The notes beneath the pieces were generated by a model, which saw only the letters and a program-made list of their open reading frames with translations, ran no database searches and was not told the origin of the DNA. A program made the translations under genes and the position numbers. From a virus, in IMG/VR virus record IMGVR_UViG_3300044641_001665, positions 1-37,445 of that record: DNA of 37,445 bases. One strand, given 5' to 3'. Below, in pieces: positions 1 to 37,445 of the stretch; positions within the stretch are counted from its first letter, which is position 1; each line of letters starts with the position of its first letter.

Positions 1-166
1 CGAATTCCCCATCTAGGAGCCAAGATCTAAGAGCGGTCTTCTTCTTTCCCACAGCAGCAAGGGCGGAATCCATATCAATGCCCTGCTTAAGAAAAGAAAT
101 AAACTTTCTTTGATCTTCAATTTGCCGAAGTCTGGTATGGTGTTGATCTCCAGCTTTAGCAGCCAT
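1..166 (-). CDS. Probable terminase, N-terminal fragment (cut by window edge)
   Basis: An open frame starts at the ATG at 164-166 and runs leftward off the window without a stop, giving 55 codons. The visible part is rich in charged helices; around residues 35-50 a helix-turn-helix-like stretch (SALAAVGKKKTALRSWL) resembles the DNA-recognition N-terminus of small terminase subunits and some fused terminases. Position supports this: it is the first gene of the leftward late block, and on a circular map the next leftward gene is the portal at the right edge, which is where phages usually place the terminase. The upstream ribosome-binding site is weak. A different HTH protein is possible because only the N-terminus is visible. 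Confidence 0.5.
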   Translation of the reverse strand, partial: MAAKAGDQHHTRLRQIEDQRKFISFLKQGIDMDSALAAVGKKKTALRSWLLDGEF

Positions 167-219
167 AATAAACCTAATTATCCTAATAATACTATTAGTA
201 TTAATAATAGTAATAGTAA

Positions 220-242
220 GCAACCCCTCCAAAGGGGGTTGC
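220..242. terminator. Hairpin, 8-bp stem
   Basis: GCAACCCC (220-227) pairs perfectly with GGGGTTGC (235-242) around a 7-base loop. There is no U-tract on either strand, so it may be a regulatory RNA or DNA structure in the late-gene leader rather than an intrinsic terminator. Confidence 0.5.
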
Positions 243-251
243 AATTAACTG

Positions 252-273
252 GCAAGCCATAAGGCAGGCTTGC
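252..273. other. Second hairpin, 7-bp stem
   Basis: GCAAGCC (252-258) pairs with GGCTTGC (267-273) around an 8-base loop. It lies ten bases from the hairpin at 220-242, so the leftward leader transcript would carry two stem-loops in tandem. Function unknown. Confidence 0.45.
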
Positions 274-303
274 TAATATAATAACCTACACTATAACTAA
301 CCC

Positions 304-344
304 TGTTACAGACGACTTGTAACGCTCTGTTACCAAATTGTTAC
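304..344. promoter_or_regulatory. Cluster of TGTTAC motifs (possible operators)
   Basis: TGTTAC occurs at 304-309, 328-333 and 339-344, with the inverted form GTAAC at 319-323. The last two direct copies are 11 bases apart, about one helical turn. A further copy lies at 683-688. This pattern suits binding sites for a regulator, although the sites are short and the region is AT-rich, so chance is not excluded. Confidence 0.35.
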
Positions 345-367
345 CTAATTCACATAGATTGTTATAA
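338..367 (+). promoter_or_regulatory. Candidate rightward promoter
   Basis: TTGTTA at 338-343 and TTATAA at 362-367 are separated by 18 bases, which is close to a sigma-70-type arrangement. It would drive the early block through a leader of about 350 bases. The match is partial and other AT-rich hexamers in the region could serve as well. Confidence 0.25.
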
Positions 368-454
368 ACGAAACAAATAAATAATACTAGGGGGAAACAA
401 CTAAACATAAATTATTATAGACTCTACAGTACAACACCACTACGCAGTTATAAA

Positions 455-492
455 CCGTGGGTCAAGATCTAAGCTATACAGACCACCCACGG
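455..492. repeat. Inverted repeat CCGTGGGT / ACCCACGG
   Basis: Perfect 8-bp arms at 455-462 and 485-492 with a 22-base spacer. The arm sequence recurs at 702-709 just before the first early gene. It could be a bipartite operator or an RNA structure in the early leader. Confidence 0.45.
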
Positions 493-686
493 GCTTAGAA
501 TTCCTTAGTCTAGAGCAGTACAGATTAGAGCAGAGATAGTCCCCCTACCACTAGACTGACTACCCCTTCCCTATTAAATAAACTATTACATCGTTTTAAA
601 TCACTTGTTTGTTTGGTTGACTGTCTGCTTACATACTTCTGCCCCTGTGCTGGCTTTTACTAGGGTTTTTGTTTTTGCATTTTGTT

Positions 687-709
687 ACCCACTGAACCGT
701 TCCGTGGGT
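687..709 (+). promoter_or_regulatory. Hairpin in the 5' leader of the first early gene
   Basis: ACCCAC (687-692) can pair with GTGGGT (704-709) around an 11-base loop. It ends ten bases before the AGGAGG ribosome-binding site of the 731 gene and could modulate its translation. CCGTGGGT at 702-709 could instead pair with the ACCCACGG arm at 485-492. Confidence 0.3.
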
Positions 710-730
710 TGTTGCCTGTAGGAGGTTAAG

Positions 731-928
731 ATGCATTTCTATCTATATGAAGCCCTAGTCGGCTTAAGTCGCGTATCGTTCGCGAGTGAGAAGCAAGCAC
801 GCTGGAACGCAATCCAGCAGAAGGAAGCCAACCCAGAGTTAGGCTTTGTAACCGTTGTCTCGTTCGACCGCCAGTTGACCGAAGACGAGCGCGTAGCGTA
901 CGAACCAGAAGTCGTGAGTGCCTGGTAG
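731..928 (+). CDS. Small early protein of unknown function (65 aa)
   Basis: First gene of the rightward block. A perfect AGGAGG at 720-725 lies five bases before the ATG, the strongest ribosome-binding site in the early region, so high expression is likely. The product is soluble, with no membrane segment or Cys motif; I do not recognise the family. The gene and its flanks have clearly more G and C, with codons such as CGC, GCG and TCG, than the genes that follow, which may mean a different origin or selection for strong expression. A 16-bp hairpin with a T-run follows directly, so it forms a one-gene transcription unit. Confidence 0.75.
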   Translation: MHFYLYEALVGLSRVSFASEKQARWNAIQQKEANPELGFVTVVSFDRQLTEDERVAYEPEVVSAW

Positions 929-938
929 CAATCGCATC

Positions 939-978
939 GAGCGGGTCGGGGCGGGTAACCGCCTCGGCTCGCTCTTTT
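939..978 (+). terminator. Strong intrinsic terminator after the first early gene
   Basis: A 16-bp stem (939-954 with 959-974, three G-U pairs) closes on a GTAA tetraloop and is followed by TTTT at 975-978. It should stop or strongly attenuate transcription from the divergent promoter region. Confidence 0.8.
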
Positions 979-1036
979 AGGTAATCGTTCGTAGCAAGAC
1001 ATCAGCCTACTAAGTAGATAACAAGCGACGGAAGGG

Positions 1037-1051
1037 TCAAGACAGTCTTGA
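1037..1051. promoter_or_regulatory. Palindrome TCAAGAC-A-GTCTTGA
   Basis: Perfect 7-bp arms around one central base, in the non-coding stretch between the terminator at 939-978 and the gene at 1131. Such a compact odd palindrome is typical of a homodimer operator. AGGGTCA just before it can pair with TGACCCT near 1086-1092, so an RNA structure is the alternative. Confidence 0.4.
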
Positions 1052-1130
1052 TTACGCTTGGAGGGTGGAAGGCAACAACGCCTATGACCCTCTCTTCCAA
1101 CTATAAAAAGCTCTAGAAAGGAGCAAAGCA

Positions 1131-1376
1131 ATGCTAGAAACAATCAATGGGTTCGACTTATTACTTATAATTATTATTACTCTAGCTGGCTTTAAGATAT
1201 ACAATCTCAATCGAGAGTGTGAGTCTTATGTAAGTCAGATCATGCAAGTCTCTTGGGAATTACAACAAGAGATACAAGCTCACAAGAATACCATCAAGAA
1301 CGCAGATAAATGTATTTACTGTGTAGGTATCGAAGACTTTATAACAGGTGACGAGTGCATCTGTCCACCATTCTAG
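1131..1376 (+). CDS. Small membrane-anchored Cys-containing protein (81 aa)
   Basis: Start chosen at the ATG preceded by AAAGGAG at good spacing. Residues about 8-23 form one hydrophobic segment (LLLIIIITLAGF), probably a signal anchor. The remainder is helical and ends with four Cys residues, including CIYC and CIC near the C-terminus, suggesting a metal site or disulfides. A single-membrane early protein of this kind could alter the host envelope or block superinfection, but that is only a guess. Flanked by non-coding DNA and followed by a hairpin at 1388-1415. Confidence 0.75.
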   Translation: MLETINGFDLLLIIIITLAGFKIYNLNRECESYVSQIMQVSWELQQEIQAHKNTIKNADKCIYCVGIEDFITGDECICPPF

Positions 1377-1387
1377 ATGCTTTGGTG

Positions 1388-1415
1388 ACGACCACCTGCT
1401 CCGCGGGGTGGTCGT
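1388..1415 (+). terminator. GC-rich hairpin after the 1131 gene
   Basis: ACGACCACC (1388-1396) pairs with GGTGGTCGT (1407-1415). The loop side carries CCTGCTCCGCGGGG (1395-1408), a motif repeated almost exactly in the hairpin at 2096-2124. No T-run follows, as is common for actinobacterial terminators. Confidence 0.65.
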
Positions 1416-1466
1416 TGCTATGGTTTCTAGACGGAAGCCAGCCAGTCACAGAACAAGGAGTAAACA

Positions 1467-2090
1467 ATGACTGATGCAGTGTATGATGACGACGAGAAGT
1501 TAGCTAATATTCTCGACGTGCTAAAAGCAAGTGAACTATTTGGTATGGTAGTTTCTATCCAATCTAGACTAGATCAAGACGAAGTAGAAGCAATTGAAGA
1601 TAACTGGGTAGATGTCCAAGCTAAGTATGGACATGATACTACTGACTATGTATTTGGTGACGTTGTACTTAATGGTATAGATGGATGGACAATAACACCA
1701 GCCGCATCGACTATCTCTCTAGAGACAGAGCCAGTATCAGGTCACGACTGGGTATCTTCAGTAACTAACACTGGTCGTAAAGTGTATGTAGTAAGTGGAG
1801 TTAAAGCAGCATGCGGTCTAAAGGAAGCTGACTGTATGGATAGTAAATGCAATCACATTCCACTCATTGAACTAGAAGATGAGATCCGCTATGAATTCAA
1901 GCAGGATTGGAACTCTATAGCTGATCGACCATCAGAGAATTTCTTTATGGGATTACCAGGTCTGAGGTACATAGAAAGTGATCAGACTTATTACACTCGC
2001 CTTAATTCAGTATGTTCTAATTGTTTTATCTATACACCAACACGACTAGAGACCTGTCAGAATTGCGACAAGATACTAGTAGCAGTATGA
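1467..2090 (+). CDS. Early protein with C-terminal zinc ribbon (207 aa)
   Basis: AAGGAG precedes the ATG at good spacing. The N-terminal half is acidic and helical. Residues about 110-135 hold three Cys and a His (ACGL, DCMD, KCNH). The C-terminus has two CxNC pairs (CSNC and CQNC) ten residues apart, a treble-clef or zinc-ribbon pattern usually involved in nucleic-acid or protein binding. I do not recognise the family. It is a separate cistron, with hairpins on both sides (1388-1415 and 2096-2124). Confidence 0.75.
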   Translation: MTDAVYDDDEKLANILDVLKASELFGMVVSIQSRLDQDEVEAIEDNWVDVQAKYGHDTTDYVFGDVVLNGIDGWTITPAASTISLETEPVSGHDWVSSVTNTGRKVYVVSGVKAACGLKEADCMDSKCNHIPLIELEDEIRYEFKQDWNSIADRPSENFFMGLPGLRYIESDQTYYTRLNSVCSNCFIYTPTRLETCQNCDKILVAV

Positions 2091-2095
2091 AATCG

Positions 2096-2124
2096 CCACG
2101 CCCCTGCTTCGCGGGGGGCGTTGG
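2096..2124 (+). terminator. GC-rich hairpin after the 1467 gene
   Basis: ACGCCCC (2098-2104) pairs with GGGGCGT (2115-2121), extended by CC/GG with one bulge. It contains CCTGCTTCGCGGGG (2103-2116), nearly identical to the loop region of the hairpin at 1388-1415. No T-run. Confidence 0.65.
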
Positions 2125-2148
2125 CTCTCCAAAGGTAAAGGATAACGG

Positions 2149-2475
2149 ATGAATAACTCACTAACAGTGACAGGTAAGTTGAAGAACATCAAGGAGTTCG
2201 ATCAGTACGGCTTGATGATAGTAGGTCAGCTAACTCAAAAAGTTGGCAATGAACGAGCTAAGTTCACCATTCCAGTAGCTTGCTTTGATGAAAGCATCGC
2301 AGCAACACTACGAGGATTGCGTGAAATGCAAGACGGTCAAGGCTTTACACCAGTAGTAAATATCGTAGGTGAATTAGATACCAAATTCGATACACGATTC
2401 GGAGTAGAGAATACAGATCGTCGTGCGCCTTTAACTCGCATACTTATCAAGTCAGTAGAACTAGCAGATATCTAA
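2149..2475 (+). CDS. OB-fold-like protein, possible ssDNA-binding protein (108 aa)
   Basis: The protein is an alternation of predicted beta strands: an opening LTVTGKLKNI, a central IPVACFDES and VVNIVGELDT, and a closing LIKSVEL. This resembles the five-stranded OB folds of single-stranded DNA-binding proteins, and the length is close to an SSB core without the acidic C-terminal tail. It would coat ssDNA during replication or recombination by the downstream primase, ATPase and nucleases. Recognition is by overall pattern, not by a diagnostic motif. The gene stands alone between a hairpin upstream and an intrinsic terminator at 2490-2524. Confidence 0.5.
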   Translation: MNNSLTVTGKLKNIKEFDQYGLMIVGQLTQKVGNERAKFTIPVACFDESIAATLRGLREMQDGQGFTPVVNIVGELDTKFDTRFGVENTDRRAPLTRILIKSVELADI

Positions 2476-2489
2476 ATACAAATAAGGGA

Positions 2490-2524
2490 AGAGTCAGAGT
2501 AGAAATTACTCTGGCTCTTTCTTT
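2490..2524 (+). terminator. Intrinsic terminator
   Basis: A 12-bp stem (2490-2501 with 2507-2518, one G-U pair) with a GAAAT loop, followed by TTCTTT. It lies 15 bases after the stop of the OB-fold gene. Confidence 0.8.
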
Positions 2525-2546
2525 ATGTGAGATTGTAAGGAGACAA

Positions 2547-2738
2547 GTGATTACTAAGTTTGTAAATACAACAGAACATACTAAGTGTAATCATGTTTAT
2601 AGTCCAGAGTGTGACAGTTGTGGAGAAGACAACACATACAGATGGATTGTCTGTGCAAGATATAAGAAAGATTGTCCTGACTTCGCATGTATTAAATGCG
2701 GAGAAATAGAAACACTAACAGAAAAGGAAAGCAAGTGA
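2547..2738 (+). CDS. Small Cys-rich zinc-finger-like protein (63 aa)
   Basis: Starts with GTG at 2547, preceded by AAGGAG. The sequence contains C14xH, CDSC, two further Cys (VCARYKKDC) and CIKC, enough ligands for one or two zinc sites, and ends in a charged tail. No family recognised. It opens a long, tightly packed early operon: its TGA overlaps the GTG of the next gene (GTGA at 2735-2738), which implies translational coupling. Confidence 0.7.
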   Translation: MITKFVNTTEHTKCNHVYSPECDSCGEDNTYRWIVCARYKKDCPDFACIKCGEIETLTEKESK

Positions 2739-3310
2739 GCACAACACAAGAGATCGACCTTGGCGCATTAACGCCAGAACATCTAAAGAATGTTCAAGAA
2801 GTATACAAGATCATGGCATTCTTACTAGATGAAGATGCTAACTATGATGCACTAACAGTAGAACAAAGCGAACTAATCAACACAGCTTGCACCAACATCA
2901 AGGTTCGTGACGGTGTACTTAAATACTTTGCTGATGCACCATTCGATGTACGAGTAGACATTATGAAATCATTTACAATCATTAGCCAAGTAATGGTTGA
3001 CAGAACAGATGATGATGGATGCAACTGTGATGCAGAAGTAATTGGTAACACATCAATGTTACTTGCAGCATTCTTATTGTGCCATGCAGGTATGCTAGAA
3101 GACTTTGATGAAGATCGTGACCTTGATTACGAACTGAAGTTAGTAGATGATTTACTACATGAAGCAGAGACACTAGGTTGCCAAGCTAGTCTATTAAAGC
3201 TATTGAAACTAGCACGTAATCATAACGTACCACCAGCTATCTTCTATCAATCATTAGTAGCAGTGTCATTCCATAAAGTAACAGATCCAGTCGGGCATCT
3301 GAATGGGTAA
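2735..3310 (+). CDS. Acidic helical protein of unknown function (191 aa)
   Basis: I chose the GTG at 2735 because AAAAGGAAA sits just upstream and the codon overlaps the stop of the preceding gene. An ATG at 2696 in frame would add 13 Arg/Asn-rich residues inside the upstream gene and has no clear ribosome-binding site. The product is acidic and mostly helical, with a hydrophobic helix near residues 105-118 (TSMLLAAFLLCHAGML) flanked by an acidic segment. No known domain recognised. Part of the coupled early operon. Confidence 0.65.
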   Translation: MSTTQEIDLGALTPEHLKNVQEVYKIMAFLLDEDANYDALTVEQSELINTACTNIKVRDGVLKYFADAPFDVRVDIMKSFTIISQVMVDRTDDDGCNCDAEVIGNTSMLLAAFLLCHAGMLEDFDEDRDLDYELKLVDDLLHEAETLGCQASLLKLLKLARNHNVPPAIFYQSLVAVSFHKVTDPVGHLNG

Positions 3311-3392
3311 AAGAATACACGTAATTACAAAAGGTCCTAAAGAAATAAAGCGAGAAAAAAAGCAAGCTCTTAAATTAAGGCAGACAAAATGA
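3303..3392 (+). CDS. Tiny basic ORF (29 aa)
   Basis: ATG at 3303 overlaps the end of the 2735 gene by eight bases, and its TGA overlaps the ATG of the next gene (ATGA at 3389-3392). The product is strongly basic (about ten Lys/Arg in 29 residues), with no recognisable family. Tight overlaps on both ends match the operon style and argue it is translated, but there is little ribosome-binding signal, so it could also be a coupling spacer. Confidence 0.45.
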   Translation: MGKRIHVITKGPKEIKREKKQALKLRQTK

Positions 3393-3790
3393 TTAAAACA
3401 AGCAGTGGTACGCAGTACTACACACAGCAAGAAGTAACTAACAAGATCAATGAAGTAATGGAAGATGGCTACAAAATTACCAATGCTATCTATGAGAAAG
3501 CAAAAGATATGAATTGGTGTAGTGAGTATGATGACTGGGCTGAAGATACCAACAGAGATCTTAAGTTCTTTGAGATCCCACTTATGCGTAGAGAATATGC
3601 AGTTACATACACCATTGAACGTATGCAAAGAGCAACAGTAACAGTACAAGTAACAGCACGTAATGATGATGACGCAGAAGATCAAGCAGATGAAGCATAC
3701 AGTACAGAAGAGTTAGTTGAAAAGATAGATGAAGATGATTGGGATACCAAACACGAAGAGATTATTAGCCAAGAAACACAGGAGATTTAA
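3389..3790 (+). CDS. Hypothetical early protein with acidic C-terminus (133 aa)
   Basis: Start at the ATG overlapping the preceding TGA. The N-terminus begins with a YYTQQEVTNKINEV stretch, followed by a beta-rich middle (residues about 70-90: YAVTYTIERMQRATVTVQVTA cut here into its strands YAVTYTIER and ATVTVQVTA) and a very acidic C-terminal 40 residues. The last pattern (ARNDDDAEDQADEA) resembles small phage proteins that bind or mimic nucleic acid, but I do not recognise a family. The next gene starts in the stop codon (TAATG). Confidence 0.65.
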   Translation: MIKTSSGTQYYTQQEVTNKINEVMEDGYKITNAIYEKAKDMNWCSEYDDWAEDTNRDLKFFEIPLMRREYAVTYTIERMQRATVTVQVTARNDDDAEDQADEAYSTEELVEKIDEDDWDTKHEEIISQETQEI

Positions 3791-4107
3791 TGAGCATCAA
3801 AGACGAGCCGTGGTTTAGCGACCCGTTTAAATGGTACGAAGACCAAGGACATCCAGAGATTGTAGGTATACAAGTAACAGATAAGGTAGCTCTTGATTTT
3901 CTTCAAGCACTATACCAAATCTATAAGTTACTTGAACGCAATGATAGAACAAAAGCCATGGAAGATGCCAAGCAATTAGCAATATTGCTACTAGCTGGAG
4001 CATTTGACTATGCTGAAGAAGCAATAGATGAATTAATTACAAAAGAAATGACAGAAGTAGATCTCGATGCTGCATTCGCAGAGATGATAGAGGAACAAAA
4101 TGACTAG
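3790..4107 (+). CDS. Hypothetical acidic helical protein (105 aa)
   Basis: ATG at 3790 overlaps the preceding TAA. The product is helical and acidic, with a 70-residue amphipathic core and a Glu/Asp-rich C-terminus. No motif recognised. It overlaps the start of the DUF932 gene by eight bases, so the two are probably co-translated. Confidence 0.65.
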   Translation: MSIKDEPWFSDPFKWYEDQGHPEIVGIQVTDKVALDFLQALYQIYKLLERNDRTKAMEDAKQLAILLLAGAFDYAEEAIDELITKEMTEVDLDAAFAEMIEEQND

Positions 4108-5080
4108 ACGTAATCCATACACAGTAATTGGAACGCATTGTGAGTACGAAGTTAATACAGCACATGACCTAATGGTACAGGCTGGACTTGACTGGAAAGT
4201 TACATTAGAAAATGTATTTATTAATGAGACTGATCCGATTGAAGTACCAGATAGATACGCAACAGTTAAGTGGACCAATACAGGATGGACTGATACAGAT
4301 CCTACACCACTAGCAGTAGTAGGTTCACGCTATAAAGTATTACAGAATAGCGAGATCTTTTCATGCCTTGACGACATCGTTCAGAATAGTGATGCACGTT
4401 ATGGTGCAGCAGGTGAACTCAAAGGTGGCAACATAGTATGGGCAACCATTGAACTACCAGCTAACATTACAGTTGGCGATGATCCACATAATGCATATGT
4501 AATTGCACGTACATCACACGATGGTAGTATGCCATTCCAAATGACACCAGTTGTCAATCGTCTAAGCTGCACTAATCAAATCAATGCAGCCATGATGAGT
4601 GGTAAAGCTAAAGGTATTTACTACCGTGTTAAGCATAGTCCTAATAGCAGTATCAATGCAGATGATATTAGAAAAGCATTTAGAATTATGAATGAAGATG
4701 TTCAGAAGTATGCAACAGTATCATCATACTTACGTTCAATTGAATTTAGTAACGAAGAGTTCAAGAACTTTATCAAGCGAGTGTATGCACTACCTAGCAA
4801 GATTGAGTTCTCACCATATGAGATGCTTAGTGCAGGTGAACGTACAAGTAAGACAAGAGTAGAACGAAATAGACTTAATGCATGGAACGTATGGATCGGT
4901 GAAACCGACACGCAACATAACATTAAGAACACCAAGTTCGGTGCATTCCAAGCTATCGTGGAAGCAACCGATCATTTTAGTAAAGACTATTCAAAGCAAG
5001 CAAGCAAAATGATTCTCGGCACAGACATAGCCGTGAAGTCACGCGCACTACAACTATTAGGAGTTAACAATGGGTCTTGA
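4100..5080 (+). CDS. DUF932 (phage/plasmid-like) protein
   Basis: The 326-residue product has the features of the DUF932/TIGR03299 family found on many phages and plasmids: an N-terminal segment with a VVGSRYKVLQNSEIF motif (about residues 72-86), the central GELKGGNIVWATIELP strand region, and MTPVVNRLSCTNQINAAM near residue 150. Length fits the family. The biochemical role is not established; the family often sits among replication or recombination genes, as here. It overlaps its neighbours on both sides. Confidence 0.85.
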   Translation: MTRRNPYTVIGTHCEYEVNTAHDLMVQAGLDWKVTLENVFINETDPIEVPDRYATVKWTNTGWTDTDPTPLAVVGSRYKVLQNSEIFSCLDDIVQNSDARYGAAGELKGGNIVWATIELPANITVGDDPHNAYVIARTSHDGSMPFQMTPVVNRLSCTNQINAAMMSGKAKGIYYRVKHSPNSSINADDIRKAFRIMNEDVQKYATVSSYLRSIEFSNEEFKNFIKRVYALPSKIEFSPYEMLSAGERTSKTRVERNRLNAWNVWIGETDTQHNIKNTKFGAFQAIVEATDHFSKDYSKQASKMILGTDIAVKSRALQLLGVNNGS

Positions 5081-5570
5081 TATGTACCTAAATGTAAGTG
5101 AAAGAATTAGTAGCCATGATTTTAATAGAGTTAATAACGTAGTAAGTTATACCGAAAGCCCTAGATATACTGATGTTATTGAAGCAGCAGGTATTAAAGT
5201 AAAAGATAACATGGCATCATCAGTATCAGTAGAGTGGACTGCTATCTATTGGCGTAAAGCTAATCAGATTCATGGATGGTTTGTAAATAAATTAGCTGAT
5301 GGAGTTGATGAGTGCCAATGCATACGAGTAACTAGAGATAATCTAGTTGACTTACATCATATCTGTGGTCAGTTAATTGATACACGATCAACAGAGTTAG
5401 CTAATGAATTGCTGCCACCAACACCAGGATTTTTCTTTGGTGGATATGAGATTGATGAGTACTACTGGCAAGACATTGAAGAAACACACAAGCAACTGAC
5501 TGAGTTACTTGATGAGATCACAGAAGAAAACAAATGGAACTATGAGATTGAGTACCAAGCATCATGGTAG
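5070..5570 (+). CDS. MGLDMYL-type conserved phage protein (166 aa)
   Basis: The N-terminus MGLDMYLNV is a hallmark of a widespread family of phage and bacterial hypothetical proteins, which share a WTAIYWRKANQIHGWFV-like core, seen here at residues about 57-73. The function is unknown. TAGGAGT lies just upstream of the ATG. It overlaps the end of the DUF932 gene by eleven bases, consistent with co-translation. Confidence 0.75.
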   Translation: MGLDMYLNVSERISSHDFNRVNNVVSYTESPRYTDVIEAAGIKVKDNMASSVSVEWTAIYWRKANQIHGWFVNKLADGVDECQCIRVTRDNLVDLHHICGQLIDTRSTELANELLPPTPGFFFGGYEIDEYYWQDIEETHKQLTELLDEITEENKWNYEIEYQASW

Positions 5571-5764
5571 AGTTAGCAGAAGATCACTTTGCTATTGATG
5601 GATACAGAGCTGATGTATTAATAAGTCCAGATACATTAGTTTATTTACAAAAAATTAATGAAGTAGTAATGGAAGGTGAATGCATGTGGTTTAAAAGTTT
5701 AACTACATGTAGGTACGATCCACACACGGGAGATGTGTTTGATGTTTCAGATCAACAGCAATGA
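5564..5764 (+). CDS. Hypothetical protein (66 aa)
   Basis: ATG at 5564 overlaps the end of the previous gene by seven bases. The small mixed alpha/beta protein has no recognised motif; it ends with a DVSDQQQ tail that overlaps the start of the WhiB-like gene. Its place in the coupled operon and clean frame make it credible. Confidence 0.6.
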   Translation: MVELAEDHFAIDGYRADVLISPDTLVYLQKINEVVMEGECMWFKSLTTCRYDPHTGDVFDVSDQQQ

Positions 5765-6041
5765 GTCAGCAGCATGTGATGGCATGGATACAGAGTTCTT
5801 CTTTCCAGTAAGCGATGAAGATCTAGACAATCCATTTGGTAGAGATAATGTTTATCCACAGCTAAGAAAAATCTGTGGAGAATGTGATGTCCTTGATAAG
5901 TGCAGAGACTGGGCTATCAAACACGAAGAGTGGGGGTTCTGGGGTGGAATGTCCGTCTATGAACGCCGTCAATGGAGAAAGAAATACAATATTAAAATTG
6001 AGCAGCCTTGGACCTCAGGCTTTTTGAAAGGAATAAAGTAA
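5742..6041 (+). CDS. whiB: WhiB-like iron-sulfur transcription factor
   Basis: A 99-residue protein with the complete WhiB signature: four Cys at C12, C45, C48 and C54 (CxxCx5C) for a [4Fe-4S] cluster, then the turn motif WGFWGGMS and a basic tail (YERRQWRKKY) for DNA contact. I chose ATG 5742 because GGGAG at 5728-5732 is nine bases upstream; the ATG at 5733 would be too close. WhiB proteins act with the primary sigma factor and occur in Actinobacteria and their phages. In mycobacteriophage TM4 a phage WhiB interferes with host WhiB2, so a role in redirecting host transcription or division, or in superinfection exclusion, is plausible. This gene is the best evidence for the host phylum. Confidence 0.95.
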   Translation: MFQINSNESAACDGMDTEFFFPVSDEDLDNPFGRDNVYPQLRKICGECDVLDKCRDWAIKHEEWGFWGGMSVYERRQWRKKYNIKIEQPWTSGFLKGIK

Positions 6042-6199
6042 TGGAATGCTGTAACATGGACATAGAAGAACTATACAAGCAGGAAGATGAAGATGTCTGC
6101 GAGTCATGCTATGATCGTATTGAAGCACACATTGAAGACATGATGCTTAGTAGAGCTAAAGAAGATTTCTATGACAGGAATAAAAAATACTATGATTAA
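6041..6199 (+). CDS. Small Cys-containing acidic protein (52 aa)
   Basis: ATG 6041 overlaps the WhiB stop (TAATG) and has AAAGGA upstream. An in-frame start at 6008 would lie inside whiB without a good ribosome-binding site. The protein has two Cys pairs (ECC and CESC) and a helical charged C-terminus, so a small metal-binding fold is possible. Function unknown. It overlaps the start of the nuclease N-terminal gene by eight bases. Confidence 0.6.
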   Translation: MECCNMDIEELYKQEDEDVCESCYDRIEAHIEDMMLSRAKEDFYDRNKKYYD

Positions 6200-6395
6200 A
6201 ATAAATGGATACGAACTACCAGCACATGTATCTTATTCAGCACTAACAACTTACCTTGACTGTGGCTGGAAGTATTATCTTACACGAGTGGAAAAGTTAA
6301 TTGAACAACCAACCTGGTATTTAGCAGGTGGTAGTGCAGTACACACAGCGACCGAGATGTATGATAAAGAACTATTTGAAACAGAAGGTAAGTAA
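6192..6395 (+). CDS. RecB/Cas4-like nuclease, N-terminal part (split gene)
   Basis: A 67-residue product matching the beginning of PD-(D/E)XK nucleases of the RecB/Cas4 type: SYSALTTYLDC (residues 14-24), typical of the motif that supplies the first Cys of the C-terminal iron-sulfur cluster, then AGGSAVHTATEMY with the conserved His (H51). It stops where the family normally continues into the catalytic core, which is instead encoded by the next ORF. The junction is TAATG. An alternative ATG at 6171 adds seven residues and is less likely. Probably co-folds with the product of 6395-7012. Confidence 0.75.
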   Translation: MIKINGYELPAHVSYSALTTYLDCGWKYYLTRVEKLIEQPTWYLAGGSAVHTATEMYDKELFETEGK

Positions 6396-7012
6396 TGAAC
6401 AAGTATTGGGAAGCAGCATGGGCTGCTCAACAAGAAGAACAACTAACAAAAACAGGTGTTGATCAGGCACAATGGAAAGCATCTGGTCGTGCAACTAAAG
6501 CTAATCCCAATAAAGAAGATGGTGATTGGTGGAATGAAAATGGTTCAGCAATGGTTGACTCATGGATTACATGGCGTAATGGTACGCATCCACTAACTAT
6601 GTGGGAAGTACAACCTGGAGTACCAGCAATTGAACTAGCACTTACACCTATCTGGAATGACATACCAGTGCAAATGCACATTGATAGAGTAATGGTTAAT
6701 CCTGATGGTGAACTGATAGTATTAGATATTAAAACTGGAGTACGTACACCAACATCAGATTTACAATTAGCTTTCTATGCTGCAGGTATGGAAGAAATGT
6801 TAGGCATTCGTCCGCGCTATGGTGCATACTGGATGGCTAGAACTGGTCAGACAAGTGAACTAATTGACCTAGATTATTTTAATAAAGATGATATCATTGA
6901 GATCGTAAGCAAGTTTGATCAAGCTCGTAAAGCAGAGCTGTTCATTCCTAATCTCAATCACTGTATAATGTGTAATGTAAAAGAACAATGCAAGTACAAA
7001 AGAAAAGGATAA
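6395..7012 (+). CDS. RecB/Cas4-like nuclease, catalytic part (split gene)
   Basis: A 205-residue protein with the PD-(D/E)XK catalytic motifs: HIDRV with D97, then VLDIKTG with D111 and K113, followed by QLAFYAAG (Q124, Y128). The C-terminus has CxxCx5C (C190, C193, C199), three of the four Cys of a Cas4/AddB-like [4Fe-4S] cluster; the fourth Cys and the catalytic His are in the preceding ORF. The enzyme would degrade or process DNA ends in replication or recombination, or in host DNA breakdown. The ATG overlaps the previous stop, so translation by reinitiation is likely. Confidence 0.85.
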   Translation: MNKYWEAAWAAQQEEQLTKTGVDQAQWKASGRATKANPNKEDGDWWNENGSAMVDSWITWRNGTHPLTMWEVQPGVPAIELALTPIWNDIPVQMHIDRVMVNPDGELIVLDIKTGVRTPTSDLQLAFYAAGMEEMLGIRPRYGAYWMARTGQTSELIDLDYFNKDDIIEIVSKFDQARKAELFIPNLNHCIMCNVKEQCKYKRKG

Positions 7013-7023
7013 AAGAAAACACT

Positions 7024-7491
7024 ATGGAAAGTAACTACGTAGTAAACGTAAAGACAAAAGTAGGTACTATCATTACTGTTCGCGGTAACGATGCTACCGA
7101 GTTTGAAACTAATATCAATGCACTAATTGGTAATGGACTTAACAACAGTATTGCTGCAATGGAAGAGTTGTTTCTTGGAACGCAACCCAGTCAGCCCAGT
7201 AACACAGGAGTCAATACAGTGGTTGCTGCGCTAGGTGGCACAGTCATTAGTGAAACACCTATTGGAGTAGTACCAGTTGCTGGCTTCGCACCAGTTGCAC
7301 CACCATCAGTAGTAGGAGTCGCAGCAGGCACAGCCAGCAGGTCTTGTATTCACGGTAGTATGACTAAGCGTGAAGGCGTAGGTCCTTACGGTCCTTACAA
7401 GGCATTCATGTGTCCAACACCAAAGGGTACACCAGATCAGTGTAAAGCTATTTATCTAAAAGCAAACGACCCAGACTACGCTACGTTCTAG
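7024..7491 (+). CDS. Conserved actinophage-type protein with C-terminal Cys/His motif (155 aa)
   Basis: Start placed at ATG 7024, where the coding pattern begins (MESNYVVNVKTKVG); an in-frame ATG at 6988 would overlap the nuclease gene. Three parts are visible: an N-terminal alpha/beta segment (about 1-55), an Ala/Val/Pro-rich flexible linker (about 55-110), and a C-terminal module with SCIHGSM, MCPTPKG and QCKAI that could bind zinc. Proteins of this shape, I believe, lie beside helicase or nuclease genes in other actinophages, without known function. Lying between the nuclease and the ATPase, it may be a replication accessory or adapter. Confidence 0.65.
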   Translation: MESNYVVNVKTKVGTIITVRGNDATEFETNINALIGNGLNNSIAAMEELFLGTQPSQPSNTGVNTVVAALGGTVISETPIGVVPVAGFAPVAPPSVVGVAAGTASRSCIHGSMTKREGVGPYGPYKAFMCPTPKGTPDQCKAIYLKANDPDYATF

Positions 7492-7503
7492 TCGCATAGG
7501 TTT

Positions 7504-7541
7504 GAGGGGACAGTGTAGTGGGGAAGGCTACCTGTCCCTTC
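7504..7541 (+). terminator. Long hairpin between 7024 gene and ATPase gene
   Basis: GAGGGGACAG (7504-7513) pairs with CTGTCCCTTC (7532-7541, one G-U pair), extended inside by GTAG/CTAC with one bulged T. It is followed by AATTAATTATT rather than a U-tract, so it may attenuate rather than fully stop transcription of the ATPase gene. Confidence 0.6.
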
Positions 7542-7561
7542 AATTAATTATTGGGAGATAA

Positions 7562-8344
7562 ATGAAAACATTAAGTAGAGCAGTAGGTCGTCCTGACATT
7601 GGTGGTGAGCCAATGCCTACAGTATTCAGGACATTCGATGCAAACCAAATTGTATTAAGACGAGCAGAAGTAAGTATGATTGCTGGCACACCAGGTGCTG
7701 GTAAATCTACACTTGCTTTAGCTTTAGCATTACGTATGCAAGCACCAACGCTGTACTTATCAGCAGATACTAATGCACATACTATGGCTATGCGTTTGTA
7801 TTCCATGATCACAGGAGTAAGTCAAAGTGAAGCAGAAAAAATCATATCGGAAGACCCAATCAATTCTAGGAATAATCTTGCTCTTGCCAGCCATATTTAT
7901 TGGAGCTTTGATTCTGCCCCTAGTCTTAGTGATATCGACGACGAGGTTACCGCGATTGAAGAGTTACTTGGAGAAGCACCTGCCCTAATTGTTATTGATA
8001 ACCTTATGGATATCAGTATGGATGGCGGAGAAGAATTCAGTAACATGAGATCAGCACTTAAAGAACTTAAGTACTTAGCGAGAGATACCAACGCCGCTAT
8101 CTTAGTATTACACCATACTCAAGAAGGCTATGTCGGAGAGCCATGTCAACCAAGATCATCCTTGCAAGGCAAGGTAGCACAGTTACCTGCGCTTATCCTT
8201 ACCGTTGGACAGAGCAATGGATTGCTAGGTGTAGCTGCAGTTAAGAATAGATATGGTAGAGCAGACCAGTCTGGTAAGACACCAGTATGGTTACAATTTA
8301 ATCCAGAGTATATGTTTATAGCTGACATGGAAGAAGCAAGATGA
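7562..8344 (+). CDS. RecA/DnaB-like ATPase, probable replicative helicase
   Basis: A 260-residue P-loop ATPase: Walker A GTPGAGKST (residues 42-50), Walker B ALIVIDN (141-147), and an ILVLHHTQEG strand (180-189) typical of the DnaB/RepA/AAA_25 branch of the RecA fold. It lacks the N-terminal primase-binding domain of DnaB, so it is a short, core-only version like RepA-type helicases. It probably unwinds DNA with the DnaG-like primase encoded downstream; a recombination ATPase is the alternative. GGGAG sits upstream of the ATG. The TGA overlaps the next ATG (ATGA). Confidence 0.8.
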   Translation: MKTLSRAVGRPDIGGEPMPTVFRTFDANQIVLRRAEVSMIAGTPGAGKSTLALALALRMQAPTLYLSADTNAHTMAMRLYSMITGVSQSEAEKIISEDPINSRNNLALASHIYWSFDSAPSLSDIDDEVTAIEELLGEAPALIVIDNLMDISMDGGEEFSNMRSALKELKYLARDTNAAILVLHHTQEGYVGEPCQPRSSLQGKVAQLPALILTVGQSNGLLGVAAVKNRYGRADQSGKTPVWLQFNPEYMFIADMEEAR

Positions 8345-8511
8345 GACCAAAAGAATCATTAAGTTTATTAGCAGCATATGCTGAAATAAATGTTGCAATA
8401 GAAAACTTAATAGAAGTATATAACAAAGTAAACTATATAGGTGGTGAAGATATGGAACGTATTAACTGGGATACTAATAACAAGCCAGAATATGATGACG
8501 ACGATGAGTAA
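8341..8511 (+). CDS. Small acidic-tailed protein (56 aa)
   Basis: ATG at 8341 overlaps the ATPase stop (ATGA). The product has an amphipathic helix (residues 5-30) and ends in a run of Asp/Glu. Its stop overlaps the start of the next gene (ATGAGTAA at 8504-8511), and that double overlap is the main argument that it is translated. No family recognised; an acidic tail of this kind could contact an SSB- or DNA-binding partner. Confidence 0.55.
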   Translation: MRPKESLSLLAAYAEINVAIENLIEVYNKVNYIGGEDMERINWDTNNKPEYDDDDE

Positions 8512-8632
8512 ATTCGGTTGGTGTCTTGGTCACGACACAGAACAACAGCATGAAGAATGCCCCGAAGAATTTACTAACAACATACAAAACTATACATTGA
8601 AATGTGATTGTGAATGCCATGAGCAAAAGTAA
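8504..8632 (+). CDS. Cys/His-rich miniprotein (42 aa)
   Basis: ATG 8504 overlaps the preceding stop; an in-frame GTG or ATG around 8441 would lie well inside the 8341 gene and is less likely. The protein has five Cys and several His (CLGHD, EECPE, KCDCECH), a dense arrangement that suggests one zinc site. Function unknown. It overlaps the start of the resolvase gene by 14 bases. Confidence 0.55.
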   Translation: MSKFGWCLGHDTEQQHEECPEEFTNNIQNYTLKCDCECHEQK

Positions 8633-8954
8633 ACAAAAAGGTACAGCTGCTGAGACAGCAGTAGTTAACTGGCTACTAAGTAAAGGACGCAAGCATGTCG
8701 AACGACGATCTCTTAACGGAGTCAATGATCGAGGTGACATTGCAGGTGTGCCTGGAGTTGTACTCGAAGTAAAAAACTGTGCAAAAATGGAACTATCTGC
8801 TTGGTTAAAAGAACTAGAAGTCGAGATGATTAACGATAAAGCAGATACAGGTGTAGTGATTCATAAGAAAAAAGGAACCCAAGATGTTGGGTTATGGTAC
8901 GCAACCATGCCAGTAAGTGTATGGTTTAAACTAATAGAGGAAGCAGGATATTAA
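8619..8954 (+). CDS. Holliday-junction-resolvase-like nuclease
   Basis: A 111-residue protein starting at ATG 8619 (GTG 8604 in frame is less likely). It has the PD-(D/E)XK layout of Hjc-type resolvases: KGTAAET with E12, the basic KHVERRS, RGDIAG with D40, and LEVKN giving E50-x-K52. Length agrees with the phage/archaeal Hjc-like group. It would cut branched recombination or replication intermediates before packaging. The context of helicase, primase and second nuclease supports this role. A restriction-like nuclease of the same fold is the alternative. Confidence 0.8.
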   Translation: MSKSKQKGTAAETAVVNWLLSKGRKHVERRSLNGVNDRGDIAGVPGVVLEVKNCAKMELSAWLKELEVEMINDKADTGVVIHKKKGTQDVGLWYATMPVSVWFKLIEEAGY

Positions 8955-8955
8955 A

Positions 8956-9240
8956 ATGGAAGTAACATCATACGGAAGAATAAAAATAATTAACTTTAAA
9001 AGATTTAATCTTCATATTGAAAGAGATATGACTGAAGTATCAATTGGAGTTTATGCACACATTGTAAGATATGACTCAGCATGGATTGGAATTAAGATTC
9101 CATTCTTTACATTTGAGTTTAGTTGGGATATGTTTGATGAAGAAAAAGCACCAAGATACGTACTAAATATTCCAGATGAGTTAAAGGAAGCATTGCAAGA
9201 AATGGAACTACAAAAATTACTAAAAGAAAATAAGCTGTAA
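8956..9240 (+). CDS. Hypothetical protein (94 aa)
   Basis: AGGA lies upstream of the ATG, and the terminal TAA overlaps the primase start (TAATG). The product is beta-rich in the first 65 residues and ends in a charged helix (ALQEMELQKLLKENK). No motif recognised. Always-overlapping neighbours suggest it belongs to the replication operon. Confidence 0.6.
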   Translation: MEVTSYGRIKIINFKRFNLHIERDMTEVSIGVYAHIVRYDSAWIGIKIPFFTFEFSWDMFDEEKAPRYVLNIPDELKEALQEMELQKLLKENKL

Positions 9241-9599
9241 TGGATGTACCATCTATTGCTGCAATCATAGAGCATTATGGTGGCAGACTTAAAAGAGACT
9301 ATGGCAGTTGGCAAAAAATTAAGTGTCCATTCCATAGCGATAATCATGCATCAGCTGGTGTATCTGTAACAGAAAATATTTTTGTATGTCATGGTTGTGG
9401 AGTAAAAGGAAATGCATTTAATGTAATCAAACTACATGAAGGAGTTAAGTACGGTGAAGCTATCAAGATCGCAGAAGGTATTACTGGAGAAAGCTACCAG
9501 TCATTACGAGGAGTACCTGCCCTTGGCAGAAGAGTATCTAGCACAGCGAGGAATAAGTCTAGAAACAGCACAAAGGATTCGATTAGGAGTCGTCGTTGA
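9240..9599 (+). CDS. DnaG-like primase, zinc-binding part (split gene)
   Basis: The N-terminus is a CHC2-type primase zinc finger: KCPFH (C29, H32) and CHGCG (C50, C53), followed by a conserved GNAFNVIKLHEG stretch. From about residue 85 the frame departs from what a primase should be: the last 30 residues are Ser/Arg-rich and end in SIRSRR, while the sequence expected next (AEEYLAQRGI) is present in the +1 frame. The product could act separately as a template-recognition subunit, or be joined to the TOPRIM part by a +1 frameshift between about 9475 and 9530. Confidence 0.8.
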   Translation: MDVPSIAAIIEHYGGRLKRDYGSWQKIKCPFHSDNHASAGVSVTENIFVCHGCGVKGNAFNVIKLHEGVKYGEAIKIAEGITGESYQSLRGVPALGRRVSSTARNKSRNSTKDSIRSRR

Positions 9600-10071
9600 T
9601 CCACTTGCTGGTCAAGAACAATTTATAAATAGATTAGCTATACCGTATTTGACACCAACTGGTGTAGTAGATATAAGATTTAGATCAATGGGACCAGAAG
9701 AACCTAAGTACATGGGTATGCCAGGAACTTCAACCAGACTATACAATGTAAATGCCCTGCATACAGCAGGTAATTTTATCGCAGTATGCGAAGGAGAAAT
9801 AGATGCTATCACTCTTAGTTATTCTTGCAACATTCCTGCTGTGGGTGTTCCTGGAGCTAATGCTTGGAAACGGCACTACGGACGCTTACTGGCAGACTTT
9901 GAAACTATCTATGTTTTTGCTGATGGTGATCAGCCTGGCTCTGATTTTGCAAAAAGTCTAAGTAAAGAGTTTAATAGTGTTATTATTATGCAAATGCCAG
10001 ATGGAGAGGACGTTAACTCAATGTTCTTACGTAATGGATCAGCTTACTTCACAGAAAAGATTGCAGCATGA
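9436..10071 (+). CDS. DnaG-like primase, TOPRIM catalytic part (split gene)
   Basis: This frame carries the primase core: AEEYLAQRGISLETA (residues 31-45), RLAIPYLTPTGVVDIRF, then the TOPRIM motifs CEGEIDA (E119, E121) and FADGDQPG (D163, D165). It lies in the +1 frame relative to the zinc-finger ORF and overlaps it by 164 bases. The first ~25 residues from the ATG at 9436 look unlike primase and may not be translated; GAGGAG at 9508-9513 upstream of a TTG at 9523 is another possible entry. With the zinc part it would make RNA primers for the phage fork. Confidence 0.8.
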   Translation: MKELSTVKLSRSQKVLLEKATSHYEEYLPLAEEYLAQRGISLETAQRIRLGVVVDPLAGQEQFINRLAIPYLTPTGVVDIRFRSMGPEEPKYMGMPGTSTRLYNVNALHTAGNFIAVCEGEIDAITLSYSCNIPAVGVPGANAWKRHYGRLLADFETIYVFADGDQPGSDFAKSLSKEFNSVIIMQMPDGEDVNSMFLRNGSAYFTEKIAA

Positions 10072-10556
10072 CAACTAAAGAATACCAAAGAAGTGACTTA
10101 TGGGAATTAGAAGAGTATGAAAAAAGAGTAAAGGAATATAACAATGCAAGACTTCACCGAACAAGAAATAAACCACATCTTCCAAGCACTAATCAACATG
10201 GGACTTCAAGTAACGGACGTGAAGTACTCGAACGGATTGACGCTTACATTAAAACGACCAGTACTAAAATGAAACGACCACTAGATTTTGAAGCTGCAAT
10301 TATAGCTCGCAAAGCTATTGACTTAATGGTTAAAAAGCATAACGATTACGGACCAAGTAATATTTCAGATGCACCAGGTGGTGCGTTGAATGGACTAAGT
10401 GTAAGACTGCACGACAAAGTAGCAAGACTAAACAATCTATTATCAAATGAAAAAGAACCAGAAAACGAAAGTATCCAAGATACATTTATTGATATTCTCA
10501 ACTATGCCATCATTGCTTTATTAGTAATAGATGGTAAATGGGACTCTACTAAGTAG
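10068..10556 (+). CDS. DUF1599 / Nmad1-like protein
   Basis: The C-terminal half carries the pattern of the DUF1599 family, also called nucleotide modification associated domain 1: KKHNDYGPSNIS, LNGLSVRLHDKVARLNNL, and a C-terminal TFIDILNYAIIAL helix with the conserved Asp and Tyr. The family is tied by context to modified-nucleotide metabolism in phages; its reaction is not known to me. ATG 10068 overlaps the primase stop. Residues about 27-65 look poorly conserved, and the same DNA codes for a tidy +1-frame ORF (10144-10272), so the real start may be ATG 10269, giving a 95-residue protein. Confidence 0.7.
   Translation: MTTKEYQRSDLWELEEYEKRVKEYNNARLHRTRNKPHLPSTNQHGTSSNGREVLERIDAYIKTTSTKMKRPLDFEAAIIARKAIDLMVKKHNDYGPSNISDAPGGALNGLSVRLHDKVARLNNLLSNEKEPENESIQDTFIDILNYAIIALLVIDGKWDSTK
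10144..10272 (+). CDS. Possible nested small ORF (42 aa)
   Basis: This ORF lies in the +1 frame inside the 5' half of the DUF1599 gene. AAAGGA sits eight bases before its ATG, and its TGA overlaps an in-frame ATG (10269) of the DUF1599 frame. The product (MQDFTEQEINHIFQALINM start) has a regular amphipathic pattern like a small folded or helical protein. Either both frames are used, or the true order is this small gene followed by a shorter DUF1599 gene from 10269. Confidence 0.35.
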   Translation: MQDFTEQEINHIFQALINMGLQVTDVKYSNGLTLTLKRPVLK

Positions 10557-10562
10557 GTAAAT

Positions 10563-11321
10563 ATGAAAACAGTTATAGTGATTCCAGATATGCAAGTTCC
10601 TTACCATGATCCACGAGCAGTACGCGCAGTGCAAAACTTTGTAGGTGACTATCAACCAGATGAACTATACTGTGTTGGTGACGAAGCAGATAGTCCTGAA
10701 CCATCAAGATGGAACAAAGGATTAGCTGGTGAGTTTGAAGGTACACTTCAGAGTGGACTAGATCGTACTGCTGCAATTATGAAAGAGTTTAAAAACAAAC
10801 TAGGCGATAAGCCTTTCCATACCATGAGGAGCAACCACGGTGACCGAGTTGAGAACTATGTCAAAAGATATGCACCAGCCCTGGCAAGTCTGCGGGAATT
10901 GGAATACTCCAAGCTTTTACATTACAGCGAAAACGAAATTACCTATCACGATAAACTATGGGAGTTTGCGCCAGGATGGGTACTGGCACATGGAGATGAA
11001 GGCAACATCTCAAGGCAAGCTGGTGGGACAGCTCTGGCTCTTGCTCGCAAAATTGGGTCTTCAGTTGTCTGTGGGCATACACATAGAGCGGGAATTCAAC
11101 ATGAGCACCAAGGTTACAACGGCAAAATTCAAAGTCGTCTCTACGGAGTTGAAGTCGGACACCTTATGGATCTTAGCCAAGCGTCTTATCTAAATACTGG
11201 TAGTGCTAACTGGCAACAAGCATTTACTATTCTTTATATTCGTAGAGGTAACGTAACTCCTGTTGTTGTACCTATCAACGGACGATCATTCGTAGTTGAG
11301 GGTAAGACTTATGAGTTCTAA
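10563..11321 (+). CDS. Calcineurin-like metallophosphoesterase
   Basis: A 252-residue protein with the metallophosphoesterase motifs in order: PDMQ with D9, VGDEAD with D40, SNHGDR with N91 and H92, LAHGDEG with H143, and GHTHRAG with H172 and H174. It would use two metal ions to hydrolyse phosphoesters, either in DNA (Mre11/SbcD-like) or in small nucleotides. It lacks the C-terminal capping domain of SbcD, and no SbcC partner is visible. Its place after the primase and DUF1599 genes supports a nucleic-acid role. Confidence 0.85.
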   Translation: MKTVIVIPDMQVPYHDPRAVRAVQNFVGDYQPDELYCVGDEADSPEPSRWNKGLAGEFEGTLQSGLDRTAAIMKEFKNKLGDKPFHTMRSNHGDRVENYVKRYAPALASLRELEYSKLLHYSENEITYHDKLWEFAPGWVLAHGDEGNISRQAGGTALALARKIGSSVVCGHTHRAGIQHEHQGYNGKIQSRLYGVEVGHLMDLSQASYLNTGSANWQQAFTILYIRRGNVTPVVVPINGRSFVVEGKTYEF

Positions 11322-11952
11322 TGGAGTTGTCTATGAGATGTACCATTCAATGGTTAAGCAAGTTAGTTCAGAATTTAAACGCAAGTATGCAATGGTTGAG
11401 CGTGAAGATATTGAACAAGAACTATGGCTATGGTTTGCTGAACATCCAAACAAAGTAGAAGAGTGGTTGTCTTTACCTGATCAAAAAGATAGAGATAAAC
11501 TATTTGCTAGATCATTACGTAACTCTGCTCTTGACTATTGCATTAAAGAGAAAGCACATAAAGCTGGTTACAGTGCAGAAGATAACTTCTGGTATAACAA
11601 ACAGTTTATTAAGCTTATGATTCCAGCAGTTCTTAGTGACGACTGGACTAAGTTTAATAACACACTAAGTAACATGGGTCGTACTAGTAAAGCACTAGCA
11701 GAGTCAGGTGACTTCATGGCATTTAGTTCTGATGTTAAGGTTGCTTTTGATAAACTAAATGAGAGAGAGAAATCATTAGTTCATTTATTTTATGGTGAGC
11801 AAATAGATGGTGCTGAACTAAGAGATCGCATGGATGCTGACAAATCACAGAAAGCAGTGATGATGGAAGCTAACAGAGCGGTTAACAAGATGGTCAAGAT
11901 ACTAGGTGGTAACCCACCATTTAAAGATGAGGATTATATTAACCATGAGTAA
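11311..11952 (+). CDS. Sigma-factor-like transcription protein
   Basis: Start at ATG 11311 with GAGGGTAA upstream; TTG 11296 in frame is less likely. The 213-residue product shows two modules placed as in sigma-70-family proteins: residues about 28-80 (VEREDIEQELWLWFAEHP, then RSLRNSALDYCIKEKA) look like region 2, and 144-198 (AFDKLNEREKSLVHLFYGE plus the following helix) look like region 4. A linker without motif separates them. It may redirect host RNA polymerase to late phage promoters. Sequence divergence means some other HTH regulator is possible. Confidence 0.6.
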   Translation: MSSNGVVYEMYHSMVKQVSSEFKRKYAMVEREDIEQELWLWFAEHPNKVEEWLSLPDQKDRDKLFARSLRNSALDYCIKEKAHKAGYSAEDNFWYNKQFIKLMIPAVLSDDWTKFNNTLSNMGRTSKALAESGDFMAFSSDVKVAFDKLNEREKSLVHLFYGEQIDGAELRDRMDADKSQKAVMMEANRAVNKMVKILGGNPPFKDEDYINHE

Positions 11953-12175
11953 AGAAAAAGAATTAGATAAGTGTGCTGAAGCTGTAAAGAAAGCTAGAAA
12001 TGTAAATGTATTTATAGCTTTTTTAGAAGCTTTTAAATCAGCAGAAGAAGAACATATTAGAAGTGCTTTAAACCCTGAAGATTCTAAAGACTTTAATTTA
12101 CGTCAAGCAAACCTATGTGCAGAAGCTTATGCTGCTGCGGACTTAATGCATAAGATGGTATCAAAAAAGGACTAA
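11945..12175 (+). CDS. Helical protein of unknown function (76 aa)
   Basis: ATG 11945 overlaps the end of the sigma-like gene by eight bases and GAGGA lies upstream; the in-frame start at 11906 is inside that gene. The product is entirely helical with alternating charged and Ala/Leu-rich faces, and could form a helical bundle. It is the last gene of the rightward block. Coupling to the sigma-like gene would suit a partner or anti-factor, but no sequence evidence supports that. Confidence 0.65.
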   Translation: MSKEKELDKCAEAVKKARNVNVFIAFLEAFKSAEEEHIRSALNPEDSKDFNLRQANLCAEAYAAADLMHKMVSKKD

Positions 12176-12191
12176 ACTTGTACAAGTTTTT
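12176..12191 (+). terminator. Short terminator for the rightward block
   Basis: ACTTGTACAAGT (12176-12187), a perfect 12-bp palindrome, begins directly after the last stop codon and is followed by a T-run. The hairpin is short (4-bp stem, 4-base loop), so it may act with the structure at 12203-12260. Confidence 0.5.
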
Positions 12192-12202
12192 GTACATAAA
12201 AA

Positions 12203-12260
12203 TAACCCCTCCTAGAGTGGTATGTACTAAGTAGTACTTTACCTACCCTAAGAGGGGTTA
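12203..12260 (-). terminator. Convergent-region terminator hairpin
   Basis: TAACCCCTC (12203-12211) and GAGGGGTTA (12252-12260) are perfect 9-bp arms. The inner sequence contains a further hairpin GTACT-AAGT-AGTAC (12224-12237). On the leftward strand the outer stem is followed by TTTTTA, so it can end late transcription; on the rightward strand it backs up the short terminator. Confidence 0.7.
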
Positions 12261-12263
12261 CGT

Positions 12264-12286
12264 GGCTCTACGTGGCTGTGAGAGCC
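12264..12286 (-). terminator. Hairpin just after the last late gene
   Basis: GGCTCT (12264-12269) pairs with AGAGCC (12281-12286), one base from the stop of the last leftward gene. It has no U-tract of its own. ACGTGGCT occurs twice within 12260-12277. Confidence 0.45.
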
Positions 12287-12287
12287 T

Positions 12288-12674
12288 CTAATTAGCCTTT
12301 ACTTGCCGACCGTCCAGTGTTATTGGAGCAGTACCATCATGGTCTATATACAAACCAACTGGCATCTTACCACCTGAAATAAACCCATGAGCTAGGGTTA
12401 CCCAGATAGTCTTACCTGCCATCCCTGGATGGACAGGATAAGAGAAATGACCAGTGTAGTCAGCCTGTGGTGTACCTGGATAGCGACACCACCGAAAGCG
12501 AATAATGCTAGGTAGTCCACCACCAGGTAGTTCTATCTGAACGGTAGTCTCCCACATTAAACGCTTAGTGCGTGTAGATCCCTTCCAAGATATCTTCTTG
12601 TTAATCCGAACAGGAATAGCCTTACCTGAAATAATAGATTGTTTATCTTTATTTGATTCTACTTTAGCAATCAT
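12288..12674 (-). CDS. Unknown beta-rich protein at end of lysis module (128 aa)
   Basis: I chose the ATG at 12674, which overlaps the endolysin TGA (ATGA); a GTG at 12686 in frame would extend by four residues. The product is basic and beta-rich, with WETTVQIELPGGG and RFRWCRYPGT near the middle and YIDHDGTAPITLDG near the end. No catalytic motif was recognised. As the last gene after holin and endolysin it could be a cell-wall-binding or lysis-assisting protein, or a decoration protein. Neither is proven. Confidence 0.65.
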   Translation of the reverse strand: MIAKVESNKDKQSIISGKAIPVRINKKISWKGSTRTKRLMWETTVQIELPGGGLPSIIRFRWCRYPGTPQADYTGHFSYPVHPGMAGKTIWVTLAHGFISGGKMPVGLYIDHDGTAPITLDGRQVKAN

Positions 12675-13093
12675 GCCTTTAACCACTTATCTGGATTAAC
12701 GTGCTTAGTTGGATTCCAAAGACGAGTAGATAAAATTTGAAAGTGAAGATGCGGAGCTGTGGAATTACCTGTGCTACCTGCGTAACCAAGCAACTGTCCT
12801 TTCTTAACTTTCTTACCTACTGGTACTTTAACTTTAGATAGATGACAGTAACCTGCCCATAGTCCAGCAGATCCATCTTTAAACTTATCGTTGTCTACAA
12901 TAATATGAATACCAAAGCTACGACCCCAACCTTTTAAAAACTTATGAGTGCCTGAGTGTACTACTACGCCACTAACTGCAGCATAAACTGGTGTACCTTC
13001 AGAAGCTTTACCATCAATACCTTTATGTACGCTACCGTTTTTGTACTTGGCACCGTACCTAAATGTAGTCTTCCATTCTTTAAGTGGATACAT
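12671..13093 (-). CDS. Endolysin, M23 (lysostaphin-type) peptidase
   Basis: A 140-residue zinc peptidase domain: HKGID with H23 and D27 (HxxxD), YCHLS with H84, and PHLHF with H115 and H117. These are the zinc ligands and catalytic His of peptidase family M23. The domain is preceded by only ~20 residues, so there is no signal peptide; export depends on the holin. It would cut peptide cross-bridges in peptidoglycan. No separate cell-wall-binding domain is present in this gene. It overlaps the holin gene by one base. Confidence 0.9.
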   Translation of the reverse strand: MYPLKEWKTTFRYGAKYKNGSVHKGIDGKASEGTPVYAAVSGVVVHSGTHKFLKGWGRSFGIHIIVDNDKFKDGSAGLWAGYCHLSKVKVPVGKKVKKGQLLGYAGSTGNSTAPHLHFQILSTRLWNPTKHVNPDKWLKA

Positions 13094-13305
13094 TAATCTA
13101 GATCTCCATGGTTTCCATAACGCAAATCATCTGGGTTAATCCAGTTAATAATAACTGGCAAAGCAGCAGTAACAGCAATAGCAGCAGCAGGGTGCAAGCT
13201 AAGTACATCTGGATTTGCTAAGAACCAACCTAAACTGGCAGCTAAGCCAACCTTTAATGCTGATGCAAGCGGGCTATTAGCCAGCCAAGTATAAAAATTT
13301 CTCAC
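13093..13305 (-). CDS. Holin (two membrane segments, 70 aa)
   Basis: Two hydrophobic segments are visible: residues about 13-29 (ALKVGLAASLGWFL) and 40-55 (AAAIAVTAALPVIINWI), with a short turn and a charged C-terminus (LRYGNHGDLD). Small size, two helices and position directly before the M23 endolysin are typical for a phage holin that opens the membrane at the end of infection. Confidence 0.75.
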   Translation of the reverse strand: MRNFYTWLANSPLASALKVGLAASLGWFLANPDVLSLHPAAAIAVTAALPVIINWINPDDLRYGNHGDLD

Positions 13306-15335
13306 GCTAATCTCCTAATTAGTACTAGCAATAAACCACCGTAGCCATTGCTATCTTTATCTGGTGAAGACTCGTTAATAAAACGAACCTCTTCTATAAT
13401 ACCTTGAAAGTTCTCATCAGTTCTATAGTCTTTAACTGTAATAAAATTACCAAGACCTTCAAGTTCTTCTAATTTTTTAATAACATCAAATGCTCTACCA
13501 ATGTAACCAAACTGTGAATTAAACCTATCCATTTCAATGTCATAACAAGATAATGGATATTGATAAAGTCTCTGACGAACAACACCTGGAATAGATTTAA
13601 CTTGATAAGATTGCATAACTGGATAGTTAGTAAGTGGATTGCTATTATTTAATACAAACTTTAATGCTATAAATTCTTGGCTTCCTTTAGGTTGCCCAAG
13701 CGTTACGTTTTGCCCCATTGAGATAGAGTCAAGTGTAATAATGTCATACTCATTACCAGCATTGTCAATTGTTTTAACAGATACTGAATCTCCAGCTGGA
13801 ATCAAACCACGAGTTTGAAGATACTTAAAAAACTTAGGTTCAACTGTACCGTAACGTATCTTGCCTGTTTGTAAATAACCAGATGAACGATAGTTTGTAG
13901 TGTGCTCAGCTTTCAACTTACCAGACACATTATTTTCTTCAATAACCATAATCATGCGATCTTCTAGGTTATAAACTTCAGTACACTGAGAACTATTACC
14001 ATTAAGATTTGATTGATACTCAAGATCATATGCATAAGCAAATGTTCCATCATCAAATTGCTGTGATAAATCTATACGAATTAAAATACCATTTGTATTT
14101 CCACCACTAACAACTGTAGTAGCTGCATAAAGATAACTACCACGCTCGGAAAACCCATTGATTGCATAACTGCTTTCAATGAGAAGCGGACCCATTACCA
14201 AGTTATCATTGCCATCAATTGTACAAATTCTTACACCCTTGCTTGTTCCAACTGCAAGATATCCAAGATAGTAATGAATTGCTTTAACTGTTTCACCATC
14301 AGGCAAAGATAAAACCATTGTTGCGCCAGCCATGTCTGGCAAGTTAGTAGTATCGTCAAATAAAACTTTCCAAATTTCACCATTGTTGCCACCATTACCA
14401 GAAAGATAGATAGCACTTGGAGATCCAGCAGAATCATTCCAAACAAACAATGGATTAAGATGCAATTTAACATTATTTCCAGTTGGAAGACTGTCAGTTC
14501 CACCACTATGGTTGTGAGAAGAAGTTGTTCTTGTTCCTCTTGCCACTAATGAAGTACTAGTACTGGTCATGTTATAGACACCATTGTCTAATCCGAAAAG
14601 TACAGACCCTTTAACATATTTAATAAATACGTTTGTTTTATCACTATTACTAAAATTAAAAGCTACTTCATCAGAAGACAATGTTTCAATTAAACCAGTA
14701 TGAATAGCTCTAGAACATGCAGCATAGTAGTTTGAACCATCAGTTGTAACAGAAAGAAAATCATAATTACTTCCATTATGACCTTCTGGATATGTTGAAC
14801 CGTTATAATAATCTTCAGCAGTAGCTGTTGAGTTTCCATTTAAAGTTATTCTTTTTAGATAACCATCATCATCACCAGATATTAAAACTTCTTTATTGTT
14901 GGTAACATCATAACCAGTTGCTGCATTAATTTTGTTACCATTAGCACTTTCATATATAGCAGTAACGGCTTTAAGTAAACGAAGCTCACCAACTGTCCAT
15001 ATATCTACACCGCGAGAATCATAAAATCTATGACTTACATGTTCATAGTCTGTACCTGGTTCGTAGAACTCAATACCCGCACCGTTATGCCACGATGTTT
15101 GTGAGCGTACCCACCAACCAGTAAGTGACTGCTCACCTGGCTCAGGACTGTTATCAAACTGATCCTTTTTATAAGGTGCAGTTTCACGACGATAAGGATT
15201 TTGATTATCAATCTTTAAAATAAATGGAATGTCTGCAAGAGATACATCATAGCCAACATCGGTTAATTGAAAGCTTGAACCTTGAGATTGATATGAAAGA
15301 TCATACTGAAAGTCTTCGGTAATGTCTTTTGCCAT
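13302..15335 (-). CDS. Large beta-rich tail protein (possible tail nozzle)
   Basis: A 677-residue protein of repeated beta-strand blades, with recurring patterns such as DDDGYLKRITLNG, GSVLFGLDNGVYNM and GYLAVGTSKGVRI spaced about 45-60 residues apart, like a beta-propeller. The N-terminus (residues 1-60) is a separate, polar segment. Podovirus nozzle proteins (T7 gp12 type) are built around a propeller and lie near the connector gene, which fits here, but a receptor-binding or other minor tail protein is equally possible. It sits between the collar fibre and the holin. Confidence 0.6.
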   Translation of the reverse strand: MAKDITEDFQYDLSYQSQGSSFQLTDVGYDVSLADIPFILKIDNQNPYRRETAPYKKDQFDNSPEPGEQSLTGWWVRSQTSWHNGAGIEFYEPGTDYEHVSHRFYDSRGVDIWTVGELRLLKAVTAIYESANGNKINAATGYDVTNNKEVLISGDDDGYLKRITLNGNSTATAEDYYNGSTYPEGHNGSNYDFLSVTTDGSNYYAACSRAIHTGLIETLSSDEVAFNFSNSDKTNVFIKYVKGSVLFGLDNGVYNMTSTSTSLVARGTRTTSSHNHSGGTDSLPTGNNVKLHLNPLFVWNDSAGSPSAIYLSGNGGNNGEIWKVLFDDTTNLPDMAGATMVLSLPDGETVKAIHYYLGYLAVGTSKGVRICTIDGNDNLVMGPLLIESSYAINGFSERGSYLYAATTVVSGGNTNGILIRIDLSQQFDDGTFAYAYDLEYQSNLNGNSSQCTEVYNLEDRMIMVIEENNVSGKLKAEHTTNYRSSGYLQTGKIRYGTVEPKFFKYLQTRGLIPAGDSVSVKTIDNAGNEYDIITLDSISMGQNVTLGQPKGSQEFIALKFVLNNSNPLTNYPVMQSYQVKSIPGVVRQRLYQYPLSCYDIEMDRFNSQFGYIGRAFDVIKKLEELEGLGNFITVKDYRTDENFQGIIEEVRFINESSPDKDSNGYGGLLLVLIRRLA

Positions 15336-15345
15336 TAACTATTCC

Positions 15346-16872
15346 TTAGTGCTTGATTAAGTAATTTAATACAATGTATGGGGAAAGATTTGATGTTGAT
15401 CCAGTATTAGATACAGTATGTGCATGTTCTACAGAAACAGGTCCAGATGTAAATGAAGCAATGTTAACATCGTGATCATGACTATTTGAAGATGTTGCAG
15501 AAGTAATTGGAGATACATACGTAGGGCTAAGTGTAGCAAGAGCACCACTACCAGTAGCGTCTGCTTCTGTTGTATCAAATGCAGTATCAGCAGCACCACC
15601 TGCAGCAGATGTTGCGTTAAACAAACCACTGGCAGATGTTGCAGTAATATTATCTGGATTAAAGGTGTGATTATGTGTATCAGTACTAGTTGAAACAGAG
15701 TGAGTGTGATTAGGTCCAGGAACAACAGAAGTGCTTCCATAGGCAGCAGTGCCAGTATACGACGGGTCACTAGTAGTATCTGTGTGACTATGTGAATCAG
15801 AACTTGTAGTACCTTCACCAATAGATACTGCAACAGTGTGATCATGACTTGTTAAAGCATGATCATGGCTATGGCTATGTGAATTAATAGCGTGAGTATG
15901 AGACGGAGCAGTATGAGTATGATCAACAGATGTTGTAGCGGTTAATGGAGGATCAATAGCATGTGTATGTGCACCTGCTGTTCCAGTATTTGAATTAGTG
16001 TGAGTGTGTGCTTTAGCACCACCAGTTTCACCTAGCGTATCAAACTCTGTTTGAGCAGCATCTAATCCAACTGGTATTCTTCCTTTAAGATTAGGAACAC
16101 CAAATGTAGTTGAACCATCACCAGAGCCATAGGTAGTTCCAATAGCTGCAAACAAACCAGCATATGTAGTTCTTGAAACATTAGAACCATCACACAATAA
16201 CCAACCACTTACAGTTGCAGATAGTGCTGTGCTAATAACAGTTCCAACAGGAACAAGTCCTGGACCACTAGTAGGTAATGTTAAAGTTCCAGTAAAAGTT
16301 GGACTCGATAAAGTTTTGTTAGTTAAAGTTTCAGTTCCAGCAAGAGTTGCAAAGTTACCATCATTTAATGCCGTATTAAATTCAGCAGTGCTACCACTAA
16401 TTGTATTGCTGGTTAGAGAAATTGTTTTGTTTGTAAGAGTCTGTGATTTAGCGGTACCTACTACGCTACCTTCTCCACTTCCAATACCATGCACAGTCTT
16501 AATAATATTTGCAGTTGTAATAGATGGATCTTGACCATTATTTTTAATTTCATAAGATGAACTTGCTTCTATATGACTTTGTGGTTCACGCAAATCACGT
16601 GGAGTAATCATATGTTTTACAACTGCACCAGGATCGTGAGCAATTGCAGTAGTAGTATCTTGTCCTCTAACTACAGTTAAAGTAGTTCCACCTGCAGATT
16701 CAACAACAGTAACAATTTCTTCAGACGGCGCATCAGCATCAATAACAAGAGTATATGGATAGGCTGAAGGTAGAGTTGAAATAGTATTAAGAGTAATAGC
16801 GGTTTCAGTACTATTAATACTAGTGCTTAAAGTTTTGCCTTCAGCTGTTGAGCTATAATTACGGGCTGTCAT
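15346..16872 (-). CDS. Tail fibre with tail-collar domain and His-rich tip
   Basis: A 508-residue modular fibre. Residues 1-90 form a beta domain (with SINSTET and VVRGQD) shared with the connector gene upstream. There follows a Thr/Ser-rich shaft with LTNKT(I/L)S repeats (about 140-195), then a phage tail collar domain (about 208-280, with [15 protein letters not shown] and GDGSTTFGVP). After that comes a long His-rich region with many HxH motifs (AHTHTNSN, HSHSHDHA and others). HxH motifs bind metal in trimeric tips such as T4 gp12. A short C-terminus ends in LNYLIKH. Probable receptor-binding fibre. Confidence 0.8.
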   Translation of the reverse strand: MTARNYSSTAEGKTLSTSINSTETAITLNTISTLPSAYPYTLVIDADAPSEEIVTVVESAGGTTLTVVRGQDTTTAIAHDPGAVVKHMITPRDLREPQSHIEASSSYEIKNNGQDPSITTANIIKTVHGIGSGEGSVVGTAKSQTLTNKTISLTSNTISGSTAEFNTALNDGNFATLAGTETLTNKTLSSPTFTGTLTLPTSGPGLVPVGTVISTALSATVSGWLLCDGSNVSRTTYAGLFAAIGTTYGSGDGSTTFGVPNLKGRIPVGLDAAQTEFDTLGETGGAKAHTHTNSNTGTAGAHTHAIDPPLTATTSVDHTHTAPSHTHAINSHSHSHDHALTSHDHTVAVSIGEGTTSSDSHSHTDTTSDPSYTGTAAYGSTSVVPGPNHTHSVSTSTDTHNHTFNPDNITATSASGLFNATSAAGGAADTAFDTTEADATGSGALATLSPTYVSPITSATSSNSHDHDVNIASFTSGPVSVEHAHTVSNTGSTSNLSPYIVLNYLIKH

Positions 16873-16880
16873 TGTTTACC

Positions 16881-17780
16881 TTATCTAGTGAAGTGGATTC
16901 TAGTTGGATTACGATCAGTTAACTTACGACTTTCTTCAGCAAGTCGCTTGTCATATAGTGCAAGAAGATATTTAGATGCATTAGTACCAGCACCATAGGC
17001 ACGACCAGCAATCTGTGACTGTTGATCTGCTTCAGCAGAACCAAAGGTAAGACGACCTGGATCAATAAATGCTGACAAACGTGCAGAAGCACCAAGTACA
17101 ATTACATCTTTACAAGATGCTGGTAAACCAGTAACAATTTCAAAGTCATCATCATTGCTATCCATTACCGCTGGAGCAGCAGTGTAAGATATTTGTACGG
17201 TTCTTCCAGGCTCAACACCAGAATAGAGACTAATAGAATTCCTAGAATCAAAAGCGTCAGTGTTAGCCATAGAATCAACACGCCAACTACGAATAGGAAG
17301 CCATTCTTTAGATGGACCAGTAGTTTCATAAGCCACTCCTAGTACAGTTTCTGCTTCATTTGGAAGAGGATAAGTAGTTTTAGCTGGTGAATAAGAAAAC
17401 GTATGTGTTGCAGTAGCATAAAGATCTGGGAATACTGCTTCAATAGTTTCATTAATTGCTGATTTAATATCTATACTTGGAAATGTAGGAGAGATAATTA
17501 CACGTGCACCAGCTGCGTGACTTGCAGCAGATGTTCCATTGTATCCACGACCATACGGAGGAATACTTAATGTACCAGTTGATCTATCGTATGCATCTAC
17601 ATAAATAAGTTCATCATCAACCTGAATAACACCAGTAGAAAGATTACTTGCAGAAGAAACAACAAGAGTTGTGACTGTTGAATTAATCGCAGACACCAGA
17701 TGTGTCTGACGATCTTGACGCAGTGTAAAACCTGCTAATTTACGTGCTACCTCATCAGTCATTTGACCAAATGTTGCCAT
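16881..17780 (-). CDS. Probable head-tail connector / adaptor protein
   Basis: A 299-residue protein with an N-terminal helix (MATFGQMTDEVARKL), a beta domain at residues about 30-95 (AINSTVT, RGYNGTSAASH), and a helical-plus-beta remainder containing IDIKSAINETIEAVFPDL and PASCKDVIVLGASARL. The helical adaptor segment followed by a strand-rich domain resembles podovirus tail adaptor proteins such as gp11 of T7-like phages. Overlaps the 665-residue gene by one base. The role is inferred from layout and position, not from a diagnostic motif. Confidence 0.55.
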   Translation of the reverse strand: MATFGQMTDEVARKLAGFTLRQDRQTHLVSAINSTVTTLVVSSASNLSTGVIQVDDELIYVDAYDRSTGTLSIPPYGRGYNGTSAASHAAGARVIISPTFPSIDIKSAINETIEAVFPDLYATATHTFSYSPAKTTYPLPNEAETVLGVAYETTGPSKEWLPIRSWRVDSMANTDAFDSRNSISLYSGVEPGRTVQISYTAAPAVMDSNDDDFEIVTGLPASCKDVIVLGASARLSAFIDPGRLTFGSAEADQQSQIAGRAYGAGTNASKYLLALYDKRLAEESRKLTDRNPTRIHFTR

Positions 17781-19777
17781 TATTTACCTTCCAACTTTTC
17801 AATATAATCTGCAAACTTTTTAGCTTCTTGAGCAATTCTGCTTCTAGCTTCTGTATCTGCTGCTGGAGTATCCGACCATTGCTTTCTAAGTCTTTCTACT
17901 TCAGCTCTTGCCTTAGCAATCTTTCCTTGCCTTGTAAGCTTTGTAGTTTCTCCACCTCTACCAGGAACAGCTGGCTTAATTTCTACTGGAGAAGTTACAT
18001 ACTCTTGACCCTTAGGATTATACTTTTGTGATCGTGCTGCAAGATTGCGTCTTGTAACTTCATCAGCAATTTCTTGTGCTTTCATTTTATCTTCACGAGA
18101 AAGCATTCGCATTTCTCTAAGTTCATCATCAATTCTGTCTATGATTTTTTTATTTCTTGCACTAGATTGCTTAAGTTTTGAAATTTCTTTCTCACTTGCT
18201 GTTTTTATTTCAGTAGTATTCTTTGCATTAAATGCTTTTAATTTTGATTTTTCAGCTAGAAGAGCAGCAGCTCTTTCAACAGCAGGAGCGACATCATCTA
18301 AAAGATCTTTTGGTATTTCTGTTCTTACTCTTACTGGTGCTTTACCAGTACGAGTAGGTCCTTTAGCTGTAGTTGTAATAGGTGCATTATCTACTGCTTC
18401 ATCAACAAAAGCTTTTAACTCACCAGGCTTAGCATCGTCAGCTAAACTTTCTTCATACCTAAGTAATACATCTTTAGACTTAGGATTAGAAGGCATTTCT
18501 TTTTCAACTTTACGAAGTATTGCCTTGCCCTCTGCCGTGTTAACAACTTTATTTCTAAATTCTTTTTTAAGTTCTCCAAAACTATTTCTAATAACTTTCA
18601 AATCTGCAGCAGAAATTCTTCTATCTTCAGGAACACGTTTGCTATTTAACTTTACATCTTTTAACATTCTTCTTGCTGCAAGATAAAGATCAGTTATTTC
18701 TTTAGCATCTAGTTCAGTTTTAGTTTTATTAAATCTACGAAGTTCAGCAACAGCTGCTTTAATTTCATCATCTGTATAGTTACCACTACGAACATTACGT
18801 AACACAAATTCAACAGGGCTAGATGTTTCGTCAGCTACTCTACCTACTGGTGGTACTTGTCTAAATGATTCTTCTTTATCACTACCGCCACGTACATAAT
18901 CTTCTAATCTTTTCTTATGATTTTTAGCTGATTCACCTGGCTTGCGCTTAAGGAATTTTGTTTCTTCTGGAGTCAATTGGGAAATACGATAATCAATTTC
19001 ATCTTGACTAAATTTAGTTTTATCGTAATATTGAGAACCTTGGATTTCTTTTAATTTAGATTCAGCTAAAAGTTCTTCTTCAGTTACAGGCTTTCTTACA
19101 GGCTCTACAGGATTGGTTGATCTTTTGCCACCACGCATTGCAATAGCATCTTCAGCAGCTTGTGCAGCATCTATGTCGCGATCATAGTAATTATAATCTT
19201 CATCTGAAGTACGAGTGTACTTCTTTTCAACCATTCCCTTTTCAGCCTTAGCTGCTGGAGTAGGAATACCTTCTTCATAATCTTTAACTCTTTTAGCATA
19301 AGCAGCATCTGATTCTTTTGGTCCACGCTTAAGTATGCTTTGACCAACTTCATAAGCAGGAGTAGGTTCTCCCATGCCAGCACGACCTACACGCTCAACT
19401 GGTTGATCAAAATCTCCACCAAAACGTTGTACTGGTTTTTCAGGTATGTAACCTTGACGCTTCATAGTAAGAGCATCATCTAGAGTTTTAGATGCAGCTC
19501 GCCTAGCAGCAACAGACATTGTATTTTTTGTTGCATCATCAGCAAGTGTTTTACTTGTTGTTTTAATTACAGCATTTAAAGCTTTACCACTTAACTGCAT
19601 AATTTTGGCAGGAGCAATAAAAAAACTAGCAGCAGTAACACCTACAAGTGCAGCATCTCCCCAAGTTCCTTCGCCTTTGGCAATCTTTGCAATTGTATCT
19701 GTTGCAAAAAGAAAGTCGCCAACTTCAGCTAAGTAACTCCTGTCCTGAGGTCTTGCTGCCATGGTATCAATAGCCAT
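17780..19777 (-). CDS. Large helical basic protein, possible internal virion / ejection protein
   Basis: A 665-residue protein, almost entirely charged helix, with extended Lys/Glu-rich coiled-coil stretches (residues about 500-560 and 610-665). Residues about 40-65 contain a hydrophobic helix (AALVGVTAASFFIAPA) that could insert in a membrane. Long amphipathic proteins with one membrane-active segment, encoded among podovirus head and tail genes, are often packaged and ejected with the DNA. No enzymatic motif was found. It precedes the connector gene with a one-base overlap. Confidence 0.5.
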   Translation of the reverse strand: MAIDTMAARPQDRSYLAEVGDFLFATDTIAKIAKGEGTWGDAALVGVTAASFFIAPAKIMQLSGKALNAVIKTTSKTLADDATKNTMSVAARRAASKTLDDALTMKRQGYIPEKPVQRFGGDFDQPVERVGRAGMGEPTPAYEVGQSILKRGPKESDAAYAKRVKDYEEGIPTPAAKAEKGMVEKKYTRTSDEDYNYYDRDIDAAQAAEDAIAMRGGKRSTNPVEPVRKPVTEEELLAESKLKEIQGSQYYDKTKFSQDEIDYRISQLTPEETKFLKRKPGESAKNHKKRLEDYVRGGSDKEESFRQVPPVGRVADETSSPVEFVLRNVRSGNYTDDEIKAAVAELRRFNKTKTELDAKEITDLYLAARRMLKDVKLNSKRVPEDRRISAADLKVIRNSFGELKKEFRNKVVNTAEGKAILRKVEKEMPSNPKSKDVLLRYEESLADDAKPGELKAFVDEAVDNAPITTTAKGPTRTGKAPVRVRTEIPKDLLDDVAPAVERAAALLAEKSKLKAFNAKNTTEIKTASEKEISKLKQSSARNKKIIDRIDDELREMRMLSREDKMKAQEIADEVTRRNLAARSQKYNPKGQEYVTSPVEIKPAVPGRGGETTKLTRQGKIAKARAEVERLRKQWSDTPAADTEARSRIAQEAKKFADYIEKLEGK

Positions 19778-19933
19778 TTATTTTTTCTTTCGAGTAACTG
19801 CCATATTGTCAATTAAATTTGGATAAGGTCTTCCAGCTTTTTTAGCACGATCTTTAGCTGCAGCCTTTTGAGCTGATGTTAATGGTTTAGATTTTTTCTT
19901 AGGGTTAGGTTTATCCCAAACTTTTTTTACCAT
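19778..19933 (-). CDS. Small highly basic protein (51 aa)
   Basis: ATG 19933 overlaps the end of the upstream gene by seven bases, and the stop abuts the next gene. The sequence is Lys-rich, with KVWDKPNPKKKSKPL near the start and AGRPYPNLIDNMA near the end; I believe similar short proteins occur in other environmental phage genomes, with no known function. The strong charge suggests nucleic-acid binding. Confidence 0.7.
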   Translation of the reverse strand: MVKKVWDKPNPKKKSKPLTSAQKAAAKDRAKKAGRPYPNLIDNMAVTRKKK

Positions 19934-20214
19934 TTAACTTTGTCCGCCCAGTATGCTGCGGACATTTTACCTTTTGAAATATTAGATGCGTGACGTGCTT
20001 TGAATGACCGCCTACGTGCAGCATAGGATGCTGACTCTCCTGATTTCTTAGGAGAGCCAGACACACCCTGCTGACCAAAGCGAATAGTCTTAACCTGATT
20101 GCCAACTTTAGCCACAACAACGTGTGACTTCTTTGGATGATTAGGAGTACGCTTTGGTTTGTTGTAGCCAGAAACACCAGCACGTGTTAAACGTGGATCT
20201 TTCTTAGCTACCAT
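19927..20214 (-). CDS. Conserved small basic phage protein (95 aa)
   Basis: A basic protein with an ordered pattern: an N-terminal PRLTRAGVSGYNKPKRTP, a beta segment KSHVVVAKVGNQVKTIRFG, and a helical ARRRSFKARHASNISKGKM with a final YWADKVKW. I recognise this as a widely distributed conserved phage protein, possibly assigned to a DUF, but I cannot name it safely. It is one of a run of six small basic genes (19778-21643), perhaps involved in DNA condensation or virion structure. Confidence 0.7.
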   Translation of the reverse strand: MVAKKDPRLTRAGVSGYNKPKRTPNHPKKSHVVVAKVGNQVKTIRFGQQGVSGSPKKSGESASYAARRRSFKARHASNISKGKMSAAYWADKVKW

Positions 20215-20216
20215 AA

Positions 20217-20855
20217 TTACTTACCTCGTCGTGCTTGATTGTAACGACTACCAGCAGAAGACATAATTTTTGTTCCTTGTGCTTTCATCTTGTTAGTTAC
20301 ACCTTGCTTTGCAGCAGCACGCTTAGCGGTTGTCTTCTTTACATACTTAGATACTTCTGCTCTAGGGTTTGCCTTAGCACCAGCATGTCTTGGACCAGAT
20401 GTTTTTTTGTGCTTACCTGCAGCAGCCTTGGCTCTTGCAACATCTTTCTTTTCAAACTTTGTCATGCCCTTAGCAGCACCAACTGCAACAGCTACGGCAC
20501 CTGCGCCAGCAGCAACAGCCTTACCAGTGCTTACAGGCTTTGAAGTAGAAGAAGATGGTTTGCGAGTATTGCCTGGACCTTTACCCATTGGTGGCTTTGA
20601 GCGAGTGTTACCTGGACCCTTGCCTGGTGGCAAAGAAGATCGCTTTGGATCAGCAACTACACTACCTACACGATCCTTACCATAAAAACGATTAAGTGCT
20701 TCACGCATTGTTGGATCGTTTTTGTATTTAGCAATTGCTTTTGTTGGAGTTCCTTCTTTGCGAAGTTTATCTAACTGTGCTTCAGTTACTTTTTTAGTTA
20801 GATCAAAGTTCTTTTTCTTAAAGGCATCCATTTCTGATTTTGTCATTTTAGCCAT
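20217..20855 (-). CDS. Lys/Ala-rich histone-like protein (212 aa)
   Basis: The N-terminus (1-60) is a charged helical segment. A duplicated PxGKGPGNTR motif follows (about residues 76-98). Residues about 108-128 form an Ala/Gly/Val segment (VAAGAGAVAVAVGAAKG) that is either a flexible linker or a membrane helix. The C-terminal 80 residues are Lys/Arg/Ala-rich, like histone H1 tails, ending in NKMKAQGTKIMSSAG and then RRGK. Nearly the same ending is found in the gene at 21290-21643. Likely binds DNA or RNA; a virion DNA-condensing role is a guess. Confidence 0.65.
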   Translation of the reverse strand: MAKMTKSEMDAFKKKNFDLTKKVTEAQLDKLRKEGTPTKAIAKYKNDPTMREALNRFYGKDRVGSVVADPKRSSLPPGKGPGNTRSKPPMGKGPGNTRKPSSSTSKPVSTGKAVAAGAGAVAVAVGAAKGMTKFEKKDVARAKAAAGKHKKTSGPRHAGAKANPRAEVSKYVKKTTAKRAAAKQGVTNKMKAQGTKIMSSAGSRYNQARRGK

Positions 20856-20857
20856 GA

Positions 20858-21136
20858 TTACTTCTTCTTTGCTTTAGCTTTTTTCATTTGAGCTTCAAGA
20901 GTCTTAAGTTTCTTTTGACGATCTTGTCCTGGCTTTGCTGGTATCTTTTGTCCTCTATCACCTGGCTTAATATCTTTTGTATCTCTGCCTGGCTTAATAG
21001 GTAAAGGCATCTTCTTGCCATTACCTGCACCTGGCTTAACAGGAAGTGGCTTCATTACCTTTTCGCCTGGCTTTGGTCGTGGCTTTGGCTTACCAATGTA
21101 AATTGGCTTGCCTGGATTTCTTGGATTGTTTGCCAT
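20858..21136 (-). CDS. Pro/Lys-rich disordered basic protein (92 aa)
   Basis: Built of KPG/KPKPRP-type repeats (KPGEKVMKPLPVKPG and similar), followed by a Lys-rich helical C-terminus (LEAQMKKAKAKKK). It is almost certainly disordered and binds polyanions. It abuts its neighbours with no spare bases, so it is part of the same late transcript. Confidence 0.65.
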   Translation of the reverse strand: MANNPRNPGKPIYIGKPKPRPKPGEKVMKPLPVKPGAGNGKKMPLPIKPGRDTKDIKPGDRGQKIPAKPGQDRQKKLKTLEAQMKKAKAKKK

Positions 21137-21137
21137 G

Positions 21138-21290
21138 TTACTTACCCTTCTTGGTTGACTTAGGCATAGCAGGAACTACTGGTACCTTTGGCATGTTGTA
21201 ATTTACTTTGTCAATACCTTTAACCGAGCCAGGCATTGTAGGCATTTCATGTTGATAGTTGATGTGGTTACATCCACACTTAGCACACAT
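21138..21290 (-). CDS. Small Cys-motif protein (50 aa)
   Basis: ATG 21290 overlaps the stop of the upstream gene (TAATG). The product starts with MCAKCGCNH, a compact CxxCxC metal-binding site, followed by a Pro/Met/Lys-rich flexible tail. The overlap and sequence character support a real gene. Function unknown; it lies inside the run of small basic genes. Confidence 0.6.
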   Translation of the reverse strand: MCAKCGCNHINYQHEMPTMPGSVKGIDKVNYNMPKVPVVPAMPKSTKKGK

Positions 21291-21643
21291 TACTTCTTAC
21301 CTCGTCTGTTGTAACCTGAAGTAGCAGAAGAATTAATCTTTGCTCCTTGAGCTTTTATTTTGTTTTTAGCATTAGCTTTAGCAGCATTAACACGAGCTGC
21401 TTCTTTAGCTTTAGCTGCAGCTATTTTAGCGTTTTTAATTGCCTTAGCTTTAGCTTCAATTGATTTAGCACTTTGAGTTTGTTCTTTTGCCCAAGGATTA
21501 GGTCCAAGACCTTTTCCACGAAATCCACCTTTTGGTCTAGGATATTTTGTTATATCTTTAGCACTTAAAGTTTTACCACTTCTACGAGCTTCATTAACTA
21601 ATTGTTTAGCTTTAAGTATATCTTTACTTTCATTACTAGCCAT
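21290..21643 (-). CDS. Lys/Ala-rich basic protein sharing tail with 20217 gene (117 aa)
   Basis: An N-terminal helix (DILKAKQLVNEARRSGK) and GGFRGKGLGPNPW are followed by an Ala/Lys helix (about residues 60-95) and the ending NKIKAQGAKINSSAT followed by RRGKK. The last ~22 residues closely match the ending of the 20217-20855 product, so the two are partial paralogues or share a targeting or binding tail. Probable DNA-binding or virion-associated protein. Confidence 0.65.
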   Translation of the reverse strand: MASNESKDILKAKQLVNEARRSGKTLSAKDITKYPRPKGGFRGKGLGPNPWAKEQTQSAKSIEAKAKAIKNAKIAAAKAKEAARVNAAKANAKNKIKAQGAKINSSATSGYNRRGKK

Positions 21644-21654
21644 ATTGTTTTCCT

Positions 21655-21921
21655 TTATAGAGCAGAACCATATGCGTGTCCTGTCTTGTTGCTTACATCT
21701 ACTGCCTTTTGAATCTGTGCAGTGGAAGTTCCATCTGGTTGTATACCCTGAGCACGAGCATCACGGTAAGCTTTTAGTTCGCTGTCCCATTTCTTGTTAG
21801 TCCAGCCATTGTTAACTAGTTCACCATTGGCATCACCAGTTGACATCTGTATGTTTGAAGCTCTTAGACAGTCTCCCCAAGAGTCATGGTCTTGAGTAGG
21901 ACATCCAGTTCTACAAGCCAT
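21655..21921 (-). CDS. MACRTGCP-type Cys protein, long form (88 aa)
   Basis: The N-terminus MACRTGCPTQDHDSWGDC has three Cys (C3, C7, C18) arranged as in the shorter protein at 23002-23097, which begins MACRTGCPTQDCESYADC. Residues 30-88 add a helical domain (ELKAYRDARAQGIQ) absent from the short form. Function unknown; it overlaps the glycosyltransferase end by 11 bases, so the two are likely co-expressed. Confidence 0.65.
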   Translation of the reverse strand: MACRTGCPTQDHDSWGDCLRASNIQMSTGDANGELVNNGWTNKKWDSELKAYRDARAQGIQPDGTSTAQIQKAVDVSNKTGHAYGSAL

Positions 21922-22984
21922 TCTTATAGTCCTTTACAGTTTGAGTCATAATAAACTCATAGTTTTTAACTAAACGTTCTTCATCAGGATTTAGTTCAAC
22001 TGCTTTACGTGCGTATCTTTTAGCAGAACCTTTTTTACCTAAGTTCCAACATGCAATAGATAGCAAGTCATACATTCTCCAAGGCATTGACTGATCAGCT
22101 ACATGGTGTTTGTATGAATGAGATGAAAGTTCAGTTACTTTAATTGCTGCTTGGTAACAGTGATTCCACATCTTACGTTCGTAATAGTAAAATGCTAGTG
22201 GCATCCAAGCTTCTAAATCATTAGGTGCTTCTTCAACATTACGTTGATACCAATAAAGACCTTCACGCTCATTACCTAATTTGCAATAAGCTTCACCCAT
22301 AGCTCGCCATGATTGAGCAAGCTCTACATTCCAACCACCAGTTTGAAGTTCTAGCTTCTTACCATGATCAATAATTTTTTGCCACATACCCTTAAAGTAA
22401 TACTCACGTATTAAGTAAACCAACATTCTGTGGTTGTCAGGATCTTCTGCGTGACCTAGTTCTAATAGTGATAGATAACTACTACGAGGTTTATCATTAT
22501 CAGGTTTATGAGTTACTAGTGACTCTACTATAATAAGTTTATCTAAACTTTTATCAGTAGCCTCTATAACTTCATGGCAAGGATAACGCCATCTATAGCC
22601 ATGCCTAGCATGTATACGATTATTGTTTGCCCAGATATTACCTGTGTCCCACATTACCCAAGCTCTACCAGTATCTGGTTGCCAAGCTTCTTTTATCTTG
22701 TCAAAGAAATCTGGATCAGGAATCTCATCCATATCAATGGATACACATACATCAACATCAGATGGTACTAAATCTAGTGCCATATTTCGTGCTACATCAA
22801 ATCTAAAGTCGCTTAGCGTGGCTCTGTGGGCTTCTACGGGGTACTCTAGGAGTAGGTCATAGGTGTTATCTTCTGACCCAGTATCTAGGACAATTTGGAC
22901 ATCAGCACCTTTAGTAACTTCTACCCATTGTCCAACATGTTTAGCTTCATTCTTAGCTATAGCATAGGCTGCAATTTTAACCAT
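21911..22984 (-). CDS. Family 2 glycosyltransferase with TPR repeats
   Basis: A 357-residue protein. Residues 1-150 form a GT-A fold: AIAKNEAKHVGQWVE, VLDTGSEDNT (D34), FRFDVARNMAL, and the metal-binding SIDMDEIPD with D84-x-D86. From about residue 200 there are TPR-like helices (MGEAYCKLGNEREGLYWYQRN, cut at 20 here: MGEAYCKLGNEREGLYWYQ; and AWMPLAFYYYERKMWNHCYQ). The enzyme would transfer a sugar from a nucleotide donor; likely targets are a virion protein, a fibre or a host glycan. Its place among tail genes favours a virion target. It is flanked by the two MACRTGCP genes. Confidence 0.85.
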   Translation of the reverse strand: MVKIAAYAIAKNEAKHVGQWVEVTKGADVQIVLDTGSEDNTYDLLLEYPVEAHRATLSDFRFDVARNMALDLVPSDVDVCVSIDMDEIPDPDFFDKIKEAWQPDTGRAWVMWDTGNIWANNNRIHARHGYRWRYPCHEVIEATDKSLDKLIIVESLVTHKPDNDKPRSSYLSLLELGHAEDPDNHRMLVYLIREYYFKGMWQKIIDHGKKLELQTGGWNVELAQSWRAMGEAYCKLGNEREGLYWYQRNVEEAPNDLEAWMPLAFYYYERKMWNHCYQAAIKVTELSSHSYKHHVADQSMPWRMYDLLSIACWNLGKKGSAKRYARKAVELNPDEERLVKNYEFIMTQTVKDYKNGL

Positions 22985-23001
22985 GCTCTAACCATACCAC
23001 A

Positions 23002-23097
23002 CTAAGGTCGTAGAGAAGATTTATTTATAGCTACACCTTTGCAGCAATCTGCATATGATTCACAGTCCTGTGTTGGACAACCTGTACGACAAGCCAT
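23002..23097 (-). CDS. MACRTGCP-type Cys miniprotein, short form (31 aa)
   Basis: ATG 23097, stop at 23002-23004. The sequence begins MACRTGCPTQDC and contains five Cys in the first 20 residues (C3, C7, C12, C18, C19). The first ten residues are identical to those of the 88-residue protein at 21655-21921. That similarity is strong evidence that this very small ORF is real. Cys spacing suggests metal binding or disulfide bonding. It lies between the collagen-like fibre and the glycosyltransferase. Confidence 0.7.
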   Translation of the reverse strand: MACRTGCPTQDCESYADCCKGVAINKSSLRP

Positions 23098-23105
23098 AAT
23101 AATTC

Positions 23106-24619
<1,514 letters not shown>

Positions 24620-24620
<1 letters not shown>

Positions 24621-24961
24621 TAGAGAGTTACCTCAGCAGTCACAATAAAGCGACCTTCGAGTAAGCGTGTCACCTCATTGCTAGGAGAGGTAAACTCAAT
24701 GTCATAAACCCATCTTCCAGCAGGAACGTTTGACATAGTAGATGCTGAAACAGTAATTGAAACTTGACCAGGACTAGTTAGCGTAATACCGCTACCACCA
24801 GTTGATAGATTAAGTAAAGCTGCTGCAGAACTAGTTGACTTTCTAACCTGCATAGCAGCAGTATAACCAGTAAGAACCCAAGCAGTACCATCTGTTTGAA
24901 CGGTAAAGTCAAGATTAAAAGTAGCACCTTGCTCAGCTACAATGTTGTACTTACCGCTCAT
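24620..24961 (-). CDS. Small beta-rich virion protein (113 aa)
   Basis: The sequence is nearly all beta strands and turns ([51 protein letters not shown]), like an Ig-like or jelly-roll domain of head decoration or tail proteins. It is located just before the collagen-like fibre, so it may anchor or chaperone that fibre. No family was named with confidence. Confidence 0.6.
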
Positions 24962-25188
24962 AGTTCATCCTTAAGATGTAATGTAATGTGCTCGTCTAAA
25001 CGCTTTTCAATTCGATCTACTGTGCGAGCAATGTCTGGAAGAGACCTACCACCATTAGCTGTTGGCTGGATAGGATATGTTTGTTCTTTAATATAATTTT
25101 TAATTGGAGTTACTATAAATAACTTACCCAGTACGGTCAGGATACCGATACTTAACGATATAACTGTCAATGATTCTATTAGTGTCAT
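24958..25188 (-). CDS. Small protein with one membrane segment (76 aa)
   Basis: Residues about 4-27 are hydrophobic (LTVISLSIGILTVLGKLFIV), followed by a charged amphipathic C-terminus with a coiled-coil-like RTVDRIEKRLDEHITLHL. One membrane helix and short length allow a second holin-like or antiholin role, but it lies among head and tail genes, away from the endolysin. Overlaps both neighbours by four bases. Confidence 0.6.
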   Translation of the reverse strand: MTLIESLTVISLSIGILTVLGKLFIVTPIKNYIKEQTYPIQPTANGGRSLPDIARTVDRIEKRLDEHITLHLKDEL

Positions 25189-25436
25189 AAGACAAACACC
25201 TCATAGCCAACCGCTTCAAGTGCATCTTTCTCATCTTCGGTAACAACATACTCATGTCCTCCTAGATAAATTAAATCAGCTAAAGCTAAATCATCCTGTG
25301 ATGGAAAACGATCCTCATAGAAATCACCGTCAACACGGTACACAGTGACACCTTGCTTACGTGTATAGCGAGCAAATAACCAGTTTCCACCCATTGGTCC
25401 TTCGTCAACCACTGGTGGTACAAATAGGTAAGACAT
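25185..25436 (-). CDS. Small protein following major capsid gene (83 aa)
   Basis: AAAGGGATT precedes the ATG. A compact mixed protein with WLFARYTRKQGVTVYRVDG and LIYLGGHEYVVT segments, and a DDL acidic stretch. Small genes in this place are often head-completion or decoration proteins; no motif confirms it. A hairpin separates it from the capsid gene, so it may be transcribed at a lower level. Confidence 0.6.
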   Translation of the reverse strand: MSYLFVPPVVDEGPMGGNWLFARYTRKQGVTVYRVDGDFYEDRFPSQDDLALADLIYLGGHEYVVTEDEKDALEAVGYEVFVL

Positions 25437-25463
25437 TTAATCCCTTTCAGTACCTAACAACAC

Positions 25464-25481
25464 CCCCACCCGAAGGTGGGG
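25464..25481 (-). terminator. Hairpin after the major capsid gene
   Basis: CCCCACC and GGTGGGG form a perfect 7-bp stem. On the leftward strand the loop is TTCG, an unusually stable tetraloop. It lies 19 bases beyond the capsid stop with no clear U-tract, so it may attenuate read-through or protect the capsid mRNA end. Confidence 0.7.
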
Positions 25482-25500
25482 ATGAAGCTAGAGACTGACA

Positions 25501-26511
25501 CTAGGCGATGCTAGAACCAGACTCGATGCGGTATAGAGCTTCGTTACGGTAGATAGCGTGACCAAGAACGCCGTACCATCCGATTGGACGGTGACGCATC
25601 AAGCGGTCAACAACTGGACCAATAACTACGTGTGGCTCTTCTGCTACAGCTTCAGCAAGTGCTTGCTGTCCTGCAATAAAGGTACGGTATACCTTATCTG
25701 AGCTTGCACCATCTGTAGCAGTGTACAGACGTGGAGACTCAATAAAGTATGCACCTTCAAACTGACCAATTTCGCCAGCCCAGATTGCATCGTTGCTCTG
25801 GTACTCATGTGGGTTACGCCATGAAGCAGCACCAGTTTCAGCACGAAGGTCGTGGGATACTTCTGGGTGAATACCACACCAGTATAGTGAACCCTTACGT
25901 CCGTTAGCCTTGTTGCTACGCAACTTAGCTACAGCCTTACGAACATCAGCAGCGGTGATTGTGTCACCTGCGTCTACTCCCGAAGTTGTAGTTGCAGTGG
26001 TTGTACCACCAGTTGCGTATAGTACGTTAGTACCTGCAAGTAGAGCATTCTGTGCTAGATCATCAATGCTATCAGCCATGTTGAATGCAATGATGTTAGC
26101 AACTGCTGGATCTACGTCTGCAAGAGACATAAGACCAAGCTTCTTGGTTACTAGAGTAGCGTTACCGTATTCCTTTAGGGTAATGGTAACGATATCTGGA
26201 GTACCAAGTGCTACTGCAGATGGATCGACTTCTTCAGATAGTTCTGAAGTAGCCTTAGCTAGGTCATTGTAGATCTGTAGAGCTACAGAAGAACCTGGCA
26301 TGCTCTGACGAGCTGGTTTCTTGTCTGCTACTGAACGTAGCAATGGGGTTGCGCGTAGTTCAAATTCAATAAGACGATCGTACGCCTTCTGAACAAGACC
26401 AGCACCATTTGATGGAGTGAAAGCACCAACGTTGTTAGCGGAAGCGTATGCGCCACCACCGAGACCACCATTAGTTGCTGCACTACCACCCGATAAGCCT
26501 GTAAACGGCAT
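25501..26511 (-). CDS. Major capsid protein (N4-gp56-like)
   Basis: A 336-residue protein with the features of HK97-fold capsid proteins of the N4-gp56 group: a flexible Gly-rich N-terminus (1-35), KAYDRLIEFELRATPLLRS, a central SSVALQIYNDLAKATSELSE and TITLKEYGNATLVTKKLG, an RKGSLYWCGIHPEVSHDLR segment and the C-terminal RPIGWYGVLGHAIYRNEALY. AAGGAAAT lies just upstream. Codons contain visibly more G and C than in neighbouring genes, as expected for the most highly expressed virion gene. It follows the scaffold gene directly. Confidence 0.85.
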   Translation of the reverse strand: MPFTGLSGGSAATNGGLGGGAYASANNVGAFTPSNGAGLVQKAYDRLIEFELRATPLLRSVADKKPARQSMPGSSVALQIYNDLAKATSELSEEVDPSAVALGTPDIVTITLKEYGNATLVTKKLGLMSLADVDPAVANIIAFNMADSIDDLAQNALLAGTNVLYATGGTTTATTTSGVDAGDTITAADVRKAVAKLRSNKANGRKGSLYWCGIHPEVSHDLRAETGAASWRNPHEYQSNDAIWAGEIGQFEGAYFIESPRLYTATDGASSDKVYRTFIAGQQALAEAVAEEPHVVIGPVVDRLMRHRPIGWYGVLGHAIYRNEALYRIESGSSIA

Positions 26512-26539
26512 GATATTTCCTTAGGGTTGGTTTGATTAA

Positions 26540-27010
26540 TTACGAATCTGCGCCGTAGATCATTTCCATTAGTTCTTCGGCACTCTGAGCGTTGTTAAGA
26601 CGTGAGAACATGTCATTAACATCGTCAGGAGAAAGAGCAGAGTTCGTTACAGCATCAATTTGTCGCAACGCAGATAGATTTTCTTGGTCTACCATTGGTT
26701 GCTGTGCTTGGGGCTGAACACCAAAGACTTCTCCATATTCATCCAACCATTTACTAATTGATTCTGGATCATTAGCAACATCTGATGGAATAAATGTAGC
26801 AATCTTAGGATTAACTCCTCTTTCATTTAGAACGGAACTGACGACAGACTGACGTTGAAAGCTACGTAAACTTTCTAGTTCAGTTTCTAGTTCCTTGATA
26901 CGCTTAGACTTAGCGCGATCAGCTTTACGTAGATTTTGTAATCCACTAGTCTGATCTTCTTCTTCAAAGAAGTCATCATCGTCTTCGTACCATTCATTAT
27001 TGTTACTCAT
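26540..27010 (-). CDS. Capsid scaffolding protein
   Basis: A 156-residue protein with a very acidic N-terminus (DDDDFFEEED), a charged coiled-coil centre (RIKELETELESLRSF, about residues 36-52) and an acidic, helical C-terminus. Size, charge and position immediately upstream of the major capsid gene are typical for a scaffold that organises capsid assembly and is removed afterwards. No protease gene was recognised in the window. GGGAG precedes the ATG. Confidence 0.75.
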   Translation of the reverse strand: MSNNNEWYEDDDDFFEEEDQTSGLQNLRKADRAKSKRIKELETELESLRSFQRQSVVSSVLNERGVNPKIATFIPSDVANDPESISKWLDEYGEVFGVQPQAQQPMVDQENLSALRQIDAVTNSALSPDDVNDMFSRLNNAQSAEELMEMIYGADS

Positions 27011-27051
27011 CGTAACTATCTCCCTTATTCATTAGTTGAGCGCAGACCACA

Positions 27052-27073
27052 AAGTTATATGGGGGTATAACTT
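27052..27073 (-). promoter_or_regulatory. Hairpin in scaffold/capsid leader
   Basis: AAGTTATA and TATAACTT (8-bp perfect arms) around a G-rich loop on the plus strand, in the 116-base gap between the 27127 gene and the scaffold. TATAAC on the leftward strand resembles a -10 box, so this site could include a separate promoter for scaffold and capsid. Confidence 0.45.
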
Positions 27074-27097
27074 GGCTTCCACTACCAGTCTGTTACG

Positions 27098-27122
27098 TCG
27101 TTGGGGCTGGTCGATCCAACGA
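27098..27122 (-). terminator. Second hairpin in the gap before scaffold
   Basis: TCGTTGG (27098-27104) pairs with CCAACGA (27116-27122) around an 11-base loop, a few bases beyond the stop of the 27127 gene in the leftward direction. Possibly terminates the upstream portal-to-27127 transcript. Confidence 0.45.
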
Positions 27123-27126
27123 GAGT

Positions 27127-27963
27127 TTATACTTGTGCTTTCTTGCGACCTAGTGAACCTTGGCGAATGCCAGATTGTCCACCAAATTCTGCACGTGCTT
27201 GTGATGCTAGACGCTTAGTTCGCTTAGAAGTTATTCCAAGAAGATTTTCTTGTTCAAGTTCTTCTCGTAAGCCTTCAGTAGTTGCTTCGCCATAAAGACT
27301 AGAAGCTCGCTCTAATCCGCTTTGCATTTGCCCAACCTTGGATAAACCAAGACGAGCATTCTCACGTGATAAACCTTCAGCAGCTAATCTTTCAGCACCA
27401 AGAACAGACTTAACACCAGTTTCAGTTTCTGCTGCTCTAACGTCTGCAATATCAAGCTTGCTCTTTAGGTACTTGGCACCTTCTTGACCAAGCAATAGGC
27501 TGTTAGCAATTTCATTATCTGTAATACCTGGATAAAGTTTACGTAGTTCACTAACAAGTGCTTTATCATTTGATGTAACTGCATTTTGAACCCTGGTATA
27601 TGCACCAGCAAAACGTTCACTAACTTCATCAATAGATACATCATTAGCAATTAATTGAGCAAAGTTGTTTCGGTTAGCTAAACCACCAGCTTGATAAGAC
27701 TTCATTACCTTTTCGTATTCAATCTCATTTCGCAAGTATTCGCCTTCACTAATAACAGTTTTGCCAGCAGCTAAACGATCAAAGTTACCCTTAAACCTGT
27801 CTTTATAAACTTGAGTTCCACGAAGTGCTTCAGTGATAGTGGCACTACCAGCATCAGGACCAGCATCCTGTGCAAGTTCAACAATAACATCGGCAAGTTC
27901 GTCTAATCCATTTTCAATAAAAAGATCCCGAAGTATTTGCCATCCAGATGCTTCTTCTGCCAT
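27127..27963 (-). CDS. Helical virion-region protein (278 aa)
   Basis: An almost all-helical, acidic-to-neutral protein (FIENGLDELADVIVELAQDAG near the N-terminus, cut here to VIVELAQDAG) with a basic C-terminus (RQGSLGRKKAQV). No hydrophobic segment or known motif. It is the third of three consecutive helical genes between the 1726-residue gene and the scaffold, overlapping the previous one by a single base. Probably a structural or internal virion protein. Confidence 0.55.
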   Translation of the reverse strand: MAEEASGWQILRDLFIENGLDELADVIVELAQDAGPDAGSATITEALRGTQVYKDRFKGNFDRLAAGKTVISEGEYLRNEIEYEKVMKSYQAGGLANRNNFAQLIANDVSIDEVSERFAGAYTRVQNAVTSNDKALVSELRKLYPGITDNEIANSLLLGQEGAKYLKSKLDIADVRAAETETGVKSVLGAERLAAEGLSRENARLGLSKVGQMQSGLERASSLYGEATTEGLREELEQENLLGITSKRTKRLASQARAEFGGQSGIRQGSLGRKKAQV

Positions 27964-29054
27964 TATCTCATTCCAAATCTAGTTAAAATATCTTGTCCAA
28001 GGCTTAATACTTTTTCTTTATTTTTAGAAACTTTAGCCCAATCATCACTTTTACGAACTGTTTTTAATAATGCTTGATTAGTAATCGGTCTACCTTTATC
28101 ATCCATAGCAAGCATTGCATCATTAACAAACTTATTATCAAGTTTAATGTTGCCAACATCTTCACCAAGTTCTCTAGCAACAAGATCACGGAAACCAAGA
28201 GCAAGATCTTCAACACTATTTAAGCCATCTAATTTATCTGACCATGCAGAATATTGCTGCTTAGCAATATTTGTAACATAGTCTTTAGCTTTATCTACTG
28301 TAAAGTCTCCAGCAGCTACACCTTTAACTTGCTTAAGTACCCAACTATCAGAAACTGGTACATTATTTTGCTTAGCCCAGTTGCGAATATCATCTTCTGT
28401 TTTACCAGCAACACCGTATAGTGAACCAATTTTTTCTTCATCAGTTTGACCAGAATATGTAATGTAAGCAGAAAGAAAGTTATTTAATTGAGCTTCATTA
28501 AAACCATTTTGAAGATTAGCTTTAGCAGTTTCTTCTAATTGCTTATCAGTTAATGTTGCACCCATCAATGCAGCTGCATCTCGAACGCTTTCTTTATTTG
28601 CTTCTATTTGTGCAGCAAATTCAGTAGCCTGTGAAGGATCCTTAGATAAAGTGTAATACTTTCGTTGAGCTTCACTTCTAGATTTGTACCATGTAAGTGT
28701 TTTAAGTTCAACAATAAACTTTTCTTTACTCCACTCTTCGCCACCTTTTTGTGCAGCCCATGCTTTATTAAATAATTCTTGAAGGCTACCAGGACCTTTA
28801 TCAGAATTAATAATTGCAAGTGGAATATCCCATGCAGTTGCTTGAGTAGCAGCTTCAATCCAACCTTGGTTATCATCCCAAGCTACATTGGTATTAGTTT
28901 TACCATTTTTTAATTTTGGTTTAGCTGGTTTTATATAATAGTTACCCTTTTTTTTCCATGCTTTACCAGGCTTAGGTCGCGGTGATTTAATTTTTGTTTT
29001 TTTACCGTCTGTTGTACTAGTCGTATATTCAAAAATACTAATTTTGTCTGCCAT
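27963..29054 (-). CDS. Helical virion-region protein with basic N-terminus (363 aa)
   Basis: Residues 1-60 are strongly basic and Pro/Lys-rich (KSPRPKPGKAWKKKGNYYI), suggesting a disordered nucleic-acid- or protein-binding arm. The rest is helical with several repeated-like amphipathic helices, for example TDKQLEETAKANLQNGFNE and TNIAKQQYSAWSDKLDGL. No family recognised. The context suggests an internal head or ejection protein. Confidence 0.55.
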   Translation of the reverse strand: MADKISIFEYTTSTTDGKKTKIKSPRPKPGKAWKKKGNYYIKPAKPKLKNGKTNTNVAWDDNQGWIEAATQATAWDIPLAIINSDKGPGSLQELFNKAWAAQKGGEEWSKEKFIVELKTLTWYKSRSEAQRKYYTLSKDPSQATEFAAQIEANKESVRDAAALMGATLTDKQLEETAKANLQNGFNEAQLNNFLSAYITYSGQTDEEKIGSLYGVAGKTEDDIRNWAKQNNVPVSDSWVLKQVKGVAAGDFTVDKAKDYVTNIAKQQYSAWSDKLDGLNSVEDLALGFRDLVARELGEDVGNIKLDNKFVNDAMLAMDDKGRPITNQALLKTVRKSDDWAKVSKNKEKVLSLGQDILTRFGMR

Positions 29055-29055
29055 G

Positions 29056-30054
29056 TTAACCTAATTCAATCGGATTATCTAAAGCTTCCATAAAATAGCT
29101 AAGATATTTTGTCGCTTTGTTGTACTCTTCGGCTTCAGGGTTATCTAAAGCTTCATCACGCATCATTGACTGGATGATATCTGAACTTACTCCACCACTT
29201 TGAGTAACTTTTGTAGTATCACCCGATTTAATACTTACAGTTTTTTGTGGATTTTTCTTTTCATAAGCTTGAAGTTTAGAAACAAACTCATTTAATTCTT
29301 CTTCAGTTGCACCACGACCAACAGTTTGTTGAAATAATTGATCAATTGCTACGTCAAAATCTTCTGGATTAAACTTTTGATGAGTAACAGTAGTTTGTCT
29401 ATTACTACTGCCACCACCAAATGATGAACTTTCGTATAGACCGCTCTTGGGAGCTTCCATTAAAAATTGTTCAAAGCTATAAATTTTAGGATTAGTTACA
29501 TCGCCTTGTTGTGCAGCAATTTTTGCATTAAAAGCAGTTGCTTCATCTAGCGCGTATGATAATGCTCCATAAAAATTACCGTCTAAAGCATCGCCAGCAA
29601 GTATAGATTGCTTTCCAGCTTTTGAATTACCATACATTTGTTTTTCATCTAAAAGTTTTTTAAGTTCAAGAACTGCTCCAGGTTTACCAACTGCATCAGT
29701 AATAATTTTAGCAATAGCTTCGTCTCTTGTCATTGGAGATCCAGCTACAATACCTTCAGTTGTTAATTTAGTTGCAAGATACTTGCCAGTGTTATCACCA
29801 ATTAAAGAAATTGCTTGAGGAAGTTGTTGTTGTTGATTTACTTTCCACTCAAAACCATTAACAGTTTGACTTGGCAAAATAAAACCAGCACCAAATGGAT
29901 TTTTCATATTATCCATGTATGGTTTAATTACAACTTCAATTGGCTTTCCAGGAGTTCTTGGTACACCTGCACCCCAAGTAGGAAAACCCACTGGTCGTTC
30001 TATTGGTTTAGCACCACCTGGTCCACCAAAGGACCCTGTACCTCCACCAGCCAT
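29056..30054 (-). CDS. Virion-region protein with Gly-rich start (332 aa)
   Basis: The first 40 residues are Gly/Pro-rich and flexible (MAGGGTGSFGGPGG, then PVGFPTWGAGVP). A helical region follows, and a segment (TVGRGATEEELNEFVSKLQ) of helix-turn type near residue 240. The C-terminus repeats a short ALDNP motif twice. No enzymatic signature. One base overlaps the giant gene upstream. Likely a component of the same internal or portal-proximal complex. Confidence 0.55.
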   Translation of the reverse strand: MAGGGTGSFGGPGGAKPIERPVGFPTWGAGVPRTPGKPIEVVIKPYMDNMKNPFGAGFILPSQTVNGFEWKVNQQQQLPQAISLIGDNTGKYLATKLTTEGIVAGSPMTRDEAIAKIITDAVGKPGAVLELKKLLDEKQMYGNSKAGKQSILAGDALDGNFYGALSYALDEATAFNAKIAAQQGDVTNPKIYSFEQFLMEAPKSGLYESSSFGGGSSNRQTTVTHQKFNPEDFDVAIDQLFQQTVGRGATEEELNEFVSKLQAYEKKNPQKTVSIKSGDTTKVTQSGGVSSDIIQSMMRDEALDNPEAEEYNKATKYLSYFMEALDNPIELG

Positions 30055-33000
30055 TAGTTTCCTACTTTCTTAATAATATTTCTTTCAATACCTGGTTGTG
30101 CATCACGAGACTTAGCACTCATCATTTTTAATAATCCACTTTTAAAGTATTGTTCAACAGTTTTAGTAGGATCAGAATCAATAATCATTTGAATTTCTTC
30201 AATAGCTTTTTGTTTTTCTGCTCGCTTAAAATCAGCTGCGCCAGATGGATCCATAGCATCAATTTGGTTTGCACGAGTTATAAAGTTAGTGTAAATCGCG
30301 TATGCCTGATTAATCTTATCTTTTACTTCTGGCTTAACTGCAGCATTTGGAGAGTTAACATAGTTGTATGCAGAATCAACAAACTCTGCAGCATCTGTAT
30401 TATCTACACCTTGCCTAATGTACTGATCTAATCCAGGTACTTCAAGCATAAACTGATCACGTTTTCTTTGATAGAACATTAAAGCACTTCTACGTGTGTC
30501 AGCATTCGTAAATGGAATATTACGAAGATCTTCTGCTTCTTGATCTTCAATATCGTAGTAAGCATTAGCATAAGCCTGAAGCGTTACCTTATCAAAGTAG
30601 TCACCAATATACTTTGAAAAAGTTTTATCTTCTGGAATTCTATTTACAATGCCAGCTGATTCTGCCCACTTGTAAACTCCAGGAGAAAATTCTCCAGAGT
30701 TGGGAGCAAAAACTAAAGCACCAACACCATACTTAGCAATATCTTCACGATTGCTAATAGCCCAATCTTGCATTTCATTAGAGTAATCAATAATAGGCTT
30801 AACACCTTCTTGATTAGTAGAAACTACATATGCAAGTTTTCCTGGATTTTTACCCATCCAAGTTGCTAAAGCAAGTTCATAATGATTTTCTGCATCTGGA
30901 TACTTTAATGAAATCTCATCAAGTACTTCATAAAAACTAGCTTTCATGCTAACTACGCCATTATCTTTTAAGTAAGTCGGCAAGTCTTTTGTATCTTTAG
31001 TTTGTACAGATACTGGAAGAACCATTCCAAGAAGTATGCGAGTAACAATAATATTATGTGCAGAAATCTTTAAGGTATGAAGATACTCACGCTTAGCTTT
31101 ATCGAGTTCAGCAGTGTTACCAGCGTAATCAGCTGGATCAATACCTAAGCCATTTGCCTGATTGTAAGCAATCGCTTGAACGTAAGCAGAAACTTCTTGC
31201 TGATCTCTTTCATCTGGATTAAGCATCTTCCAAACATTGTTAACAAACTTTGGAACAACAGCATTTCTAAAGTTTACGTTGTCACCCATAGTGCCAAGAG
31301 TCCACTGATCTAAATCTTCAACTTGATTTGCAATAGGATCAACTCCACCAAGCAAAGACTTAATTGCTAATATGGATAAAGAACCAGCAGGACCAGACAA
31401 ATATGGAACACCAGCATCAGTTTGAAAAGATGGGTTCATTGCGGTTATGTTAAAAGTAATGTCATTAAACAATGGTTGACCAACGCCAACTTTGCCATTA
31501 CTTAACATCTGCAACGTACCATTTACTGCACCATAGATAACATCATCCATAGGCAGAACGGCATATTTTTGACCGTCTTTATCTTCGTGAACATCACCAA
31601 AAGCATTAAGTCCAGTAGTCATTAGACGCATACGATAAATCGTACTTAGTTTATTATCTTTAACAAGACGATACATACGACGATGAAAGTCTTCAACTGC
31701 ACGATAGAAACGACCAACGGTTCTTACATTATATGCAAATACAGTTCGTACATCTGGATTATCAGCAAACTTAAGAACTTGATTAGTTGCTCTTGTTAAT
31801 GCACGATTAGTAAAAAATTCTTCAGATTGTTGAGTTGCTATTTTTGCAGCCTTACCTTGCTCCATGCCTTGAGACACTAATCTAGCTTGAACATCTCTTT
31901 TCATTGCAGCTTCAGTACCAGCATCTTGCTTGCGGTAAATCATGTAGTGAGCTTGAACAGAAGAGTTGCGGTAAATATCATCAGTTGCTCGACTCATCAT
32001 TTCATATAGTCGATCACCGTACTTACGATAGTTTGATACTAAACCATATTCAAAATCTAAATCAGAAACAATTTCTTCTTTAGGTCGATGATTTTTAACT
32101 AAACTTGAATAACTTGGAATTTTAATGTTTCCACTTGGATGTAAGAAATCATTTTTTTTATCCATCATTCTTAAAATTTGTCGATGATCTTTTACATAAC
32201 CATTAATAAAAGGTTGGAAAACTTTTACTAATGCGTCATTGTAATTATCTATATCACCGTGGAATCGAACATAAAGATCTGCAAATAAATCTTTAGCAAA
32301 CCTTGCTACCTTTTCAACATCTGGTAAGCCATCAAACTTTTGCATGTGAGTTGTGGAGTCAATAAATCTTTTTACGTCTCCAACTTTTTTATTATTAACT
32401 TGCCAAATGCTTCCATTAAAAACAAAACCAGTTGCTTTTAAGAATTGATTAACTGCATTGTTAACATCTTGCGCTGTACGCAAACCATTGTTAGCAATAA
32501 ATATTGCTGCTGGATCTGCGCCAAACTTAAATGCATCTTGAGAAAAACCAGTAATAAAATTATAAAACATTAATGTGTCAAGTTCAACATCATCTGTTAT
32601 TTCTCTAATTTTACGAAGAGTGTAATTTCCAGTAGAAGTCATTCCTTCTTCTGTTAAAGATTTATCTAGGTTACTTTTAGAAATAATTCTAGTATCGCCG
32701 CGGATTGCTTGTTGGTTTAACGTTGCATCAACAATCTTTAATGCACTAGTATCAGCCATTGCATTAGGATTAAAACGCATTAAGTTCTTTAGATAACCCT
32801 GTTCTTGAGCATCTAGCTTATCTCCATACTTAGTTGCAATTGCTAGATCAGCTATTTTATTTCTAGCCCAATCTTCTGCTTCAGCATCATTTGCAAACTT
32901 TAATGCGTTTGCATTTTTTGTATCATAAATTTCATCACGTTGCTTTTGGGAAATAGCTCGTAATGCACCAATATCTTTGCCAATTAAAGTTCCAACAGTT

Positions 33001-35234
33001 GATTGTAAAACATTTTTTACTACACCAGTTCCAGCTTTGCTGCCAGTATAAGCAGTTAAAACATTTCCATATCCTTGTGCTCTAAAAAATTCTTTTAAGA
33101 TTGGAAGTCTTGCTGTTAAAGCAAAAAAGAAACCTTCATCAATTGCTGTTCTAACACCAAGTTGTGGGAACAAAGTTCCTAGACTCCAAAAATCAATAAA
33201 GTCTCCAACTGCTTTGCTATTGTAAGTTCCACCAATTAATTTTGCAGCAGTATTAACATCCAGCTTTCCGCCTTCTCTTGCTTGCCTTAATTGACCAGCT
33301 GCAACAAATTGAGAAATTTTGCGGTAATCAAGACCACCAATCTGATCTTTCATTTGAGCAGGACCGAGGGGACCTAAGACATCCGTAGATACAGTAGACT
33401 CACCAAAATGTGTTGGATGTGGTAACGCACCACGAGCAGTGTATGAAGGACCTCCACCATAATGAAAATCAAGTTGTCTCTTCATGTAATCTTTGCCACC
33501 TGGCAAACCAAGTATGCCAGTGCTACGAATAATTAATTCATCAAGATTTCTTTTTAAAGTAATTCTTTGTTCTTGAGTAGCTGTTCTAAAATGTTCTGTG
33601 TATAAATGAGCAAGCGTCTTATCCTTAAAAGCTAAGTTAGCTTGTTGCCTAACAGTTTCAAGGCTTTCTACAACTTTATCATCAGTAACAAATACACCTT
33701 TGTATCCTGGATGCAAAGAGAATTGATATTCTATTTGTTTCTTTAATTTAGCAAGACCTTTACCAGCAGTTTCTTGAATTGTTTTTTCAACATCGCTAAG
33801 ATTTGCATTTTTTTCTGTTAGATTTGAAAGTAACTTTTGAGTTTCAACTTCATCTAATTCGTCCCAACGAGGCTTGCCAAGAAAAGTATTCTTAATTTTT
33901 TCTTTTACTCGTAAACTAAGTTCTCTACCTGGACGTGCAACAGAAGCAGTTTCTCTAGAATGAGCAACACCAGAAACCCTACCCTGAACTAACATTGAAA
34001 AATGTTGAGAGTCTGGATTTAAAAATTGATTCTTAAATGAGTCATAATCGGTAACACCTTTTTGCGCCCAGAAATCAATTTCTTTATCAGTTCCATGCTG
34101 CTTGTATTTGTTTGAAATTTCTTGCTTAAGCCTACCAGCAGTAACAGCATCTTTTGCTTCCATTGCTTTGGCGTACTCACCAATTTTTTCACCGTAACCA
34201 GCAAAGTATTTTGCAGCAGCTGGATTAGCAAAGTATTCAACAGCATTTCTACTTGTAAGAAGTGCTTTAGTTAATCTATTTGCTTTACCTATGTTGCTTG
34301 CACCTGCAGTTAGGTATGTTAATGGATCGGCAAAAATTTGAAATGCAAAGTCAATAGCACCAGAACCAACTCTAAATAAAGTTTGATTTTCTTCTGCTTC
34401 AATACCTAGTGACTTGTTTACCCAACGTGCAACGTTGCGACCAGGAGACAAACGTGCGCGATCAAATTCATCCATAACACTTGAAATTTTGTCTGGATCA
34501 TTAAATACTTGATTAACTGCTTCAAGAATAGCTCCATCACTTGGACCCCATGCGTCAATAATTTGACCAGGGGTTTTACCAGCAAGTAAATGCATTGCAG
34601 CAAAACTTAATTCTCTACCATGCTTGTTAGTTAATTTTTCTAGTTCGCGATTGTCGTAATTAAAATCTCCATCAAAAGAAGCTTCAAAGTTACCACGAGT
34701 CCAAAAACTTTCTCTGTTAATTGTAGACTCTTGAGCCATTCGATATGGAGTATTGTACAACTCGTAGTATTGTTCTGATGCCGCAAATAAAAATCTAAAT
34801 GGAGACTTAAAAACATCTCCAACACTTAGACCATTATCAATGCCAAGTAATTTTCTTTTTGCTGGATCTTCAACAATTAAATTTTTGTGTGACTTATTTC
34901 CATAATCAACTTTGTAGTACTGAAATAACATAGCTTGCCAATCAGGATCTAAATCCTTGTAGGCTTTTGCAGCTTTGTCATTGTCCATAAGCATAAGCTT
35001 TTCGTGAGTTGTTTTAATCGCTGACCAACCTTCAATTAGGTTGCGCTCCTCACGAGTAAGATTTACACGTGCTCCAGCAGCATAAAGGGCAGGACTTGCT
35101 TCGGCAACACTTGGACTTAAAGATCTTTTAATTGCATCAGTTGGGTTTGAAACAGGTTCGCCAAAAGCATTTCTTTGAGTAAAGTTACTTTGTGAAGCAA
35201 AACGATTATCTTGCTCAAATGGTCCAACAGTCAC
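30054..35234 (-). CDS. Giant 1726-aa virion-region protein
   Basis: Starts with GTG at 35234, overlapping the previous stop (TAGTG). At 1726 residues it is the largest gene here, about 14% of the window. It is mostly helical and charged, with scattered hydrophobic helices (for example FWSLGTLFPQLGVRTAI, FFFALTARLPILKEFF, IIVTRILLGMVLPVSV) but no clear polymerase, lysozyme or MuF motif that I can see. Placed between portal and capsid genes and followed by three helical genes, it could be an internal virion or DNA-ejection protein like the large core proteins of podoviruses. A virion-associated enzyme cannot be excluded. Confidence 0.55.
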   Translation of the reverse strand: MTVGPFEQDNRFASQSNFTQRNAFGEPVSNPTDAIKRSLSPSVAEASPALYAAGARVNLTREERNLIEGWSAIKTTHEKLMLMDNDKAAKAYKDLDPDWQAMLFQYYKVDYGNKSHKNLIVEDPAKRKLLGIDNGLSVGDVFKSPFRFLFAASEQYYELYNTPYRMAQESTINRESFWTRGNFEASFDGDFNYDNRELEKLTNKHGRELSFAAMHLLAGKTPGQIIDAWGPSDGAILEAVNQVFNDPDKISSVMDEFDRARLSPGRNVARWVNKSLGIEAEENQTLFRVGSGAIDFAFQIFADPLTYLTAGASNIGKANRLTKALLTSRNAVEYFANPAAAKYFAGYGEKIGEYAKAMEAKDAVTAGRLKQEISNKYKQHGTDKEIDFWAQKGVTDYDSFKNQFLNPDSQHFSMLVQGRVSGVAHSRETASVARPGRELSLRVKEKIKNTFLGKPRWDELDEVETQKLLSNLTEKNANLSDVEKTIQETAGKGLAKLKKQIEYQFSLHPGYKGVFVTDDKVVESLETVRQQANLAFKDKTLAHLYTEHFRTATQEQRITLKRNLDELIIRSTGILGLPGGKDYMKRQLDFHYGGGPSYTARGALPHPTHFGESTVSTDVLGPLGPAQMKDQIGGLDYRKISQFVAAGQLRQAREGGKLDVNTAAKLIGGTYNSKAVGDFIDFWSLGTLFPQLGVRTAIDEGFFFALTARLPILKEFFRAQGYGNVLTAYTGSKAGTGVVKNVLQSTVGTLIGKDIGALRAISQKQRDEIYDTKNANALKFANDAEAEDWARNKIADLAIATKYGDKLDAQEQGYLKNLMRFNPNAMADTSALKIVDATLNQQAIRGDTRIISKSNLDKSLTEEGMTSTGNYTLRKIREITDDVELDTLMFYNFITGFSQDAFKFGADPAAIFIANNGLRTAQDVNNAVNQFLKATGFVFNGSIWQVNNKKVGDVKRFIDSTTHMQKFDGLPDVEKVARFAKDLFADLYVRFHGDIDNYNDALVKVFQPFINGYVKDHRQILRMMDKKNDFLHPSGNIKIPSYSSLVKNHRPKEEIVSDLDFEYGLVSNYRKYGDRLYEMMSRATDDIYRNSSVQAHYMIYRKQDAGTEAAMKRDVQARLVSQGMEQGKAAKIATQQSEEFFTNRALTRATNQVLKFADNPDVRTVFAYNVRTVGRFYRAVEDFHRRMYRLVKDNKLSTIYRMRLMTTGLNAFGDVHEDKDGQKYAVLPMDDVIYGAVNGTLQMLSNGKVGVGQPLFNDITFNITAMNPSFQTDAGVPYLSGPAGSLSILAIKSLLGGVDPIANQVEDLDQWTLGTMGDNVNFRNAVVPKFVNNVWKMLNPDERDQQEVSAYVQAIAYNQANGLGIDPADYAGNTAELDKAKREYLHTLKISAHNIIVTRILLGMVLPVSVQTKDTKDLPTYLKDNGVVSMKASFYEVLDEISLKYPDAENHYELALATWMGKNPGKLAYVVSTNQEGVKPIIDYSNEMQDWAISNREDIAKYGVGALVFAPNSGEFSPGVYKWAESAGIVNRIPEDKTFSKYIGDYFDKVTLQAYANAYYDIEDQEAEDLRNIPFTNADTRRSALMFYQRKRDQFMLEVPGLDQYIRQGVDNTDAAEFVDSAYNYVNSPNAAVKPEVKDKINQAYAIYTNFITRANQIDAMDPSGAADFKRAEKQKAIEEIQMIIDSDPTKTVEQYFKSGLLKMMSAKSRDAQPGIERNIIKKVGN

Positions 35235-35635
35235 TATACAATGCCTCTGGAATTAAGATCCTGCAAAATCATTTCAACTTCACCTGTTGGATCGTTTTGT
35301 GCAAGACGACCTAGTATTTGTGTAGCACTAAAACTACGTGCAGGGAGATTAAGAATTTCTGGTCCAGCACCAGCACCTAAAGGACTTCCAGTAGTAACTG
35401 GTTCATTAGGACGTTCTGTTGCTGCAAATAGTCCAGTAACAGGTGGTGCTGATGGTATTGCTTCAGCTCTAGCCATAGGAGCACTAGACATTAATTCTTG
35501 AGTAGCTTTACGATCGCCATAAACATTTGGATCACTGTTAACCATATCAGTGCGCTGTGACAATGCACCTGGTCCAGAAACTGGCTTAGCTTGACTGTTG
35601 GTACGAACTGGTCGCTTACCGCCTTGTTTTGCCAT
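35234..35635 (-). CDS. Disordered small protein (133 aa)
   Basis: Rich in Pro, Ala, Ser and Gly, with a basic N-terminus (MAKQGGKRPVRTNSQAKPV) and a more regular C-terminal helix (SATQILGRLAQNDP, then MILQDLNSRGI). No motif recognised. It lies between the small acidic gene and the giant gene, and may be an accessory head protein. Confidence 0.55.
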   Translation of the reverse strand: MAKQGGKRPVRTNSQAKPVSGPGALSQRTDMVNSDPNVYGDRKATQELMSSAPMARAEAIPSAPPVTGLFAATERPNEPVTTGSPLGAGAGPEILNLPARSFSATQILGRLAQNDPTGEVEMILQDLNSRGIV

Positions 35636-35637
35636 AA

Positions 35638-35889
35638 CTAATCCTCTTCTTCTTCTTCTTCAGTAAAATCATTTTCTAGTGCATGTTGAATTAATCCAGT
35701 TACATGCCATACTGGTGACTTATCATCGAATATTGTGCTTGCCCACCATTGACCGTCACCGTCAAAAAATTCTGCAGTAACAAAATATGTGGTACAAAAT
35801 GCACCGTCTTGATGAAATGTTCTACCATACTCATCAAGTAGATCTTTTAATTTATTTCTAAATAAAGCTAAACGTTCTTCGTCCGTCAT
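35638..35889 (-). CDS. Small protein with acidic tail (83 aa)
   Basis: ATG 35889 overlaps the portal stop (ATGA). The product has an N-terminal helix, a beta-rich centre (CTTYFVTAEFFDGDGQWWAS), and a C-terminus of Asp/Glu repeats. A role next to the portal is likely from position only. No family recognised. Confidence 0.6.
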   Translation of the reverse strand: MTDEERLALFRNKLKDLLDEYGRTFHQDGAFCTTYFVTAEFFDGDGQWWASTIFDDKSPVWHVTGLIQHALENDFTEEEEEED

Positions 35890-37445
35890 GCTCCGCCACC
35901 CAGACGAGCTAGAATACTAGCAACATCTGGTGGTGGACCTGCTGGCTGTTCTGCTGCAGGTGCTGGTGCACCTTGTTGCATTTCTTCAGGAGCTTCAGGT
36001 TGTTCTGGCATTCCTGGAGCTTCTTCTACTTCAGCTTCTTCTTTCTTAAAAATTTCCATTACTGCATCTTCAATTGCAGTACCCTTCTTTTTCATATCAA
36101 TTACCGTAGCAATCTTTTCAATGATCTCTGAAGGGTCAGCTCCATTAGCTGCCATCTGTGGAATTGCTTGAGTTAAGGCTCCTATAGAACCAGCAAGAGC
36201 ATCACGCATTCGCTCAACATCAATACGATCTTTTTCCAGTCCAACGTTCATGCTCCAGGGAAGTTCACTCATTACAAATTCACGTGACAACAGACCAGCT
36301 TGTAACGCTTGCAAGGAGAAGATAAGAGCACGTGATGGATCAAGTCCAGCCATAACTCCGTAACGAACCTGAATGCTGTAGTCATTTTTAATATCTTTAG
36401 ATGGCTTGTATGTTATTTCGTATGGTGCACCTTGATAAACACCAGCCATTAATTTTTCTTGATCAAATAAAGTCTGATCAATGTGGAAGCAAAGTTCCAT
36501 AACCTTCTGGAAAGTTTCAGCAAGAATTTGCTGACCAGCCTTTACCTGCGAATCAAAACCACCAAGAAGTGCTTGCACTCCCGAACCAGTGATAATAGAC
36601 GCATCAATGTTACCTGATCTTCCTTCAGGGTAACGAGCACCCATTCGCATTTCTTGCTCAAGCAGTTGCTGTTCTGTAAATGCACCAGTAGGTAACTCAA
36701 GTGCTACACGACGTACGCCAGCAGGATTGTTAGTGCGAATAACGGAATCAGGACCAAAGGCAAATTCAGATACGTCATTGGGTAGAACCAATGGGGCTTG
36801 TACAGATTTTTCTGCAGCTTCCATAGCCAACATGCTAAAGCGAGCACGTGCAATCTGTGCCCACAGTACGTCATCAAACTGACCACGTGGGTCATCTAGG
36901 TCAAGTCCTGGACGACGAGCTACAACTACAGATAGTTTGCCAATTGGATTTCTGGCTTTGCGAAGAATTAAATTACCACGTTGTGGCAAAAACAAAACAA
37001 CTTGATCGCTATCTTCGTAGCGCATTAGTTCCATATTCGTATCAAGGTCAGCCATATCACGACCAAGATCACCAAGAATTAAACGTTCGTATTCAGGAAA
37101 GTCAACGATTAGTTCACGAATAGTCTTAATGTACTTTTTTGTAAATGATACACAACGACCAAAGCGATCAAACTCTGGGTATGAACCCATTGGATTTTCC
37201 ACACGAATGTGTGGCATGTTTTTATCAAAGTTAGCATCAACAAAGATTGGCAAGAAACCGTAGGTTAGGTACCAGTCAGCACCTGTGTACATCTGGGTTT
37301 GAAGATTAGAAAATTCAATGTAGTTATTAGCAATAATGGTTCGCTTGTCAGCAAACTTTTTTGCCTTATCTGAATTGATATTTGCAGTAGAGCAGTTAAA
37401 GGAAGGAAGTGGAGCAAGTACTTCAGCAATGTCACGAGCAGCAAC
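35886..37445 (-). CDS. Portal protein, N-terminus cut by window edge
   Basis: The frame stays open up to the last base of the window, so 519 residues are seen and the N-terminus is missing; the ATG at 37292 is internal. The protein shows a portal-like order: a beta-rich wing, a VVVARRPGLDLDDPRG loop, the stem and clip helices (about EQQLLEQEMRMGARYPEG and SGVQALLGGFDSQVKAG), a long helix, and a flexible acidic Pro/Ala-rich C-terminal tail. On a circular map it follows the probable terminase, which supports the assignment. The portal is the ring through which DNA enters and leaves the head. Confidence 0.75.
   Translation of the reverse strand, partial: VAARDIAEVLAPLPSFNCSTANINSDKAKKFADKRTIIANNYIEFSNLQTQMYTGADWYLTYGFLPIFVDANFDKNMPHIRVENPMGSYPEFDRFGRCVSFTKKYIKTIRELIVDFPEYERLILGDLGRDMADLDTNMELMRYEDSDQVVLFLPQRGNLILRKARNPIGKLSVVVARRPGLDLDDPRGQFDDVLWAQIARARFSMLAMEAAEKSVQAPLVLPNDVSEFAFGPDSVIRTNNPAGVRRVALELPTGAFTEQQLLEQEMRMGARYPEGRSGNIDASIITGSGVQALLGGFDSQVKAGQQILAETFQKVMELCFHIDQTLFDQEKLMAGVYQGAPYEITYKPSKDIKNDYSIQVRYGVMAGLDPSRALIFSLQALQAGLLSREFVMSELPWSMNVGLEKDRIDVERMRDALAGSIGALTQAIPQMAANGADPSEIIEKIATVIDMKKKGTAIEDAVMEIFKKEEAEVEEAPGMPEQPEAPEEMQQGAPAPAAEQPAGPPPDVASILARLGGGA

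Follow-up and report, generated by a model that had tools for sequence, protein, structure and literature searches.

A conserved folded protein and exchangeable basic companions in the late operon of a probable freshwater actinophage: a putative accessory internal-head cassette

The late operon of a phage represented by an IMG/VR virus record (the entire record, 37,445 bases, is called the window hereafter) includes six consecutive genes encoding small and strongly basic proteins, one of which, p95, is a conserved protein with a confidently predicted fold. With a confidence that falls slightly short of even, this run can be regarded as an accessory internal-head cassette, in which the folded p95 would be accompanied by basic cargo that is exchangeable and packed together with the DNA. 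This reading starts from the observed gene order and conservation, the predicted fold and the domain fusions.

All six ORFs of the run, which spans 19778–21643 on the minus strand, are present and are transcribed from high to low coordinates, in the order 117, 50, 92, 212, 95 and 51 aa (Table 1). Their products have pI values of 9.6–11.4 and together carry a net charge of +124 over 617 residues. No other gene among the 42 scored in the window is as basic: each of the six reaches at least +0.12 net charge per residue, and all are consecutive; the next most basic gene, encoding an M23 peptidase at 12671, reaches +0.11. If charge were independent of gene order, six in a row would be expected with a chance of 37/C(42,6), i.e. 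about 7e-6. The earlier note, made from the sequence alone, had described these genes as lying back to back with overlapping ends and as grouped with virion genes. The back-to-back arrangement stands, but only two junctions overlap, by 7 nt (19927–19933) and 1 nt (21290), the remaining genes being 1–2 nt apart. The grouping with virion genes also stands: the run lies inside a minus-strand late operon that includes the major capsid protein gene (phrog_1357), and the window also has a portal gene (phrog_104). A promoter and terminator scan found sites no more frequent than in shuffled sequences, and therefore a separate transcription unit for the run cannot be shown.

The slot occupied by the run is bounded upstream by p88, which has homologues in Streptomyces podoviruses, and downstream by conn299, which is 38–40% identical to its Streptomyces homologues. 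The latter is probably a head-tail connector, a role suggested by gene order, as phrog_7578 carries no function. The intervening p665 matches no PHROG or Pfam family and has related ORFs in some relatives only; its position makes it a possible ejection protein.

Table 1. Positions and main characteristics of the run, its flanks and the capsid gene in the window
Feature	Position	Strand	Characteristics
p117	21290..21643	-	Lys/Ala-rich, 117 aa, net charge +23; C-terminal motif common to p212
p50	21138..21290	-	MCxxCGCN protein with Lys-rich tail, +6; cluster in 24/44 loci
p92	20858..21136	-	Pro/Gly/Lys repeat (KPG) protein, +22; cluster of 3 loci
p212	20217..20855	-	Basic, 212 aa, +39; Ala/Gly/Val stretch (AVAAGAGAVAVAVGAAK) and motif of p117
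p95	19927..20214	-	Conserved folded (predicted) member, phrog_7595, +20; 44/44 loci
p51	19778..19933	-	Helix-AGRPYPN-helix, 51 aa, phrog_34011, +14
p88	21655..21921	-	Upstream flank of slot; SSACPTQDH protein; phrog_10483, E 3e-27
conn299	16881..17780	-	Downstream flank; phrog_7578, E 4e-104
p665	17780..19777	-	665 aa, net charge +18, adjoins p51
Major capsid protein	25501..26511	-	Same operon; phrog_1357 major head protein, E 2.9e-83

The capsid protein of the window shares about 70% identity, along 90% of its length, with the capsid protein of record OX376640 (assembly LanE43-AprE7). We take this record to be Planktophila phage LanE43AprE7 (phage E7), which belongs to the first pair of phages to have been isolated on Ca. 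Nanopelagicales (PMC10202952). Because of this proximity and of a WhiB-like ORF recognized by eye at 5733–6041, the host is probably a freshwater actinobacterium. The window also includes a beta-1,4-glycosyltransferase-type gene (21911–22984; phrog_13126, E 2.3e-76), and the cultured Planktophila phages are reported to carry both a whiB-like gene and a glycosyltransferase gene (PMC10202952).

The relatives compared were 80 viral contigs retrieved by the capsid protein, together with contigs that the p95 search had brought up and that share the capsid. The stretch from the capsid gene to the connector is readable in 43 relatives, all of which carry p95 and a basic run there, and this disposes of the possibility that these genes are unrelated additions in the window phage alone. 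Within these 43 relatives, the slot holds 3–8 basic ORFs with a summed charge of +37 to +167 (median +86), counts that are approximate because the choice of ORFs was mechanical. The 227 basic ORFs from the 44 loci (window included) fall into 58 clusters, of which 34 are single. Beside p95 and p50, whose occurrence is given in Table 1, a DUF5872-like protein is found at 19 of the 44 loci and p51 at 13, and DUF6496-like and HNH-like types also occur; the literature searched holds nothing functional on DUF5872 or DUF6496. The slot of phage E7 carries ORFs of 53, 118, 61 and 84 aa (+15, +11, +17 and +17), the last of which is p95; a p95 match is also present in Planktophila phage F5 (record OX376641).

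Such a high turnover, with its many one-off ORFs and an HNH-like ORF among them, is what would be expected from a mobile cassette of small ORFs that brings no benefit and is tolerated between the capsid and connector genes. This explanation is nevertheless hardly credible, as p95 has been lost in none of the 43 relatives and as p95, p51 and p50 are, where relatives permit testing, under purifying selection like that on the capsid gene. Indeed, median dN/dS is 0.11 for p95 (39 pairs), 0.16 for p51 (9 pairs) and 0.15 for p50 (21 pairs), values comparable to that of the capsid protein (0.17); p212 gives 0.46 from a single pair.

The soil relatives, Streptomyces podoviruses FlowerPower, Immanuel3 and WRightOn, display the capsid (~53%), p88 and connector genes in the same order, with a neutral ORF of 153–172 aa in place of the basic run. 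Since these relatives do without it, the run is, judging from gene content, accessory and dispensable for this particle type rather than part of the core of the capsid or neck; a role as an essential capsid or neck structure was considered and ruled out on the same ground.

Full-length membership of p95 in phrog_7595 is clear, residues 3–95 aligning with positions 3–96 of the 96-position profile (E 1.6e-40). The AlphaFold2 model, built with 137 sequences, has a pLDDT of 93.4 and a pTM of 0.81 and consists of a beta hairpin followed by helices. A fold search of the PDB gave no match (best E 1.1), and candidate matches to ribosomal L24 and Erlin were rejected, their E values being 0.1 or worse. 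Two pairs of cysteines, 17/36 and 77/91, are each always gained or lost jointly across the 137 sequences (100 without; 31, 5 and 1 with; none with a single cysteine). This joint behaviour therefore supports the predicted fold, and the paired cysteines would fit optional disulfides in an extracellular particle.

The distribution of p95 extends far beyond the relatives of the window phage. A scan of viral contigs yielded at least 598 confirmed relatives. Matches were also obtained in about 55 cultured phage records (51 of them at E up to 0.1), which are nearly all aquatic and include cobaviruses, HMO-2011-type phages, cyanophages, a Vibrio phage and Pelagibacter phages. The best matches from unrelated phages are 70–92% identical. 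Among 84,980 bacterial and archaeal species genomes, 69 p95 loci were found, which are probably binned phage DNA since all lie in contigs titled MAG or bin. As the joint alignment of distant relatives offered no stretch conserved enough to be searched, a divergent member was used as query instead. Roseophage SIO1 carries at 5001–5216 a p95 homologue that is unannotated in both its GenBank and RefSeq records. The fold of a 95-aa Tunisvirus protein (BFVD V9SE36) matches that of p95 weakly but over nearly the full length (E 5e-3, TM 0.59); this protein may be a p95 relative in the Marseilleviridae, a lead only, drawn from predicted models.

The second protein assigned to a family is p51, of which residues 3–51 align with positions 5–53 of the 55-position phrog_34011 profile (E 1.6e-24; full-length membership) and whose AlphaFold2 model has a pLDDT of 85.1. 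It matches none of 50,697 cultured phage records and no PDB sequence. A link of p51 to histones was tried and rejected: its fold matches are often histones, limited to 28–30 residues at E about 2 or worse, and no sequence match accompanies them. On a T4-like contig (L131), the p51 domain (E 5e-22) forms the end of a 545-aa ORF within the order tail tube, portal, 83-aa acidic ORF, 545-aa p51-domain ORF, 134-aa ORF, head protease and scaffold. On another contig (L172:2138-5191), a 1017-aa protein ends in tandem basic domains, one matching phrog_3477/phrog_727 (SFCARMKGMKAKLTSAETANDPDSRINKSLRKWNC) and the other p51. It seems, from these sequences, that small basic domains of this kind are exchanged between free-standing ORFs and large proteins of phages. 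In another freshwater phage type (L148:2505-4590 and L151:3387-5150), a separate run of small basic ORFs, p51 among them, lies directly upstream of a connector-type protein of 308 aa (L148; phrog_7578, E 3.9e-5) or 321 aa (L151); one basic ORF of these runs resembles families annotated as virion structural proteins.

The other four proteins, p92, p117, p212 and p50, gave no convincing family match with PHROG and Pfam profiles. The C-terminal motif common to p117 and p212, KxKAQGxKIxSSAxSxYN..RRGK, has 14 identities out of 19, against 10 at most in 60 shuffles, and occurs also in two relatives (L176 and L208). It could be a packaging tag or, because a DNA repeat (D2) spans it, the trace of a recent duplication. 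Ala/Gly/Val-rich hydrophobic stretches like that of p212 are found in 15 of the 227 basic ORFs of the slot, and these stretches are perhaps membrane-active.

Composition had led the earlier note to regard the proteins as histone-like or protamine-like and to suggest that they might condense DNA in the head. Neither proposal is upheld. A Pfam search of the six proteins retrieved no histone, HU or protamine family, p95 is well folded according to its model, and its relative in phage ICP1 (see below) has a net charge of +1. The disordered Arg/Lys chain typical of protamines does not fit the pLDDT values of p95 and p51, the two proteins modelled. Complete condensation would take hundreds of copies of every protein: with 100 copies of each, about 16% of the phosphates in a genome of 39.5 kb would be neutralised, which makes bulk neutralisation unlikely. 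That the proteins are protamine-like bulk condensers neutralising the packaged genome is therefore quite improbable, despite the charge of +124 per set, the strong composition bias and the precedent of chlorella virus PBCV-1, which packs basic DNA-binding proteins (PMC3281028); the same source reports no evidence that basic proteins neutralise phage genomes to a large extent (PMC3281028).

The position of p95 and p51 relatives in other phages points rather to the prohead. The gp125 protein of ICP1 (phrog_9979) combines a Peptidase_S78_2/XkdF domain (residues 36–160, E 6.6e-10) with a p95 domain (residues 184–261; phrog_7595, E 5.8e-11). The p95 of the window lacks the Peptidase_S78_2 (XkdF protease) domain and corresponds to the C-terminal domain of gp125 only. 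The gp125 gene belongs to the head cluster, between the portal and capsid genes, and adjoins that of gp124, whose scaffold role has been shown experimentally (PMC10945586). In addition, the p95 domain matches positions 512–610 of phrog_220, annotated as minor head protein, DNA pilot, and BFVD fold matches of p95 include proteins named XkdF and ChaB. These fusions and neighbourhoods tie p95 and p51, the two proteins thought from the outset to be the most conserved and found here to be widely so, to the prohead.

Gene neighbourhoods of 64 p95 loci lacking the capsid family of the window give a similar picture. Strongly basic genes are about fivefold over-represented beside p95 (71/242 vs 30/424; the p-value of 7e-14 overstates the case because the loci are not fully independent), and the nameable large genes flanking p95 at such loci mostly encode terminase, portal, capsid, head closure, scaffold or protease. 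In KBS-S-2A, p95 lies between genes annotated as head morphogenesis and major head protein and has two basic neighbours. The cultured Prochlorococcus phage P-HS2 carries a similar basic run, with four strongly basic neighbours and p95 last, directly before the presumed capsid genes; the head genes of this phage are unannotated and were identified by analogy.

These data would also suit a role of p95 and its partners in prohead assembly or packaging, as scaffold, portal or terminase helpers gone before the particle matures. The p95 domain is indeed fused to the head protease of ICP1 and matches a minor head protein profile, terminase and portal are often the nearest large genes, and p51 is found at the gene position of a prohead core. 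However, these proteins are dispensed with by relatives whose capsid and connector belong to the same families, and a mere helper would leave the exchange of most companions unexplained; we consider such a transient role unlikely.

Not every carrier of p95 shows this link to the prohead. Cobaviruses have p95 at the end of their late operon, where its neighbours are lysis-type genes and other basic genes are lacking; likewise, p95 is not immediately preceded by basic genes in cobaviruses, HMO-2011 and MW202867. In HTVC008M-type phages and Melnitz, the p95 domain either adjoins cytidylyltransferase/DUF5824 proteins or is included in them. In Methylophilales phage Melnitz (L258:2351-4303), it forms the C-terminus of a cytidylyltransferase plus DUF5824 protein. 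Moreover, as the p95 domain of ICP1 is nearly neutral, the p95 fold itself need not bind DNA and charge is not one of its constant properties. The cobavirus arrangement agrees with proteins that are made late and stay in the cell, where they would bind nucleic acids or act on the host (transcription, translation or nucleoid), their place in the head operon reflecting timing only. The high turnover fits an interaction with the host, and the absence of p95 and of the run from the Streptomyces relatives places the run outside the minimal particle. Against this stand the fusions of p95 and p51 domains to a prohead protease and to proteins at prohead-core position, as well as the head genes that neighbour p95 in unrelated phages, so that an intracellular role is also given a low probability.

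Under the internal-head reading, we infer that the proteins are synthesized late and become part of the prohead, where p95 would hold itself, and perhaps the cargo, to the prohead interior, the portal or the packaged DNA. The exchangeable basic proteins would stay with the packaged DNA by charge, the C-terminal motif of p212 and p117 possibly serving as a packaging signal. At infection, this cargo would exit with the DNA and then protect it on entry or act on the host. A broader proposal, that many aquatic phages share a modular head-interior set in which p95 organises or marks the DNA and recruits changing basic cargo, as a counterpart of viral chromatin or of the T4 internal proteins, is for now doubtful.

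Whatever its role, p95 has no annotation although, among small proteins of aquatic phages, it ranks with the more conserved ones. Should it prove to be an internal protein of the head, many uncultured viruses would carry internal or injected proteins missed by annotation, and the exchange of cargo beside p95 would mark a hotspot of counter-defence genes. Neither virion proteomics of phages that bear p95 nor binding data for any cassette member were found in the literature searched; isolates bearing p95 include Planktophila phages E7 and F5, P-HS2 and cobaviruses, and E7 has the run.

The literature searched, whose coverage is incomplete, gives no description of this cassette. What appears to be new here is that sequence comparisons connect phrog_7595 and phrog_34011, two families that carry no function and to which p95 and p51 clearly belong, with proteins of the prohead and with a shared cassette. 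The cassette would be of a kind already known, that of variable internal head proteins, with a core protein that is unannotated and has no known fold match. The C-terminal domain of ICP1 gp125 resembles p95 by sequence and by predicted fold, but it is fused and nearly neutral, whereas the p95 of the window is free-standing and strongly basic. PBCV-1 packs several small basic DNA-binding proteins that are thought to accompany its DNA (PMC3281028); the likeness lies in the plurality of small basic proteins, PBCV-1 being a eukaryotic giant virus with no homology shown. The cassette would work like IPI–IPIII of T4 without being homologous to them. The T4 internal proteins are packed in about 360 copies, some are ejected, and they are replaced by related basic proteins in relatives (PMC9026906); IPI is an anti-restriction protein that inhibits a type IV restriction enzyme (PMC9026906), and IPIII is needed on one host (PMC9391042). 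In contrast, encapsidation and injection of the cassette proteins are presumed, these proteins match no annotated internal-protein family, the [LI]xE (LxE/IxE) cleavage motif is absent from all six window proteins, and p95 is nearly universal, as no internal protein is. Nevertheless, like the cassette, IPI, IPII, IPIII and the core proteins gp67 and gp68 are small, basic, encoded with head functions and variable between relatives, and the internal proteins are not always needed, being dispensable in some hosts. Furthermore, the p51-bearing gene of the T4-like contig occupies the place of the T4 prohead core, between the portal and a gp21-type protease.
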